Of a DNA stretch of 64,000 nt, positions 1 to 64,000 are shown piece by piece. The DNA is from Pseudomonadota bacterium. GTDB taxonomy: Bacteria; Pseudomonadota; Gammaproteobacteria; Xanthomonadales; Xanthomonadaceae. Every line of letters begins with the position of its first letter. Positions within the stretch are counted from its first letter, which is position 1. The position numbers and the translations under genes were made by a program. The notes under the pieces are model-generated. The model was not told where the DNA came from, ran no database searches, and worked only from the letters and a program-made list of their open reading frames with translations. The stretch lies in NCBI GenBank assembly GCA_018242365.1, contig JAFECB010000017.1, positions 372,001 to 436,000 on the forward strand. Direction: 5' to 3'.

Positions 1-1356
1 CCGGCGCGCAAGTTCCACGTCTGGGGGCTGACCTTCTGGCCGCAGGATTTCAGCCTGCTGGCGATCCTGCTGATCATCCTGGCGATGACCCTGTTCTTCG
101 CCACCGCGCTGGCCGGCCGGCTGTGGTGCGGCTACGCCTGTCCGCAGACGGTGTGGACCGAAACCTTCATGTGGATCGAGCGCTGGACCGAGGGCGACCG
201 CGGCAAGCGGATGAAGCTCGATGCCGGCCCATGGACCCGCGAGAAACTCCTGCGCAAGGGCAGCAAGCACGTGCTGTGGCTGGTGTTCGCGCTGTGGACA
301 GGCTTCACCTTCGTCGGTTTCTTCACCCCGATCACCAGCCTCGCCACGCGTCTGCCGGCGCTGGACTGGAACGGCTGGGAAACCTTCTGGGTGCTGTTCT
401 ACGCGCTGGCCACCTGGGGCAATGCCGGCATCCTGCGCGAGCAGGTGTGCAAATACATGTGCCCGTACGCGCGCTTCCAGAGCGCGATGTTCGATCGCGA
501 TACCCTCGTGATTGCCTATGACCCGCTGCGCGGCGAGCCGCGCGGCCCGCGGCGCAAGGGCCTGCCCAGCGTGCTGGAACGCGCGCGCGGCCTGCTCGAC
601 GTGCGCAGCGCCTACGACTACGTGTTCCGCGCCAGCAAGCACCCCAGCGCCGCCGCCGCACGCCTGCAAGCCGGCGGCACCGTGACGCTTGCCGCTGCCG
701 GCGAGGAAGCCCTGCCGCTGCCGAAATTCGAGCCGGACCAGCTCGGCGACTGCATCGACTGCACCATGTGCGTGCAGGTCTGTCCGGTCGGGATCGATAT
801 CCGCAACGGCCTGCAATACGAATGCATCGCCTGCGGCCTTTGCATCGATGCCTGCGACGAGGTGATGGACAAGGTCGGGATGCCGCGCGGCCTGATCCGC
901 TACACCACCCAGAACGCACTCGACGGCCAGCCGGCACGCATCCTGCGCCCGCGCATCATCGTCTATGCCGTGCTGCTCACCGCGCTGGTGTCGGCCTGGA
1001 CCTGGGGCGTGTTCCACCGCAGCCCGCTGATCGCCGACGTGCTGCGTGATCGCAATGCGCTGTACCGCGAACACGGCGACCGCATCGACAACGGCTACAC
1101 CTTGAAGCTGGTCAACAAGACCGATGCCGCCCGCAGCTACAAGGTGCGGATCGAACCGGCCGACAAGACCCCGCTGGTGCTGGACGACGCCCCGCTGGTG
1201 GTGAAGGTGCCAGCCGGCGCGGTGATCGCGCATGAACTGGAAGTCGGTGCGCCCGCCGATGCGGTGCGCGGTCGCCACGACCTCGTCTTCATCATCGAGG
1301 CCGAGGACGGCAGCGCCAAGGCGCGCGTGGACAGCACCTTCTTCGGCCCACTCTGA
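1..1356 (+). CDS. ccoG: Cytochrome c oxidase accessory protein CcoG (5' end outside window)
   Basis: Membrane polyferredoxin of the CcoG/FixG/RdxA family, needed for assembly of cbb3-type oxidase and linked to copper reduction. The reading frame is open from the first base, so the start codon lies upstream and an ATG at 85 is internal. Visible motifs are WCGYACPQTVWTE, CKYMCPYARFQ and two ferredoxin-type clusters (CIDCTMCVQVCP and CIACGLCIDAC). A transmembrane stretch follows, then a C-terminal Ig-like FixG domain. fixH follows after 14 nt and ccoI and ccoS after that, which is the canonical ccoGHIS order; ccoNOP would be expected upstream. Identification is secure. Confidence 0.96.
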   Translation, partial: PARKFHVWGLTFWPQDFSLLAILLIILAMTLFFATALAGRLWCGYACPQTVWTETFMWIERWTEGDRGKRMKLDAGPWTREKLLRKGSKHVLWLVFALWTGFTFVGFFTPITSLATRLPALDWNGWETFWVLFYALATWGNAGILREQVCKYMCPYARFQSAMFDRDTLVIAYDPLRGEPRGPRRKGLPSVLERARGLLDVRSAYDYVFRASKHPSAAAARLQAGGTVTLAAAGEEALPLPKFEPDQLGDCIDCTMCVQVCPVGIDIRNGLQYECIACGLCIDACDEVMDKVGMPRGLIRYTTQNALDGQPARILRPRIIVYAVLLTALVSAWTWGVFHRSPLIADVLRDRNALYREHGDRIDNGYTLKLVNKTDAARSYKVRIEPADKTPLVLDDAPLVVKVPAGAVIAHELEVGAPADAVRGRHDLVFIIEAEDGSAKARVDSTFFGPL

Positions 1357-1370
1357 GCCACGGAATCCCG

Positions 1371-1883
1371 ATGGAAAACAAATCCTCGCCCTGGCGCGAA
1401 CCGATCGTCTGGCTGATGCTGGTGCTGGTCGGCGCCGTGGTCATCGGCAGCGTCGTCATGTACAAGGTCGCCAATGCCGATGGGCCGATGGACGTGGTCC
1501 CGGACGACGTCCAGCGCACCGGGCAGATCCAGCAGGCCGACCTCGGCCCGGATGCCGCCGCGGCGCAGGCGGGGCTGGCCGCGGTCGCCAGCATCGACCA
1601 GGAGCACGGCCGGGTGGAGGTCTTCCCGACCACCGGCACCTTCGACCATGCCCGCCACCTGCGTCTGTCCCTGCATCACCCGACGCGCGCCAGCGAAGAC
1701 CTGATCCTGGATCTGGAACCGTTCGAGGCGGGTTGGCGCGCCAACGCAACGCCCGCACTCGACCACGATTGGTTGCTGCAACTGGAACCGACCAGCGGCA
1801 GTCGTTGGCGCCTGCGCGGCCGACTCGTGCGCGGCGAACGTGCGGTGCATCTGCAACCCGCCATCGCGGCCAGCCAGCCCTAG
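1371..1883 (+). CDS. fixH: FixH/CcoH family protein
   Basis: 170-residue protein with one N-terminal membrane helix (about residues 13-32, after PWREPIVWL) and a periplasmic domain. FixH/CcoH proteins assist maturation or stability of cbb3 oxidase. The family is poorly conserved in sequence. The call rests on size, topology and position between ccoG (14 nt upstream) and ccoI (5 nt downstream). Family hallmarks seen are the HARHLRLSLHHPT segment and the late LRGRLVRGERAVHL strand pair. No oddities. Confidence 0.85.
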   Translation: MENKSSPWREPIVWLMLVLVGAVVIGSVVMYKVANADGPMDVVPDDVQRTGQIQQADLGPDAAAAQAGLAAVASIDQEHGRVEVFPTTGTFDHARHLRLSLHHPTRASEDLILDLEPFEAGWRANATPALDHDWLLQLEPTSGSRWRLRGRLVRGERAVHLQPAIAASQP

Positions 1884-1888
1884 CCAGC

Positions 1889-4261
1889 ATGGATGCCGTG
1901 GCCGCGGCCTGCCACCACTGCGGCGAATCCTTGCCGACGTCACCGGCGCATGCCGAGTTCGACGGCGTCACCCGCGCGTTCTGTTGCGATGGCTGCGCCG
2001 CGGCGGCGCGCTGGATCCGCGACGCGCATCTCGATGATTACTATCGTCTGCGCGACGCGCCCGCCGGTCGGGTGGATGCCGACGCACCCGCGCTGGCGGC
2101 GTGGGACCGCGAGGAACTCCTGGCCGGCCACGCGCGCGACGTGGTGGGCGGCCGCGAGATCACCGTGCTCACCGACGGCATGCGTTGCGCGGCCTGCGCG
2201 TGGTTGATCGACCGCGCGCTGGCACGCGAGCCGGGCGTGCTCGACTCCACCGCCAATGCCATCACCGGCCGCATCCGGATTGCCTGGGATCCCACGCGCA
2301 CCGCGCTGTCCACGCCGCTGGCGCGGCTGGCTGCGCTCGGCTATCGGCCCTATCTCGCCACCGGCGAGGCGCGCGAGCGCGAACGTCGGCGCACGCGCAA
2401 TCGCGACCTGATCCGGATCGGTCTGGCCGGCATCGGCGCGATGCAGGCGATGATGTTCGCCGAAGCGCTGTACCTCGACACCCGCGGCCAGATGCCGATC
2501 CCCACCCGCGATTTCTTCCGCTGGATCACCTTCATGGTGTCCACCCCGGTGGTGTTCTGGGCCGGCTGGCCGTTCCTGCTCGGCGCATGGAACGAATTGC
2601 GCGGCAAGCGCCTGGGCATGGATGTGCTGATCGCCGGCTCCACCCTGCTGGCATGGGCGGCCAGCACGCTGGAGACTGTGCGCGGCGGGCCGCATGTATG
2701 GTTCGACGCCGCCGTCATGTTCGTGTTCCTGCTGCTGGTGGCCCGCCAACTCGAACAGCGCGCGCGCGGAATTGCCAGTGCGCAGGTCGATGCGCTGGCA
2801 AGGGCACGGCCCGCCTTCGCCACCCGCGAACTGGCCGATGGCAGCCGCGAATCGGTACCGATCGACGCACTGGCCGTCGGCGACCGCGTGCGGATCGCGG
2901 TGGGTGAACCGGTGCCGGCCGATGGCGTGCTGCTCGATGACGAAGCGCGTTTCGAAGAATCCCTGTTGACCGGCGAATCCACTCCGGTGGCCAAGCGCGC
3001 CGGCGATGCGGTGTACGCCGGCACCGCCTGTCGCGAACACGCCGCGAGCATCCGAGTGACGCATGTCGGCACCGGCACCCGCCTCGCCGAACTGGTACGA
3101 CTGGTCGAATCCGCGCAGGCGCATCGCCCGGCACTGGCGCGCGGTGCGGAACGCATCGCCGGCTGGTTCGTGGCCGGCCTCGCACTGGCCGCGGTCACGG
3201 TCTATCTGTGGTGGCGTGCGCACGATCCGGCGCGCGCTTTCGAGGTGACCCTGGCCCTGCTGGTGGTCAGCTGCCCCTGCGCGCTGTCGCTGGCGGTACC
3301 AGCCGCTCTGGCCGCGGCACACGGCGCGCTGGCGAAAATCGGTGTGCTTGCGGTCCGCCCGGATGCGTTGGATCGCTTGGCCCGCGTCACCGATGTCATG
3401 TTCGACAAGACCGGCACCCTCAGCGATGGCAAACCCAGCCTGCAGGGCGTGGATGCCTGCGAAGGCATCGATGCCGATCGCGCACTGCGGATCGCCGCCG
3501 CACTGGAGCGCGACAGCAATCATCCGCTGGCCGCCGCGTTCGCGCAGGTGGCCGACGTGCCCGTTGCCGAGCAACTCCACGCTGTTCCAGGGCAAGGCGT
3601 GGAAGCGATGATCGAAGGTCAGTGCTGGCGCATTGGCCGTGCCCACTTCGCGACCGGAGGCGAGGACGATGGCGCGGTCTGGCTGGGCAGCGATACCGGT
3701 GCGCGCGCACGCTTCACGCTGATCGAACAGCAACGCCGCGACGCCACGCAAGCGATGCAGCGCTTGCGCGCACAGGGCCTCACCCTGCATCTGGCCAGCG
3801 GCGACGCCACCGCCGCAGTGATACGATTCGCCGAGGCAATGGACATCGGGAATGTCAGTACACGCCAGACGCCCGCCGACAAGCTGGAGCGCGTGCGCGC
3901 ACTGCAAGCCGAAGGGTTTCGCGTGGCGATGGTGGGAGACGGCCTCAACGACGCGCCGGTGCTGGCCGGTGCCGATGTCTCATTGGCGGTCGGCGACGGT
4001 GCCGCGCTGGCCCAGCGCAGCGCCGATTTCGTGCTCGCCAATCCCGCCCTCAGTGCGATTCCTGCCGCGATCGACATCGCCCGCCGCAGCCGCCGCATCA
4101 TTCGTGAAAACCTGGTCTGGGCGATCGGCTACAACCTGCTGGCACTGCCCTTGGCCGCCGCCGGGATGGTGACGCCGTGGCTCGCGGCACTGGGAATGGC
4201 GCTATCGTCATTGCTGGTCACAGCCAACGCCCTGCGGCTGACGCGGGTGGCGCGCACTTGA
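1889..4261 (+). CDS. ccoI: Cu+-translocating P1B-type ATPase CcoI
   Basis: 790-residue heavy-metal P-type ATPase that exports Cu+ for insertion into cbb3 oxidase. The N-terminus has a Cys-rich metal-binding module (HHCGE about residue 9, FCCDGC about 31), then an HMA domain with GMRCAACAW (about 96). The actuator TGES lies near 361, the intramembrane metal site SCPCAL near 461, the phosphorylation site DKTGTLSDG near 506, HP in SNHPLAAAF and the hinge GDGLNDAP near 683. An in-frame open stretch continues upstream inside fixH, but ATG at 1889, 5 nt after the fixH stop, gives the family N-terminus. ccoS follows after 10 nt. Confidence 0.95.
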   Translation: MDAVAAACHHCGESLPTSPAHAEFDGVTRAFCCDGCAAAARWIRDAHLDDYYRLRDAPAGRVDADAPALAAWDREELLAGHARDVVGGREITVLTDGMRCAACAWLIDRALAREPGVLDSTANAITGRIRIAWDPTRTALSTPLARLAALGYRPYLATGEARERERRRTRNRDLIRIGLAGIGAMQAMMFAEALYLDTRGQMPIPTRDFFRWITFMVSTPVVFWAGWPFLLGAWNELRGKRLGMDVLIAGSTLLAWAASTLETVRGGPHVWFDAAVMFVFLLLVARQLEQRARGIASAQVDALARARPAFATRELADGSRESVPIDALAVGDRVRIAVGEPVPADGVLLDDEARFEESLLTGESTPVAKRAGDAVYAGTACREHAASIRVTHVGTGTRLAELVRLVESAQAHRPALARGAERIAGWFVAGLALAAVTVYLWWRAHDPARAFEVTLALLVVSCPCALSLAVPAALAAAHGALAKIGVLAVRPDALDRLARVTDVMFDKTGTLSDGKPSLQGVDACEGIDADRALRIAAALERDSNHPLAAAFAQVADVPVAEQLHAVPGQGVEAMIEGQCWRIGRAHFATGGEDDGAVWLGSDTGARARFTLIEQQRRDATQAMQRLRAQGLTLHLASGDATAAVIRFAEAMDIGNVSTRQTPADKLERVRALQAEGFRVAMVGDGLNDAPVLAGADVSLAVGDGAALAQRSADFVLANPALSAIPAAIDIARRSRRIIRENLVWAIGYNLLALPLAAAGMVTPWLAALGMALSSLLVTANALRLTRVART

Positions 4262-4271
4262 ACGGATTGCC

Positions 4272-4466
4272 ATGAACATCCTGCTGTTCCTGATCCCGAT
4301 CAGCCTGCTGATGATCGCCGCTGCCGCCGGCATCTTCGTGTGGGCGGTACGCCATGGCCAGTTCGAGGATCTCGACACCCCGGCGCTGGATGTGCTGCGC
4401 GAGGATGAGCCGCCAGCACGCAGCGCGGTCCCACCCGATACCACCAGCGACGACGATGCCGATTGA
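4272..4466 (+). CDS. ccoS: cbb3-type cytochrome oxidase assembly protein CcoS
   Basis: 64-residue protein with one N-terminal membrane helix (MNILLFLIPISLLMIAAAAG) followed by FVWAVRHGQFEDLDTPA. That is the CcoS signature: a Trp/Val segment, GQFEDLDTP, then an acidic tail. CcoS is required to insert haem and copper into cbb3 oxidase. It ends ccoGHIS and overlaps the start of the next membrane protein by 11 nt, so the two are probably translationally coupled. Confidence 0.93.
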   Translation: MNILLFLIPISLLMIAAAAGIFVWAVRHGQFEDLDTPALDVLREDEPPARSAVPPDTTSDDDAD

Positions 4467-5181
4467 CACCCTGGTGCTGGGCGCGGCGCTGCTGACCGGC
4501 GTGCTCGGCGGTGTCCACTGTGTTGCGATGTGCGGAGGCATCGCGACCAGTTTCTCGATCGGCTCGCGCGGCTGGTGGGTAGCCGCGCAGCCCAACCTCG
4601 GTCGCGTCGGCGGCTATGTGCTGGCCGGCGCGCTCGTCGGCGGACTGGGCGGTGGCCTGCTCGGTGTCATCCGCCTGACCTGGCTGGGCGTGGCCATGCG
4701 TGCCGCAGTCGGCTTGGTGCTGATTCTCGCAGGCTTGCGCATGCTGGATCGCAAAGGACGCCTGCCACGATTTTCCGGCGGCCCCGCCACGCGCTTCTGG
4801 CGTCTGCTGCAACCCCTGCAACGTCGCCTGCTGCCCGCCAATACCGCCGGCAAACGCTTCGCCCTCGGCATGCTCTGGGGCTGGATGCCCTGCGGTCTGT
4901 CCGGCACCCTGCTCACCGCCGCATGGCTGACCGCCAGCCCCGTGCACGGTGCCTTGGTGATGGCCTCCTTCGGCCTCGGCACCCTGCCGGTGATGGTCTC
5001 GCTGACCTGGGCCGGCGAACGCATCGGGCTACGCCTGCAACGCGGCAATATTCGCATCGGTGCAGGCGTCCTGGTGATCATCGCCGGCCTGCTGACCCTG
5101 GCCGCACCATGGCTGATCCACGCACCCGTCCTGCACGGCCTGCTCGAAGCCTTGGGTTGTCGCAGCCTGCCGATCAGCTGA
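4456..5181 (+). CDS. Sulfite exporter TauE/SafE family membrane protein (cbb3 locus)
   Basis: 241-residue polytopic protein of the TauE/SafE (UreH/DsbD-like) superfamily that often sits directly after ccoS. The motif GGVHCVAMCGG near residues 17-27 and the second-half repeat GMLWGWMPCGLSGTLL are typical, and each half carries a potentially metal-binding Cys. In this context a role in copper handling for cbb3 biogenesis is more likely than sulfite export, but that is inference. The open frame runs further upstream; ATG at 4456 gives the conserved N-terminus and overlaps ccoS by 11 nt. A terminator-like hairpin lies about 100 nt downstream. Confidence 0.82.
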   Translation: MPIDTLVLGAALLTGVLGGVHCVAMCGGIATSFSIGSRGWWVAAQPNLGRVGGYVLAGALVGGLGGGLLGVIRLTWLGVAMRAAVGLVLILAGLRMLDRKGRLPRFSGGPATRFWRLLQPLQRRLLPANTAGKRFALGMLWGWMPCGLSGTLLTAAWLTASPVHGALVMASFGLGTLPVMVSLTWAGERIGLRLQRGNIRIGAGVLVIIAGLLTLAAPWLIHAPVLHGLLEALGCRSLPIS

Positions 5182-5280
5182 GTGTCGTGGCGGACAATGG
5201 ATGGTTTTCGGGTGTCCCGGTTCTTGTGCGGAACATTGCTGGGTGGGTTTTATCCCGCCTTTCGCGAGTTGCAACAGCCG

Positions 5281-5304
5281 AAAGCCCGGCGTGAGCCGGG
5301 CTTT
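5281..5304. terminator. Bidirectional hairpin terminator between the cco operon and obgE
   Basis: Perfect 10-bp inverted repeat (5281-5290 and 5295-5304) with a GTGA loop. The stem starts AAAGCCCGGC and ends GCCGGGCTTT, so each strand leaves the hairpin with a short T run. It lies between two convergent genes and can serve both. Confidence 0.8.
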
Positions 5305-5334
5305 CGCGTTGTGTCACGGTGACGAATTTGCGAA

Positions 5335-6468
<1,134 letters not shown>

Positions 6469-6484
6469 TCAGGATGCCCGCCGA

Positions 6485-6745
6485 TTACTGCGCGGCGGCA
6501 ACGCTGACCGTGCGGCGCTTCTTCGGGCCCTTGGTGGAGAACTCCACGGTGCCATCGACCAGCGCGAACAGGGTGTGGTCGCGGCCGAGGCCGACGCCGG
6601 TGCCCGGATGGAACTGGGTGCCGCGCTGGCGCACGATGATGTTGCCGGCTTCGATGGCCTGGCCACCGTAGATCTTCACGCCGAGGTACTTCGGATTCGA
6701 GTCGCGGCCGTTGCGGGTCGAACCACCAGCCTTTTTATGTGCCAT
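6485..6745 (-). CDS. rpmA: 50S ribosomal protein L27
   Basis: 86-residue L27 with the conserved N-terminus [17 protein letters not shown] and the [22 protein letters not shown] core ([20 protein letters not shown]). The N-terminal tail reaches the peptidyl-transferase centre. It begins immediately after Met, with no cleavable extension of the Firmicutes type. rplU is 12 nt upstream in the same operon. Confidence 0.98.
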
Positions 6746-6757
6746 GACTGCGTCTCC

Positions 6758-7075
6758 TTACTTGCTGCCACCGGCAATGCCGGTGATCTGGATTTCGGTG
6801 TAGTGCTGCCGGTGGCCCATCTGCTTGCGATGGTGCTTGCGACGACGGAACTTGACGATGCGCACCTTGTCGGCACGGCCGTGGCCGACGACCTTGGCGG
6901 TGACCGAGGCGCCCTTGAGCGCGTCGCCGAGCTTGATGCCATCGGCATCGCCGAGCATCAGGATGTTGTCCAGCTTGATCTCGCTGCCGGCTTCGGCTTC
7001 GAGCAGTTCGACGCGGAGCGTTTCGCCGTGCATCACGCGGTATTGCTTACCGCCGGTGACCAGTACTGCGTACAT
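6758..7075 (-). CDS. rplU: 50S ribosomal protein L21
   Basis: 105-residue L21 starting [14 protein letters not shown] and containing the signature [19 protein letters not shown]. First gene of rplU-rpmA; a well-formed sigma70 promoter lies 85 nt upstream. The length is standard. Confidence 0.98.
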
Positions 7076-7159
7076 GGTGGGTTTCCTCGTGGGTTCTGTC
7101 GTTCTTCTTGAGTGCGCCTTTCGAGCGCCTGCCCACCATCGAGGGCGGACAGAAGCGGA

Positions 7160-7188
7160 ATTGTAGAGGATTCAGACGCTTAGGGCAA
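7160..7188 (-). promoter_or_regulatory. Sigma70 promoter of rplU-rpmA
   Basis: On the minus strand a -35 TTGCCC (7183-7188) and a -10 TACAAT (7160-7165) are separated by exactly 17 bp. Transcription would start near 7153 and leave a leader of roughly 75-80 nt before rplU. Such a leader could host L21 autoregulation, but no defined structure was identified. Confidence 0.75.
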
Positions 7189-7449
7189 CTCCAGTGATCC
7201 CGCGGCCATGCGACGCCTGGCACAGCCAGCAGGAAAGGCGGCTGCGAGGGCCTGTGACACCTCCTCGAAAGAGGATTCCTGAATGATTAGCGTCCAGCAT
7301 TGCCACGGTATGGGCGCCAACGTCCATGGATCCCCGCAGTCGCGGGGATGACGAGCGAATCGGGCCGGTTGCTGACGCGACCATCGCCAGCCGGCACGAC
7401 GCCGCAGCCCGGGTTTCCTATACTCCGCCATCGCCCACCGGAGCCAACC
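7189..7449. other. Intergenic region upstream of the peptide symporter
   Basis: Non-coding stretch between the divergent rplU and symporter genes. Apart from the rplU promoter beside it, it holds one repeat-like hairpin (7331-7348). Small open frames on both strands lack Shine-Dalgarno sites and recognisable content. No RNA gene was identified. Confidence 0.5.
7331..7348. repeat. Short palindromic intergenic hairpin (REP-like)
   Basis: 7-bp stem (TCCCCGC / GCGGGGA) with loop AGTC, set in the context GTCCATGGA..GATGACGA. This layout resembles the dispersed short palindromes common between genes of proteobacteria. Only one copy is visible in this window, so the repeat status is inferred. Confidence 0.45.
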
Positions 7450-9177
7450 GTGACCGCCACTGCCTACAGCGAGATCCCGGCCAGCGAGGACTTCCTCGGC
7501 CATCCCAAGGGTGTGTTCGTCTGCTTTTTCACCGAGATGTGGGAGCGTTTCTCGTTCTACGGAATGAAAGCGCTGTTGTTGCTGTACCTGCTGAAGCATC
7601 ACCGCTTCACCGATGACATGGGCTATGACCTGATCGGCGCTTACGGCGGTCTGGTGTACGCGGTGCCGGTGATCGGCGGCATGATCGCCGACCGCTGGCT
7701 GGGGATGCGCAAGGCGGTGGTACTGGGCGGCGTGTTGCTGTGCCTGGGCCATCTCGGGATGGCGGTGGAAGGCCACGATGCGACGGTGGTGAACGGCGTG
7801 GTGATGCGCGATCAGGGCGCGCTGCAGATGTTCTACCTGTCGCTGGCACTGATCATCATGGGCGTGGGCTTTCTGAAGCCGAACATCTCCACCATCGTCG
7901 GCAAGTTGTATTCGGAAGAAGATCCGCGCCGCGATTCCGGCTTCACCCTGTTCTACGCCGGGATCAATGTCGGCGGCCTGTTCGCTTCGCTGGTCTGCGC
8001 CTTCCTCGGCGAGACCTATGGCTGGAAGTACGGCTTCGGTGCCGCCGGCATCGGCATGATCGCCGGGCTTGCGATGTTCCTGTGGGGGCAGAAATACCTG
8101 CACGGCCACGCCGAACCGCGCGATCCCGATGCACTGCGCCAGTGCGTCGGCCTGCTGCCGCGTGAGTGGTGGATTTATCTCGGCGCGTTCGCCGGCGTCG
8201 GCGTGGTCTGGCAATTGATCCAGCGCACCTGGACCGTGCATGGCGCGATGCATCTGGTGGCATTGGGTTTCCTGGCGTGGTTCGTCTGGTTCCTGGTGCG
8301 CCAATGCAACCGCGTGCAGCGCGAACAGATGATCGCCCTGCTGGTCACCATCCTCGGCGTGCTGGTGTTCTTCACCCTGTACGAGCAGACCTACGGCTCA
8401 TGGCTGACCTTCACCGACCGCTTGCTGACCAAGGACATGTTCCCGTCGCTGGTGAGTGATGCCAGCGGCACGGTGCCGTGGTCGTTGTACATGATGGCGA
8501 TCAGCCCGCTGCTGATGGTGGTGGCATTGGTGGCAAGCGATCGCGGTGCGCGCGGCCTGTCGCGCTCGATGGTGGGCTTGCTGATCCTCGCCATGGCTGC
8601 CGCCTGTTTCCGCGACGTGGTGCTGGTGCCACAGAGTGCCAGCTCGCTGACCTTTCTCGGCTCGTTCTTCATCCTGGTGCTGACGCCCCTGTTCTCCTGG
8701 CTGTGGCCATGGCTGGATCGCCGTGGCCGCAATCCGTCGAAACCGATCAAGGGCGCGATCGGCCTGCTGTGCGCGGCACTGTCATTCCTGCCGCTGATGG
8801 CCGCGGCGAAATTCGCCGGCAGCGGCGCAGTCGCCAGCGTGTGGTGGCTGGTGCTGGCCTATTGCATCCTCGAAATCGGCGAGATGTGCCTGTCGCCGAT
8901 TGGCCTTTCGGCGGTGACCCAGTTGTCGGTGGCGCGCGTGGTCGGCTTGATGATGGGCGGGTTCTGGCTGGCCACCGCCTATTCGGAAATGCTGGCCGCG
9001 CAGTTCGGAAAATTGGCCTCGCTGGACATCCCCGAGAACGGCGTGATCGACAAGGTTGCGGCGGCCGCCAAATACGGCGATCTGTTCCAGCTCCTGCTGT
9101 GGGTTGGCCTCTGCTCGGCCTTGCTGTTCCTGCTGCTGGCCCCGTTGTTGAAACGCATGATGCATGGCGTGAAGTGA
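7450..9177 (+). CDS. POT/PTR family oligopeptide:H+ symporter
   Basis: 575-residue, roughly 12-14-helix transporter of the proton-dependent oligopeptide family. The N-terminal signature FFTEMWERFSFYGMKALLLL (ExxERFxYYG type) and GFLKPNISTIVGKLY are diagnostic. GINVGGLFASLVCAFLGETYGW supports the same family. The frame is open from 7300, but GTG at 7450 is preferred: it has GGAG 8 nt upstream and places the start just before the conserved region. The substrate is probably di-/tripeptides. It stands alone; an M13 peptidase follows 75 nt later on the same strand and could process peptides upstream of uptake, which is speculative. Confidence 0.92.
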   Translation: MTATAYSEIPASEDFLGHPKGVFVCFFTEMWERFSFYGMKALLLLYLLKHHRFTDDMGYDLIGAYGGLVYAVPVIGGMIADRWLGMRKAVVLGGVLLCLGHLGMAVEGHDATVVNGVVMRDQGALQMFYLSLALIIMGVGFLKPNISTIVGKLYSEEDPRRDSGFTLFYAGINVGGLFASLVCAFLGETYGWKYGFGAAGIGMIAGLAMFLWGQKYLHGHAEPRDPDALRQCVGLLPREWWIYLGAFAGVGVVWQLIQRTWTVHGAMHLVALGFLAWFVWFLVRQCNRVQREQMIALLVTILGVLVFFTLYEQTYGSWLTFTDRLLTKDMFPSLVSDASGTVPWSLYMMAISPLLMVVALVASDRGARGLSRSMVGLLILAMAAACFRDVVLVPQSASSLTFLGSFFILVLTPLFSWLWPWLDRRGRNPSKPIKGAIGLLCAALSFLPLMAAAKFAGSGAVASVWWLVLAYCILEIGEMCLSPIGLSAVTQLSVARVVGLMMGGFWLATAYSEMLAAQFGKLASLDIPENGVIDKVAAAAKYGDLFQLLLWVGLCSALLFLLLAPLLKRMMHGVK

Positions 9178-9252
9178 AGCTGAATTGCAGTTGCCTACCT
9201 GTCTGCCGCCCACTGTTACACTCGGCCCCTTGACCGCAAAGAGCCCCGCCGC

Positions 9253-11265
9253 ATGACGCCACCGCGCCCGCTTGTCCTTGCCCTCGCCGTCACCCTCGCC
9301 ATTGCCGTGGCTTCGCCTTCCAGCGAGGCCGCCAAGCGTCCCAAGCCGGCACGCGCGTCGCACGCCAGCGGGCAAGCCTGCAGTGATTTCTATGCCGAGG
9401 CGAACAAGGGCTGGCTGGCCGCCAATCCAATGCCGGCTGCGGGTGCGGTATCGGTCTTGGGTGAACTTGCGATGCGCGCACAACAGCAGCAGAAACAGTT
9501 GCTGGACGCGGCGATGGCCTCGCCGCAAAACGATACGCAAAAACTGCTCGGCGATTTCTGGGCCAGCGGCCTCGACGAAGCTGCGGTCGAGGCCGACGGC
9601 GCCAAGCCAATCGCGCCCCTGCTCTCCCGCATCGACGGCATCCGCAGCAGCAAGGACATCGCACCGGCCATCGCGGCGCTGCACCAGGTCGGCATTCCGG
9701 TCGCGTTCCAGTTCGGTGCCGACGTCGACCTGCGCGATCTTGGCCGCCATCTCGGCTACTTCAACCAGGGCGGGCTTGGCTTGCCGGATCCGGCCTACTA
9801 CACCCGCACTGACGCGGATACGCAGGCTCTGGTCGCGCGCTATGGCGATTACATCCGCAAGATCCTCGCCCTGTCCGGCGTCCCGCAGGCGCAGATCGAG
9901 ACCCAGACCGCCTTGGTCTTGGACCTCGAACGCAAGCTCGCGCAGGCGGCGCGCCCGCTCGCGGAGCTGCGTGACCCGCGCAACAATTTCGCCCCGGTGC
10001 CGGTGTCAGGCCTCGGCAGGCAGTACCGCAACCTGCAACTGGACGCCTTCCTCAAGGCGCAGGGCATCAATGACGACAGCGTGTCGCTGGCCAATCCGGC
10101 GATGTTCGCCAAGATCGACAATCTGGTCGGCACACTCAAGCCGGCGCAGTGGCAGGCCTATCTGCGCTTCCGGGTCGGCGACGCGATGGCACCCTATTTG
10201 TCGAAGCCCTGGCGCGATGCCAGCTTCGCCTTCCGCGGCAAGATCCTGCGCGGGCAGATGGCCGAGGCTCCGCGCTGGCAACAGGTGCTCGATGCGATCA
10301 ACCTTGCCGCCGGCCCGATGCTGGGCCGCGAATACGCCGCCACGCATCTGACCGATGCCAATCGCCGTGACGCCGAGCAGATCGCCATGCAGGTCCGCGA
10401 TGCACTCAAGCACGCGGTATCCAACAGTCCGCTGCTGGGCGAAGCCGCACGGACCGAAGCGACGAAAAAACTCGAGCGTCTGCGCATCGAAATCGGCGTG
10501 CCGTCGTATGACATCGATTTCAGCCTGCAACCGATGGGCCGTGGCAGCTTCGGCAGCAACATGCTGATCGCCTCGACCTGGCGGCACCGGCAGGAAATGC
10601 GCCGGATCGGCAAGAACAGCGCCGCGCGCCGCTGGGACGTGTTGCCGCAACAGCCTGCACTGGCCTATGACATCGCCCAGAATCGCTTGATCGTGACCGC
10701 GGCGATGCTGCAGGCGCCGGTGCTCGATCCGGCGATGCCGGAAGGCAACCGCTACGGTGCCTTCGGTGCTTTGGTCGGGCACGAGCTCAGCCACGCCATC
10801 GACAGCCGCGGCCATCACGTCGATGCCGATGGCAATGTGCGCGACTGGTGGAGCAATGCCGAAACCACCGCTTGGGACGCACTCGGACAGAAGGTCGTGG
10901 CCTTGTACGCGCCGCTGGCCTATCCGGGTGTCAGTGGCGCCAAGGTCAACGGCACGCTGACCCGCGACGAGAACATCGCCGACCTCGCCGGCGTGCAACT
11001 GGCCTTCGCCGCGCTGCATGCGGCGCAACCCAATGCCACGACGCAGACCGACAAGGCCTTCTTTACCGGCTGGGCGCAGGTCTGGGCGCAACGGGTGACC
11101 GCCGGCGAGGCGCAGATTCGCGCCCAGCAGGACGTGCGTGCGCCGGGCGAATGGCGGGCCAATGTGCCGTTGATGCAACAGGCGGCGTTCGGCAAGGCGT
11201 TTGCCTGCAAGATCGGCACGCCGATGCAGCCGAAGGCGGAAGATCGCGTCGTTGTGTTCCCCTGA
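9253..11265 (+). CDS. M13 (neprilysin/PepO-like) family metallopeptidase, divergent
   Basis: 670-residue secreted zinc peptidase. It has a signal peptide (about residues 1-26, LVLALAVTLAIAVASPSSEA), then the large M13_N helical region and the C-terminal catalytic domain. Zinc motif HELSH starts near residue 510 and the third ligand motif ENIAD near 573, both complete. The usual substrate-binding NAY/FY motif upstream of the zinc site is replaced by LAYDIAQN, so specificity probably differs from PepO or neprilysin. No Lys/Ser-rich lipobox is seen. Independent transcription unit; periplasmic or outer-surface location inferred. Confidence 0.88.
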   Translation: MTPPRPLVLALAVTLAIAVASPSSEAAKRPKPARASHASGQACSDFYAEANKGWLAANPMPAAGAVSVLGELAMRAQQQQKQLLDAAMASPQNDTQKLLGDFWASGLDEAAVEADGAKPIAPLLSRIDGIRSSKDIAPAIAALHQVGIPVAFQFGADVDLRDLGRHLGYFNQGGLGLPDPAYYTRTDADTQALVARYGDYIRKILALSGVPQAQIETQTALVLDLERKLAQAARPLAELRDPRNNFAPVPVSGLGRQYRNLQLDAFLKAQGINDDSVSLANPAMFAKIDNLVGTLKPAQWQAYLRFRVGDAMAPYLSKPWRDASFAFRGKILRGQMAEAPRWQQVLDAINLAAGPMLGREYAATHLTDANRRDAEQIAMQVRDALKHAVSNSPLLGEAARTEATKKLERLRIEIGVPSYDIDFSLQPMGRGSFGSNMLIASTWRHRQEMRRIGKNSAARRWDVLPQQPALAYDIAQNRLIVTAAMLQAPVLDPAMPEGNRYGAFGALVGHELSHAIDSRGHHVDADGNVRDWWSNAETTAWDALGQKVVALYAPLAYPGVSGAKVNGTLTRDENIADLAGVQLAFAALHAAQPNATTQTDKAFFTGWAQVWAQRVTAGEAQIRAQQDVRAPGEWRANVPLMQQAAFGKAFACKIGTPMQPKAEDRVVVFP

Positions 11266-11315
11266 TTGCGCATCCGCGGGGCTTGTCCCACAGCGTGCAG
11301 CGCAAGAAGGACTTC

Positions 11316-11416
11316 GACGCGGATCAACGCGGAAAAGGGCGGATTGGATCCGGGGATACGCTGAATTTGTTCAGCGGTGCCCTGTCGAATCCGTGTTATC
11401 CGCGCCCATCCGTGTC
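11316..11416. repeat. Imperfect inverted repeat after the M13 peptidase
   Basis: Arms 11316-11345 and 11388-11416 are imperfect reverse complements built from CGCGGAT/CACGGAT units. They lie between the convergent peptidase and rhomboid genes. It may be a dispersed intergenic element or a structured 3' UTR; no second copy is seen in the window. Confidence 0.45.
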
Positions 11417-11447
11417 AAAAAAACGCTCTTGCATATCGCAATAACCG

Positions 11448-12131
11448 TCAGCGCACGATCCGCATCTTCGGCCCGCCACGGCGACCCGCGAACGGGCCCT
11501 GCCCGCGCCAATGGCGGATCAGCAGCCAACCGAACAGCATCCCTCCGAGGTGGGCGAAATGCGCCACGCCCGGCTGCAGGCCGCTGATACCCACGCCCAG
11601 TTCGAACAGGCCGTAAACAATGACCAGCGTGCGCGCCTTCATCGGGATCGGCGGGATCAGCAGCATCACCCGCTGGTTCGGGAACAGCATGCCGTAGGCC
11701 AGCAACAGGCCGAACACGCCACCGGAGGCACCGATAGTCGGGTATGGCATGGCCCCATGCGCCACCGCATACGAGCCGACGATCAGCTGGCACAGCCCGG
11801 CACCGAGCACGCACACGAAGAAATAGGTCGCGAAACGACGCGGGCCCCACACGTATTCCAGTGGCGCGCCGAACATCACCAGCGCCAGCATGTTGAAGCC
11901 GATGTGCATCAACCCGCCATGCAGGAAGGCATAGCTGACCAGCTGCCAAGGCATGAACGCCGGCGCACCGCCACCGGTCGGGTCGTAGACACCGCCACTC
12001 CACGGCCACAGCTTCAGCGAGTCAAGAGCTAAATCGCCAAGCGCGAACTGCAGGCCGAAGCCGACCAGATTGGCGATCAGCAGCGCCTTGGTGATGCGGG
12101 GAATGTCGAACGCCATCCGTGCGGGACTCAT
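11448..12131 (-). CDS. Rhomboid family intramembrane serine protease
   Basis: 227-residue six-helix rhomboid. The catalytic Ser sits in TIGASGGVFGLL (S near residue 135) and the catalytic His in VAHFAHLGGMLFG (near 193). The oxyanion region is HGGLMHIGFNMLAL, with HxxxN in its second half. There is no extra cytoplasmic domain. ATG at 12131 is the upstream choice; Met6 is also possible. It follows the Atl-like gene on the same strand after 26 nt, so they may be cotranscribed without an obvious functional link. Confidence 0.92.
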   Translation of the reverse strand: MSPARMAFDIPRITKALLIANLVGFGLQFALGDLALDSLKLWPWSGGVYDPTGGGAPAFMPWQLVSYAFLHGGLMHIGFNMLALVMFGAPLEYVWGPRRFATYFFVCVLGAGLCQLIVGSYAVAHGAMPYPTIGASGGVFGLLLAYGMLFPNQRVMLLIPPIPMKARTLVIVYGLFELGVGISGLQPGVAHFAHLGGMLFGWLLIRHWRGQGPFAGRRGGPKMRIVR

Positions 12132-12157
12132 GTTTCGTTGCAGTGCATCATAACGGG

Positions 12158-12502
12158 TCAGCGCGGTGCCCAGACGGCCGCATCGAGCGTGTCTTCCTCT
12201 GCCCCCATCCGCACCCGGCCATTGCGGACGGCCACGCCTTCATCACGCAGCCGGCGCGCCTGTTCGCGCCACGGTCGCGATCCGACCGGGAACGCGATCC
12301 GACCATCCGAGCGCAGGATCCGATGCCAAGGCAGATCGGCATCGTCATTTTCGCGGAGTACGCGGGCCACCAAGCGGGCACGGCCAGCCAAGCCGCAACG
12401 ACGCGCGATCCCGCCATAACTGGCGACTTCGCCACGCGGCACCGCGCGGATCGCATCAAGGATGCGCTGGTGCGTGGATTCGTTGCCTTCAGGCGTAGCC
12501 AT
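12158..12502 (-). CDS. Alkyltransferase-like (Atl/MGMT-fold) DNA-binding protein
   Basis: 114-residue protein with the C-terminal MGMT fold: helix-turn-helix segment VASYGGIARRCGLAGRARLVARVL and DNA-contacting Arg. The MGMT active-site PCHR is replaced by PWHRI (DLPWHRILR). The alkyl-acceptor Cys is therefore missing, as in Atl proteins, which bind O6-alkylguanine and channel it into nucleotide excision repair. Met at 12502 is chosen over an in-frame start 15 nt upstream. Family call is firm; the repair role is by homology. Confidence 0.87.
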   Translation of the reverse strand: MATPEGNESTHQRILDAIRAVPRGEVASYGGIARRCGLAGRARLVARVLRENDDADLPWHRILRSDGRIAFPVGSRPWREQARRLRDEGVAVRNGRVRMGAEEDTLDAAVWAPR

Positions 12503-12549
12503 GATCCGGGTTAGCATACCGGTTCACCCGTTCGCGCTTCGTGCTGCCC

Positions 12550-12960
12550 ATGAACAATTTCGAACAGATCCACCAGCACCTGATTGCGGCCGACTATCGC
12601 CTGCTGCTGGAGGAGCCCGGGCTGGCCTGCGTCGAGCTGACCCTGCGGCAGGGCAAGCGTCATCAGGCGATCTTCCTGACCGAACTGCAGGACGACGACG
12701 GTCGCCGCTTCCTGCGCGTGAGCACCTCGATCGCCCCGATCACCGGGCTGGATGCGCGCAAGGCGTTGGCGTTCAACTGGGAAAGCCGGGTCGGCTACCT
12801 CGCCATCGGTGAACTCGACGGCGTGCGCTATCTGCAACTGTGCGAGAACCGTCCCTACGACAGCCTGCTGCCCGCGGAAGTGGATCGGTTGATCCTCGAA
12901 ATCGGCGGCACCGGTGATGCGATGGAAATGCGCATGTCGGCGGGCGGCGATTTGCTGTAA
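12550..12960 (+). CDS. Hypothetical protein
   Basis: 136-residue soluble protein, family not recognised with certainty. Residues 1-25 look helical (FEQIHQHLIAADYRLLLEE). The middle consists of alternating beta strands (ACVELTLRQ, HQAIFLTELQ, RFLRVSTSIAPI, RYLQLCENRPYDSL), and the tail is helix-forming. The pattern resembles small alpha/beta YbjN- or secretion-chaperone-like folds, but that is only a shape resemblance. There is no signal peptide or membrane helix. A GTG 9 nt upstream (12541) is an alternative start and no clear Shine-Dalgarno is present. It is divergent from the Atl gene and convergent with pit. Confidence 0.7.
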   Translation: MNNFEQIHQHLIAADYRLLLEEPGLACVELTLRQGKRHQAIFLTELQDDDGRRFLRVSTSIAPITGLDARKALAFNWESRVGYLAIGELDGVRYLQLCENRPYDSLLPAEVDRLILEIGGTGDAMEMRMSAGGDLL

Positions 12961-12974
12961 CCGCCTGCGCGATA

Positions 12975-12990
12975 CCGGGTCGCAACCCGG
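12975..12990. terminator. Hairpin between convergent genes
   Basis: 6-bp GC stem (CCGGGT / ACCCGG) with loop CGCA between the unknown ORF and the pit gene. There is no T run on either side, so termination function is uncertain. Confidence 0.35.
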
Positions 12991-13009
12991 CACCGATGCC
13001 CCACGCCGA

Positions 13010-14131
13010 TCACGCCCAGCCTGCGATCATCAGCCCGCGATAGAACAGCCACGCCACCGTGGCCGAGGCCGGGATGGTCAGGATCCAGGCCCAGATGATC
13101 CGCTCGATCGTGCTGATCTTGAGCTTGCGCGGGTTCTTGGCGAAGCCCACGCCCATGATCGCGGTCGACACCGTGTGGGTGGTCGAAACCGGCATGCCGA
13201 AGTGCGCCGCGGTCATCAACACCGTGGCCGAACTGGTATCGACCGCGAACCCGTCCAGCGGATGCAGCTTGACCATCTTGTGGCCCAGCGTCTTGATGAT
13301 CCGCCAGCCGCCCGAGGCGGTGCCCGCCGCCATCACCAAGGCGCAGGTCACCACGATCCAGGTGGCGACATCATTGCCGCTGGATGCGGCCGGATGCATG
13401 AACGACAACCAGTCCGGCAGGTCATCCAAGGCGCCGCTGGCCTGCGCGCCCACCAGGGTCAGCGCGATCACGCCCATGGTCTTCTGCGCATCGTTGTGGC
13501 CGTGGGCATAGCCCATGTAGGCGGCCGAGGCGATCTGCAGTTTGCCGAACACGGCATTGATCCAGCGCGGGCGCGCCAACCGGCGCAGGAAGCCGCCGGA
13601 GCGCGACATCGCCGCGATCAGCGCCCACAGCAGCACCATCATCGACAGGCCCAGCAGGAAGCCGACCAGGGGCGAGGTCACCATCGGCACCATCACCTTC
13701 CACACCAGGCCCTTGCTCTTGGTCCACTCGGCCGCGCTCTGGATCCAGATCAGCGAGTCCCAGTTCATGTGCGAGGCCGACAGCGCCGCGCCACACAGCC
13801 CGCCGATCAACGCGTGCGAGGACGAGGACGGCAAGCCGAACCACCAGGTGACCAGATTCCACACGATCGCACCCAGCAGCGCGCTCATCACCAGCTGCGA
13901 GGTCGCGGCGACCACCTCGGTATTGACGATGCCAGTTGCTATCGTGGCGGCGACGGCAGTGCCGGTGAGCGCGCCGATCATGTTCATCACCGCCGCCAGA
14001 CTCACCGCCTGGCCGGGGCTGAGCACCTTGGTCGCGACCGAAGCGGCGATGGAGTTGGCGGTGTCGTGGAAGCCGTTGATGAACTCGAACACCAAGGCAA
14101 ACGCCACCACCACGAGCACGAGAGTCAGCAT
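13010..14131 (-). CDS. pit: Inorganic phosphate transporter, Pit family
   Basis: 373-residue low-affinity phosphate permease. The two internally repeated PHO4 signatures are visible: FEFINGFHDTANSIAASVAT at the N-terminus and GYAHGHNDAQKTMGVIAL past the middle, separated by a hydrophilic loop. The substrate is most likely a neutral metal-phosphate. ATG at 14131 forms a TGATG stop-start overlap with the upstream DUF47 gene; a GTG one codon earlier is an alternative. DUF47-Pit is a recurrent operon, and the pair lies behind a Pho-box-like promoter. Confidence 0.93.
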   Translation of the reverse strand: MLTLVLVVVAFALVFEFINGFHDTANSIAASVATKVLSPGQAVSLAAVMNMIGALTGTAVAATIATGIVNTEVVAATSQLVMSALLGAIVWNLVTWWFGLPSSSSHALIGGLCGAALSASHMNWDSLIWIQSAAEWTKSKGLVWKVMVPMVTSPLVGFLLGLSMMVLLWALIAAMSRSGGFLRRLARPRWINAVFGKLQIASAAYMGYAHGHNDAQKTMGVIALTLVGAQASGALDDLPDWLSFMHPAASSGNDVATWIVVTCALVMAAGTASGGWRIIKTLGHKMVKLHPLDGFAVDTSSATVLMTAAHFGMPVSTTHTVSTAIMGVGFAKNPRKLKISTIERIIWAWILTIPASATVAWLFYRGLMIAGWA

Positions 14132-14757
14132 CACGCGTTCTTCAGCACGATCTGGTAAGCCACCACGCCGGCCTCGCGGCAGCGGTCGATCGCCTTCTCG
14201 AGGATCTCGAAGAACTCCTTGAGCAGGAACATCTGCAGGCTGTCGAGCTTGCCGGAATAGATCTCGCGATACAGCTCCAGCATCAGCCGGTCGGCTTCGT
14301 TCTCGATCGAGCGCAATTTCTCGTTGAGTGCGGTCATGCGGTCGAGGTTCATGTGTTCAAGCTGGTCGACCATCTCCACCACCACCTCGGCGGCCTGCTC
14401 CAGCATCGCCGCGCGCGGTGCGAAATCGATATGGCCAAGATGCTGGACCGCCAGCGCGTAGCGATCGGCGAACTTCTCGATCTGCTTGGGGATCTTGTGC
14501 AGCGCCGAGCCCAGCGCCTCGATGTCCTCGCGCTCGAATGGGGTGATGTAGCTGTCGACCAGCGCCTGACTGAGCTTGTCGGCGGCGGTGCGCTCACGCT
14601 GGCGGGCCAGCTTGAAGGCATCCAGCGCGGGCTGGCGGTCGGCCTCCTTCATCATCGCGTGCAGCGCCTTGGCGCTGTCCAGCGCGGCCGCGGCCGCATC
14701 ATCGAGCAGCGCGTAGAACTGGGTTCCGGCACCGAAAATGGTTTGCAGGGAGAACAT
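14131..14757 (-). CDS. DUF47 (PhoU-like) protein, Pit accessory
   Basis: 208-residue all-helical PhoU-like protein of the DUF47/YkaA group, starting MFSLQTIFGAGTQFYALLDD. The conserved EREDIEALGSALHKIPKQIE segment falls near residue 90. These proteins modulate adjacent Pit transporters. ATG at 14757 gives the typical start; the frame is open further upstream through the promoter. It is translationally coupled to pit. A run of eight C residues on this strand lies just before the start codon. Confidence 0.9.
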   Translation of the reverse strand: MFSLQTIFGAGTQFYALLDDAAAAALDSAKALHAMMKEADRQPALDAFKLARQRERTAADKLSQALVDSYITPFEREDIEALGSALHKIPKQIEKFADRYALAVQHLGHIDFAPRAAMLEQAAEVVVEMVDQLEHMNLDRMTALNEKLRSIENEADRLMLELYREIYSGKLDSLQMFLLKEFFEILEKAIDRCREAGVVAYQIVLKNA

Positions 14758-14790
14758 GGTGGGGGGGGTTCCGTCTACGTTTAGGGCGAC

Positions 14791-14824
14791 ACGATAGGGC
14801 GTAATTATGACGGTTCGATGACGC
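14791..14824 (-). promoter_or_regulatory. Pho-box-like promoter of the DUF47-pit operon
   Basis: On the minus strand two 7-mers, GCGTCAT (14818-14824) and CCGTCAT (14807-14813), are spaced 11 bp apart, as in a PhoB box (CTGTCAT-N4-CTGTCAC). Ten bases further on is TATCGT (14791-14796), a reasonable -10. This is the layout of PhoB-activated promoters, where the box replaces the -35. The predicted target, a phosphate transporter, fits. Two bases per repeat or fewer deviate from consensus. Confidence 0.55.
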
Positions 14825-14989
14825 GCCGTGCCCCGCATGCGGCCTGTTATCATGCGCCCGCGCCCCGGCGCGACCCATGGACACCTTCAACTGCCCGCCG
14901 CCACGCCTGTCTTGCGCCGCCCCGTCCCCACGGGCGTGCCGCCGTGGCCTGCGCCCTGCGTCCACCTCGCCCGCACCCGGTGAAGCCCC

Positions 14990-16303
14990 GTGCTGGAACT
15001 GCTGATCGTCCTTGCCCTGCTCGTCCTCAACGGCTTCTTCGCGCTGTCGGAGATGGCCGTACTCACCTCGCGCAAGGTGCGCCTCAAGCAGCAGGCGGAA
15101 ACCAGCCGCGGTGCGCGCACCGCGCTGGAACTGGCCGAGCGACCGGAACGCTTCCTCTCCACGGTCCAGGTCGGCATCACCAGCATTGTCATCCTGACCG
15201 GCATGTATGGCGGCGATGCCATCGGCCAGCGCATCGGCCACTGGCTGGCCGTCAATGTCCCGACCCTTGGGCGCTATTCGGAAACCATCGGCACGGTGCT
15301 CGCGGTTACCGTGATCACTTACCTCAGCATCGTGATCGGCGAGCTGATCCCGAAGCGGCTGGCGCTGCTGGCGCCTGAACGGCTCGCGGCCGTGGTGGCA
15401 ACGCCGATGCGCTGGATGGCGTGGATCGCCAACCCGGTGGTCTGGCTCCTGAGTGCGACCGTGCACGCCTTCCTGACCCTGTTCCGGCTCAAGGGCGGCA
15501 GCGACGATCAGGTCACCGAGGAAGAGATCCGGCTGCTGGTCAGCGAGGGCCACGAGCAGGGCGTGATCGACCTCGACGAGCGCAACATGGTCAACCGGGT
15601 GATGCGGCTGGGTGATCGCACCGCCGACAGTCTGATGACGCCGCGCACGAAGATCGCCTGGCTGGACACCACCGCGACCTTGCAGGAAAACCTCGCGGTC
15701 ATGCTGGAGCACGCCTATTCGCGCTATCCGGTCCATTGCGGCAGCGACGCCGACGTGGCCGGCATGCTGGAAGTGAAAACCCTGCTCGACGAATTGGGCC
15801 GGCCCACGCCGAGCCTGTTCAACGACATTCGCCCGGCGCTGTTCGTATCCGAATCCACCCACGCGATGAAACTGCTGGAACTGCTGCGCGAAGACCAGCA
15901 ATCGGCGGCACTGGTGGTGGACGAATACGGCGACATCCAGGGCATGGTGACGATTGCCGATATCGTCGACGCGGTGATCGGGCGGTTGCAGACCGGCAGC
16001 GATGCGGATGACGGCGAAGCGCTGGTGGTCGAACGCGAGGACGGCTCGCTGCTGGTCGATGGCGGCCTGCACATCGACGAGCTGCGCGAGCTGACCGGCG
16101 AGCGCATCCCGGATGCCGACGAAATGGAATTCCATACCGCCGCCGGGCTGGTGATCGCCCATTTCGGGCGCATCCCGCGGGTCAGCGAGTATTTCCGGAT
16201 CGGCCAATGGCGGATCGAGGTCGTCGACCTCGATGGCCCGCGCGTCGACAAACTCCTGCTGCAACGCGACGCCCCACCACCGCACCCGGCTGGGGATGGT
16301 TGA
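14990..16303 (+). CDS. CNNM/CorC (HlyC-CorC) family transporter, CBS-domain
   Basis: 437-residue protein with an N-terminal CNNM (DUF21) membrane domain (LLVLNGFFALSEMAVLTSRK, about 1-190). A tandem CBS pair follows (VMRLGDRTADSLMTPRTKIAWL to EYGDIQGMVTIADIVDAVIG, about 200-345), then a C-terminal CorC_HlyC domain (about 355-430). The family is tied to Mg2+/Co2+ efflux and membrane homeostasis. Start is GTG at 14990; no ATG lies nearby. It is divergent from the phosphate operon and convergent with the GGDEF-EAL gene 18 nt away. Confidence 0.9.
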   Translation: MLELLIVLALLVLNGFFALSEMAVLTSRKVRLKQQAETSRGARTALELAERPERFLSTVQVGITSIVILTGMYGGDAIGQRIGHWLAVNVPTLGRYSETIGTVLAVTVITYLSIVIGELIPKRLALLAPERLAAVVATPMRWMAWIANPVVWLLSATVHAFLTLFRLKGGSDDQVTEEEIRLLVSEGHEQGVIDLDERNMVNRVMRLGDRTADSLMTPRTKIAWLDTTATLQENLAVMLEHAYSRYPVHCGSDADVAGMLEVKTLLDELGRPTPSLFNDIRPALFVSESTHAMKLLELLREDQQSAALVVDEYGDIQGMVTIADIVDAVIGRLQTGSDADDGEALVVEREDGSLLVDGGLHIDELRELTGERIPDADEMEFHTAAGLVIAHFGRIPRVSEYFRIGQWRIEVVDLDGPRVDKLLLQRDAPPPHPAGDG

Positions 16304-16321
16304 GGCGACGCCGGTACCCGC

Positions 16322-18463
16322 TCAATCCAGCAAGCGCGCAAACTCCATCGCCGATAGCGGGTGGCTGAGCCAGTAGCCCTGCACGAAATCACCTTCGCGC
16401 TCGCGCAGCAAGTCGTATTGGCCACGCTGTTCGACGCCCTCGGCCACGACCACGATCCCGAGGGAATGCGCCATCGCCATGGTGGCACTGGTCAGGGCGA
16501 GGTCACCGGGGTCTTCCAGCAAATCAGCAATGAAACTGCGGTCGATCTTCAGCCCATCCACCTGCACGCGGCGCAAGTGGTTGAGGCTGGAATAACCGGT
16601 ACCGAAATCGTCCAGCCACACCCGCACGCCAACACCGCGCAGGCGCGCGAGCAGGTCCGCCGCGTGGGTCACGTCGCGGATCACCGCAGTCTCGGTGACT
16701 TCCAGGTGCAGGCGCTCGGCCGCGAGGCCACTGTGACGCAGTGCGTCGGTGACCTGGGTGAACAAGGCGACGTTGCGCATCTGCTGGCCGGAGACATTGA
16801 CCGACACGAAGGCGTGGCCACCGCCGGGCAATTCCGGCCAGCTCGCGGCTTCGGCGCAGGCGGCCTGCAGGACGTGCACGCCGATGTCCTCGATCAGGCC
16901 GGACTGCTCGGCGACCGGGACAAACAACTCCGGCGGGATCGCGCCATCGGTCGGGTGGGTCCAGCGCAGGAGTGCTTCTGCACCCATCAGGGCGCGGTCG
17001 CTGGTGCGGTAGATCGGCTGGTAGACCACCGACATTTCGCCGCGTTCCCAGGCGCCGCGCAGGTTCTGTTCCATCCGCATCCGCCGCATTGCGTCCTCGG
17101 CGACTTCATGGCTGTAGAAGCGGTAGCAGTTCTTGCCGGCGAACTTGGCCTGGTACATCGCGATGTCGCCACATTTCATCAACTGCGACGCGCTGTCGGC
17201 ATCGTCCGGGAAGATCGCGACGCCCACCGAGGTGCCCAACACCAGCCGCCTGCCGTGCAGCAGCAAGGGTTCGATCAGCTCCTGTACCAGCGATTCCGCC
17301 AGCCGCGTTGCCAGGCCGCGACGGTCGCCACCTGCAGGGGCTTCCAGCAGGATCACGAATTCATCGCCGCCCAGCCGCGCGACCATCGCATCGGTTTCGC
17401 CGGCCGCGCGTACGGCGTTTTCGATGCGCATCGCCATCTGCACCAGCACGTCATCGCCGGCCTCGTGGCCGAGGGTGTCGTTCACGCCCTTGAAATCATC
17501 GAGATCGGCGAACAGCAGCACCAATTGGCCCCCGGCACCGTGCATCTCGCGCAGGCGCTGGTCAAGTTCGGTGCGAAACGCCAGCCGGTTCGCCAGGCCG
17601 GTCAGCGCATCGCTGTAGGCGGCGCGGCGCATGTCGCGGTCATGCCGGGCCACACTGTCGCGCATGCGATCAAACGAATGGATCAGATCACCCAGTTCGT
17701 CGTTGCGGGTCGCCTTCGGCATCGGTGAAGCAAAATCTCCATGCTCGATCTTGCGCGCCGCATCGCCCAGTTGCCGGATCGGCCGTACCAGCATGCGCTG
17801 CACCGCCATCGCGCCGAGCACGCAGACCCCCGCCAATCCGGCGCACATCAGCAGCAGCCACCACAAGCCGCGCCGGCTGACCTCGGACAATTGCCTGCGC
17901 AGACCGACGAGGGTTGCCTCTTCCGCATGCGAGGCTTCGCTCATGGAATAACCGACCCGCACGCCTCCCAGTCGATCATCGCCGACCTTGATCGGGCTGG
18001 AGATATCGAGTTGTCCGTCCACCTGCAGGTCCAGCGGCGTATCCGCCGCCACGATCCGGGCCGACAACGCATCACGCATCGGCCGCCCATAGGCCGCGAT
18101 CTCGCCGGAGCCATCGTGCAGGATGCGGCCTTCGCGGTCGAACACCAGCACATAGGACACGTTCGGCGCACGCAGGGCATCGCGCGCCAACACGCCGACC
18201 TTGTCGAGGTCGAAGTAGTAGAGAGGATTGGCCAGCGAATCGGCGAGCTGGCGCACCTGCGCATCGCCACTTTCGCGCAATTGCCGCAGCAGCAGTTCGT
18301 GGGTGCTCTGGCGCGCGATTTCAACGGTCCTGCGCTCGTCCCAGGATTGCCGGAACCACAGTGCCAGGGTCAGCGCCAGCATCGCGCCCAGCACCAGCAG
18401 GACGACGATGCTGAAGCGCAATTGCAGGCTCGAACGCGGCAATTTGAAGACCGCCGCCTTCAC
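16322..18463 (-). CDS. Membrane GGDEF-EAL c-di-GMP protein with periplasmic sensor and HAMP
   Basis: 713-residue inner-membrane protein: helix 1 (about 18-40), periplasmic sensor (about 41-190), helix 2, HAMP (about 205-265), GGDEF and EAL. GGDEF is intact (ARLGGDEFVILLE, near 363), but the RxxD inhibitory site five residues before it is absent. EAL is also intact (AEALLRW near 494; DDFGTGYSSLNHL later), so either activity is possible. Start is GTG at 18463 overlapping the PhnD-like gene's stop as GTGA. The binding protein upstream could deliver ligand status to the periplasmic domain; that is inference. Confidence 0.9.
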   Translation of the reverse strand: MKAAVFKLPRSSLQLRFSIVVLLVLGAMLALTLALWFRQSWDERRTVEIARQSTHELLLRQLRESGDAQVRQLADSLANPLYYFDLDKVGVLARDALRAPNVSYVLVFDREGRILHDGSGEIAAYGRPMRDALSARIVAADTPLDLQVDGQLDISSPIKVGDDRLGGVRVGYSMSEASHAEEATLVGLRRQLSEVSRRGLWWLLLMCAGLAGVCVLGAMAVQRMLVRPIRQLGDAARKIEHGDFASPMPKATRNDELGDLIHSFDRMRDSVARHDRDMRRAAYSDALTGLANRLAFRTELDQRLREMHGAGGQLVLLFADLDDFKGVNDTLGHEAGDDVLVQMAMRIENAVRAAGETDAMVARLGGDEFVILLEAPAGGDRRGLATRLAESLVQELIEPLLLHGRRLVLGTSVGVAIFPDDADSASQLMKCGDIAMYQAKFAGKNCYRFYSHEVAEDAMRRMRMEQNLRGAWERGEMSVVYQPIYRTSDRALMGAEALLRWTHPTDGAIPPELFVPVAEQSGLIEDIGVHVLQAACAEAASWPELPGGGHAFVSVNVSGQQMRNVALFTQVTDALRHSGLAAERLHLEVTETAVIRDVTHAADLLARLRGVGVRVWLDDFGTGYSSLNHLRRVQVDGLKIDRSFIADLLEDPGDLALTSATMAMAHSLGIVVVAEGVEQRGQYDLLREREGDFVQGYWLSHPLSAMEFARLLD

Positions 18464-19422
18464 TCGACCTCCCTGCGCACGCGCTGGACGCCCTGCCCGA
18501 GCCGGGACAGCGCCGCACGATCCCTGGGCTCGATCGCGACGAAGCGCGAGGTGCCCATGAACTTTCGAAGGGCGTCGGCTGCCGCCGGGTCATCGGCGGC
18601 GGCCAGCAACAATTCACGCAATCGCGCCTCCACCCTCGGATCGAGCCCGGCACGCGCCAGCATCACCGCGCGCGGCACGTCCTCGCTGCGGCCGATGATC
18701 CGCATGTCGCGCACGAAGGCAGGCGGCACCCGGCGCGGGTCGACCCAATCCTGATTGCTGAGCACACCGGCGTCGACCAGTCCCTTGTGCACCCAGGTGG
18801 CGACATTCAGCTCGGTGCGCGCGAACAGGTAACCGATCCGTCCCGGCACCGGTTTGTCCATCGGAGACAGCAAGGGCTCCAGCGCCCCGCCCATGCCCAG
18901 CAGCTGGGCAGCAGGGAGGTAATAGGCGCTAGTCGAATTCGGGCTCTGGAACGCCACCGTGTGTCCGCGCAGGTCCTGCAGGGTCTGGATCGGGCTGTCG
19001 TTGCGGACAAAGAACAGGGAGTGATAGCGCACGTCACCTTCGCGCTCGGCGATCACGAAGGCGTGCGCGACGCCACGCCCTTCCAGTACCGAGGAATTGC
19101 CGGCGGTCTCGCTGATCAAGTCGACGCTGCCACGCCGCAGGTAACTCGCCATCTGCTGCAGGTCGCGCGCCATCAGGATCCGGCCGCGGTGGATGCCGAC
19201 ATCGGCCATGCGCGGCACAAGGTAATCGAGCAGCGGCTTGAGTTGTTCGTAATGGGCCTTGGGGTCGTCACTGATCCGCCCCAGTACCAGCACGCCCGCC
19301 TCGGTATCGTCACCCACGGCCTGCGCCTGCGCCGCGGGTGCCACTGCAAACCACAATGCGAACAGGACGGCGAGTAGCCACGGAGCCCGTTGCATGGCGG
19401 ATGTGCGGCGTGCCTGAGTCAT
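18460..19422 (-). CDS. PhnD-type periplasmic phosphonate/phosphate-like substrate-binding protein
   Basis: 320 residues if started at 19422, 311 if started at Met10 (19395). A signal peptide (WLLAVLFALWFAVAPAAQAQA) precedes a PhnD/PtxB-like fold: LVLGRISDDPKAHYEQLKPLLDYL, MASYLRRGSVDLISETAG, and GHTVAFQSPNSTSAYYLPA, the loop that usually contacts the anion. No ABC permease or ATPase is adjacent. The gene lies 10 nt after trmJ and overlaps the GGDEF-EAL start by 4 nt, so a sensory rather than transport role is likely. The real ligand is unknown. Confidence 0.83.
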   Translation of the reverse strand: MTQARRTSAMQRAPWLLAVLFALWFAVAPAAQAQAVGDDTEAGVLVLGRISDDPKAHYEQLKPLLDYLVPRMADVGIHRGRILMARDLQQMASYLRRGSVDLISETAGNSSVLEGRGVAHAFVIAEREGDVRYHSLFFVRNDSPIQTLQDLRGHTVAFQSPNSTSAYYLPAAQLLGMGGALEPLLSPMDKPVPGRIGYLFARTELNVATWVHKGLVDAGVLSNQDWVDPRRVPPAFVRDMRIIGRSEDVPRAVMLARAGLDPRVEARLRELLLAAADDPAAADALRKFMGTSRFVAIEPRDRAALSRLGQGVQRVRREVE

Positions 19423-19432
19423 TCCTCTCAGG

Positions 19433-20236
19433 CTACAGGATTTCGCTGCTTCCGGCGCGCTGTCCGGCCAGCCGCGCCATGCGTTCGGAATCGGCAAGGA
19501 TCCCGTGCAGCAGGCGCACTTCCGCGGCATCGAGATTGGCACGCAGGTACAGCCGGCGCAGCTTGCGCATGGCCGAATCCGGCGTGCGTCCCTTGTGGAA
19601 ATCGATGGCGTCGAGGGTCGTTGCGAGGTGCTCGAACAGACCTTCGAGCTGAGCATGGGTGGCGGCATCGCCGCTCGGTGGCGGCGTGCGCACGCCTTCA
19701 TCGCTCGCGGCAGGCTCGGGCGTGTCGCCCAGCAGTGCGCAGCGCAGTTCGTAGCTCAGTACCTGCACCGCCGCAGCGAGGTTGAGCGAACTGAACTCGG
19801 GATTGGAAGGAATGTGCACCGCGCCGTTGCACAGCGCCATTTCGGCATTGTCGAGGCCGCTGCGTTCACGCCCGAACACCAGGGCCACCGGCCCGCTGGC
19901 CGCGGCGACCAGTGCCCGCCCGGCGGCAACGCGCGGGTGCAGGGGCTCCAGCTGGATGCGCCGGTTGCGGGCAGTGCAACCCAGCACCCAGCGACAATCG
20001 GCCACGGCTTCGGCCAGACTGGCGAACACCGGTGCGGCCTCGATCAGATCGTCGGCACCTGCGGCCATCGCGTGAGTGTCGCGGTCCGGCGCTTTTTCCG
20101 GTGCCACCAGCACCAGGCTGGACAGCCCCATGGTCTTCATTGCCCGCGCCGCGGAACCAATATTGCCGGGGTGCTGGGTACCGACCAGCACGATTCGCAG
20201 GTTGTGTTCGAGCGCCGTCCGCGATGATGCATCCAT
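19433..20236 (-). CDS. trmJ: tRNA (cytidine/uridine-2'-O-)-methyltransferase TrmJ
   Basis: 267-residue SPOUT methyltransferase that modifies position 32 of tRNAs. Signatures are [19 protein letters not shown] near the N-terminus, [15 protein letters not shown] in the middle and the knot-forming [21 protein letters not shown]-terminal helical extension (about 175-267) contains the TrmJ dimerisation region. ATG at 20236 is chosen; the open frame continues 33 codons upstream without conserved sequence. First gene of a trmJ / PhnD-like / GGDEF-EAL run and divergent from suhB. Confidence 0.93.
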
Positions 20237-20329
20237 GCGCCAATGGTAAACTCTCCGCCCCGGACCCGAGCCGGGAACGCTCTTTTCCGCCTTCGCCCCC
20301 CGCGCCTTCGTACCTCGAGGTTCTTCGCC

Positions 20330-21151
20330 ATGCAAAAACCGATCGTCAATGTCATGGTGAAGGCGGCGCGTTCAGCCAGTGGCGTGCTGCTGCGCGGGAT
20401 GAACAAGCTCGACGCGATCAATGTGGTCGAGAAGGACCGGCAGGACTACGCCAGCGAGCTGGACGAGCAGGCCGAACAGACCATCATCCGCGAACTGCGC
20501 CGCGCCCATCCCGATGCCGCCTTCCTTGGCGAGGAAACCGGGATTCAGGGCCGCGGCGGTGCGCTGTTCGTGATCGATCCGCTGGACGGCACCAGCAATT
20601 ACCTGCGCGGCTTCCCGCATTGGTGCATCTCGATCGCGCTGGTCGAAGGCGGGGTGGCGCAGCACGGGGTGGTGTTTGATCCGCTGCGCAATGAATTGTT
20701 CGTCGCCAGCCGTGGTGCCGGGGCCATGCTCAATGATCGTCGCCTGCGCGTCTCCGAGCGCAAGGACCTGACCGGTGCGGTGCTGGCCACCGGCTTCCCG
20801 CCGCGCGAGCGCGAACGTGCGCCGGCCCAGCTCGATTGCCTGCGCGGGATCCTGCAAACCGCCGAGGATTTCCGCCGCACCGGCTCGGCCGCGCTCGATC
20901 TGGCCTATGTCGCCAGCGGCCGTTGCGATGGCTATTTCGAAGCCGGCCTGAAAGCCTGGGACATTGCCGCCGGCCAGCTGCTGGTCCGAGAGGCGGGCGG
21001 CACGGTCTGTGATTTCAATGGCGCAAGCCACGGACCATTGGATGGTCGTGCGGCAGCCAGGAGCCACCAGATCGTCGCCGGCAATCTCAAGCTGGCCGCC
21101 GTGCTGCAGAAGGCGATCATCGATTCGGGCTATGCGGCGGCGTGTCGCTGA
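20330..21151 (+). CDS. suhB: Inositol monophosphatase family protein SuhB
   Basis: 273-residue Mg2+-dependent phosphatase. Metal-binding motifs are GEETG (near 67), [17 protein letters not shown] (near 83-99) and [15 protein letters not shown] (near 210). The N-terminus [17 protein letters not shown] matches SuhB, which in gammaproteobacteria also joins rRNA antitermination complexes. ATG at 20330 has GAGG 8 nt upstream. A strong hairpin terminator follows 27 nt downstream. Confidence 0.94.
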
Positions 21152-21178
21152 TCAGCGACACGGGACACCCATGAAATG

Positions 21179-21206
21179 AAAAAGCCGCGCATCCGCGCGG
21201 CTTTTT
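21179..21206. terminator. Strong bidirectional terminator between suhB and secF
   Basis: Perfect 12-bp inverted repeat (21179-21190 and 21195-21206), AAAAAGCCGCGC / GCGCGGCTTTTT, with loop ATCC. T runs leave the stem on both strands, so it can end suhB and yajC-secD-secF. Confidence 0.9.
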
Positions 21207-21245
21207 CTTGCCTGCCTGGTCAGGACCGGGCCACGCCCGGCCACA

Positions 21246-22208
21246 TCACGGCCGCTTGGCCAACTCCGCGTTGTCCTTGGCCTTGGGCATCAGGTCCTGC
21301 TTGGTGACGCGCAGGCCGCCCATGGTCAGCATCGCGCAGGCGATGAAGATCGAGGACAGGGTGCCGATGATGATGCCGATCATCTGCGATTCCGCCATCC
21401 CGCGCAGCGAGTCACCGCCGAACAGATACAGCGACACCACGGTCAGGAAGGCCACGAACGAGGTGATCACCGTACGCGACAGGGTCTGGTTGACCGACTT
21501 GTTCAGGATCTCGGTGGGATCCGCGCGCAGGCTGCGGAAGTTCTCGCGCACGCGATCGAACACCACGATGGTGTCGTTGATCGAGTAGCCCATCACCGAC
21601 AGGATGCCGGCAAGCACGTTGAGATCGAACTCGTGGCGACTGACCGCGAACCAGCCCGCGCAGACGATGACGTCGTGCATGGTGCCGACGGTCGCCGCGA
21701 TCGCGAACTTCTTCTCGAAGCGCACCGAGATATACAGCAGGAAGCCGACGATCACGAAGATCACCGCGTACATGCCGTTCAAGGCCAGGTCCTTGCCGAC
21801 CTCGGCGCTGATCACCGAGCTGCTGCGCTTGCTGGCCGGATTACCCGGCAGCGAGGCCGCCCGCGCAACCGCATCACCAAGGCTGGACGCCTTGTCCTGG
21901 TTGCTTTCCTGCTTGTCTTCGGTCTGCAGGCGCACCAGCAGGTCATGATCGCTGCCGAAGCTCTGCACTTCCGCATCGCGGAAGCCGGCGGCGATCAATT
22001 GCTCGCGGACTTTATCGACATTCGGCTTCTGCACGTAGCGCAGTTCAACACCGACACCGCCGGTGAAGTCCAGCGAGAAGTTGAACCCTTGGGTGACCAT
22101 CGCGATGATCGAACCGAGCATCAACAGACCGGCGATCGTCAGCGACACCCAGCGCATCCGCATGAAGTCGATGTTGCTGTCGTACGGGAACACATTGAAA
22201 GGCTTCAT
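21246..22208 (-). CDS. secF: Protein translocase subunit SecF
   Basis: 320-residue six-helix RND-type subunit of the Sec translocon. Signatures are FNFSLDFTGGVGVEL after helix 1, VLAGILSVMGYSINDTIVVFDRVREN and the late LSRTVITSF. It works with SecD to complete proton-driven protein export. It lies 12 nt downstream of secD, last gene of yajC-secD-secF. Confidence 0.97.
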   Translation of the reverse strand: MKPFNVFPYDSNIDFMRMRWVSLTIAGLLMLGSIIAMVTQGFNFSLDFTGGVGVELRYVQKPNVDKVREQLIAAGFRDAEVQSFGSDHDLLVRLQTEDKQESNQDKASSLGDAVARAASLPGNPASKRSSSVISAEVGKDLALNGMYAVIFVIVGFLLYISVRFEKKFAIAATVGTMHDVIVCAGWFAVSRHEFDLNVLAGILSVMGYSINDTIVVFDRVRENFRSLRADPTEILNKSVNQTLSRTVITSFVAFLTVVSLYLFGGDSLRGMAESQMIGIIIGTLSSIFIACAMLTMGGLRVTKQDLMPKAKDNAELAKRP

Positions 22209-22220
22209 CGCATGTGCTCC

Positions 22221-24089
22221 TTAAATCGAGACCGACGTCAGCTTGCGCTTGCCGCCGTAGATCGCGGTCGCGATACCGCGCGAGACCGAGACCGCGGTAT
22301 AGGCCGAGGTGATGATGCCGAGCATGGTGGTCATGCCGAAGCCCTTCAGCGGACCACTGCCGAAGGCGAACATCGCAAGGCCGGCGAGGAAGGCGGTGAC
22401 GTTGGCGTCCAGAATCGTGCCGGACGCACGCTCGTAACCCTCGGCGATGGCCTTCTGCACGGGCAGCCCCAATCGCAACTCTTCGCGTATGCGTTCGTTG
22501 ATCAGCACGTTGGCGTCCACCGACATGCCCACGGTCAAGGCGATACCGGCAAGGCCCGGCAAGCTCATGGTGGCGCCGATCAGGGACATCAGGGCGAACA
22601 CCATCACCAGGTTGATCAGCAGCGCGAGGCAGGTGATCAGGCCGAACATCCGGTAGTACACCAGGAAGAAGCCGAGCGCGAACAGGAACGAATAGGTCAC
22701 CGCCATCAGGCCGCGGTCGATATTTTCCTTGCCGAGGCTGGGGCCGATGGTGCGCTCATCGACGAAGTCCATCGGTGCCGCCAGCGCGCCAGCACGCAGC
22801 AGCAAGGCCAGATCCGAGGCTTCCTTCATGCTCTCGAGGCCGGTGGTCTGGAACTCCTTGCCCAGCGTGCCCTGGATCGTGGCGACCGAGATCACCTGCT
22901 CGCGGGTGCGGGTGCTGTGGACTTCCTTGCCGTCCACCATCTTCACTTCCGGGATGCGCTCGATGTAGACCACCGACAGCAATTTGCCGACGTGCATGCT
23001 GGAGTAGTCGAACATGCGCTGGCCGCCGATCGCGTTCAGGCGGATCCGCACCGCCGGGGTGCCGGATTGAGAATCGAAGAACGCCGACGCGGTCTGCAGC
23101 TGTTCGCCCGAGGCGATCACCCGCTTGTTGAGCAGGATCGGGAGCGGCTTGCCGTCCGGGCCGAGCCGCTTCTGGTAATAGATGCGCGCTTCCGGCGGCA
23201 CATTGCCGGTGTCGCGCGCTTCCACCGCATTGCCTTCGACCACGCCACGGAACTCCAGCGTGGCGGTTGCGCCGAGGATACGCTTGGCCTGCGCGGTGTC
23301 CTGCACGCCCGGCAGCTGCACCGCGATGCGGTCCGCGCCCTGCCGCTGGATGATCGGCTCGGCCACGCCCAGCTCGTTGATGCGGTTGCTCAGGGTGCCG
23401 ATGTTCTGCTGCACGGCATCGGTGAGGTACTTGTCCAGCTCGACCTGCGGGATGGTGACGGTGATGATCTCGCCGTTGTCGTCGATCCGGTAGGTCGGCA
23501 TGGTGCGCGCGATCAGCTGCTGCGCCGCGTCTGCGTTCTGGCCGGTGGCGAGCTTGGCGATGACCGAATTGTTGCCGGCCGGCTCCACCGAGATGTAACG
23601 GATGTGGTTGTCGCGGAACACGCCGCGAATGTCCTCGGCAGTCGATTCGAACATCTTCTGCATCGCCGCGTGGCGATCGACCTGCATCAGGAAGTAGACG
23701 CCGCCCTGCAAGTCGAGGCCCAGCAGCATGGGTTTGGCGTGGATCGCCGCCATCCAGTCCGGCACCGTCGAGGCCAGGTTCAGCGCCACCACGTAGTCGC
23801 TGCCGACCAGGTCACGCAACACGCCAGCGGCACGCGACTGGTCATCCGACGATGCCATCCGCACCAGCAGGTTGCCGTTGTCCTGGATTTCGACTTCCTT
23901 GGCCTGCAGGTGCGCGCCTTTGAGTGCGGTCTCGATCTTGGTGCGGAAGGCCGCATCCACGGTGAACCCGCGGTTGGGTGTGATCTGCACCGACGGATCC
24001 GACGGGTACATGTTCGGGATCGCGTACAGGGCGCTGAGCAGCAGCACCAGCACGGCAATGGCGTATTTCAGGCGGCTGTAGACAAGCAT
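22221..24089 (-). CDS. secD: Protein translocase subunit SecD
   Basis: 622-residue partner of SecF. An N-terminal helix (YAIAVLVLLLSALYAIPNMY) and the large periplasmic P1 region are followed by six helices. GLDLQGGVYFLMQVD is the SecD head motif; VGMSVDANVLINERIREEL carries the conserved Asp of the proton pathway. Length and order are typical. yajC lies 61 nt upstream. Confidence 0.97.
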   Translation of the reverse strand: MLVYSRLKYAIAVLVLLLSALYAIPNMYPSDPSVQITPNRGFTVDAAFRTKIETALKGAHLQAKEVEIQDNGNLLVRMASSDDQSRAAGVLRDLVGSDYVVALNLASTVPDWMAAIHAKPMLLGLDLQGGVYFLMQVDRHAAMQKMFESTAEDIRGVFRDNHIRYISVEPAGNNSVIAKLATGQNADAAQQLIARTMPTYRIDDNGEIITVTIPQVELDKYLTDAVQQNIGTLSNRINELGVAEPIIQRQGADRIAVQLPGVQDTAQAKRILGATATLEFRGVVEGNAVEARDTGNVPPEARIYYQKRLGPDGKPLPILLNKRVIASGEQLQTASAFFDSQSGTPAVRIRLNAIGGQRMFDYSSMHVGKLLSVVYIERIPEVKMVDGKEVHSTRTREQVISVATIQGTLGKEFQTTGLESMKEASDLALLLRAGALAAPMDFVDERTIGPSLGKENIDRGLMAVTYSFLFALGFFLVYYRMFGLITCLALLINLVMVFALMSLIGATMSLPGLAGIALTVGMSVDANVLINERIREELRLGLPVQKAIAEGYERASGTILDANVTAFLAGLAMFAFGSGPLKGFGMTTMLGIITSAYTAVSVSRGIATAIYGGKRKLTSVSI

Positions 24090-24150
24090 CGGGAACCCTC
24101 AGTTGGCGGCAGGCGCCAGACCGTCGGACATCAGTGGAAAACGGAACGGA

Positions 24151-24495
24151 TCACGCCGATTTCAGCGTGCCCTTGGGCAGGACGTTGGAAATGGCGCCCT
24201 TCTGCACGCGCAGTTGCACGCCGCTGGCCACTTCCACGGTGATGAAGCTCTCGCCGAGTGCGACCACGGTGCCGGCGATGCCGCCGCTGGTGATGACTTC
24301 ATCGCCCTTGCCGAGCTTGTCGATCATCTGCCGATGCTCCTTCTGCCGCTTCATCTGCGGGCGGATCATCAGGAAATACATGATCCCGATCAGGGCGATG
24401 AAAAACACGACCGAGGACATCATGCTTTGTTCAGGGGCCGCACCGGCGGTCTGGGCGTGGGCAACGGGAATCAGGAAATCGAGGGGATTCATCAT
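24151..24495 (-). CDS. yajC: Preprotein translocase accessory subunit YajC
   Basis: 114-residue single-helix protein (VVFFIALIGIMYFLMIRPQM) with the family motif IRPQMKRQKEH and a cytoplasmic DUF219 domain containing GDEVITSGGIAGTV. It associates with SecDF. Start is ATG at 24495 or the next Met codon; the frame continues upstream without homology. tgt lies 126 nt upstream. Confidence 0.95.
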   Translation of the reverse strand: MMNPLDFLIPVAHAQTAGAAPEQSMMSSVVFFIALIGIMYFLMIRPQMKRQKEHRQMIDKLGKGDEVITSGGIAGTVVALGESFITVEVASGVQLRVQKGAISNVLPKGTLKSA

Positions 24496-24621
24496 GGATC
24501 CGGGGGGAATGGGTTGAAACGGCCAACCAGGCGGCCAGCCGCGCATTATGCCACGCGCCGCCGCGGTTTCCGGCAGCGAAAGATTGCAATCGGGTAATGC
24601 CAGCGGCTGAAGCGGAAACGC

Positions 24622-26783
<2,162 letters not shown>

Positions 26784-26812
26784 GAAATCGGTACGCAGGT
26801 GTCAAACCGCGC

Positions 26813-26818
26813 ATTGTA
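26813..26818 (-). promoter_or_regulatory. Putative -10 element of the queA operon
   Basis: TACAAT on the minus strand, 30 nt upstream of the queA start codon. No good -35 lies at the right distance, so confidence is limited. Confidence 0.45.
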
Positions 26819-26854
26819 GAGAATGCTCACGGCGGGCATGGCATGCACCCGCGC

Positions 26855-26884
26855 TTGACAGCTCTCGCCGCAGTGCAGCAAAGT
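26855..26884 (+). promoter_or_regulatory. Promoter of the thr operon
   Basis: A perfect -35 TTGACA (26855-26860), then an 18-bp spacer and a weak -10 CAAAGT (26879-26884). It lies just upstream of the threonine-rich leader. Transcription would begin near 26891, at or only a few nt before the leader's first ATG, implying a very short or absent 5' UTR. Confidence 0.6.
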
Positions 26885-26903
26885 CGGCACCATGTCCTTG
26901 TGC

Positions 26904-26966
26904 ATGACCATTACCACCCCGACCACCACTGGCACCACGCCGGTGCGGTCGGTCATGCCTGGGTAA
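26904..26966 (+). CDS. thrL: thr operon leader peptide
   Basis: 20-residue peptide MTITTPTTTGTTPVRSVMPG. Eight of its first twelve residues are Thr and one is Ile, the composition of a ThrL regulatory peptide. An in-frame ATG at 26892 would add MSLC. No Shine-Dalgarno is visible for either start. With the TTGACA promoter just upstream, the ATG at 26892 could begin a leaderless transcript. The stop TAA is 88 nt before thrA. Ribosome stalling at Thr codons under threonine-tRNA shortage would change folding of the following RNA. Confidence 0.8.
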   Translation: MTITTPTTTGTTPVRSVMPG

Positions 26967-26987
26967 CGCGTCACACCAGTCAACGGC

Positions 26988-27050
26988 CCCCGCAGCAACG
27001 AGGCGGGGCGCGAATCCCGACTCCACGCCGCGTGGGCCTCCAATCGGAGG
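26988..27050 (+). promoter_or_regulatory. Attenuator region of thrABC with Shine-Dalgarno-sequestering hairpin
   Basis: Three small stems follow the leader peptide: CCCCGC/GCGGGG (26988-26993 with 27003-27008), CCACG/CGTGG (27023-27027 with 27031-27035) and CCTCC/GGAGG (27037-27041 with 27046-27050). The last stem contains the thrA Shine-Dalgarno GGAGG, four bases before the ATG at 27055. No T run follows any stem, so control is more likely at translation initiation than by an intrinsic terminator. Alternative pairings were not computed. Confidence 0.6.
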
Positions 27051-27054
27051 TTCC

Positions 27055-29523
27055 ATGGATTCGCCCGCGTCCGCAGTCTCGAAACCGTTCTGTCGCGCCC
27101 ACAAGTTCGGCGGGAGTTCCCTCGCCGACGCCGACTGCATTCGCCACGTCGCCAGCCTGTTGCTCGCCGACGATGCGTCGACGCAAATCGTGGTGGCCTC
27201 GGCCATGCGCGGCACCACCAATGCGCTGTTCGAATTGGGTGAGCGTGCGGCGGCCGGAGGTGCATGGAAGGACGCGCTGGACGTGTTGCGGCAACGCCAC
27301 CGCGACGCGGCGCGGGCACTGCTGGAACACCCAAGCGTGATGGTGGATCGGATCGACGTCCTGTGCGAGGAACTGGCCTCGCTGCTGCAGCAGGCGGGAC
27401 ACGCCTCACTGGAGCGCGTCCACGGCATGGGCGAGGTGTTGTCGACTGCCTTGCTGCATGCGCATCTTCGTGAACGCGGCGGCGAATACGCGCTGCTGGA
27501 TGCGCGCGACGTACTGGTGGTCCGGCACACCGACCTCGGCGCGGTGGTCGATTGGGAACAGAGCACGCAACGCCTCGTCGACTGGCACCGACGGCATCCG
27601 CAGCCACGCGTCGCCATTACCGGCTACATCGCCAGTGACATCGACGGCCAGCCCACCACCCTCGGCCGCAATGGCAGCGACTATTCGGCGGCGATCTTCG
27701 CCAGTCTCTTTGATGCCGACGAATTGCAGCTGTGGAGCGACGTCGATGGCGTGCTCTCGGCCGATCCGCGACTGGTGCCGGAAGCAGTGCCGTTGGCGGC
27801 GATGAGCTACCGCGAGGCCTGCGAACTGGCGTATTTCGGCGCCAAGGTCATCCATCCGCAAACGATGACACCGGCGATCGCACGTGGCCTGCCGATCCTG
27901 ATGCGCAACACCTTTCGCCCGGAGTTCGCCGGCACCCGCATCGACGGCGAAGGCGACAGCGGCGCATCCAGCCCGGTGAAGGGGCTGACGCTCAGTGGCG
28001 GCCTGGCGCTGGTCTGCCTCGAAGGCGCCGGCTTGATCGGTGTGCCGGGCACCGCCGAACGTGTATTCGCCGCCCTGCATGCCGCGCGCATTTCGGTGGT
28101 GATGATTTCGCAGGGCAGCTCGGAACATTCGATCTGTTGCGTGGTCCACGCAGGCGATGCGGAGTCGGCCAGCGCCGCGATCCGCACTACCTTCGCCCGC
28201 GAGCTCGCCAGTGCACAGGTCCAGGGCGTGACCGTGCAAACCGGCATCAGCGTGCTGGCAGCGGTGGGTGATGGCATGGCCGGCACTCCGGGCGTGGCCG
28301 CACGGATGTTCGATGCACTGGCCCGTGCCCGAGTCAATATCCGCGCGATTGCGCAAGGCGCATCCGAGCGCAACATCTCGGTGGCGATCTCGGCAGACGA
28401 TGCCACCCGAGCCCTGCGCGCCGTGCATGCGGCGTTCTGGCTTTCACCACAAACCCTCGCGCTTGCGGTGATCGGACCGGGCAAGGTCGGCAGCGCCCTG
28501 CTCGACCAATTGCAGGCCGCGCGGCAACGGCTGCACGACGATGCCAACATCGACCTGCGTCTGCGTGCGCTGGCCAGCCGCAACCGGCTATGGCTGTGCG
28601 GACACGGCGACAGTACCGACTGGCGCACGCGCATGCAGGCCGCAGCCAGCGACGACGGACTCGACCAGCTGGCTCGGCACCTGCTGGAGACCCACCTGCC
28701 GCATGCGGTCATCATCGACTGCAGCGCCAGCGATGAGGTTGCCGAGTATTACGAAAGGTGGTTGGCCGCCGGCATCCACGTGATCACCCCGAACAAACAG
28801 GCCGGTGCCGGCCCGTTGGCGCGCTTCGACGCGATCCGCGCTGCACGCGCGAAAAGCGGCGCGCGGTTCCGCTACGAGGCCACGGTGGGCGCCGGCTTGC
28901 CGGTGATCTCCACCCTGCGCGACCTGCTCGACACCGGCGACGCACTGATCGCGATCGACGGCATCTTCTCCGGCACCCTGGCATGGCTGTTCAACAAGTT
29001 CGACGGCAGCGTGCCGTTCTCCGCATTGGTGCGTGAAGCCCATGCGCTGGGCTATACCGAACCCGATCCACGCGACGACCTGTCCGGCACCGACGTGGCA
29101 CGCAAGCTGGTGATCTTGGCTCGCGAGGCCGGCATGCCGCTGTCGCTGGCCGAGGTCACGGTGGAGAGCCTGGTCCCGGATGCCCTGCGCGATTCCGATC
29201 GCGATGTGTTCATGGCCGGGCTGGACGCGCTGGATGCGCCCATGCTGGCGCGGTTGCAGGCCGCGCATGCGCGTGGCTGCGTATTGCGCTATGTCGCCCG
29301 TTTGCAGCGTGATGGCCACGCCTCCGTTGCGCTGTGCGAGCTTCCCGTCGACCATGGCTTCGCCCATCTGCGACTGACGGACAACTGCGTGTCGTTCACC
29401 ACCCGCCGCTACTGCGACAATCCCTTGGTCGTGCAAGGCCCCGGCGCGGGGCCGGAAGTGACGGCCGCCGGCGTGTTCTCCGACCTGCTGCGGCTGGCTG
29501 CTGCCTTGGGAGCCAAGCTGTGA
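27055..29523 (+). CDS. thrA: Bifunctional aspartate kinase / homoserine dehydrogenase I
   Basis: 822-residue fusion. Aspartokinase (about 1-290) opens with [18 protein letters not shown]. Tandem ACT regulatory domains follow (about 310-455), containing [16 protein letters not shown]. Homoserine dehydrogenase (about 470-822) has the nucleotide loop [31 protein letters not shown] and [19 protein letters not shown]. It catalyses the first and third steps of threonine/methionine synthesis from aspartate. ATG at 27055 follows GGAGG by 4 nt. It overlaps thrB by 4 nt. Threonine feedback on the ACT domains and leader control are expected. Confidence 0.97.
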
Positions 29524-30452
29524 GCGCGGCAGTCCACGCAGCGCGGGCCTTCGCGCCCGGCTCGGTCGGCAATGTCGGGGTCGGCTTCGACATCCTCGGC
29601 CACAGCATCGCTGGCATCGGCGATACCGCCACGGTGCGCCGCATCCCCGATCCGACCGTGCGCATCGCCGCGATCCGCGGCACGGTCAGCGGCCTGCCAC
29701 TGGATGCGCAGCGCAATACCGCCGGGATGGCGCTGATCGCGCTGCGTGAGGCACTGGCGCTGCCGTTCGGTTTCGAGCTGGAGCTGGACAAGGGTATCCC
29801 GCTCGGTTCCGGGCTTGGCGGCTCGGCGGCCTCCTGCGTGGCCGCCTTGGTGGCGGCCAATGCACTGCTGGACACGCCACTGCCACCGCAGACGCTGTAT
29901 CCGCACGCCTTGGCCGGCGAAGCCGTCGCCAGCGGTGGTCGCCACGGCGACAACGTCGGCCCGATGCTGCTCGGCGGATTGGTGCTGGCGACCACGGACC
30001 GCCTGACCAGGATCGACGTGCCTGCGGCATGGCACGCGGCGGTGGTGCACCCGCATGCCGTGCTGGAAACCCGACGTGCCCGCGAGGCATTGGCCGGCGC
30101 GTATGCGCTGAAGGAGTTCGTCGCGCAAAGCGCCAACCTCGCGCATGTCTTGCTGGGCTGCGAACGCGGCGACGCGTCGCTGGTCCGCGCCGGCTTGTCC
30201 GATGTGCTGGTGGAACCGCGCCGCGCGCCCTTGATCGCAGGGTTCGCCAAGGTGAAGCAGGCCGCACTGGATAGCGGCGCGATGGGCGCCAGCATTTCCG
30301 GCGCAGGCCCGAGCCTGTTTGCGTGGTGCGAGGACGAAGCCACCGCAAGACGCGCGGGCGCAGCGATGGCACAGGCGTTCACCGTCGCCGGATTCGCCAG
30401 CGACCTGCATCTCACCCCCATCGCCGGCCCCGCAGCACAGGTGTTGGCATGA
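29520..30452 (+). CDS. thrB: Homoserine kinase
   Basis: 310-residue GHMP kinase that phosphorylates homoserine. The ATP loop is [17 protein letters not shown], the N-terminal motif is [17 protein letters not shown], and the third motif is [15 protein letters not shown]. Start is GTG at 29520, overlapping the thrA stop as GTGA; the frame is open further upstream inside thrA. It overlaps thrC by 4 nt (ATGA). Confidence 0.96.
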
Positions 30453-31741
30453 ACGCATACAGCACGCGCGGACGCGAGCCCGTGGTCTCGATTGCCGACG
30501 CGATTTCCGCCGGCCTCGCGCCGGATGGCGGCCTGTACATGCCGGACGCCTGGCCGCAGTTCCATGCCAAGGAGTTCGATGACGCCCACACGCTGGCCGA
30601 TGTCGCCATCCGCTTCCTCGCGCCGTTCTTCGCCGGCAGTGCGCTGGAAGCCGCCCTGCCCGGCATCTGCCGTGACGCACTCGCGATCGACCCACCACTG
30701 GCAGGCTTCGGCAAACCGGACGATTTTCTGCTGGAGCTGTTCCACGGCCCCACTGCCGCCTTCAAGGACTACGGCGCCGCCTTCCTCACCGGCTGCTTGT
30801 CCGCGCTGCCGCGTGGTGACAAACCATTGACGATAGTCGTTGCCACCTCCGGCGACACCGGCGCGGCGGTCGGCGCGGCCTTCCATCGCAAACCCGGTGT
30901 GCGGGTGGCGATTCTCTATCCCGATGGCCGGGTCGCACCGCGACAGGCGCATCAACTCGGCTGCTTTGGCGACAATGTGCGGGCCTTCCGCGTGGATGGA
31001 AGCTTCGATGACTGCCAGCGCCTCGCCAAGACCCTGCTGGCCGACGCCGACTATCGCCGCGCGGTGCCCTTGGGTTCTGCCAACAGCATCAGCCTCGGTC
31101 GCCTGCTGCCGCAGGCCGCGTATTACGCGCATGCCGCGCTCGGCCATTTCCGCAGCCGTGGCCAGCCGCTGAACTTCGTCATCCCCACCGGCAATCTCGG
31201 CAATGCGCTGGCCTGCCTGCTGGCCAGACGCATGGGCCTGCCGGTAGGCGAGATCGTGCTAGCCAGCAATGCCAATGACGTGTTGCCGAAATTCTTTGCA
31301 GGCGAGGACTACACGCCGCAGCCCAGCCTTGCCACCCTCGCCAATGCGATGGACGTGGGCGCGCCCAGCAATTTCGAACGCCTGCAGGCACTGTACCCGG
31401 ATCCTGCAGCACTCCGTGGTGTGATGCGCGCCGAAGCGGTCAGCGACGCACAGATCCGCACCAGCATCGTGCGCACCCGCGAAACGCGCGGCCACGTGGT
31501 CTGCCCGCATACCGCCTGCGCCGCCGAGGTGCTGGATCGCCTGCGCGCCGCTGGTGCGGGCGGCACTTGGGCCGCGGTCGCGACAGCGCATCCGGCAAAG
31601 TTCCCGGACGTGGTGGAGCCGCTGCTGGGTCAAACCGTGCCCTTGCCTGCACCGTTGGCGGCGATGCTGGCCCGACCCAGCCGCGCGCAACCACTGGCCA
31701 ACGATGACGTCGCCCTGCGCGATTTGCTCAGGCGCAGCTGA
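30449..31741 (+). CDS. thrC: Threonine synthase
   Basis: 430-residue PLP enzyme that converts O-phosphohomoserine to threonine. The PLP Lys sits in [17 protein letters not shown]. The phosphate/PLP loop is [15 protein letters not shown], and [22 protein letters not shown] comes later, shown here in two parts ([19 protein letters not shown]). Starts [14 protein letters not shown], typical of the proteobacterial short class. Last gene of thrABC; no clear terminator before the tRNA-Arg promoter. Confidence 0.96.
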
Positions 31742-31796
31742 ATTTCGTCGCATTCCGGCCAGTCCCGCCGGTCGAATCGCAAATGCGGACCGCGCA

Positions 31797-31826
31797 TTGG
31801 CCGAAACCGCAGTCGGCTGCGATAAT
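31797..31826 (+). promoter_or_regulatory. Promoter of tRNA-Arg
   Basis: -35-like TTGGCC (31797-31802), 18-bp spacer, -10 GATAAT (31821-31826). It ends 10 nt before the mature tRNA. Confidence 0.55.
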
Positions 31827-31836
31827 CGCGGGTTGT

Positions 31837-31913
31837 GGCCCCGTAGCTCAGCTGGATAGAGCGTCCCCCTCCTAAGGGGAAGGTCGTGCGTTCGAATCGC
31901 GCCGGGGTCGCCA
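31837..31913 (+). tRNA. tRNA-Arg (anticodon CCU)
   Basis: Complete cloverleaf of 77 nt with encoded CCA. The 7-bp acceptor GGCCCCG pairs with CGGGGTC (one G-T). The anticodon stem TCCCC/GGGGA encloses loop CTCCTAA, so the anticodon is CCT at 31871-31873, reading AGG. T loop TTCGAAT is present. It lies between thrC and the aldehyde dehydrogenase gene; no integrase or duplicated 3' end was found nearby. Confidence 0.96.
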
Positions 31914-31981
31914 TGCTTGCGTGCAATCCAGCACAAGCGTCCGCATCCCGTTGCGCACGCCTCGATCATCCCGGAGTTCCC

Positions 31982-33514
31982 ATGTCCCACCCCGTCCTCA
32001 CCGCACTTGGTCTTTCCGCCGTCGAATCCGGCACCTATCTCGGCAATGGCGAATGGTCGAAGACCAGCGATGCCGGCGTGCTGGAGCCGGTGAACCCGAC
32101 CACCGGCGAGGTGCTGGGCCACGTCCATGCCTCGTCCAAGGCCGACTACGACACCATCGTCGAACGCGCCCAGGCGGCCTTCAAGGTTTGGCGCACCACC
32201 CCGGCCCCGCGCCGCGGCGAGGCGATCCGCCTGTGCGCCGACGCCCTGCGTGCGCACAAGGATGCACTCGGCTCGCTGGTCGCGCTGGAGATGGGCAAGT
32301 CCAAGCCCGAGGGCGATGGCGAAGTGCAGGAAATGATCGACATCGGCGAGTTTGCCGTCGGCCTGTCACGCCAGCTGTACGGCCTGACCATGCACAGCGA
32401 ACGCCCCGGCCACCGCATGTACGAGCAGTGGCATCCGATCGGCCTGGTCGGGATCATCAGCGCGTTCAATTTCCCGGTCGCGGTATGGGCGTGGAATTCG
32501 TTCATCGCGGCGGTCTGCGGCGACATCAGCATCTGGAAGCCCTCCCCGAAGACCCCGCTGTCGGCCATCGCCTCGATGAAGATCTGCAATGAAGCGCTGC
32601 GCAAGGGCGGCTTCCCGGACATCTTCTTCCTGTTCAACGATGCCGGCAGCGAGCTGGCCCAGCAGTTCGTCGACGACAAGCGCGTACCGCTGATCAGCTT
32701 CACCGGCAGCACCAAGATCGGCCGCATGGTCGGCGAGCGCTGCGCGCGCCGGATGGGGCGCTCGCTGCTGGAGCTGGGCGGCAACAACGCAATCATCGTG
32801 GATGAAACCGCCGACCTGACCCTGGCGATCCCGGCGATTGTGTTTGGCGCGGTCGGCACCGCCGGCCAGCGCTGCACCACCACCCGTCGCCTGATCGTCC
32901 ACGCCTCGCGCTACGACGACGTGCTGGCCAAGCTGGTCACGGCCTACAAGCAGGTCGAGGGCAAGATCGGCGACCCCACCGACCCGGCCAACCTGATGGG
33001 CCCGCTCAACAGCCGTGACGGCGTCGACGCCTATCTGGATGCGATTGCCCGCGCCAAGGCCGCAGGCGGCAAGGTCGAGACCGGCGGCACCGCCATCGAT
33101 CGCCCGGGCAATTTCGTGCTGCCGGCGATCGTCACCGGCCTCACCAATGATGCCGAGATCGTCCAGCACGAGACCTTCGCGCCGATCCTGTACGTGATGA
33201 AATACGACGACCTCGACGAGGCCATCGACATGCAGAACGCCGTGCCGCAGGGCCTGTCGTCCTCGATTTTCACCACCAATCTCAAGCGCGCCGAAGCCTT
33301 CCTGTCGGCGGCGGGTTCCGATTGCGGCATCGCCAATGTCAATATCGGCACCTCGGGCGCGGAAATCGGCGGTGCCTTCGGTGGCGAAAAGGAAACCGGC
33401 GGTGGTCGCGAATCCGGCTCGGACGCATGGAAGGCCTACATGCGCCGCCAGACCAATACAATCAACTACTCCGACGCGCTGCCGCTGGCACAGGGCATCA
33501 AGTTCGACCTCTGA
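31982..33514 (+). CDS. Aldehyde dehydrogenase, ALDH7/antiquitin type (probable piperideine-6-carboxylate or related semialdehyde dehydrogenase)
   Basis: 510-residue NAD(P)-dependent dehydrogenase. Signatures are [15 protein letters not shown], the general base in [11 protein letters not shown], and the catalytic Cys in [13 protein letters not shown]. The C-terminus is [20 protein letters not shown] followed by [18 protein letters not shown], the antiquitin (ALDH7/AmaB/Pcd) hallmark. Those enzymes act on aminoadipate semialdehyde/piperideine-6-carboxylate in lysine breakdown. No lysine-degradation partner is adjacent, so the substrate is uncertain. ATG at 31982 is chosen; an upstream in-frame start would overlap the tRNA. 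Confidence 0.88.
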
Positions 33515-33526
33515 GGGATCGACCCC

Positions 33527-33820
33527 ATGAACACGCCGGTCCGCCAAACCAACTCGCTTGCCGTGGTCAGCCTCGTCTGCGGCATCCTTGGTTGGACCTT
33601 GCTGCCCTTCCTCGGCAGCATCGTTGCCATCGTCTGCGGGCATATGGCGCGCAGCGAGATCCGGCGCAATCCGCAAACCCAGGAAGGTGATGGTCTTGCG
33701 GTTGCGGGGCTGGTGATGGGTTACCTCGTCATCGCCCTGTCGGTGCTGGCGGTCGTCGCGGTCATCCTGTTCTTCGGCGGGCTGGCGGCAATCATCGCCT
33801 TCGCAGGCATGGGGCACTGA
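33527..33820 (+). CDS. DUF4190-type small membrane protein
   Basis: 97-residue protein with two or three membrane helices. It opens NSLAVVSLVCGILGWTLLP, continues with GSIVAIVCGHMARSEIRRNP, then GDGLAVAGLVMGYLVIALSV. That pattern (A-xx-SL-xx-GI, GHxAxxxIRR, G-x-GLAxAGLxxGY) is the DUF4190 signature. Function unknown. It lies 12 nt after the dehydrogenase and 3 nt before pyrD, so probably cotranscribed. Confidence 0.8.
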   Translation: MNTPVRQTNSLAVVSLVCGILGWTLLPFLGSIVAIVCGHMARSEIRRNPQTQEGDGLAVAGLVMGYLVIALSVLAVVAVILFFGGLAAIIAFAGMGH

Positions 33821-33823
33821 CGC

Positions 33824-34879
33824 TTGTACGGCCTCAGTCGCCCCTTCCTGTTCCTGCTCGACGCCGAGAACGCGCATGATCTCAGCTTGATCGCGCTGCG
33901 TGCCGCACACGGCCTGCACCTGTCGCCGCTGTTGGCCACGCCGCCCAAGCCGCTGCCGACCAAGGCCTTCGGCCTGACCTTCCCCAACCCGGTCGGCCTC
34001 GCCGCCGGACTGGACAAGAGCGGTGCCCACATCGATGAACTGCTGGCCTTCGGCTTCGGCTTCATCGAGATCGGCACGGTCACGCCCAAGCCGCAATCCG
34101 GCAATGACCGACCACGCATGTTCCGGCTGCGGCGCGATCAGGCGATCATCAACCGGATGGGTTTCAACAGTGTTGGCGTGGATGCACTGGTGCACAACGT
34201 CGAACGCGCCAAGCGCCGTGGCGACGGCCTGCTCGGCATCAACATCGGTCGCAACAAGGGCACGCCGAACAAGGACGCCGCCAAGGATTACCTGCACTGC
34301 CTGCGCAAGGTCTATCCGCTCGCCGATTACGTGGCGGTCAACATCTCCTCGCCGAACACCTCCGGCCTGCGCGAACTGCAGGAGGAACAGGCGCTTCGGA
34401 AATTGGTCGGTTGCCTGCGGGACGAGCAGGAGGCACTTGCCGGTATCCATGGCAAGCGCGTACCGGTGCTGGTGAAGATCGCTCCGGACCTGGACGAGGG
34501 CGACATCGACGCCGCCGCACGGGTGCTTGGTGATCTGCAGGTGGATGGCGTGATCGCCACCAATACCACGGTCTCGCGCGAGGGTCTGGTCGACACCCGC
34601 CATATCGATGAAGCCGGTGGCCTGTCGGGCGCGCCGCTGATGGCGTCGGCCACTGCCACCCTGCGGATGATGCGCACGCGCCTGCCCGACCATATCCCGA
34701 TGATCGGCGTCGGCGGCATCATGGAAGGGGCCGATGCCGCCACCAAGCAGGCAGCCGGCGCGGTGCTCGTGCAGACCTATACCGGCCTCGTCTATCGCGG
34801 GCCGGCGCTGATCGGCGAATGCGTGGAAGCCTTGCGTCGCCGCAAGGAAGCCCGCAGCGGTGCCCTGCCGCTGGAATGA
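33824..34879 (+). CDS. pyrD: Dihydroorotate dehydrogenase (quinone), class 2
   Basis: 351-residue FMN enzyme of pyrimidine synthesis attached to the inner membrane. It has the class 2 N-terminal helix ([21 protein letters not shown]), [26 protein letters not shown], the catalytic Ser in [13 protein letters not shown] and the C-terminal IGVGGI. The start is TTG at 33824, giving the expected family N-terminus; no ATG or GTG fits. Its stop overlaps the murB start (ATGA). Confidence 0.95.
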
Positions 34880-35928
34880 ACGCCAGCGCCGGCGGCTATC
34901 GCATCATCGAGAACGCGCGACTGGACGCGCGCAACAGCTTCGGCGTGCCGGCGCGCGCGCCCTTGCTGGTGGAAGTCACCCGCAGCGAGGCCCTGCCCGA
35001 CTTGTTCGCCAGCGCGATGCCGCGCGGCGCAAAGCCCTTGGTACTCGGCGGCGGCAGCAATCTGCTGTTTGCGGGTGATCCGGCCGGCGTCGTGCTGGCC
35101 TTGGTTTCCGGTGGCATCCAGACCCTGCGGACGGACGGCGACGCCAGCATCGTGCGCGCCGACGCCGGTGTGATCTGGCACGATTTCGTGCTGTGGACGC
35201 TGGGCCGCGGCCTGTGCGGGCTGGAGAACCTCGCCCTGATCCCCGGCACGGTCGGTGCCGCGCCGATCCAGAATATCGGCGCGTACGGGGTCGAAGTGCG
35301 CGAGCACGTGCACGTGGTGGAAGCCTTCGACCGCGAGCGCGGCGATTTCGTGCGTCTCGATGCCGATGCCTGCGCCTTCGCCTACCGCGATTCACTGTTC
35401 AAGCACGCGCCGGATCGCTACATCGTCAACGCGGTCGGATTCCGCCTGCCTCATGCCTGCGCGCCGCGCCTCGGCTACGCCGGCCTCGCCGAGGAATTGC
35501 AGGCGATGGGGGTCGAAGGCACACCACGCGCCTCGCAGGTCGCCGAAGCCGTGATCCGCATCCGTCGTCGCAAACTGCCGGACCCGGCGGTACTGGGCAA
35601 TGCCGGCAGCTTCTTCAAGAACCCCATCGTCCCGCTTGCGCAGGCCGAGGCGCTGCTGACTGAACACCCGGGCCTGCCGGTGTTTCGCGGCAGCGATGCC
35701 GACAGCCGCAAACTGTCGGCGGCCTGGCTGATCGACCAGTGTGGCTGGAAAGGCCATCGTGAAGGTGATGCCGGCGTCTCGGCCACACATGCACTGGTCC
35801 TGGTCAACCACGGCCACGCCAGCGGCCTGCAGTTGCTGGATCTCGCCCGTCGCATCGCCGCCTCGGTGCAGGAGCGCTTCGGCGTGGCGATCGAACCGGA
35901 ACCGCGGATCGTCGGCGCGACATGGTGA
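34876..35928 (+). CDS. murB: UDP-N-acetylenolpyruvoylglucosamine reductase MurB (type I)
   Basis: 350-residue FAD enzyme that makes UDP-MurNAc. The FAD motif is [41 protein letters not shown] appears as two parts ([24 protein letters not shown]). Catalytic Ser lies in [13 protein letters not shown] and the late Glu in the C-terminal EPRIVG region. YRDSLFK marks the type I enzyme. Overlaps pyrD by 4 nt, giving a pyrD-murB pair. Confidence 0.96.
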
Positions 35929-36007
35929 GTGCGCGCGCCTGACCGCGTGAATCCTGCCCTCACTTGCGACCCCATACGATTCCCCGCCGAACGGTTGAAG
36001 GAAGGCC

Positions 36008-36949
36008 ATGACGCCGCCCCGCAGCAGCCACGCCCGCGCCGCCGCGTTGATGCTGGCCAGCACCCTGACCTTCGGCCTGATGGCGATCTTCATTCGCCTC
36101 GCCTCGGCCGACATGCCGACCTGGGAGATCGCGTTCTTCCGCGTCGCCTTCGGTTTCCTGATCCTGCTGACCGTCCTGATCTGGCCGCTGCGCACCCAGC
36201 CGCGACCCGTGCACGCCTTCCTCGCCAGCGTGCGCACCCGACAACTGCCGCGTTACCTGCTGCGTGGTGCGATCGGTGTCGCCGCCATGTTTTGCGGCTT
36301 CTGGGCGATTGCCCATTTGCCACTGGCGCAGGCCATCGCGCTCAATTACTCCTCGCCGATCTTCGTCACCATCGCCGCGATCCTGATGCTGGGCGAACGC
36401 GTGCGTGCCCGCCGCTGGGCCGCAGTGATCGTGGGCTTCATCGGCGTGCTGGTGATCGTGCGCCCGTACTCGCAGGCGTTCAGCGTGCAGTCGCTGGTCG
36501 CGGTGGCCGCCGCCGTGCTGAGCGCATTGGTGGCGGTCCAGATCAAACAACTGTCGGCCATCGACAAGGCCGACACGATTGTCTTCTGGACCTATGCGCT
36601 GTGGGTGCCGATGACCCTGCTGCCCACCCTGTTCGTCTGGAAAACGCCGCAAGGGATCGACTGGCTATGGCTGGTCATGGCCGGCCTGATGGGCACGGCC
36701 GGGCAATTGCTGTGGACGCGCGCGCTCAAGCTCGGCGAGGTGTCGGCGCTGACGCCGATCAGCTTCACCCAGCTGCCGGTGGTCACCCTAGCCGGCTGGC
36801 TGCTGTTCGATGAAATCGTCGATACGCCGACCATGCTCGGTGCCGGCATCATCCTCGCCTCCACCTTCTACATCGCCCGCCGCGAATCCCTGCTGGCCAA
36901 GCAGGCGGCCTCGCAGGCCGTCAGCAAGGGCAATCCACCGCTGATCTGA
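36008..36949 (+). CDS. EamA/DMT superfamily transporter
   Basis: 313-residue protein with ten predicted membrane helices in two EamA repeats (about 12-145 and 155-290). Signature stretches are IFIRLASADMPTWEIAFFRV and PLAQAIALNYSSPIFVTIAA in the first repeat, and GQLLWTRALKLGEVSALTPI in the second. Members export amino acids, nucleotides or other small metabolites; the substrate here is unknown. Good AAGGAAGG ribosome site 6-7 nt upstream. Single gene. Confidence 0.88.
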   Translation: MTPPRSSHARAAALMLASTLTFGLMAIFIRLASADMPTWEIAFFRVAFGFLILLTVLIWPLRTQPRPVHAFLASVRTRQLPRYLLRGAIGVAAMFCGFWAIAHLPLAQAIALNYSSPIFVTIAAILMLGERVRARRWAAVIVGFIGVLVIVRPYSQAFSVQSLVAVAAAVLSALVAVQIKQLSAIDKADTIVFWTYALWVPMTLLPTLFVWKTPQGIDWLWLVMAGLMGTAGQLLWTRALKLGEVSALTPISFTQLPVVTLAGWLLFDEIVDTPTMLGAGIILASTFYIARRESLLAKQAASQAVSKGNPPLI

Positions 36950-37099
36950 GGATACGGCGCATCAATCCTCGCGTGATTGCGTCGTGGCCGGCCATCCATC
37001 GCCTGTAGGCAGCACAGCATTGCCCTGCCCAGTGCCGGCCATCATCCGACCCGTATTGGATCGCGGCTACACTGCGGCTGTCACGTCCCGCGTCCTGCC

Positions 37100-37999
37100 A
37101 TGAACAGCGATTCTCCCCACGACGACACCACCCAGCGCACCTTGTTCAGCACAGGACCGGCCCAGCCGACACTGCGTTCGGCCTGCGTGGTCGTGATCCA
37201 CGGCGAAGGCCTTGGCAAGCGGGTCGATATCCACGACCGGCCCATCCTCGTTGGCCGCAATCAGGATGCCGACCTCGTCATCGAACACAAGAGCGTTTCC
37301 CGCCAGCACTGCAGGCTCTGGAACGACGCCGGTCGATTTCGCATTCGCGATCTCGGCGCCACCAATCCCACCCGCTTGAACGATGCCCGCATCGAGCAGG
37401 ATGCACTGCTGGCCGACGGCGATCGCATCACCATCGGCGAGAGCGTGCTGAAGTTCATCGCCGAGGACAGCGTCGAGGCGCGTTACCACGAAGAGATCTA
37501 CCAGTTGGCCATCCACGACCCGTTGACCGGCCTGCATAACCGTCGCCACTTCTGCGAATCCGCCGACCTGGAAATCGCTCGCGCCGTGCGTCACGACCGC
37601 ATGCTGGCGCTTTGCATCATCGACGTCGACCTGTTCAAGCCGGTCAACGACCGCCATGGGCACATCGCCGGCGACGAGGTGCTGCGCGGGATCGGCGCGA
37701 TCGTGCGCCAGCATGCCCGCGGCGACGACGTGGCGGCGCGCATCGGTGGCGAGGAATTCGCCCTGCTGCTGCCCGAATGCGCGCTTGCGGATGCCATCCA
37801 GCTGGCCGAACGCCTGCGCGCTGCGGTCGCGGACGCGGTATTCACCCCGGGCGGTGCGCCACAACGGATCACCATCAGTATAGGCATTGCCAGCCTGTCG
37901 CCCGACCGCGCTGCCCGTGGGCCGTTGATGGCCGCCGCCGATGCTGCGCTGTATCGGGCCAAGAGCGAAGGCCGCAACCGGGTCTGCGTCGAGGATTGA
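37100..37999 (+). CDS. FHA-domain diguanylate cyclase
   Basis: 299-residue soluble protein. An FHA domain (about 42-110) carries ILVGRNQDADLVIEHKSVSR and GRFRIRDLGATNPTRLND, with phosphothreonine-binding Arg and Ser present. A GGDEF domain (about 130-299) follows, with the active site GGEEF near 216 and an RxxD inhibitory site (RGDD near 207) at the canonical five-residue spacing. It is likely an active, product-inhibited cyclase recruited by Ser/Thr-phosphorylated partners. ATG at 37100 is chosen. Convergent with the HD-GYP gene, 7 nt apart. Confidence 0.93.
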   Translation: MNSDSPHDDTTQRTLFSTGPAQPTLRSACVVVIHGEGLGKRVDIHDRPILVGRNQDADLVIEHKSVSRQHCRLWNDAGRFRIRDLGATNPTRLNDARIEQDALLADGDRITIGESVLKFIAEDSVEARYHEEIYQLAIHDPLTGLHNRRHFCESADLEIARAVRHDRMLALCIIDVDLFKPVNDRHGHIAGDEVLRGIGAIVRQHARGDDVAARIGGEEFALLLPECALADAIQLAERLRAAVADAVFTPGGAPQRITISIGIASLSPDRAARGPLMAAADAALYRAKSEGRNRVCVED

Positions 38000-38006
38000 A
38001 CGCGAG

Positions 38007-39971
38007 TCAGGCCAGATAATCCTCGATCCGTACCGCATCGATCTGCTCCGGCTTGAGGTAGCGGTCGGCATATTCGCGATGCACGCCGGCGCGCAGGAAC
38101 AGCTCGAACAATTCCGGATCGATGTGTGCGTCCTTGCACATCTTCGCCATGATCGCGACGGCTTCCGACAGCGTCTTGCCGGATTTGTACGGACGATCCG
38201 CGGCAGTGAGCGCCTCGAAGATGTCGGCGATCGCCATCATCCGCGCTTCCACGCTCAGCTGGCTGCGGTCGAGCCGGCAGGGATAACCGGTACCGTCCAT
38301 CTTCTCGTGGTGGCCGCCAGCAATCTGCGGCACCTCGCGCAGGTGCCGCGGCAACGGCAGTTCACCCAGCATCTTGATCGTCTGCACGATGTGCTGGTTG
38401 ATCTTGTAACGATCCTCGTCGGTCAAGGTGCCGCGGCTGATGGTCAGGTTGTGCAGCTCGCCGCGGTCGTACAGCCACTCGGGCACGTCCATCTTGAAAC
38501 CCCAGCGGTTGTCCGCCGGCATGATCTCGGCACCCGTGCGGGCGATGCGGTGCTCCGGGCGATCCGCCAGCAGCGGCTCCTCGACCGGCAGCGGTGTTGG
38601 CGGTGTCTGCATCCGCGCCAGCTCATCGCGCGACAAGCCCAGCCGATCATCCAGCGTCCGCTGCCAGCGCCGCGCACCGATGCCGCGCAGGCGATCCTTC
38701 TGTTCGGGCGGCAGGAATTCGCCGCCGACGTTGCTGCGCGCGACGAACGCGAATTCCTCGTCCAGTGTCTGCAGCAAGGCATCACGTTGCTGCGCCAGCG
38801 ATGGCTCGCCGCCGCCTTCGGCCACGCCTTTCCAGTAATCGATCCAGACATCGCGCTTGAGCACTTCGAAACGGGTGCGCACCTCGTGGATGCGGTTGTG
38901 GACGGTCTCGAGCTTGGTCGCCTTGTCGACGATGTATTCGGGCGTGGTCACCTTGCCGCAATCGTGCAACCACGCCGCCAGGTGCAACTGCTCCCAGCGC
39001 TCGTCGCTCAACGAAAACTCCGCAAACGGGCCACTATCCTGCGCGCAGGCAGCACGCGCCAGCATGAAGGTGAGCTCGGGCACGCGCGCACAATGACCGC
39101 CGGTGTACGGGCTCTTGTCGTCGATGGCTCCGGCGATCATGCGGATGGTTGCTTCCAGCAGCGCCTTCTGTTCCTTCACCAACTCCTGCGTCTCCAGCGA
39201 GGTCGCCGCGCTCGCGGCCAGCGCCTCGATGAAGCGGATACTGGCTTCGTTGATCGCCTCGTCCTTGAACAGCAGCAACATGCCCAGCAATTGGTCGTGG
39301 CGATCGCGCAGCGGCAACGCCAGCATGGTCGGACGCGCGAGCGCCTCATCCAGGCCAAGCGCACGCAATTCCTCCACGGCCAGGTGCCCGCTCAAAGGTC
39401 GCGCCGCCTGGCAGGCGGCTTCCAACAGCTTGGGCAGGCGATCCGGCGACAGCGGCGGCAGCTCAGGCGCGGGCTTGGCCCGCCCGCCCTCGACATCCAG
39501 CGCAGTGACACGCAGCGCGCCGCTGGCATCGGCAAGGTAGAGCGCACCGCCACGCGCGCCGGCGATGTCGACCAGCTTGTCCAGCAGCCACGGCCGCAGC
39601 TTCTCGAAATCGGTCTCGGTCACCAATTGCTGGTTGATCCGCAGGAAGCGCCGCACCGCATCGCGCATCAAGTCGAAGGCCGCACCGAAGGTGTCGATCT
39701 CGCGCACCGAGGAACGCACCACCGGATGATCGGTGAAATCGAACCGACGCACCGCTTCGGCTTCCTGCGCAAGCCGCGCAAGCGGTGCCACGATGCGGCG
39801 GGAAATCAGCAAGGCGACCACCGTCGCAATCGCCACCAACAGGAAAAATTCACCTTCCCCGGGAATCGCATCGCCGAACCAGCGCAGCGTCTCGCCGGTG
39901 ACGATGACCAGCACCACCGCCAGCAGGGTGATGTGCAGGTACAAGGGAAAACTGATTTGCTTGCGCGCCAT
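38007..39971 (-). CDS. Membrane HD-GYP c-di-GMP phosphodiesterase with HAMP-like and GAF-like regions
   Basis: 654 residues: two helices with a short periplasmic loop (about 8-60), HAMP-like linker, GAF-like domain (about 115-270), then HD-GYP. HD motif LHDCGKVTTPEYI lies near 336 and HHEKMDGTGYP near 555. That spacing of about 220 residues far exceeds the usual 60-odd, so the catalytic domain carries an insertion of roughly 150 residues (about 365-495). All metal-ligand motifs seen are intact. ATG at 39971 is preferred over a GTG one codon upstream. Convergent with the FHA-GGDEF gene. Confidence 0.92.
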   Translation of the reverse strand: MARKQISFPLYLHITLLAVVLVIVTGETLRWFGDAIPGEGEFFLLVAIATVVALLISRRIVAPLARLAQEAEAVRRFDFTDHPVVRSSVREIDTFGAAFDLMRDAVRRFLRINQQLVTETDFEKLRPWLLDKLVDIAGARGGALYLADASGALRVTALDVEGGRAKPAPELPPLSPDRLPKLLEAACQAARPLSGHLAVEELRALGLDEALARPTMLALPLRDRHDQLLGMLLLFKDEAINEASIRFIEALAASAATSLETQELVKEQKALLEATIRMIAGAIDDKSPYTGGHCARVPELTFMLARAACAQDSGPFAEFSLSDERWEQLHLAAWLHDCGKVTTPEYIVDKATKLETVHNRIHEVRTRFEVLKRDVWIDYWKGVAEGGGEPSLAQQRDALLQTLDEEFAFVARSNVGGEFLPPEQKDRLRGIGARRWQRTLDDRLGLSRDELARMQTPPTPLPVEEPLLADRPEHRIARTGAEIMPADNRWGFKMDVPEWLYDRGELHNLTISRGTLTDEDRYKINQHIVQTIKMLGELPLPRHLREVPQIAGGHHEKMDGTGYPCRLDRSQLSVEARMMAIADIFEALTAADRPYKSGKTLSEAVAIMAKMCKDAHIDPELFELFLRAGVHREYADRYLKPEQIDAVRIEDYLA

Positions 39972-40127
39972 CACATGGCCCCCGAATCAAGCTCGACTGC
40001 GAGTGTAGCCCGAGGCTCAGGGAAGGTAGCCAACAGCACGCATGACGGGCCTATCCGGCAACCACCATGGGCACTGCAAAACTGCTTGTTTCCAGAAGCG
40101 CCGGAAATTGCCACGGACATGCGCACA

Positions 40128-40154
40128 AAGAAAAACCGCACCAGAGCGCGGTTT
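40128..40154 (-). terminator. Terminator after tRNA-Leu
   Basis: On the minus strand a 7-bp stem (40148-40154 with 40133-40139) is followed by a T run (40129-40133). It lies about 50 nt past the tRNA and would end the tpiA-secG-tRNA transcript. The rest of 39972-40201 shows nothing else recognisable. Confidence 0.7.
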
Positions 40155-40201
40155 CAGAGGTGTTGCAGGAATCAGCAGTGCCTTGCGATTCCGATGGTTT
40201 G

Positions 40202-40283
40202 TGCCCAAAGGGGGACTCGAACCCCCACGACCTAAGTCGCTACCACCTCAAGGTAGTGCGTCTACCAATTCCGCCATCTGGGC
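40202..40283 (-). tRNA. tRNA-Leu (anticodon GAG)
   Basis: Class II tRNA, 82 nt to the discriminator base, CCA not encoded. The acceptor GCCCAGA pairs with TTTGGGC. D-arm TGGCGGAATTGGTAGACGC and T-arm GGGGGTTCGAGTCCCCC are typical of tRNA-Leu. The anticodon stem CTACC/GGTAG encloses TTGAGGT, giving anticodon GAG (40247-40249), reading CUC/CUU. It lies downstream of secG on the same strand, as in many proteobacteria. Confidence 0.95.
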
Positions 40284-40336
40284 AATTCGTTGCGATGGTC
40301 GCCTCGATGGCGAGCATCTTAAAGCAATGCGTTTCT

Positions 40337-40813
40337 TCAGTGGCCCTGCGCGGGTGCCGGGGCTGCCGGCGTGGTTGCGGCGGGGGCCGAGGATGCCGGG
40401 GCAGTCGCCGCGGGCGTTGCAGTCGCCGGTGCCGTCGAAACGGTCGGCGCAGGTGCGGCAGGCTGGGCCGGTGCCGTGGGAATGCGCGGACCGGTGGCCG
40501 GTGCCGTCGGCGTCCCCGCCGGGGCCGGCTGGCCCATGATGCCGAGATCCGGGGCGCGTGCGGGGCCCGTGGCCTTGGCTTGCCGGCTGGCATACATCGC
40601 CATGCCGAGGCTGATCACGAAGAACGCGACCGCCAGCCACTTGGTGCTCTTGCTCAGGAAGTTGGTGGAGCCGCGGGCACCGAACACGGTGGCCGACGCG
40701 CCGCCGCCAAAGCCGGACCCGGCCTGCGCGCCATCCCCCTGCTGCAGCATCACCAGGGCGATGATCGCGATCGCGATCAGCACATAGAGCACATTGAGCA
40801 ATTGCATCAGCAT
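40337..40813 (-). CDS. secG: Preprotein translocase subunit SecG
   Basis: 158-residue SecG with two membrane helices (about 4-22 and 57-76). Between them lies the conserved QQGDGAQAGSGFGGGASATVFG, here split as LQQGDGAQAGSGFGGG and SATVFG. After the second helix there is a roughly 75-residue low-complexity Ala/Pro/Thr tail not needed for the core fold. ATG at 40813 has AAGGA at good spacing. It follows tpiA by 18 nt and precedes tRNA-Leu. Confidence 0.95.
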   Translation of the reverse strand: MLMQLLNVLYVLIAIAIIALVMLQQGDGAQAGSGFGGGASATVFGARGSTNFLSKSTKWLAVAFFVISLGMAMYASRQAKATGPARAPDLGIMGQPAPAGTPTAPATGPRIPTAPAQPAAPAPTVSTAPATATPAATAPASSAPAATTPAAPAPAQGH

Positions 40814-40831
40814 GGAACAGTCCTTATCCGA

Positions 40832-41575
40832 TCAGGCTGCCCGAGCGATGGCCAGGAAGTCCGCAGCCACCAACGAGGCGCCGCCGATCAACCCGCCGTC
40901 GATGTCGGCCTGCGCGAACAGGCTGGCCGCATTGCCGGGCTTGACGCTACCGCCATAAAGGATCGGTAGCGAGCCGGCGATTGTAGCATCGCGCGCAGCG
41001 ATCTGGCCACGAATGAAGGCATGCACGTCCTGAGCCTGCTCCGGGCTGGCGGTGCGACCGGTGCCGATCGCCCAGACCGGCTCGTAGGCCACGATGGCCT
41101 CGGCCATGGCGGCCACGCCGACCAGATCAAGCACCGGCTGCAGTTGCGCGGCAATCACCGCTTCGGTTTGCCCGGCTTCGCGATCATCCAGGGTTTCGCC
41201 GACGCACAGGATCGGCGACAGGCCAGCCGCGTGTGCGGCCTGGAATTTCCTCGCCACCCACTCACTGCTTTCGGAATGGTATTGGCGTCGTTCGGAATGG
41301 CCTGCCAACACGTAGCGCGCGCCAACATCGGCCAGCATCGCCGCCGACACCTCACCGGTGTAGGCACCCTGCGCGTGTTCGCTGACATCCTGCGCACCCA
41401 CGGCCAGCGCCGAACCTGCGCACTGCGTTGCGGTTTCGCCCAGAAAAGGGAACGGCGGCAGCACGATCAACTCCACCGTCGCAGGCGCATCCCGCTTGAT
41501 CTCATCCACCAGGGCGGCGGCAAAGGCACGACTTCCCTGCAGTTTCCAATTTCCCGCGACGATTCTGCGACGCAT
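40832..41575 (-). CDS. tpiA: Triosephosphate isomerase
   Basis: 247-residue glycolytic TIM barrel. Lys in AGNWKLQGS, catalytic His in YVLAGHSERRQY, catalytic Glu in VAYEPVWAIGTGR, and the phosphate loop YGGSVKPGNA are all present. First gene of tpiA-secG-tRNA-Leu; a -10-like TAAAAT lies 28 nt upstream in a shared divergent promoter region. Confidence 0.98.
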   Translation of the reverse strand: MRRRIVAGNWKLQGSRAFAAALVDEIKRDAPATVELIVLPPFPFLGETATQCAGSALAVGAQDVSEHAQGAYTGEVSAAMLADVGARYVLAGHSERRQYHSESSEWVARKFQAAHAAGLSPILCVGETLDDREAGQTEAVIAAQLQPVLDLVGVAAMAEAIVAYEPVWAIGTGRTASPEQAQDVHAFIRGQIAARDATIAGSLPILYGGSVKPGNAASLFAQADIDGGLIGGASLVAADFLAIARAA

Positions 41576-41602
41576 GCTGCCACCCAGGATTACGAAAAAT
41601 TC

Positions 41603-41638
41603 ATTTTAGCAATTGCGAGAGGTGCGCGACCTTATAGT
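41603..41638. promoter_or_regulatory. Back-to-back promoters for tpiA (-) and the oxygenase gene (+)
   Basis: Minus strand -10 TAAAAT (41603-41608) and plus strand -10 TATAGT (41633-41638), 24 bp between them. Plus-strand transcription would begin at about 41645, which is the first base of the oxygenase ATG, so that mRNA is predicted to be leaderless. Good -35 boxes are not evident for either. Confidence 0.5.
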
Positions 41639-41644
41639 CCAGAC

Positions 41645-42316
41645 ATGCAAACGAGGTTCCCGCCGCTGCCGACCCTGCCCTATCGCAAGCCCACCGAGGG
41701 ACGCGACTATTGGGTGTTCGACGACATCCTGCCCGACGCGGCCTCGCTGCGCCGGCGCTGTCTGGACAAGCAGGATTGGGCGCTCGGCTTCCCGCATACC
41801 CAGGAAACCTGGCCCGGCCGACGGGCGATCCCGGCGCTTGTGCAGGACGAATTGGACATCGTGGAGAAGCGCGTGCGCGAGGCCACCGGTGCCGGCAAGC
41901 TGTGGGTGCAAGCGACGCCCGATGGCAAGACGCTGAACCACAATTGCGTGCAGGTGGTCGGCGCAAGGGACTCGGGGGCCAAACCCCATACCGACTCGCG
42001 GGCGTTGTGTCGCTACGCCGCCGTGCTGTATCTCACGCCGGATGCCCCCAGGGACTGCGGCACCAGCTTCTATCGCCAGCGCATGCCGAACGGCCAGTTG
42101 GGCGGCAATACGGTCAGCGGCAAGCACAAGAACCTGGTGGAGGCGCTGGGTACGCGCTTCGTGCCTCCCGACGCCTTCGTCGAGGATGTGCGCGTGCCGA
42201 ATCGCTTCAACCGGCTTCTGATTTACAGCGCCGCCATGATTCACAGCGCCACCGCCTATTTCGGCAGCGCCCTCGCCGACGAGCGCATGACTGCGGTGTT
42301 TTTCTGGATGACCTGA
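41645..42316 (+). CDS. Prolyl-hydroxylase-like 2OG-Fe(II) oxygenase-fold protein (possibly DUF6445)
   Basis: 223-residue protein with a double-stranded beta-helix pattern. A putative iron motif HxD is in AKPHTDSRALCRY (near residue 115), a distal His in IYSAAMIHSATAYFG and an Arg in DERMTAVFFW that could bind 2-oxoglutarate. YLTPDAPRDCGTSFYR matches the turn in P4H-like families where a product loop sits. No partner gene indicates the substrate. Divergent from tpiA and convergent with an unrelated oxygenase. Family name is tentative; the iron-binding layout is visible. Confidence 0.7.
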   Translation: MQTRFPPLPTLPYRKPTEGRDYWVFDDILPDAASLRRRCLDKQDWALGFPHTQETWPGRRAIPALVQDELDIVEKRVREATGAGKLWVQATPDGKTLNHNCVQVVGARDSGAKPHTDSRALCRYAAVLYLTPDAPRDCGTSFYRQRMPNGQLGGNTVSGKHKNLVEALGTRFVPPDAFVEDVRVPNRFNRLLIYSAAMIHSATAYFGSALADERMTAVFFWMT

Positions 42317-42346
42317 GGCCGCGCGCAGCGGCGTGCCGCGACCGCG

Positions 42347-43300
42347 CTACTTGAGCTTGATTTCGTGCAGGCGCTCTTCCAGGTAACCCTGCGCGGTGAT
42401 CGGCTCGGGATAACGGCTGGGATTCTCCGCACTCACGCAGGACGGCAGCACGTCGATCAGGAAATCCGGATTGGGGTGCAGGAAGAATGGCGTCGAATAG
42501 CGCGGCTGGCGGGCCTTCTCACCGGGTGGATTGACGACGCGGTGGGTGGTGGACGGATACACGTGATTGGTCAGCCGCTGCAGCATGTCACCGATATTGA
42601 CCACGATGGTATCGGCATCGGCAGTGAACGGCACCCATTCGCCCTGGTGCGACAGCACTTCCAGACCTTCCGCGCTGGCACCCACCAGCAGTGTGATCAG
42701 GTTGATGTCCTCGTGCGCACCGGCGCGTACATTGGGAACGTCATCGGTGGTGATCGGCGGATAGTGAATCGGGCGCAGGATCGAATTGCCGTTGTCGGTC
42801 TTGTCGGCGAAATAATCTTCCGCCAGGCCGATGTGCAGCGCCAGCGCCGACAACACCTGCGAACCCAGCGCATCGAGTGATTGGTACAGGCCGTAACCGA
42901 CGCGCTTGAACTCCGGGATTTCCGCCGGCCACTGGTTCTCCGGCATGTCGTCGGCGTACTTCGAATCGCGCGGGATTTCCCGGCCGATGTGCCAGAACTC
43001 CTTGAGGTCGAAATACTTCGAACCCTTGGCGGTTTCCACCCCGAACGGGGTGTAGCCACGCGCACCGCCGCCGCCTTCGACGTGGTACTGCTGCTTGACC
43101 GTCTCCGGCAATGCGAAGAATGCCTTGAAGGTTGCATAGGCTTCGTCGATCTGCGCCTGCGGGATGCCGTGACCGCGGATCCCGGCAAAGCCCCACTCGC
43201 GATAGGCCGCACCCAACTCGTCGATGAAGGCCTGGCGCTCGCTCGGCGAGGCTGGATCGGTGAAGCGACGGATATCGAGGGTGGGGATCTTCGTGACCAT
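42347..43300 (-). CDS. Isopenicillin N synthase-like 2OG-Fe(II) oxygenase
   Basis: 317-residue member of the IPNS/DIOX superfamily. The N-terminal DIOX_N part (IPTLDIRRFTD through FFALPETVKQQY) precedes the catalytic core with HxD in RAGAHEDINLITLLVG, distal His in PSTTHRVVNP and the oxoglutarate Arg in PRYSTPFFLHP. Bacterial members are often left unassigned or annotated as flavonol/gibberellin-like oxidases; the substrate is unknown. ATG at 43300 has GAGG five bases upstream. It lies 13 nt after glmM on the same strand. Confidence 0.87.
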   Translation of the reverse strand: MVTKIPTLDIRRFTDPASPSERQAFIDELGAAYREWGFAGIRGHGIPQAQIDEAYATFKAFFALPETVKQQYHVEGGGGARGYTPFGVETAKGSKYFDLKEFWHIGREIPRDSKYADDMPENQWPAEIPEFKRVGYGLYQSLDALGSQVLSALALHIGLAEDYFADKTDNGNSILRPIHYPPITTDDVPNVRAGAHEDINLITLLVGASAEGLEVLSHQGEWVPFTADADTIVVNIGDMLQRLTNHVYPSTTHRVVNPPGEKARQPRYSTPFFLHPNPDFLIDVLPSCVSAENPSRYPEPITAQGYLEERLHEIKLK

Positions 43301-43313
43301 GGGAACCTCGGTT

Positions 43314-44671
43314 TCAACGTGCCGCGACACGCACGGCTTCGGACAATGTGGCGAGGGTGGAATCGACCAAGGCCACATCATCCGCCTCCACCGTCACCCG
43401 CACCACCGGCTCGGTGCCGGAGGGGCGCAGGAAGGCGCGGCCGCGCCCATCGACCGCACGCTGCGCTTGCAGCAACGCGGCCTGGACGGCACCGTCTTCG
43501 GCCGGTTTGCGGCCAGCCTCGAATCGCACATTGACGGTTTTCTGCGGCACCCGTGCGAGCCCGGCCAGCATCTCGCCCAGGCGGAGACCACGCCGCTGCA
43601 GCACTTCCAGCACCTGCAGCGCGCTGACGATGCCATCACCGGTGCTGGCGCGATCCAGGCAAAGGATGTGCCCGCTGGCTTCGCCACCCAGCACGCCGTC
43701 GTGCGCCAGCAACTGCTGATGCACGTAGCGATCACCGACCTTGGCGCGAACGAAGCCGATCCCTTGCGCCGCAAGCGCCTGCTCCAATCCGAAATTGGTC
43801 ATCAAGGTGCCGACCACCGGCCCGCGCAGGCGTCCGGATGCCTGCCAATCGCAGGCCAGCAGATAGATCAGGTCATCGCCGTCACGCACGCGGCCGTCGC
43901 CATCGACGAACAGCACGCGATCACCATCGCCGTCGAAGGCGATGCCGAGATCGGCCCCGGTTTCGCGCACGCGTGCAGCCAGTGTTTCAGGATGGGTGGA
44001 ACCCACGCCTTCGTTGATGTTGAGTCCGTTCGGGTCGACGCCCAGCGCCTCCACCCGCGCACCCAGCTCGCGCAGCACCAGCGGCGCCAATTGGTAGGTC
44101 GCGCCATTCGCGCAATCCACCACGATCCGCATGCCTTCCAGATTGAAGCCCTTGGGCACGGAATTCTTGCAGGCCTCGACATAGCGGCCGATGGTGTCGC
44201 GGTTGCGCACCGCCTTGCCGAGGCGCTCCGATGGCACGGTGCGGAAGGGCTCGTCGAGTGCCGCCTCGATCGCCAGCTCGGTGGCGTCATCGAGTTTCTC
44301 GCCCAGCGCCGAGAAGAACTTGATGCCGTTGTCGTGATGCGGGTTGTGCGAGGCGGAAATCACGATGCCGCCATCGGCGCGCATCGAATGGGTCAGGTGC
44401 GCCACCGCCGGGGTCGGCATCGGCCCCATCAGCTGCACGTCGACGCCAGCAGCGACCAGCCCCGCCTCAAGCGCGGCTTCGAACATGTAGTTGGAAATCC
44501 GCGTGTCCTTGCCGATCACCACCATGGGTTTTCGCCATTCCTGCTCCTTGCGCGCGGCCGCCACCAGCGCATGGCCGTAGGCATTGCCCAGACGCAACAC
44601 GAAATCGGCCGAGATCGGGCCTGTGCCCACCCGGCCGCGGATGCCATCGGTGCCGAAATACCTGCGCCCGC

Positions 44672-44675
<4 letters not shown>
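43314..44675 (-). CDS. glmM: Phosphoglucosamine mutase
   Basis: 453-residue enzyme converting glucosamine-6-P to glucosamine-1-P for cell-wall synthesis. Starts [17 protein letters not shown]; the phosphoserine loop is [18 protein letters not shown], the Mg loop [11 protein letters not shown] and the phosphate site [13 protein letters not shown]. Its ATG overlaps the accD stop (ATGA); the open frame continues upstream through accD in another register and is not coding there. Confidence 0.96.
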
Positions 44676-45559
<884 letters not shown>

Positions 45560-45601
45560 CGGGTTTCGACCTGTCTTGTTTGCGGCCCGGCGGGCGGAAG
45601 T

Positions 45602-46411
45602 CTAGCGCGCAGCGGCGTCCAGCGCTGCACGCAGGGGGCGCAGGAATTCCCCGGCCAGTTCAGCGGCGGTCATCGCATCCTGTGCATCGGCCAGTGCCGA
45701 CACCAGTGCCGACCCGACCACGACGCCATCCGCGTGTGCTGCCACGGCGGCGGCGCTATCGGCATCGCGGATCCCGAACCCGGCGAACACCGGCACGCGG
45801 GAACACTGGCGCAGATGGGCCAACTGCTCGCCAATCCGGGCGATATCCAACTGCGCCGCACCGGTGACACCGACATGGCTGACGTAATAGAGGTAGCCCT
45901 CGGCCTGCGCGCACAAGCGTTCCAGCCGTGGCTGCGGCGTGGTCGGGGCGACCAGCGAAATCAATGCCAATCCGCGTGCGGCGAACGCGGCGCTGTAGGC
46001 CCCGGCTTCTTCCGGAGGCAGGTCCACCAACAACACGCCATCCACACCCGCATCGCCGGCATCGGCGGCGAAGGCATCGACACCGTGGATCTCGACCGGG
46101 TTCAGGTAGCCCATCAACACGACCGGCGTCTTCGGGTCACCCGTCCGGAATCGGCGCACGCTGTCCAGCACATGCCGCAGCCCGGCCCCGCGCGCCAGCG
46201 CGCGTTCCGAGCTGCGCTGGATCACCGGACCGTCGGCCATCGGATCGGAAAACGGCACGCCCAACTCGATCACGTCCGCGCCGGCCTCCGCCAGCGCATG
46301 CATGATCGGTACCGTGGCATCGAGCGCAGGATCCCCCGCCGTGATGAACGGCACCAATGCCTTGCGGCTGGACGCGCGCAGCGCATCCAGCCGATGCCCG
46401 AGTCGGGTCAT
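45602..46411 (-). CDS. trpA: Tryptophan synthase alpha chain
   Basis: 269-residue TIM barrel that cleaves indole-glycerol-phosphate. Catalytic Glu in [20 protein letters not shown] and Asp in [13 protein letters not shown] are present, with the phosphate loop [12 protein letters not shown]. It starts directly at the stop of the preceding small gene (TAATG overlap). accD follows after 42 nt. Confidence 0.97.
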
Positions 46412-46860
46412 TACGCCTGGTTGGCGGGTGGTGCGGCCTGGGCTGCGGCGACGTAGCCTTCAGCCGGGGTCTGCGTGGCAGCGTCCTTCATGCGACCAAC
46501 CATGACGCCGGCAGCCGCGTACTCAGCCGTCAACTCGGAGTCGCCGACGTCGATGCCGCGCTCTTCGCCGATCCCGTCCAGATGTTGATTGAGCATCTTG
46601 CGGAACACCGCAGTCGCCGAATCGAGGAAGCTCTGCCGCTCCTGCGCCGCATACATCGGCTTGACCGCCATCAGGAAGTGATGGGCATTGAAGCGCGCGG
46701 CTGCGAACTGGAGAGCGAGGCTCGGGCCATTCGGACCGACCTTCTGGGTCTGGGCATCAGCCACTGCAAGGTACTCGTTCACGGCATTGACGAACGCCGG
46801 ATCCAGCTGGCTGTCGGCCTGCTGCGAGGTGATGGGCTGCCCCTGATTGTCTTCGGCCAT
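46411..46860 (-). CDS. DUF3144-like small protein between trpB and trpA
   Basis: 149-residue soluble protein. The core FVNAVNEYLAVADAQTQKVG followed by SLALQFAAARFNAHHFL resembles DUF3144 (helical, ARFNA signature). Its C-terminal half is longer than the usual ~80-residue family member and ends in an Ala/Pro-rich tail. It sits inside the trp cluster and is stop-start coupled to trpA (TAATG), so expression tracks TrpA, but a role in tryptophan synthesis is not established. ATG at 46860 has AGGAG upstream. Confidence 0.72.
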   Translation of the reverse strand: MAEDNQGQPITSQQADSQLDPAFVNAVNEYLAVADAQTQKVGPNGPSLALQFAAARFNAHHFLMAVKPMYAAQERQSFLDSATAVFRKMLNQHLDGIGEERGIDVGDSELTAEYAAAGVMVGRMKDAATQTPAEGYVAAAQAAPPANQA

Positions 46861-46959
46861 GGCCGGCTCCTGCTGTGTTCTGTGGTGAATCGGGCATTGT
46901 CGCGCATTTCCTGCCTGCGTCCAAATCCGATGACGGGGCCCGATGACGGGGCCGGTCCG

Positions 46960-48189
46960 TTACAACACCAGACCCTCGCGCGCCGCGATCGTGTGCACGT
47001 CCTTGTCGCCACGCCCGGACAGGTTGCACAGCACCAGCGCGTCCTTCGGCAGCTCACGCGCCAACTTGATCGCCTGCGCCACCGCGTGGCTGGATTCCAG
47101 CGCCGGCAGGATGCCTTCGGTACGGGTCAGGCGGTGGAAGGCATCCATCGCCTCGGCATCGGTGACACCGACGTAGTCGGCACGGCCCGCGTCCTTCAGG
47201 AACGCGTGTTCCGGGCCGACGCCGGGATAGTCGAGGCCGGCCGAGATCGAATGGGTCTCGGTGATCTGGCCATCGTCATCGCAGATCACATAGGTCCGAT
47301 TGCCGTGTAGAACCCCGACCCGGCCCGCGGCAAGCGAGGCGGCGTGGCGGCCGGTCTCGATCCCCTCGCCGGCCGCCTCGGCGCCGACGATGCGCACCGA
47401 CGCATCGTTCAGGAAGGCGTGGAACAGCCCAATCGCATTGCTGCCGCCGCCGACGCAGGCGGTGATCGCATCCGGCAGGCAACCGTACTCGGCCAGCATC
47501 TGCGCCCGTGCCTCGCGGCCGACCACCGCGTTGAAGTCGCGCACCATGCGTGGATACGGATCCGGGCCAGCGACGGTGCCGATGATGTAGAAGGTGTCAC
47601 GCACATTCGTCACCCAATCGCGCATCGCCTCGTTGAGCGCGTCCTTCAAGGTGGCGCTGCCGCTGGTCACCGGCACCACGGTCGCCCCCAGCAGCTTCAT
47701 TCGGTAGACGTTGATCTTCTGCCGTTCGATGTCGGTGGCACCCATGTAGACCACACATTCCAGGCCCAGCCGGGTGGCCACGGTAGCGCTGGCGACGCCG
47801 TGCTGGCCGGCGCCGGTTTCGGCGATGATCCGGGTCTTGCCCATGCGACTGGCCAGCAGGGCCTGGCCGATGGTGTTGTTGATCTTGTGCGCGCCGGTGT
47901 GGTTCAGATCCTCGCGCTTGAGCAGGATTTGCGCGCCGCCGACCTCGCGCGACAGGCGCTGGGCGTGGTAGATCGGGCTGGGCCGACCGACATAGTGCTT
48001 GAGGTCGTTCTCGAACGCGGCGATAAAGGTGGGATCGACCCGCGCAGCGTCATAGGCTGCGGCCAGTTCCTGCAAGGGGCCAATCAGAGTTTCGGCGACG
48101 AAGCGGCCACCGTGTCGGCCAAAGTGGCCGCTGGCGTCGGGATAGGCGTGGTAGTCGATAGCCGCGGGATGGGCAAGTGAAGCGGTCAT
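46960..48189 (-). CDS. trpB: Tryptophan synthase beta chain
   Basis: 409-residue PLP enzyme condensing indole and serine. PLP Lys in [17 protein letters not shown], phosphate loop [15 protein letters not shown], and start-region [12 protein letters not shown]-type sequence ([16 protein letters not shown]). Long form typical of free-living bacteria. The small DUF gene lies 99 nt downstream; trpF is 180 nt upstream. Confidence 0.98.
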
Positions 48190-48369
48190 GCGGAAGACTC
48201 CGGGAACATCGTGCTGTCGGACGGCAAGCGCGATACGCTTGCGGAAGCAAACCTCAGGCGAACGACCGGACGCTGCTTATCTGACCGACGCCGCAGGCAC
48301 GCGCCGCCAGCGGCGCAACGAGCGACCGAAGGGAGCGCGGGGGCGATTCGATGTCTTCACTAGCATAGC

Positions 48370-49020
48370 CTACCCGATCGCCGGATGCGTCGCGCCGGCA
48401 TCCGCTGCGCGCACCGCGGCGACGAAGCGCAGCATCGCTTCCGGGTGCTTGATTCCGGGTGCGGATTCAATCCCGCTGGCGACATCCACGCCCCAGGGCC
48501 GCGCAGTCGCGATGGCCTGCCCGACGTTGTCTGCGCTTAACCCACCCGCCAGCAGGATCGGACGCTCGCGCTTCCGCGGCAGCAAGCTCCAATCGAAGCT
48601 GCGGCCACTGCCACCGGCCTCGCCGGCACCATGTCCATCCAGCACATAACCACTTGCCGAGGGATAGCGCGCCATCACCGCCAGCGGATCTCCGTCGTCT
48701 CCCATAGCGATCGCCTTCCAGAACGGCAGGCCGAAGCTCGTGCAGAACCCATCATCTTCGCCGCCGTGAAACTGCAGCAGATCCGGCCGCACGCACGAAA
48801 CAACCGCATCGACTTCGGCGCGCGGGTTGTCCATCATCAGTGCCACCACCGCCGTGGTCGATGGCACCAGTGCACGCAGGGCCGCTGCATGTTCAAGCGT
48901 CACTTTGCGTGGGCTGCGTGCGGCGAAGATCAGGCCGATGTAATCGACCTCCAGCGCAACCGCCAACGCGACATCCTCGTCGCGGGTCATGCCGCAGAGT
49001 TTGATTCTGGTCCTGCTCAC
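48370..49020 (-). CDS. trpF: Phosphoribosylanthranilate isomerase
   Basis: 216-residue TIM barrel. Catalytic Cys in [12 protein letters not shown] and Asp in [14 protein letters not shown] are present, with [19 protein letters not shown] at the phosphate end. Start is GTG at 49020, forming a GTGA overlap with the truA stop; the frame continues inside truA without homology. Between it and trpB lie 180 nt with no obvious gene. Confidence 0.96.
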
Positions 49021-49802
49021 AGCGTGACCTCGGCCGGCAGGCCGCACGCGGCCGGATAGCGCGGCCCGAGGAACAACAATCCGGCCGATGGCGCGGTGGG
49101 GCCAGCGACGTTGCGGTCACGACCTTCCAGGAGTTCCACCATCCATTCCACCGGGCGCTCGCCACGCCCCACCAGCAACAGCGATCCGACGAGATTGCGC
49201 ACCATATGGTGCAGGAAGGCATTGGCCTGCACCTCCACCACCACTTCATCCTCCATGCGGGTGACGGAAATGGCCTGCAGATTGCGGCGGGCATGGGTGG
49301 CCTGGCATTGCGAACTGCGAAACGCCGAGAAGTCGCGTTCTCCGAGTAGCGCCTGCGCAGCCGTGTGCATGGCATCGGCATCGAGCGGCAGCCAATCCCA
49401 TCCCAGGAACTGGTGCTGCAGGCCGGGGCGGGCACTGCGATTGAGGATGCGGTAGCGATAGCGGCGTGCCCTCGCCGAGAATCGCGCATTGAAATCGTCA
49501 GCTACCGGCACGCACCAACGCACCGCCAGCGCCGGCGGCAGGTTGGCGGTGGTGCCGAGGATCCAGCCGCGCAGCGAGCGCTCGCTGTCGCTGTCGAAAT
49601 GCACGACCTGGCAGCGCGCGTGCACACCGGCATCGGTGCGGCCGGCGCAGACGGTCGCCACCGACGCATTCGCCACCCGCGACAGTGCTGTTTCCAGCAC
49701 GTTTTGCAGGCTGCCATCCGGCGTCATCACGCCGGGCTGGCTCAAACGCTGCCAACCCGAAAACCCGCTGCCGTCGTATTCGATTCCCAGCGCGTAGCGC
49801 AT
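49017..49802 (-). CDS. truA: tRNA pseudouridine synthase A
   Basis: 261-residue enzyme modifying U38-40 in tRNA anticodon arms. Catalytic Asp in [20 protein letters not shown], start [16 protein letters not shown], and late [16 protein letters not shown] are canonical. It lies 16 nt after fimV and overlaps trpF by 4 nt, a conserved pseudomonad/xanthomonad arrangement. Confidence 0.97.
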
Positions 49803-49818
49803 GACCGCCCGCGCCGTA

Positions 49819-51918
49819 TCAGCCCATGATCCGCGCCAGCATCTTGCCGGCCTTTTCGCTCACGGCGTCGTCTTCGTCATTGAGCAGTTCGGCCAGCAGT
49901 TGCTGGGCCGAGGTGCGATCGCCCATGTCGAGGAAGGCATCGACCAACTTGAAGCGCTGGTCGGCGCTGGCCTGTGCAGGTGGGCCGTCGTGCGTCGCCA
50001 CTGGTTCATCTGCAGGCGCGGGAGCCGGTGCCGCCTTCGGGGCCTCTGCCGCCGGAGTCGAGGCTTCAGCACTGCCCGTCGCCTCGGCTCCTGCCGCAGG
50101 ATCCTTCACCACCCAACCCGAATGCCAAGCGGGCGTACCGCCACGTCTGCCGGGGATGGTCGCGGGCGCAGCACTGGCACTGGATTTATCGTCCTCCGGC
50201 TTGTCCGAAGCTGCAGCGGCCGATGGTGCCGACGCCTTTGCGGTCGCGTTGGCGCGTTTGCGATCCAGCTCCTGCATGCTCGCGGCCAACGACGAAGGCA
50301 CGAAGGCGCTCTTCGGTGCCGGCGTCGGTTCCGGTTTGCGCTTGCGCGCCACCAGCCAGACCAGCAGCCCCACCAGCAGCACGCCGACGCCACCACCGAG
50401 GTAATACATGCTCTTGCCGGTATGCATCGCCGTGGCAGGCGGTGTCGCGGCCGTGGCCGACGCTGCGGCCGGCGCGGGCTGTGCAACCGTCCGGTTCGCT
50501 TCGGCCAGGCGATGCTGCGCCGCAGCCAGCTCGCTGTCCTTCATCGACAACAACTGGTGCTGCTCGTCGCGGATCCGTTCCAATTCGGCAACGCGCTCCT
50601 TCAACTCGCCGATCTCCGCACTCTTCGCGGAAATCTCTTCGTCGCGCTGTCTCAACTGCTGTTGCAGCATGCTTCCCCCACCGCCATTGCCGGTTCCTGT
50701 TTGTGCCCCCGTCGCGCGCCGATCACCGGTCGGCGGCACGATTTCCAGACGCGCTTCGGAGTGGCGCGCCGCTGCTGCAGGCTGCACAGACGCAGTCGCT
50801 GCCGGGGCGCGATTCGCGTTTGTGGCAGGCCGTGCCGCCGGCTTGCTGGCTGCGCTCGTGGGCCGGGCTGCCGATGCATCCGAACGCACTGTGCCTGCAT
50901 TCGCGGTATCGGCCGCTGCAGACGTCTCCGGTTGCAGTACGGGGCGCTGGTCCTGCCGCCAAGCCTGCATCTGCTGGCGTACGACTTCAGTGGCCTGGCC
51001 GGCGTCGATCTGGCCGACTTCGCCACCATCGGGAATCCGCAATACCGAGCCGCGACGCAGGCGATTGATGTTTTCGCCGATGAAGGCGGCGGGATTGGCG
51101 TGCAGCAGCGCCAGCATGGTCTGGTCGAGGCTGTAGGACGCGCGCAGGCCCAGCCCGCCGGCAATCGAGGAAAGGGTGTCGCCACGCTTGACCGGTCCGT
51201 ACTGGCCGGCGTCCGCACTCGCTGCCATCGCGGGTGCAGGTGCCGCTTCCACCGGCACGGCAGGCACCGGTGCCGGTGGCGGTGGTGCCTCGACAGGCGG
51301 AGCCACATCGAGGGCATTCGCTTGCCCTTCGGCCGCTTCCGCGTTGGCGGGCGTCGGCGCTGGCAGCGCGCTCGCGACCGGTGCCGGCTGCGGCGCAGGT
51401 TCAGGTTGCGCGGGGGCTGGCGTCGCGGGTGGCGCGGCCGGCACATCCGGTCGCTGCACGAGGTTGGACGGCGCGACCGTCGCCATCTGCACGTTCGCCT
51501 GCGGCAACGCGCTGGCGGTGTTCGGCACATCCACCAGAGCTGAATATTCGCGAACCAGCTTGCCCGTGCCCCAATCGACTTCGATCAGGAAATTCAGCAC
51601 ACCTTGGTCGACCGGCTGGATGCTGGTGACGCGGATCACCGGCCGGCCACGGGCATCGCTGCCGAGGCTGAACTGCAATTCCGCCGCGACGCCGGAAGGT
51701 TGCGGCAGGCCGATCCGCCGGAACGTCTCCGGCGAGGCCATGCGCGCCTGCAAGGCCGCCAACTCACCGGGCGTGGTCGAGATGACCGGAATCTCCGCCA
51801 GCAGCGGCTGGTTGCGCTTCGACTTGACCTGGATCTGGCCCAGACCCAACGCCCAGGCATTGCCTGCAGCCGCCATCAACAACGCCGCGATTGCTGCCTT
51901 GCGCAAGAATCCGATCAC
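49819..51918 (-). CDS. fimV: FimV/HubP family polar landmark protein
   Basis: 699 residues. A signal peptide ([20 protein letters not shown]) precedes the FimV N-terminal domain ([20 protein letters not shown] to [21 protein letters not shown]). A LysM-like peptidoglycan-binding segment (about 250-325, [13 protein letters not shown]), coiled coil (about 430-490), one membrane helix ([13 protein letters not shown]) and an acidic cytoplasmic part follow. It ends in the C-terminal FimV TPR-like domain ([20 protein letters not shown]). FimV organises type IV pili and polar complexes. GTG at 51918 has GGAG 8 nt upstream. Confidence 0.93.
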
Positions 51919-52032
51919 ATGTGCTCCGGGGTCACAGCCTCGCGGCGACTCTAGCAGATTGTCACGCATTCGCAGCAGCGCTCGCGCACCGTACTGCGAC
52001 GGATGTCGCAGCCGGCGTGCAGGGCCATCTGC

Positions 52033-53076
52033 TCAATGGGTCTGGTCGAGCTTGGGCTGCAGTCCTTCGGCCACCAGCAACTCGGCAATCTGCACGGCAT
52101 TGAGCGCCGCACCCTTGCGGATGTTGTCGGACACCACCCACAGGTCAAGCCCACGCGGATGCGACAGGTCCTCGCGGATGCGACCGACGAACACCGCATC
52201 CTTGCCGGAAGCGTGGGTGACCGGCGTCGGATAGCCGCCCGGCTTGCGCTCATCGACCACTTCCACGCCCGGCGACTTCGCCAGAAGCGCGCGCGCCGCG
52301 TCGGCAGTGATCTTTTCGCGGGTCTCGATATGCACCGCCTCGGAATGCCCATAGAACACCGGCACCCGCACCACGGTCGGGTTCACGCCGATGCGGGCGT
52401 CGTCGAGGATCTTGCGGGTTTCCCAGACCAGCTTCATCTCTTCCTTGGTGAAGCCATTGTCCTGGAAGTCGTCGATCTGCGGGATCAGGTTGAAGGCGAT
52501 CTGGACCTGGAACTTCTTCGGTTCGATGTCCTGGAAATTGAGCAACTGGGCTGTCTGCCGGCCCAGCTCCTCCATGCCGGAACGCCCGGCGCCCGACGCC
52601 GACTGGTAAGTCGCGATATTGATCCTCTCGATGCCACAGGCGCGATGGATCGGCGCCAGCGCCACCATCAGCTGCATGGTCGAGCAATTGGGGTTGGCGA
52701 TGATCCCGCGCGGGCGGTTCTTCGCCGCTTCGGGGTTCACTTCCGACACCACCAGCGGCACGTCGTCGTCGTAGCGGAAGGTCGAGGAATTGTCGATCAC
52801 CACCGCGCCCTCGGCAGCGAATTTCGGCGCGTATTCCTTGCTGATCGCACCGCCGGCGGAGAACAGCGCGATATCAATCGACGACGGATCAAAGTTGGCC
52901 AAATCCTGCACCACCAATTCATCGTCGCCAAAAGCCACCCTGCTGCCGGCGGAACGCTCGCTGGCCACCGCCACCACCGCACTGGCGGGGAACCGGCGTT
53001 CGGCCAGGATCGACAACATCGTTTCACCCACCGCGCCGGTCGCACCGACCACGGCTACCTTGTATTGCTTGCTCAT
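52033..53076 (-). CDS. asd: Aspartate-semialdehyde dehydrogenase
   Basis: 347-residue NADPH enzyme feeding lysine, threonine and methionine synthesis. Nucleotide loop VAVVGATGAVGETML, catalytic Cys in IIANPNCSTMQLMVAL, substrate Arg/His region EKITADAARALL and GRIREDLSHPRGLDLWVV-type C-terminus. ATG at 53076 with AGGAGA upstream. fimV follows after 114 nt. The product is the substrate branch used by ThrA elsewhere in the window. Confidence 0.97.
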   Translation of the reverse strand: MSKQYKVAVVGATGAVGETMLSILAERRFPASAVVAVASERSAGSRVAFGDDELVVQDLANFDPSSIDIALFSAGGAISKEYAPKFAAEGAVVIDNSSTFRYDDDVPLVVSEVNPEAAKNRPRGIIANPNCSTMQLMVALAPIHRACGIERINIATYQSASGAGRSGMEELGRQTAQLLNFQDIEPKKFQVQIAFNLIPQIDDFQDNGFTKEEMKLVWETRKILDDARIGVNPTVVRVPVFYGHSEAVHIETREKITADAARALLAKSPGVEVVDERKPGGYPTPVTHASGKDAVFVGRIREDLSHPRGLDLWVVSDNIRKGAALNAVQIAELLVAEGLQPKLDQTH

Positions 53077-53098
53077 TCTCACGATCTCCTGATCCTCG

Positions 53099-53122
53099 CA
53101 GGAGCGCACCGCATGTGCGCGC
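53099..53122. repeat. Degenerate copy of the GTAGGAGCGC repeat
   Basis: Begins CAGGAGCGCACCGCA like the left arm of the inverted repeat 19 nt further on, then diverges. A likely decayed unit of the same element. Confidence 0.5.
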
Positions 53123-53140
53123 CCATTCATTCGCAAATTC

Positions 53141-53203
53141 TGTAGGAGCGCACCGCAGGGGCGCGACCCGCTCGAAATCGCGCCCCTGCGGTGCGCTCCT
53201 ACA
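53141..53203. repeat. Perfect 26-bp inverted repeat (REP-like pair) between asd and aroC
   Basis: Left arm 53141-53166 starts TGTAGGAGCGCACCGCA; right arm 53178-53203 is its exact reverse complement; the loop is 11 nt. The motif is the GTAGGAGCGC type widespread in pseudomonad and xanthomonad intergenic DNA. A further single arm is at 59051-59075. It can form a large hairpin in the aroC-asd transcript. Confidence 0.85.
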
Positions 53204-53223
53204 GTGAGAGACGATTGATACCG

Positions 53224-54330
53224 CTATTGTTTGGCCTCTGGCGCCCTCTTGCCCGGAATGCGCGGCTTGACCTCGCCCACATCGCCGCACTGGGCGCGGT
53301 GGCGCAGCGACTGGTCCATCAACACCAGCGCCAGCATCGCCTCGCAGATGGGGGTGGCGCGGATGCCCACGCAGGGGTCATGGCGGCCGGTCGTCACGAT
53401 TTCGACCACCTTGCCATCCACGTCCAGCCCGTCGACCGGCAGCCGCAGGCTGGAGGTGGGCTTGAACGCCACCGAGGCCACGATCTGCTGGCCGGTGGAA
53501 ATGCCGCCGAGGATGCCGCCGGCGTGGTTGGACTGGAAGCCTTCCGGGGTCATCACGTCGCGATGCACGCTGCCGCGTTGCGCCACGCTGGCGAAGCCGT
53601 CGCCGATCTCGACGCCCTTGACCGCGTTGATCGACATCATCGCCGCCGCCAGCTCGCCGTCGAGCTTGCCGTAGATCGGCTCGCCCCAGCCTGGCGGCAC
53701 GCCATCGGCCACCACCGTCACCCGTGCACCGACCGAATCGCCGGATTTGCGCAGTGCGTCCATGTAGCTTTCAAGCTCGGCCACCTGTTCGGCGCAGGGC
53801 CAGAAGAACGGACTGGACTCGACCGCTTCCCAGTCGTGCTCTCGCGGCAGGATTTCCCCGATCTGGCTCAGCCAGCCACGCACCGTCACCCCGCGCTGGG
53901 CCAGCCATTTCTTGGCGATCACCGCCGCCGCCACCCGCATCGTGGTCTCGCGTGCGCTGCTGCGGCCGCCGCCGCGCGGATCGCGGACGCCGTATTTCTG
54001 CCAATAGGTGTAATCGGCATGGCCGGGACGGAACTGCGCGGCGATCTTCGCGTAATCCTTGCTGCGTGCGTCGGTATTGCGGATCAGCAGCGCGATCGGG
54101 GTGCCGGTGGTCTGCCCTTCGTACACACCGGACAGGATTTCAACCGTATCGGCCTCATGCCGCGCCGAGGTGTGGCGGGTCTTGCCGGTGGCACGCCGCG
54201 AAAGATCATGGGCGAAATCCTCCGTCGCAATGGCAATCCCCGGCGGACAACCGTCGAGCACGCAGCCGATCGCTGGCCCGTGCGATTCGCCGAAGGTGGT
54301 GACGCGCAGCAGCTGGCCGAAGGTGTTCAA
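53224..54330 (-). CDS. aroC: Chorismate synthase
   Basis: 368-residue FMN-dependent enzyme closing the shikimate pathway. Signatures are [15 protein letters not shown] at the start, [15 protein letters not shown] with the catalytic His region near [10 protein letters not shown], and the late [20 protein letters not shown]. The family N-terminus is met with a TTG start at 54330; ATG at 54378 would add 16 unrelated residues. asd is downstream on the same strand after the repeat. Divergent from the LuxS-containing operon. Confidence 0.95.
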
Positions 54331-54530
54331 GAGGGCATCCGGAGGCGGACGATAGCGCCCGATGGCGCACTGCAACATCCAGACGCGACTTTAGCGCATC
54401 CGCGGCCTTCGCGAAGGCCGTCGTGCCGCAAACCGCCAAACGCCCGGTTCGGCCACCATGCCTTTTCGTTCCTTGGCCAACGGTGGGCCTCCCTGGTTCA
54501 GGCGTGAAAGCGCAAGCCACGGCGCGACCG

Positions 54531-54536
54531 TATAAA
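54531..54536 (+). promoter_or_regulatory. Putative -10 of the LuxS/ebo-like operon
   Basis: TATAAA (54531-54536, inside TATAAAAT), 27 nt upstream of the first start codon. No good -35 at 16-18 bp, so an activator may be needed. The remaining 54331-54530 shows nothing recognisable. Confidence 0.5.
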
Positions 54537-54562
54537 ATGGCCTGTCACAGACAGAATTCGCC

Positions 54563-55810
54563 ATGTCCGCGATCCAGCTCAGCTACAGTACGTTCGGATT
54601 GACCAATCTCGATTTCCTCGATGCGATCGACGCCGTTGATCGCGCTGGCTATGCCGGGATCGAGATTTCCTTCCATCGCGACCAGTTCAATCCGTTCAAC
54701 ATCGACGATGCCTATCTCGATGCGGTCAAGCAGCGGCTGGGCGCGCGCCGGGTGAAGGCCTGCTGCGTGGCCACCGCCTCGCATTTCTTCGATCCGCACC
54801 GACCGCACGAGCCCTCGCTGATGGCGCTGGAGAAGGCCGCACGGATGCGCCGGATCGATCTGGTCAAGCGCGGCATCCACGTCGCCCGCAAGCTGGGGGT
54901 GAACCTGGTCACCTTCGGCAGCGGCTTCCTCCGCGACGACCACGTCGCCCATCCGGAGGTGAATCCGCGCGAACTGCTGGTGGATTCGATCCACGACTGC
55001 CTGCGCGAAATCCGCTCTGATGAGGACATCACCCTGTTGATCGAACCCGAGCCGGGCATGCACATCGAAACGATGGCGCAAGGGCTCGAACTGCTGGAGC
55101 AGGTCGGCTCGCCCAAGTTCAAGCTGCACATCGACATCTGCCATGCCTATTGCTCGGAAACCAATTACCTCGACGCGCTGCGCCTGGCCGCGCCGCAGGC
55201 CCGCTACCTGCACATTTCCGACGCCCGCGAAGGCTACAACCTGAAGATCGTCCACGATCACGCCGCGCTGGCGCCCGATCTGGGCTTTGCCAGCGTGCTG
55301 GTGCATTTCCCCGACACCGCCGATTTCCTGCTGCTGGACCGCCAGCATCCGATCCACTTTCCGCTCGAGGCGGCCTCGCCGGCGCGCAAGGCGCGGATCG
55401 AGGCGCTGCTGCAACGCGCCGGCATTACCCGCGACCTGCAGGTGGTGCCGTATTCCAGCCTGTACGCCGGCAGCTCGCCGCTGGATGATGAAATTTTCAC
55501 CTACCTGATTTCGATGCCGGGCCTGAGCTACGACGTGCTCGAACGCGCGCGGCCGATCTGCGGCTATCTGCGCGGCGCGAAAAATGCGCCGCTGGTGGAC
55601 AAGATGGTGGCCAATACCCTGACCGGGATCGTGCATTTCCACGAAATCCCCGGCGAAGGCACGCTGGACCTGGCCGGCAGCTTCCGCGCGCTGGAGGAAG
55701 GCGGCTTCAAGGGCTTTGGCTCGGTCGAGCTCTATCACCACGTCGAGGGCTGGCAGAAAGCGCTGGATGACAGCTACCGGCATCTGGCCGCGATCAACGG
55801 CGGACGCTGA
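54563..55810 (+). CDS. Sugar-phosphate isomerase/epimerase-like TIM-barrel protein (EboE-like)
   Basis: 415-residue protein of the xylose isomerase-like TIM-barrel superfamily (AP endonuclease 2 type). Barrel strands can be read in LSYSTFGLTNLDFLDAIDAV, YAGIEISFHRDQF, GVNLVTFGSGFL, ITLLIEPEPGMHIETM and FKLHIDICHAYCSE. The probable divalent-metal ligands are Glu in EPEPG, Asp/His in HIDICHAY and the later SDAREGYNL His/Asp. Residues 330-415 extend beyond a normal barrel and end GFGSVELYHHVEGW, again with metal-ligand character. First gene of a five-gene operon; luxS follows after 8 nt. EboE assignment is by fold plus context. Confidence 0.72.
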   Translation: MSAIQLSYSTFGLTNLDFLDAIDAVDRAGYAGIEISFHRDQFNPFNIDDAYLDAVKQRLGARRVKACCVATASHFFDPHRPHEPSLMALEKAARMRRIDLVKRGIHVARKLGVNLVTFGSGFLRDDHVAHPEVNPRELLVDSIHDCLREIRSDEDITLLIEPEPGMHIETMAQGLELLEQVGSPKFKLHIDICHAYCSETNYLDALRLAAPQARYLHISDAREGYNLKIVHDHAALAPDLGFASVLVHFPDTADFLLLDRQHPIHFPLEAASPARKARIEALLQRAGITRDLQVVPYSSLYAGSSPLDDEIFTYLISMPGLSYDVLERARPICGYLRGAKNAPLVDKMVANTLTGIVHFHEIPGEGTLDLAGSFRALEEGGFKGFGSVELYHHVEGWQKALDDSYRHLAAINGGR

Positions 55811-55818
55811 AGGCGGAC

Positions 55819-56310
55819 ATGGACGACAGGATCGACCTCGCATCCCTCGGCTGGCCTGCGGGGCTGGTGGGTGAACTCGACCACCGCCGGCTCAAGGCGC
55901 CCAGCGTCAAGTTGCGTTCGGCGCGTGCTGGCGAGCACGGCGATGTCGTCTATTGCGTCGACCTGCGCATCCGCCATCCGAATGCCGATGAATACTTGAC
56001 CGCCACCGAGCTGCATTCGGTCGAACACTTCCTGCTCGAAGGCTTCAGCCGGCTGCTGCCCGAGCACTTTGTTTCGGTCGGCCTGATGGGCTGCCAGACC
56101 GGCTTCTACCTCGGTTTCCAGAACGAGGGTCGCGCCGAGGTGCTGTGCGCCTGCCTCGTGCGCATCCTCGAAGAGATGCAGGCGGCCACCGCCGTGCCCT
56201 ACGCGAACATCGAACAATGCGGCAACTGGCGCAATCACAGCCTCGACGATGCGCAGCGGGTGGCGCGGGAGATCCTCACCCGCCGCCCACACTGGCTGGA
56301 CGCCGCATGA
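55819..56310 (+). CDS. luxS: S-ribosylhomocysteine lyase (LuxS family)
   Basis: 163-residue protein aligning throughout with LuxS. LDHRRLKAPSVKLRSA matches the DHTRMxAPxVR start; CVDLRIRHPN matches the FDLRF strand. Zinc/catalytic motif LHSVEH supplies H66, E69 and H70; GCQTGFY supplies the catalytic Cys (C92); EQCGNW supplies the third zinc ligand (C134); HSLDDAQRVAREIL ends the domain. All active-site motifs are intact, so conversion of S-ribosylhomocysteine to homocysteine and DPD (the AI-2 precursor) is expected. Unusually it sits inside an ebo-like operon. Its TGA overlaps the next start (ATGA). Confidence 0.9.
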   Translation: MDDRIDLASLGWPAGLVGELDHRRLKAPSVKLRSARAGEHGDVVYCVDLRIRHPNADEYLTATELHSVEHFLLEGFSRLLPEHFVSVGLMGCQTGFYLGFQNEGRAEVLCACLVRILEEMQAATAVPYANIEQCGNWRNHSLDDAQRVAREILTRRPHWLDAA

Positions 56311-57458
56311 TTACCCGCGCCGACCGCTGGCAGGTGCGCACCCAGCTCCCGATCGCCTATGACGTGATCAAGGCGCCACGGCTGTTCGATGCCGACAATC
56401 GCCGCCTGCTCGACTATGGCCGCAGCGACGGTGGCCGCCGCTTCGTGGTGGTCGATGCCAATGTCGACCGACTGCATGGCAAGGCGATCCGCGACTGGTT
56501 TGTCCACCAGGGCATCGAAGCGCGGGTGGTGGTGTTCCCGGGCGGCGAGGAACACAAGACGATTGCGCTCTATCAGGACATCCTGCGCGAGCTCGACGGC
56601 TTCCCGATCCACCGTCGCGATGAGCCCATCATCGCCATTGGCGGCGGCGTGCTGACCGACGTGGTGGCCTTCGTCGCCGCCACCTACCGGCGCGGCATCC
56701 CGCACATCAAGGTGCCCACCACCCTGATGGGCTACATCGACGCCGCGCTCGGGATCAAGGCCGGGATCAACTTCAACGGCAACAAGAACCGCCTCGGCAG
56801 CTTCGAGCCACCGGCGGCGGTGCTACTCGACAAGCACTTCCTGCGCACGCTGCCACCGCGCCACCTGCGCAACGGCGTCTGCGAGATCGTCAAGCTGGCG
56901 GTGGTCTGCGACGCCGACTTGTTCGAACGTCTCGAACGCGATGGTGCGCGCTGCATCGAAACCGCGTTCCTGGACGCAGCCGGCGATGCCATCCTCGACG
57001 CCGCGATCCAGGGCATGCTCACCGAACTGGAACCGAACCTGCACGAGGACCAGCTGGCGCGCAAGGTCGACTTCGGTCACAGCTTCAGCTACGGGCTGGA
57101 AACACGTCACGAACAGCACCTGCTGCACGGCGAGGCAGTGCTTCTGGACGTGCTGGTCTCGACCGAACTCGCGCTGAACCGCGGCCTGCTGGGGCAACGC
57201 CAAGCCGAGCGCGTATTCGCGCTGGTCGCAAGCCTCGGCATCGACCTCGACCCAGGCCTCCTCGATGCCGAACTGATGTGGCACTCCCTGCTCGACCGCA
57301 TCGAACACCGCAATGGCCTGCAGCGCGTGCCGGTGCCCAATGGCATCGGCAGTTGCACCTTCCTCAATGACATCGCCCGCCGCGAGCTCGACGCCGCGGT
57401 GCCGGCCCTGCATGCCCGCCTCAAGGTGACCCATGAACCAAGCTGTGAACGTCGATAG
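56307..57458 (+). CDS. Sugar-phosphate cyclase, 3-dehydroquinate synthase-like (EboD-like)
   Basis: 383-residue NAD-dependent cyclase superfamily protein. GGGVLTDVVAFVAATYRRG, VPTTLMGYIDAALGIKAG and NFNGNKNRLGSFEPP resemble sedoheptulose-7-phosphate cyclases (valiolone/desmethyl-4-deoxygadusol type) more than AroB. Zinc ligands are recognisable: Glu in GVCEIVKLAVV, His in DFGHSFSYGLE and His in LLHGEAVLLDV. AroB's GHTFGHAIE is not conserved. A second, orthodox aroB is expected elsewhere. ATG at 56307 overlaps luxS; the 3' end overlaps ubiG by 26 nt. Exact substrate unknown. Confidence 0.78.
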   Translation: MITRADRWQVRTQLPIAYDVIKAPRLFDADNRRLLDYGRSDGGRRFVVVDANVDRLHGKAIRDWFVHQGIEARVVVFPGGEEHKTIALYQDILRELDGFPIHRRDEPIIAIGGGVLTDVVAFVAATYRRGIPHIKVPTTLMGYIDAALGIKAGINFNGNKNRLGSFEPPAAVLLDKHFLRTLPPRHLRNGVCEIVKLAVVCDADLFERLERDGARCIETAFLDAAGDAILDAAIQGMLTELEPNLHEDQLARKVDFGHSFSYGLETRHEQHLLHGEAVLLDVLVSTELALNRGLLGQRQAERVFALVASLGIDLDPGLLDAELMWHSLLDRIEHRNGLQRVPVPNGIGSCTFLNDIARRELDAAVPALHARLKVTHEPSCERR

Positions 57459-58146
57459 TTCCGAAGTCAGCAAATTCGACCGCGTCGCCCAACTCTGGTG
57501 GGACCCCGCCGGCAAGATGGGCATGCTGCACGTCATCAATCCGTTGCGCAGCCAGTTCACCTTCGATCACGTCGAACAAATCAAAGGCGCGAAGGCGGTC
57601 GACGTCGGCTGCGGCGGCGGCATCCTGACCGAAACTCTGGCCAAGGCCGGCGCGCAGGTGATCGGCATCGACCAGTCGGAGATGAGCCTCGCCGTGGCCC
57701 GCCAGCATGCGGAAAAGAGCGGCCTTGCGATCGACTACCGGCTGCAGCGGGTCGAGGAACTGGTCGAGCTGGAGGCCGGCACCTTCGATGTCGTCACCTG
57801 CCTGGAAATGCTCGAACACGTGCCCGATCCGGCGGCGATCATCGCCGCCTGCGCGCGCCTGCTCAAGCCCGGCGGCCACGTGATCTTCTCGACCATCAAC
57901 CGCAGCTTCAAGGCTTGGCTGTTCGCGATCGTCGGTGGCGAATACGTGATGCGGATCCTGCCGAAGGGCACCCACGAATACGCAAAACTGATCCGCCCGA
58001 GCGAGTTGCGGCAATGGTCGCAGGCGGCCGGCCTGACCCACCTGCGCAGCGCCAGCCTGATGTTCAATCCGCTGACCAAGCGCTTCAAGGTGGCCGAGGG
58101 CAAGGAAGACGTGAACTACATGATGAGCTACGTCAAGAAGGCCTGA
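57433..58146 (+). CDS. ubiG: UbiG-type O-methyltransferase (2-polyprenyl-6-hydroxyphenol methylase / 3-demethylubiquinol 3-O-methyltransferase)
   Basis: 237-residue class I SAM methyltransferase with strong UbiG features. These are EVSKFDRVAQLWWDPAGKMG and LHVINPLRSQF at the N-terminus, SAM loop VDVGCGGGILTETLAKAGA, acidic loop GIDQSEMSLAVA, and TINRSFKAWLFAIVGGEYV with PKGTHEYAKLIRPSEL. It could be the cell's ubiquinone UbiG or a paralogue serving this operon; the sequence alone does not decide. It overlaps the cyclase gene by 26 nt and is 5 nt before the UbiA-like gene. Confidence 0.85.
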   Translation: MNQAVNVDSSEVSKFDRVAQLWWDPAGKMGMLHVINPLRSQFTFDHVEQIKGAKAVDVGCGGGILTETLAKAGAQVIGIDQSEMSLAVARQHAEKSGLAIDYRLQRVEELVELEAGTFDVVTCLEMLEHVPDPAAIIAACARLLKPGGHVIFSTINRSFKAWLFAIVGGEYVMRILPKGTHEYAKLIRPSELRQWSQAAGLTHLRSASLMFNPLTKRFKVAEGKEDVNYMMSYVKKA

Positions 58147-58151
58147 GCCGG

Positions 58152-59048
58152 ATGCGCAGCTTCCTCGCCCTGTCGCGCTCCACCCACGGCGTGCTCGACA
58201 TCGCCATGCCCGGTTTCGCCGCGCTGCTGTGGCTTGGCCACTTTCCACATTGGCTGGTGCTGCTGGTGGCGCTGCTGACCGCGCTGGCGGGCTATACCGC
58301 GCTGTATGCGCTGAACGACATCATCGGGGTCAAGGTCGACCGCGAGAAATTCGCCGGCGCCGGCCCCAATGCCGGGTATTCGGTGGAAGCCTCGGACCTT
58401 CGCTACCCGATCGCGCAGGGCAAGCTCAGTCTCGGCAAGGGCATCGTCTGGTTCATCGCCTGGTACCTGATCGCGCTGGTCGGCGCGTGGTGGCTCAATC
58501 CGCTGCTGATCTGGGTGGTGCTGGCCGCGCCGATCCTGGAAACCGTCTATTGCCTGCTGTTCAAGGTGAGTTGGTGGCGGGTGCTGGTCAGCGGCGTGGT
58601 GAAATCGCTGGGCCCGGTGGCGGCAGTGCTGGCGGTGGTGCCGCGCCCGGATACGGCCCTGCTGGGGCTGATGGTGGCCTGGCTGATCGCCTGGGAAATC
58701 GGCGGCCAGAACATTCCCGCTGACTGGAACGACGTCGAGGAAGACCGCCGCGTCGGCGCGCGCACCGTTCCGCTGGTGTTCGGCCCCAAAATCGCCGGCA
58801 CGGTCGTGCTGATCGCCCTGCTGGCGACGTTGGCGCTGGGCTGGTTCCTGCCCTTGATGTCGCCGCTGGCGCTGGGCATGCGTTTCCAGCTCGGCATGCT
58901 GGCGATCGGCGTGATCCTGCTGCTGGTGCCCGGCATCCAGCTGTTCCGTTCACACGAAGGCCGCCGCGCTGCCCGCCTGTTCGACCGCGCCAGCCTGTAT
59001 CCGCTGGCCTTGCTGGCCTTGGTGACCGGTTTCGTGCTGATCGGCTGA
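58152..59048 (+). CDS. UbiA-superfamily membrane prenyltransferase (EboC-like)
   Basis: 298-residue protein with about eight membrane helices. The first Asp-rich motif reads LNDIIGVKVDREKF, so the usual NDxxDxxxD is altered to NDxxGxxxD. The second motif is DWNDVEEDRRVGARTVP, intact. Such changes occur in EboC-type and other UbiA relatives. The prenyl donor and acceptor are unknown. Last gene of the operon; a repeat arm and then pyrH follow. EboC assignment rests on fold and neighbours. Confidence 0.78.
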   Translation: MRSFLALSRSTHGVLDIAMPGFAALLWLGHFPHWLVLLVALLTALAGYTALYALNDIIGVKVDREKFAGAGPNAGYSVEASDLRYPIAQGKLSLGKGIVWFIAWYLIALVGAWWLNPLLIWVVLAAPILETVYCLLFKVSWWRVLVSGVVKSLGPVAAVLAVVPRPDTALLGLMVAWLIAWEIGGQNIPADWNDVEEDRRVGARTVPLVFGPKIAGTVVLIALLATLALGWFLPLMSPLALGMRFQLGMLAIGVILLLVPGIQLFRSHEGRRAARLFDRASLYPLALLALVTGFVLIG

Positions 59049-59050
59049 GA

Positions 59051-59075
59051 TCGCGCCCCTGCGGTGCGCTCCTAC
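59051..59075. repeat. Single arm of the GTAGGAGCGC repeat
   Basis: Twenty-five bases identical to the right arm at 53178-53202, starting TCGCGCCCCTGCGG, and followed by GTGAGA as there (one base apart). It lies 3 nt after the UbiA-like stop. Confidence 0.8.
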
Positions 59076-59174
59076 GGTGAGATGCATCGAAATGGCGGCA
59101 CTTTGTGGGTGTACAGGGCGTGGCCCATGGTGATCCGTTAGAATTCGCGCGCCTTCCTGAAACCCCGGTGCCCC

Positions 59175-59891
59175 ATGTCCGAACTCGCCTATCGCCGCGT
59201 GCTGTTGAAACTCTCCGGCGAAGCGTTGATGGGCGATGAGGATTACGGGATCGACCCCAAGGTCCTGACCCGGCTCGCACTCGAGGTCATCGAGGCGCGT
59301 GACGCCGGCGCCGAGATCGCGCTGGTGATCGGCGGCGGCAACATCTTTCGGGGGGCCGGACTTGCGGCCGGCGGCATGGATCGGGTCACCGGCGACCAGA
59401 TGGGCATGCTGGCCACGGTGATCAATGCGCTGGCGATGCAGGATGCGCTGGAGAAAGCCGGCGCCAAGTGCCGGGTGATGAGTGCGCTCAAGATCAACGA
59501 CGTCTGCGAGGATTACATCCGCCGCCGCGCCGTGCGTCACCTCGAAAAGGGCCGCATCACGATCTTCGCCGCCGGCACTGGCAACCCGTTCTTCACCACC
59601 GATTCCGGGGCGGCGCTGCGCGCGATCGAGATTGGCGCCGACCTGCTGCTCAAGGCCACCAAGGTCGACGGCGTCTACGACAAGGACCCGGAAAAGCACG
59701 CGGACGCGGTCAAGCTCGATAACCTGAGCTATGACGATGTGATCCGTCGCGACCTGCGGGTGATGGATACCGCCGCCTTCGCGCTGTGTCGCGACGCCAA
59801 GCTGCCGCTGCGGATCTTCGACATGGCCCAACCCGGCGTGCTGCTGCGCATCCTGCGTGGCGAAGCGATTGGCACCCTGGTCGGCGGTTGA
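59175..59891 (+). CDS. pyrH: UMP kinase
   Basis: 238-residue hexameric bacterial UMP kinase. Signatures are [45 protein letters not shown], and [17 protein letters not shown]. It begins the pyrH-frr-uppS-cdsA-dxr-rseP run. rpsB and tsf, often upstream, are absent here. Confidence 0.98.
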
Positions 59892-59907
59892 TCGGCTCCA
59901 ACGCACT

Positions 59908-59913
59908 TATAAT
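59908..59913 (+). promoter_or_regulatory. Putative -10 of frr
   Basis: Perfect TATAAT between pyrH and frr, 34 nt before the frr ATG. No convincing -35 at correct spacing. Could give frr and the downstream envelope genes their own promoter. Confidence 0.5.
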
Positions 59914-59946
59914 GGCCCGTTTGCGGAACCCAAGGAGCACGCGGCC

Positions 59947-60504
59947 ATGTTGAACGAGATCAAGAAAGACGCCCAGGCCCGCATGGGCAAGAGCATCGAG
60001 ACCCTGCGCCACAACCTCGTCAAGATCCGCACTGGCCGCGCCAATACCGGCCTGGTCGACAGCATCAAGGTCAACTACTACGGCTCCGACATGCCGCTGT
60101 CGCAGGTCGCCAGCGTCTCGGTCGGCGACGCGCGCTCGATCATCATCACGCCGTGGGAGAAGCAGATGGTCGGCGCGGTGGAGAAGGCGATCCTCGCCTC
60201 CGACCTCGGACTGACCCCGAACACCGCCGGCACCACCATCCGCCTGAACATCCCGGCCCTGACCGAAGAGCGCCGCCGCGACCTGACCAAGGTCGTCCAC
60301 GGCGAAGGCGAGGACGCCAAGGTGGCGATCCGCAACATCCGTCGCGACGCCAACCACCAGGTCAAGGAATTGCTGAAGGACAAGCAGATCTCCGAGGACG
60401 ACAGCGCCCGCACCGAAGCCGAAATCCAGAAGATCACCGATGCCGCGATCAAGGACGTGGACGAGGTGATCAAGGGCAAGGAAGCCGAGTTGATGTCGGT
60501 TTGA
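59947..60504 (+). CDS. frr: Ribosome recycling factor
   Basis: 185-residue RRF, standard length. Starts [17 protein letters not shown]; contains LRTGRANT-type core ([12 protein letters not shown]), and [20 protein letters not shown] and [11 protein letters not shown] at 59947 with AAGGAG about 10 nt upstream. A heptamer tandem repeat follows before uppS. Confidence 0.98.
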
Positions 60505-60510
60505 GGAGAG

Positions 60511-60538
60511 CCGGGACCCGGGACCCGGGACCCGGGAT
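60511..60538. repeat. Heptamer tandem repeat between frr and uppS
   Basis: Three copies of CCGGGAC and one CCGGGAT in a row (28 bp). Such heptamer runs vary in number by slippage. Confidence 0.75.
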
Positions 60539-60587
60539 TCAAGGTTCGGGAACTTGATGCTTGGCAGATGCCTTGAGGGCCGATTGT

Positions 60588-61391
60588 TTGACTGATGTGA
60601 TCGCCGCGAGCGCACCCGCAGCACCTGACGACCATGCCGGTAGCCCGCGGCTTGCCAGCGTGCCGCAGCACATCGCCATCATCATGGACGGCAACGGCCG
60701 CTGGGCGCAGGCACGGCACCGACCGCGCCTGATCGGCCATCGTGCCGGCGCCCGCGCGGTCAAGCGCTGCGTGGAGTTCTGCCTCCGGCGCGGGATCGGC
60801 GCCTTGACCCTGTTCGCCTTCTCCAGCGAAAACTGGGACCGTCCGAGCGAAGAAGTCGGCGGCCTGATGAAACTGTTCATCGGCGCGCTGGATCGCGAGG
60901 TCGACGAATTGGCGCGTCTTGGCGTGCGGCTGCGCTTCATCGGCGAACGCGAGCGCTTCGCCGCCACGCTCCGAGGGCGGATGGAGCGTGCGGAAGCCCT
61001 GACCGCCAGCAACGCGCGGCTGCATCTGAACATCGCGGCAAGCTACGGCGGTCAACAGGACATCGCCCGCGCGGCGCGTGAATTGGCCATGGAGGTCGCC
61101 GCCGGACGCCTGCGCCCGGAGCAAATCGATCCGGCCGCACTGGCGCAGCGGATGGCACTGGCCGACCTGCCACTGCCGGATCTGTTCATCCGCACCGGTG
61201 GCGAGTTGCGGATCAGCAATTTCCTGCTCTGGCAGCTGGCCTACACCGAACTGTGGTTCACCGAGACGCTGTGGCCCGACGTCGATGCCCCGCTGCTGCA
61301 GCAGGCCATCGACGACTACGCGGCACGCGAACGCCGTTACGGCCTGACCAGTGCGCAGATCCGCGCCACCAACGAAGGAAGCGCGCCATGA
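60588..61391 (+). CDS. uppS: Undecaprenyl diphosphate synthase
   Basis: 267-residue cis-prenyltransferase for cell-wall lipid carrier. Catalytic Asp in HIAIIMDGNGRWAQAR, IPP-side motifs LFAFSSENWDRP and IRTGGELRISNFLLW, ending ELWFTETLWPD. No ATG precedes the conserved region. TTG at 60588 is chosen because GAGGG is 8 nt upstream; TTG at 60561 and GTG at 60597 are alternatives. Overlaps cdsA by 4 nt. Confidence 0.95.
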   Translation: MTDVIAASAPAAPDDHAGSPRLASVPQHIAIIMDGNGRWAQARHRPRLIGHRAGARAVKRCVEFCLRRGIGALTLFAFSSENWDRPSEEVGGLMKLFIGALDREVDELARLGVRLRFIGERERFAATLRGRMERAEALTASNARLHLNIAASYGGQQDIARAARELAMEVAAGRLRPEQIDPAALAQRMALADLPLPDLFIRTGGELRISNFLLWQLAYTELWFTETLWPDVDAPLLQQAIDDYAARERRYGLTSAQIRATNEGSAP

Positions 61392-62239
61392 CCAAGACCC
61401 GCGTCCTCGCCGCCTTGGTGATGGGGCCCGCCGCGATCGCAGCGGTGCTGCTCCTGCCTACCGCCTGGCTGATGCTGGTCAGCGCCCTGCTGTGCCTGGC
61501 CGCACTGTGGGAGTGGCTGAAACTGGTGGATATCGAGGACAGCCTCGCCCGCACGGTCCTGCTGGCCTGCAATCTGGGGCTGATGGTGGCCCTGGTCTGG
61601 GGCTCGCGTTCGACACGGACCAGCGCGCTGCCTTTGTTCGAGCTGACCGCCATGCTCGGCGTGGTGTGGTGGCTGCTGGCGCTGCTGTGGATGCTGCATT
61701 ACGACTTCGCCTCCGGCAGCGACAGTCGCGCACGCATCGCCAAGCTGGTGGCAGGCACGGTCGCGGTGGTACCGGCCTGGTGCGCGCTGGCACTGCTGCA
61801 TGCCGAGCCATCGCACGGCCCGGCCTGGCTGTTGCTGGTGCTGCTGCTGGTGTGGGCCGCCGACAGCGGTGCGTATTTCGCCGGCCGGCGGTTTGGCGGC
61901 CAGTGGTTCGGTGGGCGCAAGCTGGCACCGCGAATCAGCCCGAACAAGTCGCTGGAAGGCCTGATTGGGGGCGTGGTGCTGGCCGCACTGGTTGCCGTGG
62001 CCGGCGCGCTGCTGCTCGACGTGCCCACGGCCAAGCTGGCGGAAGTGATCGTGGTGGCCATGGTCACCGTGCTGTTCTCGGTCGCCGGCGATCTGTTCGA
62101 GAGCCTGCTCAAGCGCCACGCCGGGGTGAAGGATTCCGGCACCCTGATCCCCGGGCATGGCGGCATCCTCGATCGGGTCGATAGCCTGCTCGCGGCGCTG
62201 CCGGTGTTCGCGGTCGGCAAGGCCTGGCTCGGGTTCTGA
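61388..62239 (+). CDS. cdsA: Phosphatidate cytidylyltransferase
   Basis: 283-residue polytopic enzyme making CDP-diacylglycerol. The C-terminal signature is split here as [15 protein letters not shown] and [30 protein letters not shown] is also typical. ATG at 61388 overlaps the uppS stop; its TGA overlaps the dxr start (TGATG). Confidence 0.96.
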
Positions 62240-63411
62240 TGATGCGCAAGGTTGCCATCCTCGGTGCCACCGGCTCGATCGGCGCGTCGGCGCTGGATGT
62301 GATCGCTCGTCATCCCGAAGCAATGCGGGCCAGCGTGCTGGTCGCCGGGACACGGGTGGAGGAATTGCTGGTGCTGTGCCGCGTGCATGCGCCCGATCAC
62401 GCGGTGATCGCCGATTCCCGCCATTTTGAAAGTTTGCGTGACGGCCTGCGGGCGGCAGGCCTTGCGACCGAAGCACACGCCGGCGACGCCGCCATCGACG
62501 CCCTTGCGGCAAGTGATGCCTGCGACACGGTGATAGCCGCGATCGTTGGCGCTGCCGGCCTGTCATCGACGATGGCAGCTGCTCGCGCCGGTAAACGCCT
62601 GCTGCTGGCCAACAAGGAATCCCTGGTCCTCGCCGGCGAGCTGCTGATGCGCGAAGCGCACGCGGCCGGCGCTGAGATCGTGCCTATCGACAGCGAGCAC
62701 AACGCCGTGTTCCAGTGCCTGGGCGGCAGCATGTCGACACCGGCGCGGATCACCCTGACCGCTTCGGGCGGGCCGTTCCGGGGCTGGACACGTGACGCAC
62801 TCGCCGAGGTCACTCCGACGCAAGCCGTGGCCCACCCGAAATGGTCGATGGGGCCGAAGATCTCGGTGGATTCGGCCACGTTGATGAACAAGGGCCTCGA
62901 AGTCATCGAAGCCCACCACTTGTTCCGGATCCCGGGCGAGGCCATCCGCGTGCTGGTGCACCCGCAGTCATTGGTCCACGCGATGGTGGATTTCGCCGAC
63001 GGCAGCACGCTGGCGCAGCTTGGCTTGCCCGATATGCGCACCGCGCTGGCAGTGGGGCTGGGCTGGCCACAGCGGATCGCATCCGGCGTGTCGGCGCTCG
63101 ACCTGCTCAGCCAGGGCGGGCGGCTGGACTTCGAAGCACCCGACCTCGACGCGTTCCCCTGCCTGCGGCTGGCAACAACGGCGCTGGCAGCCGGCGGCAC
63201 GGCCCCGGCGGTGCTCAACGCCGCCAATGAGGAAGCCGTTTCAGCCTTCCTTCAGGGCAAGATCGGTTTTCTGGACATCCCCGACACGGTTTCCGCAAGC
63301 TTGGACGCACTGCCCGCTCGCCCTTCCGACACCCTGGAATCGCTGCTCGACGCGGATCGCATGGCGCGCGAGGCGGCGCGCCAGCGCATCGCAACCCGGA
63401 GCCGCGCATGA
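62239..63411 (+). CDS. dxr: 1-deoxy-D-xylulose 5-phosphate reductoisomerase
   Basis: 390-residue second enzyme of the MEP isoprenoid pathway. NADPH loop [15 protein letters not shown], metal/substrate loop [13 protein letters not shown], phosphate site [10 protein letters not shown] and [15 protein letters not shown] are present. Coupled at both ends: TGATG with cdsA, ATGA with rseP. Supplies IPP for UppS, one gene upstream. Confidence 0.97.
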
Positions 63412-64000
63412 GCGAATTCCTCGGCTCGGTCTGGTGGTTGCTGGTGGCGCTGGGTGTGCTGGTGACCTTTCACGAATACGGCCACTTCTGGGTGGCCCGC
63501 CGCTGCGGGGTGAAGGTCCTGCGCTTCTCGGTCGGCTTCGGCAAGCCGCTGTGGTCGCGCCGCGGACGCGACGGCACCGAATACGTGATCGCCGCGATCC
63601 CGCTGGGCGGCTATGTGCGCATGCTCGACGAAAACGAGGGTGATGTCGCCACCGCGGACCTGCCACGGGCATTCAACCGCAAACCGGTTTGGCAACGCAT
63701 CGCCATTGCCGCCGCCGGCCCGCTGGCCAACCTGCTGCTGGCCTTCGCGCTGTTGTGGGCGATGTTGATCGTCGGTCGTCCGGATTACGCGCCGGTGGTC
63801 GGGCACGTCGAGGGCATCGCCGCGCAAGCCGGCCTGCATGCGGGCGACAAGATCATGGCGGTCGGTGACCGGCAGACGCCTACCTGGAGCGAGCTGGGCA
63901 TCGCGCTGTCGATCGCGGCGATCGACCGCAAGCCGGTCACGTTGAACGTGCGCCAGGCTGACGGCAGCGAAACCACGCACGTTCTGGCCCTGCAGGACCT
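63408..64000 (+). CDS. rseP: RIP metalloprotease RseP (3' end outside window)
   Basis: First about 197 residues of a site-2 protease. Zinc motif [31 protein letters not shown] and [12 protein letters not shown] are diagnostic. A PDZ domain begins near [18 protein letters not shown]. RseP cleaves RseA to release sigma-E. Open to the last base; bamA is expected next. Confidence 0.96.

Follow-up and report, generated by a model that had tools for sequence, protein, structure and literature searches.

In the 64,000-nucleotide stretch of DNA analysed here (the window), a DUF47-Pit operon is preceded by a Pho-box-like promoter, as the original prediction had claimed; a motif matrix, the spacing to the -10 element, the presence of PhoB and conservation among relatives all support this reading of the sequence. 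We consider it probable, at about 60%, that this is a genuine Pho box in activator position from which PhoB raises the operon when phosphate becomes scarce, and activation is the sign of PhoB control that we favour. This suggests that the everyday phosphate importer, often thought to be always on, would share its phosphate-starvation switch with the emergency importer and so depend on phosphate supply.

The probable Pho box, its operon and PhoB

The box is an 18-mer (GCGTCATCGAACCGTCAT) on the minus strand at 14807–14824, with two GTCAT half-sites at 11-bp spacing, the distal one at 14822–14818 and the proximal one at 14811–14807. The 7-mers CGTCATC and CGTCATA were thereby confirmed, and they form two 11-bp direct repeat units with seven conserved bases each, which is how an excerpt of PMC4415409 defines the pho box. 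Ahead of the DUF47 gene the minus strand reads GC-GTCAT-CGAACC-GTCAT-AATTACGCCC-TATCGT; the layout from 14824 to 14791 is the 18-mer, then the ten predicted bases (14806–14797) and then the -10 element TATCGT (14796–14791), whose last base lies 33 nt from the ATG. When one mismatch was allowed, the exact site at the DUF47 promoter was still the sole GTCAT-N6-GTCAT match in the window. This loose pattern alone is not significant, because shuffled windows average 3.4 such matches.

The operon's first gene (14131–14757, minus strand) encodes a PitR/Pap-type accessory protein of 208 aa with a DUF47 domain (PF01865, PhoU_div), whose Pfam score of 25.1 bits is barely above the cut-off of 24.4. Its ATG is at 14757, and a start further out at 14853 was ruled out since relatives align from residue 1 (MFSLQTIF) of the shorter form. 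The Pit phosphate transporter gene (PF01384, 299 bits; 13010–14134, minus strand, 374 aa as called) follows directly on the same strand with a 4-bp overlap, as judged from the coordinates, and is the single Pit match in the whole genome. A gene for a CNNM/CBS/CorC-HlyC membrane protein (14990–16303, plus strand) is divergent and has its intergenic region in common with the DUF47 gene. That the box serves this CorC gene was ruled out, as the repeat and the -10 face the DUF47 side; no second box in the DUF47-CorC interval was found among the window's top 12 matrix sites. The source genome (2.63 Mb, 34 contigs) belongs to a relative of Thermomonas, and in a search of genome contigs the best DUF47 relatives came from two Thermomonas MAGs and T. 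beijingensis (95–98% identity).

To score the site, we used a matrix trained on the pstS upstream regions of relatives (n=45, own genome excluded). It was seeded with GTCAY-N6-GTCAY sites, comprised 40 distinct sites after refinement and is, owing to the seeding, not free of the GTCAY-N6-GTCAY pattern. The underlying pstS set holds 46 of 61 loci (60 of them L126–L185, plus the genome's own L083), with 13 second pstS copies and the first copies L178 and L179 left outside. Where a poor matrix score had been named beforehand as the outcome that would count against the original prediction, the opposite was found: with this pstS-seeded matrix, the DUF47-pit box fits the motif of the clade's known PhoB targets at 22.7 bits and ranks first on both strands of the window, the runner-up reaching 10.7 bits. 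No site in 10 Mb of second-order Markov sequence reached 22.7 bits, and the box scores above the genome's own pstS box (21.7 bits) and best own phoB box (21.0 bits).

Exact GTCAT-N6-GTCAT occurs four times in the 2.63-Mb genome versus zero times for the reversed control. Of the three other sites, one separates pstS from a phosphate-selective porin O/P gene, one is upstream of a gene whose product is an outer-membrane barrel protein with a carboxypeptidase-regulatory-like domain, and one is within the adenylosuccinate synthetase gene. The relaxed pattern GTCAY-N6-GTCAY has 16 genome sites versus four for the control, one of them 22 nt before phoB. By matrix, the top three of these 16 are the DUF47-pit, pstS and phoB sites (22.7, 21.7 and 18.5 bits, the last value belonging to the pair that the pattern picks up, which lies one repeat ahead of phoB's best pair), followed by a site of 15.8 bits inside a 2OG-Fe(II) oxygenase gene. 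We rejected a chance repeat on three grounds, namely the matrix scan, the number of sites in the genome and the conservation described below.

The site ahead of the outer-membrane barrel gene (L084:1501-1516; G000:C29:114960-114975) is itself followed after 10 nt by TAGCAT and scores 12.9 bits. The gene behind it, assigned by Pfam and Oar-like by eye, is a candidate further target of PhoB.

The genome encodes PhoB (TIGR02154, 349 bits against a cut-off of 296), and in an alignment of the DNA-binding domain its recognition helix (YVEERTVDVHIRRLRK) has almost the same sequence as in E. coli PhoB (YVEDRTVDVHIRRLRK); the regulator is present with a conserved DNA-binding helix. It appears highly improbable to us that a different member of the OmpR/PhoB family acts at the site, for example an additional PhoB-like protein of the kind that some Thermomonas-type genomes have. 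Several OmpR-family regulators are encoded, and the genomes of three related loci (L002, L003 and L006; genomes G001, G002 and G005) hold two proteins each above the PhoB cut-off, but the source genome has one only, and pstS and phoB share this motif and spacing.

Two -10-like elements

In Pho-box promoters the box stands in place of the -35 element, about 10 nt upstream of the -10. The window promoter (GTCAT-N10-TATCGT) has the same offset as the genome's own pstS and phoB promoters, the latter reading GTCAC-N10-TGTAAT. Within the pstS set, GTCAY stands 10 nt ahead of T[AG]NAAT in 38 of 46 upstream regions, with a single occurrence at any other offset between 0 and 30, and GTCAY-N6-GTCAY is present in 37 of 46. 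An unseeded dyad count on the same regions placed GTCAT-N6-GTCAT in a four-way tie for the top (18/46). Upstream of phoB, GTCAY-N6-GTC[AG]Y was found in 25 of 28 readable regions (31 loci tried). The genome's own phoB (L086/L232) has three 11-bp repeats that run almost to the ATG, the second being followed by N10 and TGTAAT, and is likely autoregulated from a very short leader, as judged from this arrangement.

The window promoter contains a second -10-like hexamer, CATAAT (14804–14809, minus strand), inside the proximal half-site. This alternative overlaps the box, TATCGT does not, and the presence of both makes a promoter switch possible. CATAAT matches TATAAT at five of six positions versus four of six for TATCGT, which counts against activation from the latter. 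A sigma70 scan of 12400–15100 returned no standard promoter; an ordinary sigma70 promoter was ruled out by this empty scan, and we also counted the result against the activation reading.

Conservation among relatives

We compared 91 upstream regions of close DUF47 relatives, including the window. The proximal half-site served as anchor in 90 of them, being the single candidate in 89; L187 could not be anchored and stands outside the counts. The 90 loci represent 65 distinct 34-base promoter stretches, some probably being one species twice (L056, L197). Every anchored locus shows TANNNT at precisely 10 nt beyond the half-site (13), CATAAT within it (84, in the form GTCATAAT) or both (7); all six loci without CATAAT have TANNNT. 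Both elements accompany the box at L004, the locus of Thermomonas beijingensis, a cultured relative with this layout. When offsets from 0 to 30 were counted, TANNNT occurred in 13 of the 90 loci at 10 and in one each at 13 and 30. The distal GTCAY is kept in 13 of 13 TANNNT loci versus 30 of 77 others, a comparison in which the 13 are not independent because the TANNNT state needs only two to three changes on the trees; an independent-pairs test found two pairs only and has no power.

A first protein tree places nine loci, including the window, in one group with a support of 98, and every member has TANNNT; on a rebuilt tree, the starred group to which the window belongs has eight TANNNT loci, not nine. 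Both are quick trees. For part of its rows the first used incorrect reading frames of Pit, with five rows placed on a very long branch, and the second has DUF47 only in 13 of 81 rows. From -45 to +37, the nine loci are invariant at GTCA, C plus GTCA, one A and TA...T, and none of the 49 flank columns is invariant; the invariance of TA...T follows from how the loci were picked, that of the distal GTCA owes nothing to this choice. CATAAT is missing from five of these loci (L002, L003, L006, L016 and L037), all of which have TANNNT. We prefer PhoB activation from TATCGT because the window's group pairs a -10 at this position with both half-sites even in these five.

The DUF47 boxes of L002, L003 and L006 use GTCAC.

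Some observations among close relatives weigh against activation. L186, a locus from the same genus, has CATAAT and no TANNNT, and its distal half-site, GTCGC, is weak; when it is added to the nine loci, GTC, GTCA and one A remain invariant and the flanks still 0/49. PhoB was found in 49 of 50 genomes searched, and the exception, without a PhoB at the search threshold, is the MAG of L064, whose Lysobacter-type locus is of the TANNNT type. The four Lysobacter-type loci resemble one another too closely to be informative, with 29 invariant columns among the 49 of the flanks.

The position of CATAAT inside the box in most relatives would suit repression or phosphate-independent expression. PhoB might then repress the operon or switch between two promoters, with CATAAT active at plentiful phosphate and shut off by PhoB sitting on top of it, which we regard as rather unlikely. 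In favour of this, CATAAT overlaps the proximal half-site in the window and in 84 of the 90 loci overall, and 30 loci retain the distal GTCAY without TANNNT. Order-wide, a DUF47 match at E 1e-20 was obtained in 58 of 151 genomes, and 40 of those upstream regions were taken; among 30 more distant ones, 11 score at least 16 bits and the other 19 from -4.0 to 12.6 (raw scores). Nine of these 11 read TGTAAC-N6-GTCAT, six of them over TAACAT, again in line with repression, for which excerpts of PMC3131613 and PMC8829014 offer a precedent in orfA-pit of Sinorhizobium meliloti. Against repression stands the nine-locus group with its uniform TANNNT and the five members devoid of CATAAT, and 17 nt before the window CATAAT the sequence is GGCACG, not -35-like by eye.

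In ten Pseudoxanthomonas suwonensis-type DUF47 promoters (L027, L028, L040, L043, L050, L056, L073, L074, L079 and L080), the distal half-site is gone and matrix scores are negative (median -11.7). All ten carry TGTCATAAT, which we take to be an extended -10 by consensus. The TG before GTCATAAT accompanies the loss of the distal half-site in these loci; we claim no rule, because TG changes only about twice on the tree. Loss of phoB as the background to the missing half-site was ruled out, as PhoB is present in nine of nine genomes searched (of ten). These promoters, which lack the half-site in the presence of PhoB, favour a constitutive promoter at which the repeat is a leftover or a coincidence and PhoB binds without transcriptional effect, and E. 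coli PhoB sites are, according to an excerpt of PMC10294691, mostly intragenic and many of them transcriptionally inert. For the window we nevertheless find this improbable, since conservation in its group is confined to the half-sites and the -10, and the DUF47-pit box is the top-scoring of the genome sites examined.

Among the loci examined (alignment A1), we also observed a hairpin in the leader, CCGTC-N7-GACGG, immediately preceding the DUF47 start in 27 loci of Stenotrophomonas, Xanthomonas and Pseudoxanthomonas (L007, L049, L056 and 24 more). One of its six pairs changes on both sides (UA in 22 of 27, CG in 5 of 27), and no such hairpin was seen by eye in the window. Furthermore, a record titled Bacillus subtilis SK7B5 (L023) contains a Stenotrophomonas-like DUF47 locus, which points to a mislabelled or contaminated assembly.

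Proposed mechanism and known systems

For activation by PhoB, we propose that scarce phosphate would lead PhoR to phosphorylate PhoB, a dimer of which would occupy the two 11-bp repeats (14824–14803) and replace the missing -35 element. Bound PhoB would recruit sigma70 RNA polymerase to TATCGT, with a predicted transcription start near 14784, and the DUF47-Pit operon would be raised along with pstS and phoB. In the absence of bound PhoB, CATAAT in the proximal half-site may sustain a low basal level of transcription. The PitR-type DUF47 protein would couple Pit to PhoR signalling and could thereby close a feedback loop. If this genome's sole Pit and its PitR-type partner are indeed PhoB-activated, both importers would rise together and the sensor's brake would be under the sensor's own control.

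More tentatively, and with the odds against it, the working -10 of the DUF47-Pit promoter may have shifted by 13 bp while the Pho box kept its place in a large part of the order. For most of the family this would mean that PhoB sits on the promoter or is dispensable. In Thermomonas, and independently in a Lysobacter-like clade, it would have turned into an activator and brought the low-affinity importer together with its sensor partner into the starvation response, reversing the sign of a regulatory link in nature. The family provides matched natural promoters with a similar box and a different -10 position for testing the sign of PhoB control.

The usual contrast is between a constitutive Pit importer and the regulated Pst system, and the original prediction held PhoB control of Pit to be notable because Pit is often regarded as constitutive. 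For P. aeruginosa, pitA is called constitutive (excerpt of PMC12506140). Control of Pit by PhoB or PhoP has already been reported elsewhere in both directions, with S. meliloti and Streptomyces as precedents, and Pit regulation differs among species according to part of a review (PMC4415409). Among the matches listed, which were titles and the starts of abstracts with the subscription literature thinly covered, there was no report of PhoB control of a DUF47-Pit operon in Lysobacteraceae.

The window promoter resembles the pstS and phoB promoters of its own genome and family in its 11-bp GTCAT repeats and the half-site 10 nt before the -10. Unlike the pstS promoter, which by eye has about four to five repeats, it has two, the proximal one holding CATAAT. 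Similar to the prediction made here, E. coli pitB was once listed as a PhoB target; unlike it, pitB was dropped after genome-wide mapping found neither PhoB binding nor control, as stated in the available part of PMC10294691. In Staphylococcus aureus, a PF01865 protein is likewise paired with Pit (pitR-pitA), and PitR restrains the phosphate two-component system (excerpt of PMC13170248), a regulatory role shown there that the DUF47 protein of the window would share by inference.

As in the window, orfA(pap)-pit of S. meliloti combines a DUF47-type gene and pit in one operon with a PHO box in the promoter (excerpts of PMC3131613 and PMC7866108). There the operon is repressed on starvation and its PHO box lies immediately before the translation start (PMC3131613, in part), whereas here the box lies upstream of the -10 at activator spacing. 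Excerpts also describe lower pit expression under phosphate stress in S. meliloti (PMC8829014) and at low phosphate in Accumulibacter (PMC12604563), and the decrease in both counts against the activation reading. A precedent for activation comes from Streptomyces coelicolor, where, according to the accessible part of PMC7866108, the phosphate response regulator PhoP switches on the Pit gene pitH2 through 11-nt repeats and pap-pitH1 is not phosphate-regulated; PhoP uses another motif than the one described here, and pitH2 lies apart from pap.

Follow-up and report, generated by a model that had tools for sequence, protein, structure and literature searches.

Organization of the thr locus

The window, i.e., the whole stretch of 64,000 nucleotides that was analyzed, carries a threonine biosynthesis operon on its forward strand, and the genus of its genome counts Thermomonas MAGs among its named members. 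Pfam assignments identified thrA (27055–29523) as a fusion of aspartokinase (AA_kinase and ACT domains) and homoserine dehydrogenase, thrB (29523–30452, start codon approximate) as a homoserine kinase of the GHMP kinase family and thrC (30449–31741) as threonine synthase. A Thr-rich leader ORF of 24 codons (26892–26966) lies on the same strand upstream of thrA, with ∼90 nt of G+C-rich RNA between it and the thrA start at 27055, and the divergent gene queA is found on the other side of the leader region. The sequence upstream of the leader ORF shows a −35 box, TTGACA (26855–26860), and a weak −10 box, CAAAGT (26879–26884), both on the forward strand, and no full sigma-70 promoter consensus was detected there by scan. 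The leader has no second copy in the window genome, where the best further match was no better than E 0.44.

The leader was not recognized by existing models. The Rfam Thr_leader family (RF00506) scored 16.4 bits in the window against a gathering cut-off of 55 and, with E values as high as 10 allowed, matched none of 13 relatives. The NCBIfam models of the thr leader peptide (TIGR02077 and NF007329) did not match the leader peptides of the window or its relatives, and as a control the NCBIfam thr-leader models did recognize E. coli thrL.

The leader ORF and its promoter

The original prediction had proposed a 20-residue leader peptide, MTITTPTTTGTTPVRSVMPG (26904–26966), with eight Thr and one Ile. 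This peptide is indeed present, but conservation places the start at an in-frame ATG farther upstream (26892), which gives the 24-residue product MSLCMTITTPTTTGTTPVRSVMPG; the 20-residue version begins at the second ATG, which is absent from two relatives (L012 and L013) that keep the first. A TTGAC(A) box was found in 140 of 142 homologous leaders, and in all 140 its first base is placed 35–39 nt before an in-frame ATG or GTG, hence transcription is expected to start at the AUG or within 2–3 nt of it. No SD-like motif precedes the leader start in any of the 140 homologues. This fixed spacing and the absence of an SD (140/140) make it probable that translation of the leader ORF begins on a leaderless mRNA. 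The last 26 codons of the leaders contain a mean of 7.3 Thr.

Distribution of the leader across the order

Leader homologues were found before thrA in 142 sampled species of Lysobacteraceae and Rhodanobacteraceae. These were collected by whole-genome searches in the family and in Rhodanobacteraceae, together with a scan of named genomes (Xanthomonas, Stenotrophomonas, Pseudoxanthomonas, Arenimonas, Tahibacter, Rudaea, Dokdonella, and others), and exclusion of one mis-called locus (L011) left 142 usable leaders. In nearly every one, 82–102 nt separate the leader stop from the start of the gene. A covariance model (R1) matched 82 of 250 genomes of the order. Occurrence outside the order was rejected, as the three matches obtained in 229 genomes of the class all belonged to the family of the window. 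The original prediction would have been undermined by a lack of conserved Thr codons or of the hairpin in related genomes, and both are conserved, with leaders in 142 species. Sequence comparison thus indicates that the thr leader is conserved across the whole order, far from chance.

In 12 Rhodanobacteraceae genomes (L210–L216 and L219–L223), the element is followed by a homoserine dehydrogenase gene that stands alone and mostly starts with GTG; Pfam identified the gene in one example (L211). This gene takes the place of the bifunctional thrA, the leader having stayed with the homoserine dehydrogenase half. Other deviations in organization were also observed. A Rhodanobacter MAG (L154) has apparently kept the promoter and the RNA segments a–e described below while missing the leader ORF and segment 2; unless this reflects an assembly error, it would serve as a test case provided by nature. 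A genome from another family of the order (L029), devoid of the Thr leader, has long CCCCGGTC-like tandem repeats from ∼330 to 60 nt upstream of thrA. A TPP riboswitch (RF00059) is found no more than a few hundred bases from the thr leader in L097 (437–539, 59.7 bits), and a truncated 34-bit match to it was obtained in L079 (494–561); its presence near the thr leader in these two Lysobacter-like genomes suggests a thiamine gene next door.

Covariation supports five helices in the leader RNA

The leader RNA can be divided into seven segments. Segment 1 (26907–26939) is the run of Thr/Ile codons (eight Thr and one Ile), and its pairing with segment 2 is worth −22.6 kcal/mol in the window. Segment 2, GGUGCGGUCGGUC (26942–26954), forms the end of the leader ORF and pairs with segment a, CGGCCCCCGCAGC (26984–26996), which can pair with 2, b, or d in a mutually exclusive manner. 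Segment b, GCGGGGC (27003–27009), pairs with a or with segment c, GCGAAUCCCG (27010–27019). Segment d, GCGUGGGCCUCC (27030–27041), is the anti-SD arm and pairs with a or with segment e (27046–27057), comprising the thrA SD GGAGG (27046–27050) and the AUG (27055–27057). All segments lie on the forward strand. A CGU shortly after segment 2 (26949–26957 of the window, at the end of the leader ORF) is near-invariant across the order, with variable encoded amino acids (V/G), and is mostly outside the 2:a pairing.

The pairings were evaluated in 82 leaders by an alignment-free covariation test, which asks whether two segments pair more strongly within a species than between species. Support across genera was obtained for 2:a (p 2.6e-6), a:b (p 2.4e-5), b:c (p 1e-8), a:d (p 2.2e-5), and d:e (p 0.0021), whereas the pairs 1:2, b:d, 2:d, c:d, 2:c, and c:e had none. 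A second set of 37 Rhodanobacteraceae leaders, nearly all of them absent from the first 82, gave the same result (2:a, p 7.8e-9; a:b, p 3.1e-8; b:c, p 1.7e-5; a:d, p 0.0066; d:e, p 0.0083), with none of five control pairs supported; the p-values of both tests are inflated by shared ancestry. Column pair counts in an alignment of 112 sequences (A3) agreed for 2:a, a:b, and a:d. The column test for d:e was not above its shuffles in this alignment, probably because one clade appears to be misaligned, and the support for d:e comes from the alignment-free tests. Examples of compensatory change include the replacement of GGUGCGG/CCGCACC by GGAUGCGG/CCGCAUCC in L086 and by GGAGCGG/CCGCUCC in L188. 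According to these comparisons, compensatory change has preserved the five helices 2:a, a:b, b:c, a:d, and d:e. Taken by itself, the fold of the whole leader in the window is unremarkable (z = −1.05), and the case rests on comparison.

Occlusion of the thrA start

The original prediction had placed the thrA ribosome site in a CCTCC/GGAGG stem; such a stem exists and has been kept by covariation. In the predicted fold, 27032–27041 pairs with 27046–27050 and 27052–27056, leaving U27051 bulged (−13.8 kcal/mol), and the hairpin (27032–27056) takes in the A and U of the thrA AUG. The mean probability of the SD being unpaired in the 142 species is 0.10 (median 0.01) as compared to 0.33 when the upstream stretch is shuffled, and 94% of these species fall below their own shuffles.

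A further pairing was observed in the window species. The sequence GCGAATCC (27010–27017), within segment c, is complementary to thrA codons 1–4 (GGAUUCGC/GGATTCGC, 27057–27064), and the resulting domain, which encloses the SD hairpin, has a predicted energy of −30.3 kcal/mol. It is confined to the window species and several congeners, with p 0.02 within the genus only, and was rejected as a general feature, being absent outside the genus.

The absence of a T tract after the final stem, also noted originally, holds in the window, where no terminator-like site was found. Between segment a and the start codon, no T run is longer than four, and runs are of three or fewer in 141 of 142 leaders. 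An intrinsic terminator was hence rejected, both for the window, which lacks any terminator-like site, and for the 142 species, none of which has a U-tract.

Predicted states of the leader and direction of control

Segment a has three alternative partners (2, b, and d) and segment d has two (a and e), so that three states of the RNA can be proposed, and the position of the ribosome on the Thr/Ile-rich leader ORF would decide which partner segment a takes. With segment 2 exposed (state I), 2:a and b:c would form, and d would hide the SD and AUG in d:e. In state II, a:b would form with d still hiding e. In state III, a ribosome covering segment 2 would allow b:c to form and a to capture d, leaving the thrA SD free. 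Folding with alternative pairings and covariation across relatives, both proposed along with the original prediction, bear on this scheme. The former found competing helices of which only a:d, predicted to form around b:c in state III, exposes the SD, and the latter supported all five helices. Release of the SD by b:d pairing was considered as well and rejected, as b:d showed no covariation in either the 82 leaders or the Rhodanobacteraceae set.

The cost of exposing the SD and AUG was calculated to be ∼8.1 kcal/mol with the RNA free from segment 2 onward and 3.1 kcal/mol with only the part past the leader stop free. Masking past the leader stop lowered the cost by ∼5 kcal/mol in 115 of 117 Lysobacteraceae leaders and in 22 of 25 thrA-type leaders of Rhodanobacteraceae, and the same sign was seen in 31 of 32 genera in an earlier version of the calculation with more thrA sequence. 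The hom-type leaders did not show this difference (6/11, not significant). In the window species, the SD was ∼0.00–0.02 unpaired at equilibrium in every ribosome position, in part because segment c pairs with the first thrA codons. From the lower exposure cost, thrA is predicted to open when a ribosome stands at the end of the leader; with the ribosome on the upstream Thr codons or with an untranslated leader, the folding model indicates that the thrA start should stay shut.

In a simple form of translational attenuation, stalling on the Thr codons would free the SD. This was not supported, and equilibrium folding gave the opposite sign, as an exposed segment 2 captures a and leaves the SD hairpin intact. 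On average, ∼8.5 Thr/Ile codons per leader leave segment 2 free when the ribosome stalls on them, as against ∼1 that overlaps segment 2, and uniform stalling would therefore mostly lock the SD. If all Thr codons stall equally, the direction predicted by the model is the wrong way round for a biosynthetic operon. The terminal Thr/Ile codon, lying 6–12 nt upstream of segment 2, may bring this direction into line with threonine sensing. In 116 of 136 leaders, the Thr/Ile codon closest to segment 2 precedes it by 6, 9, or 12 nt, and the codon ACT is enriched at the last Thr position (29/100 vs. 74/931 at earlier Thr codons), as would be required if the final stall were the decisive one. Slow decoding of this terminal codon during Thr/Ile shortage would be the trigger that raises thrA translation.

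Alternative readings of the element

In textbooks, the thr attenuator acts by terminating transcription. Control of translation initiation is the best reading of the present element owing to its Thr leader, its SD-hiding hairpin, and the absence of an intrinsic terminator in 142 species. The original proposal of translational rather than terminator-based control gains support from the covariation of that hairpin and from the same absence. We consider it somewhat probable that the element is a translational switch by which a leader peptide controls the thr operon, and threonine supply probably controls the start of thrA translation and not a stop of transcription as in E. coli. A more specific and more tentative version, which we regard as rather less likely to be right than wrong, is that the terminator was converted across the order into a three-state translational switch with a leaderless leader, turned on only by a stall at the last Thr/Ile codon or by partial shortage. 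Transcription attenuation devoid of a U-tract is unlikely, although it has points in its favor: 2:a and a:b have the 2:3/3:4 layout of E. coli thrL, the Thr codons are so placed that a stall exposes segment 2 and gives the expected direction, and a:b extends to ∼12 bp, judged by eye, in hom-type leaders. Here a:b would be a terminator or a Rho- or pause-dependent stop at plentiful Thr, 2:a the antiterminator, formed upon stalling at the Thr codons, and d:e secondary. Such a reading leaves the retention of a:d, b:c, and the SD-hiding d:e unexplained and has to contend with the lack of a terminator-like site in the window and of a U-tract in the 142 species.

The order of folding offers another possibility, to which we give somewhat less credence than to a stop of transcription. 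With a slow ribosome, 2:a would hold segment a until b:c has folded, and once the ribosome moves on over segment 2, a would pass to d and the SD would open; with a fast ribosome, a:b would form first and the SD would be trapped closed. Such a hand-over would assign a function to each of the five helices as well as to the upstream Thr codons and predicts maximal expression at moderate Thr shortage and not at complete starvation. The toehold asymmetry that it needs was not found, the core of b being 0.27 unpaired in b:c and that of d 0.31 in d:e. It is very improbable that the leader works without starvation sensing, with thrA turned on whenever ribosomes efficiently complete the leader, as a report on growth and translation. 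Equilibrium folding, which favors an exposed SD only with the ribosome near the leader stop, agrees with this, but the conserved Thr/Ile run would then be pointless and the response to Thr inverted. With respect to the translational switch itself, the parts of the element are well supported: sequence comparison points to a real, order-wide element, unrecognized by the libraries searched, that would be a translational variant of the thr attenuator. That it operates in cells, and that translation is the regulated step, we infer from sequence.

The whole order, including Xanthomonas and Stenotrophomonas, appears to keep the sensor and to switch the output to translation. The three-partner segment a is unusual, and the sensor ORF is probably leaderless. 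A description of this element would fill an annotation gap, as no Rfam or NCBIfam model matches it, and would account for thr regulation in Lysobacterales. The leaders also provide natural compensatory mutants for studying how the position of the ribosome sets RNA structure.

Comparison with known systems

The leader shares with E. coli thrL (RF00506; TIGR02077) a Thr/Ile-rich leader ORF before the thr operon, a GGUGCGG-type segment at the end of that ORF pairing with a CCGCACC-type segment 3, and the alternative pairings 2:3 and 3:4, corresponding to 2:a and a:b. Unlike thrL, it has no U-tract terminator, hides the thrA SD in an added hairpin, and contains two further helices (b:c and a:d) and a probably leaderless leader ORF. 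The 2004 FEMS survey of attenuation by Vitreschak and colleagues reportedly may already list a Xanthomonas thr leader. No description of a Lysobacterales thr leader was found in the literature searched, which did not cover that survey. Amino-acid attenuators have been given as an Rfam set (PMC3766115). In Actinobacteria, an SD-sequestering LEU element and translational ileS T-boxes have been proposed to act at translation initiation, and no threonine element was reported there (PMC1262725). The present element shares with these the control of amino-acid genes by hiding of the SD, in a different lineage, for a different amino acid, and with a different architecture.

The element can also be set beside another class of leader. 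Translational attenuators of the ermC type consist of a uORF and a downstream SD held in a hairpin, and a ribosome masking an upstream segment allows an alternative pairing that frees the SD. The thr leader likewise has the SD of the gene in a conserved hairpin, and a:d is computed to free it on masking of the upstream segment, as judged from the covariation of a:d and the shift in energy, the effect being weak in the window species. In ermC-type leaders, the inducing condition makes the ribosome stall on the masked segment, and only the last Thr/Ile codon is so placed here. Unlike the ermC type, the thr leader is abundant in codons of the pathway product, has no drug signal, and carries the extra competitor a:b. 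In its mode of action, the element would most closely resemble a translational attenuator of the ermC type that has been added to a thr leader.
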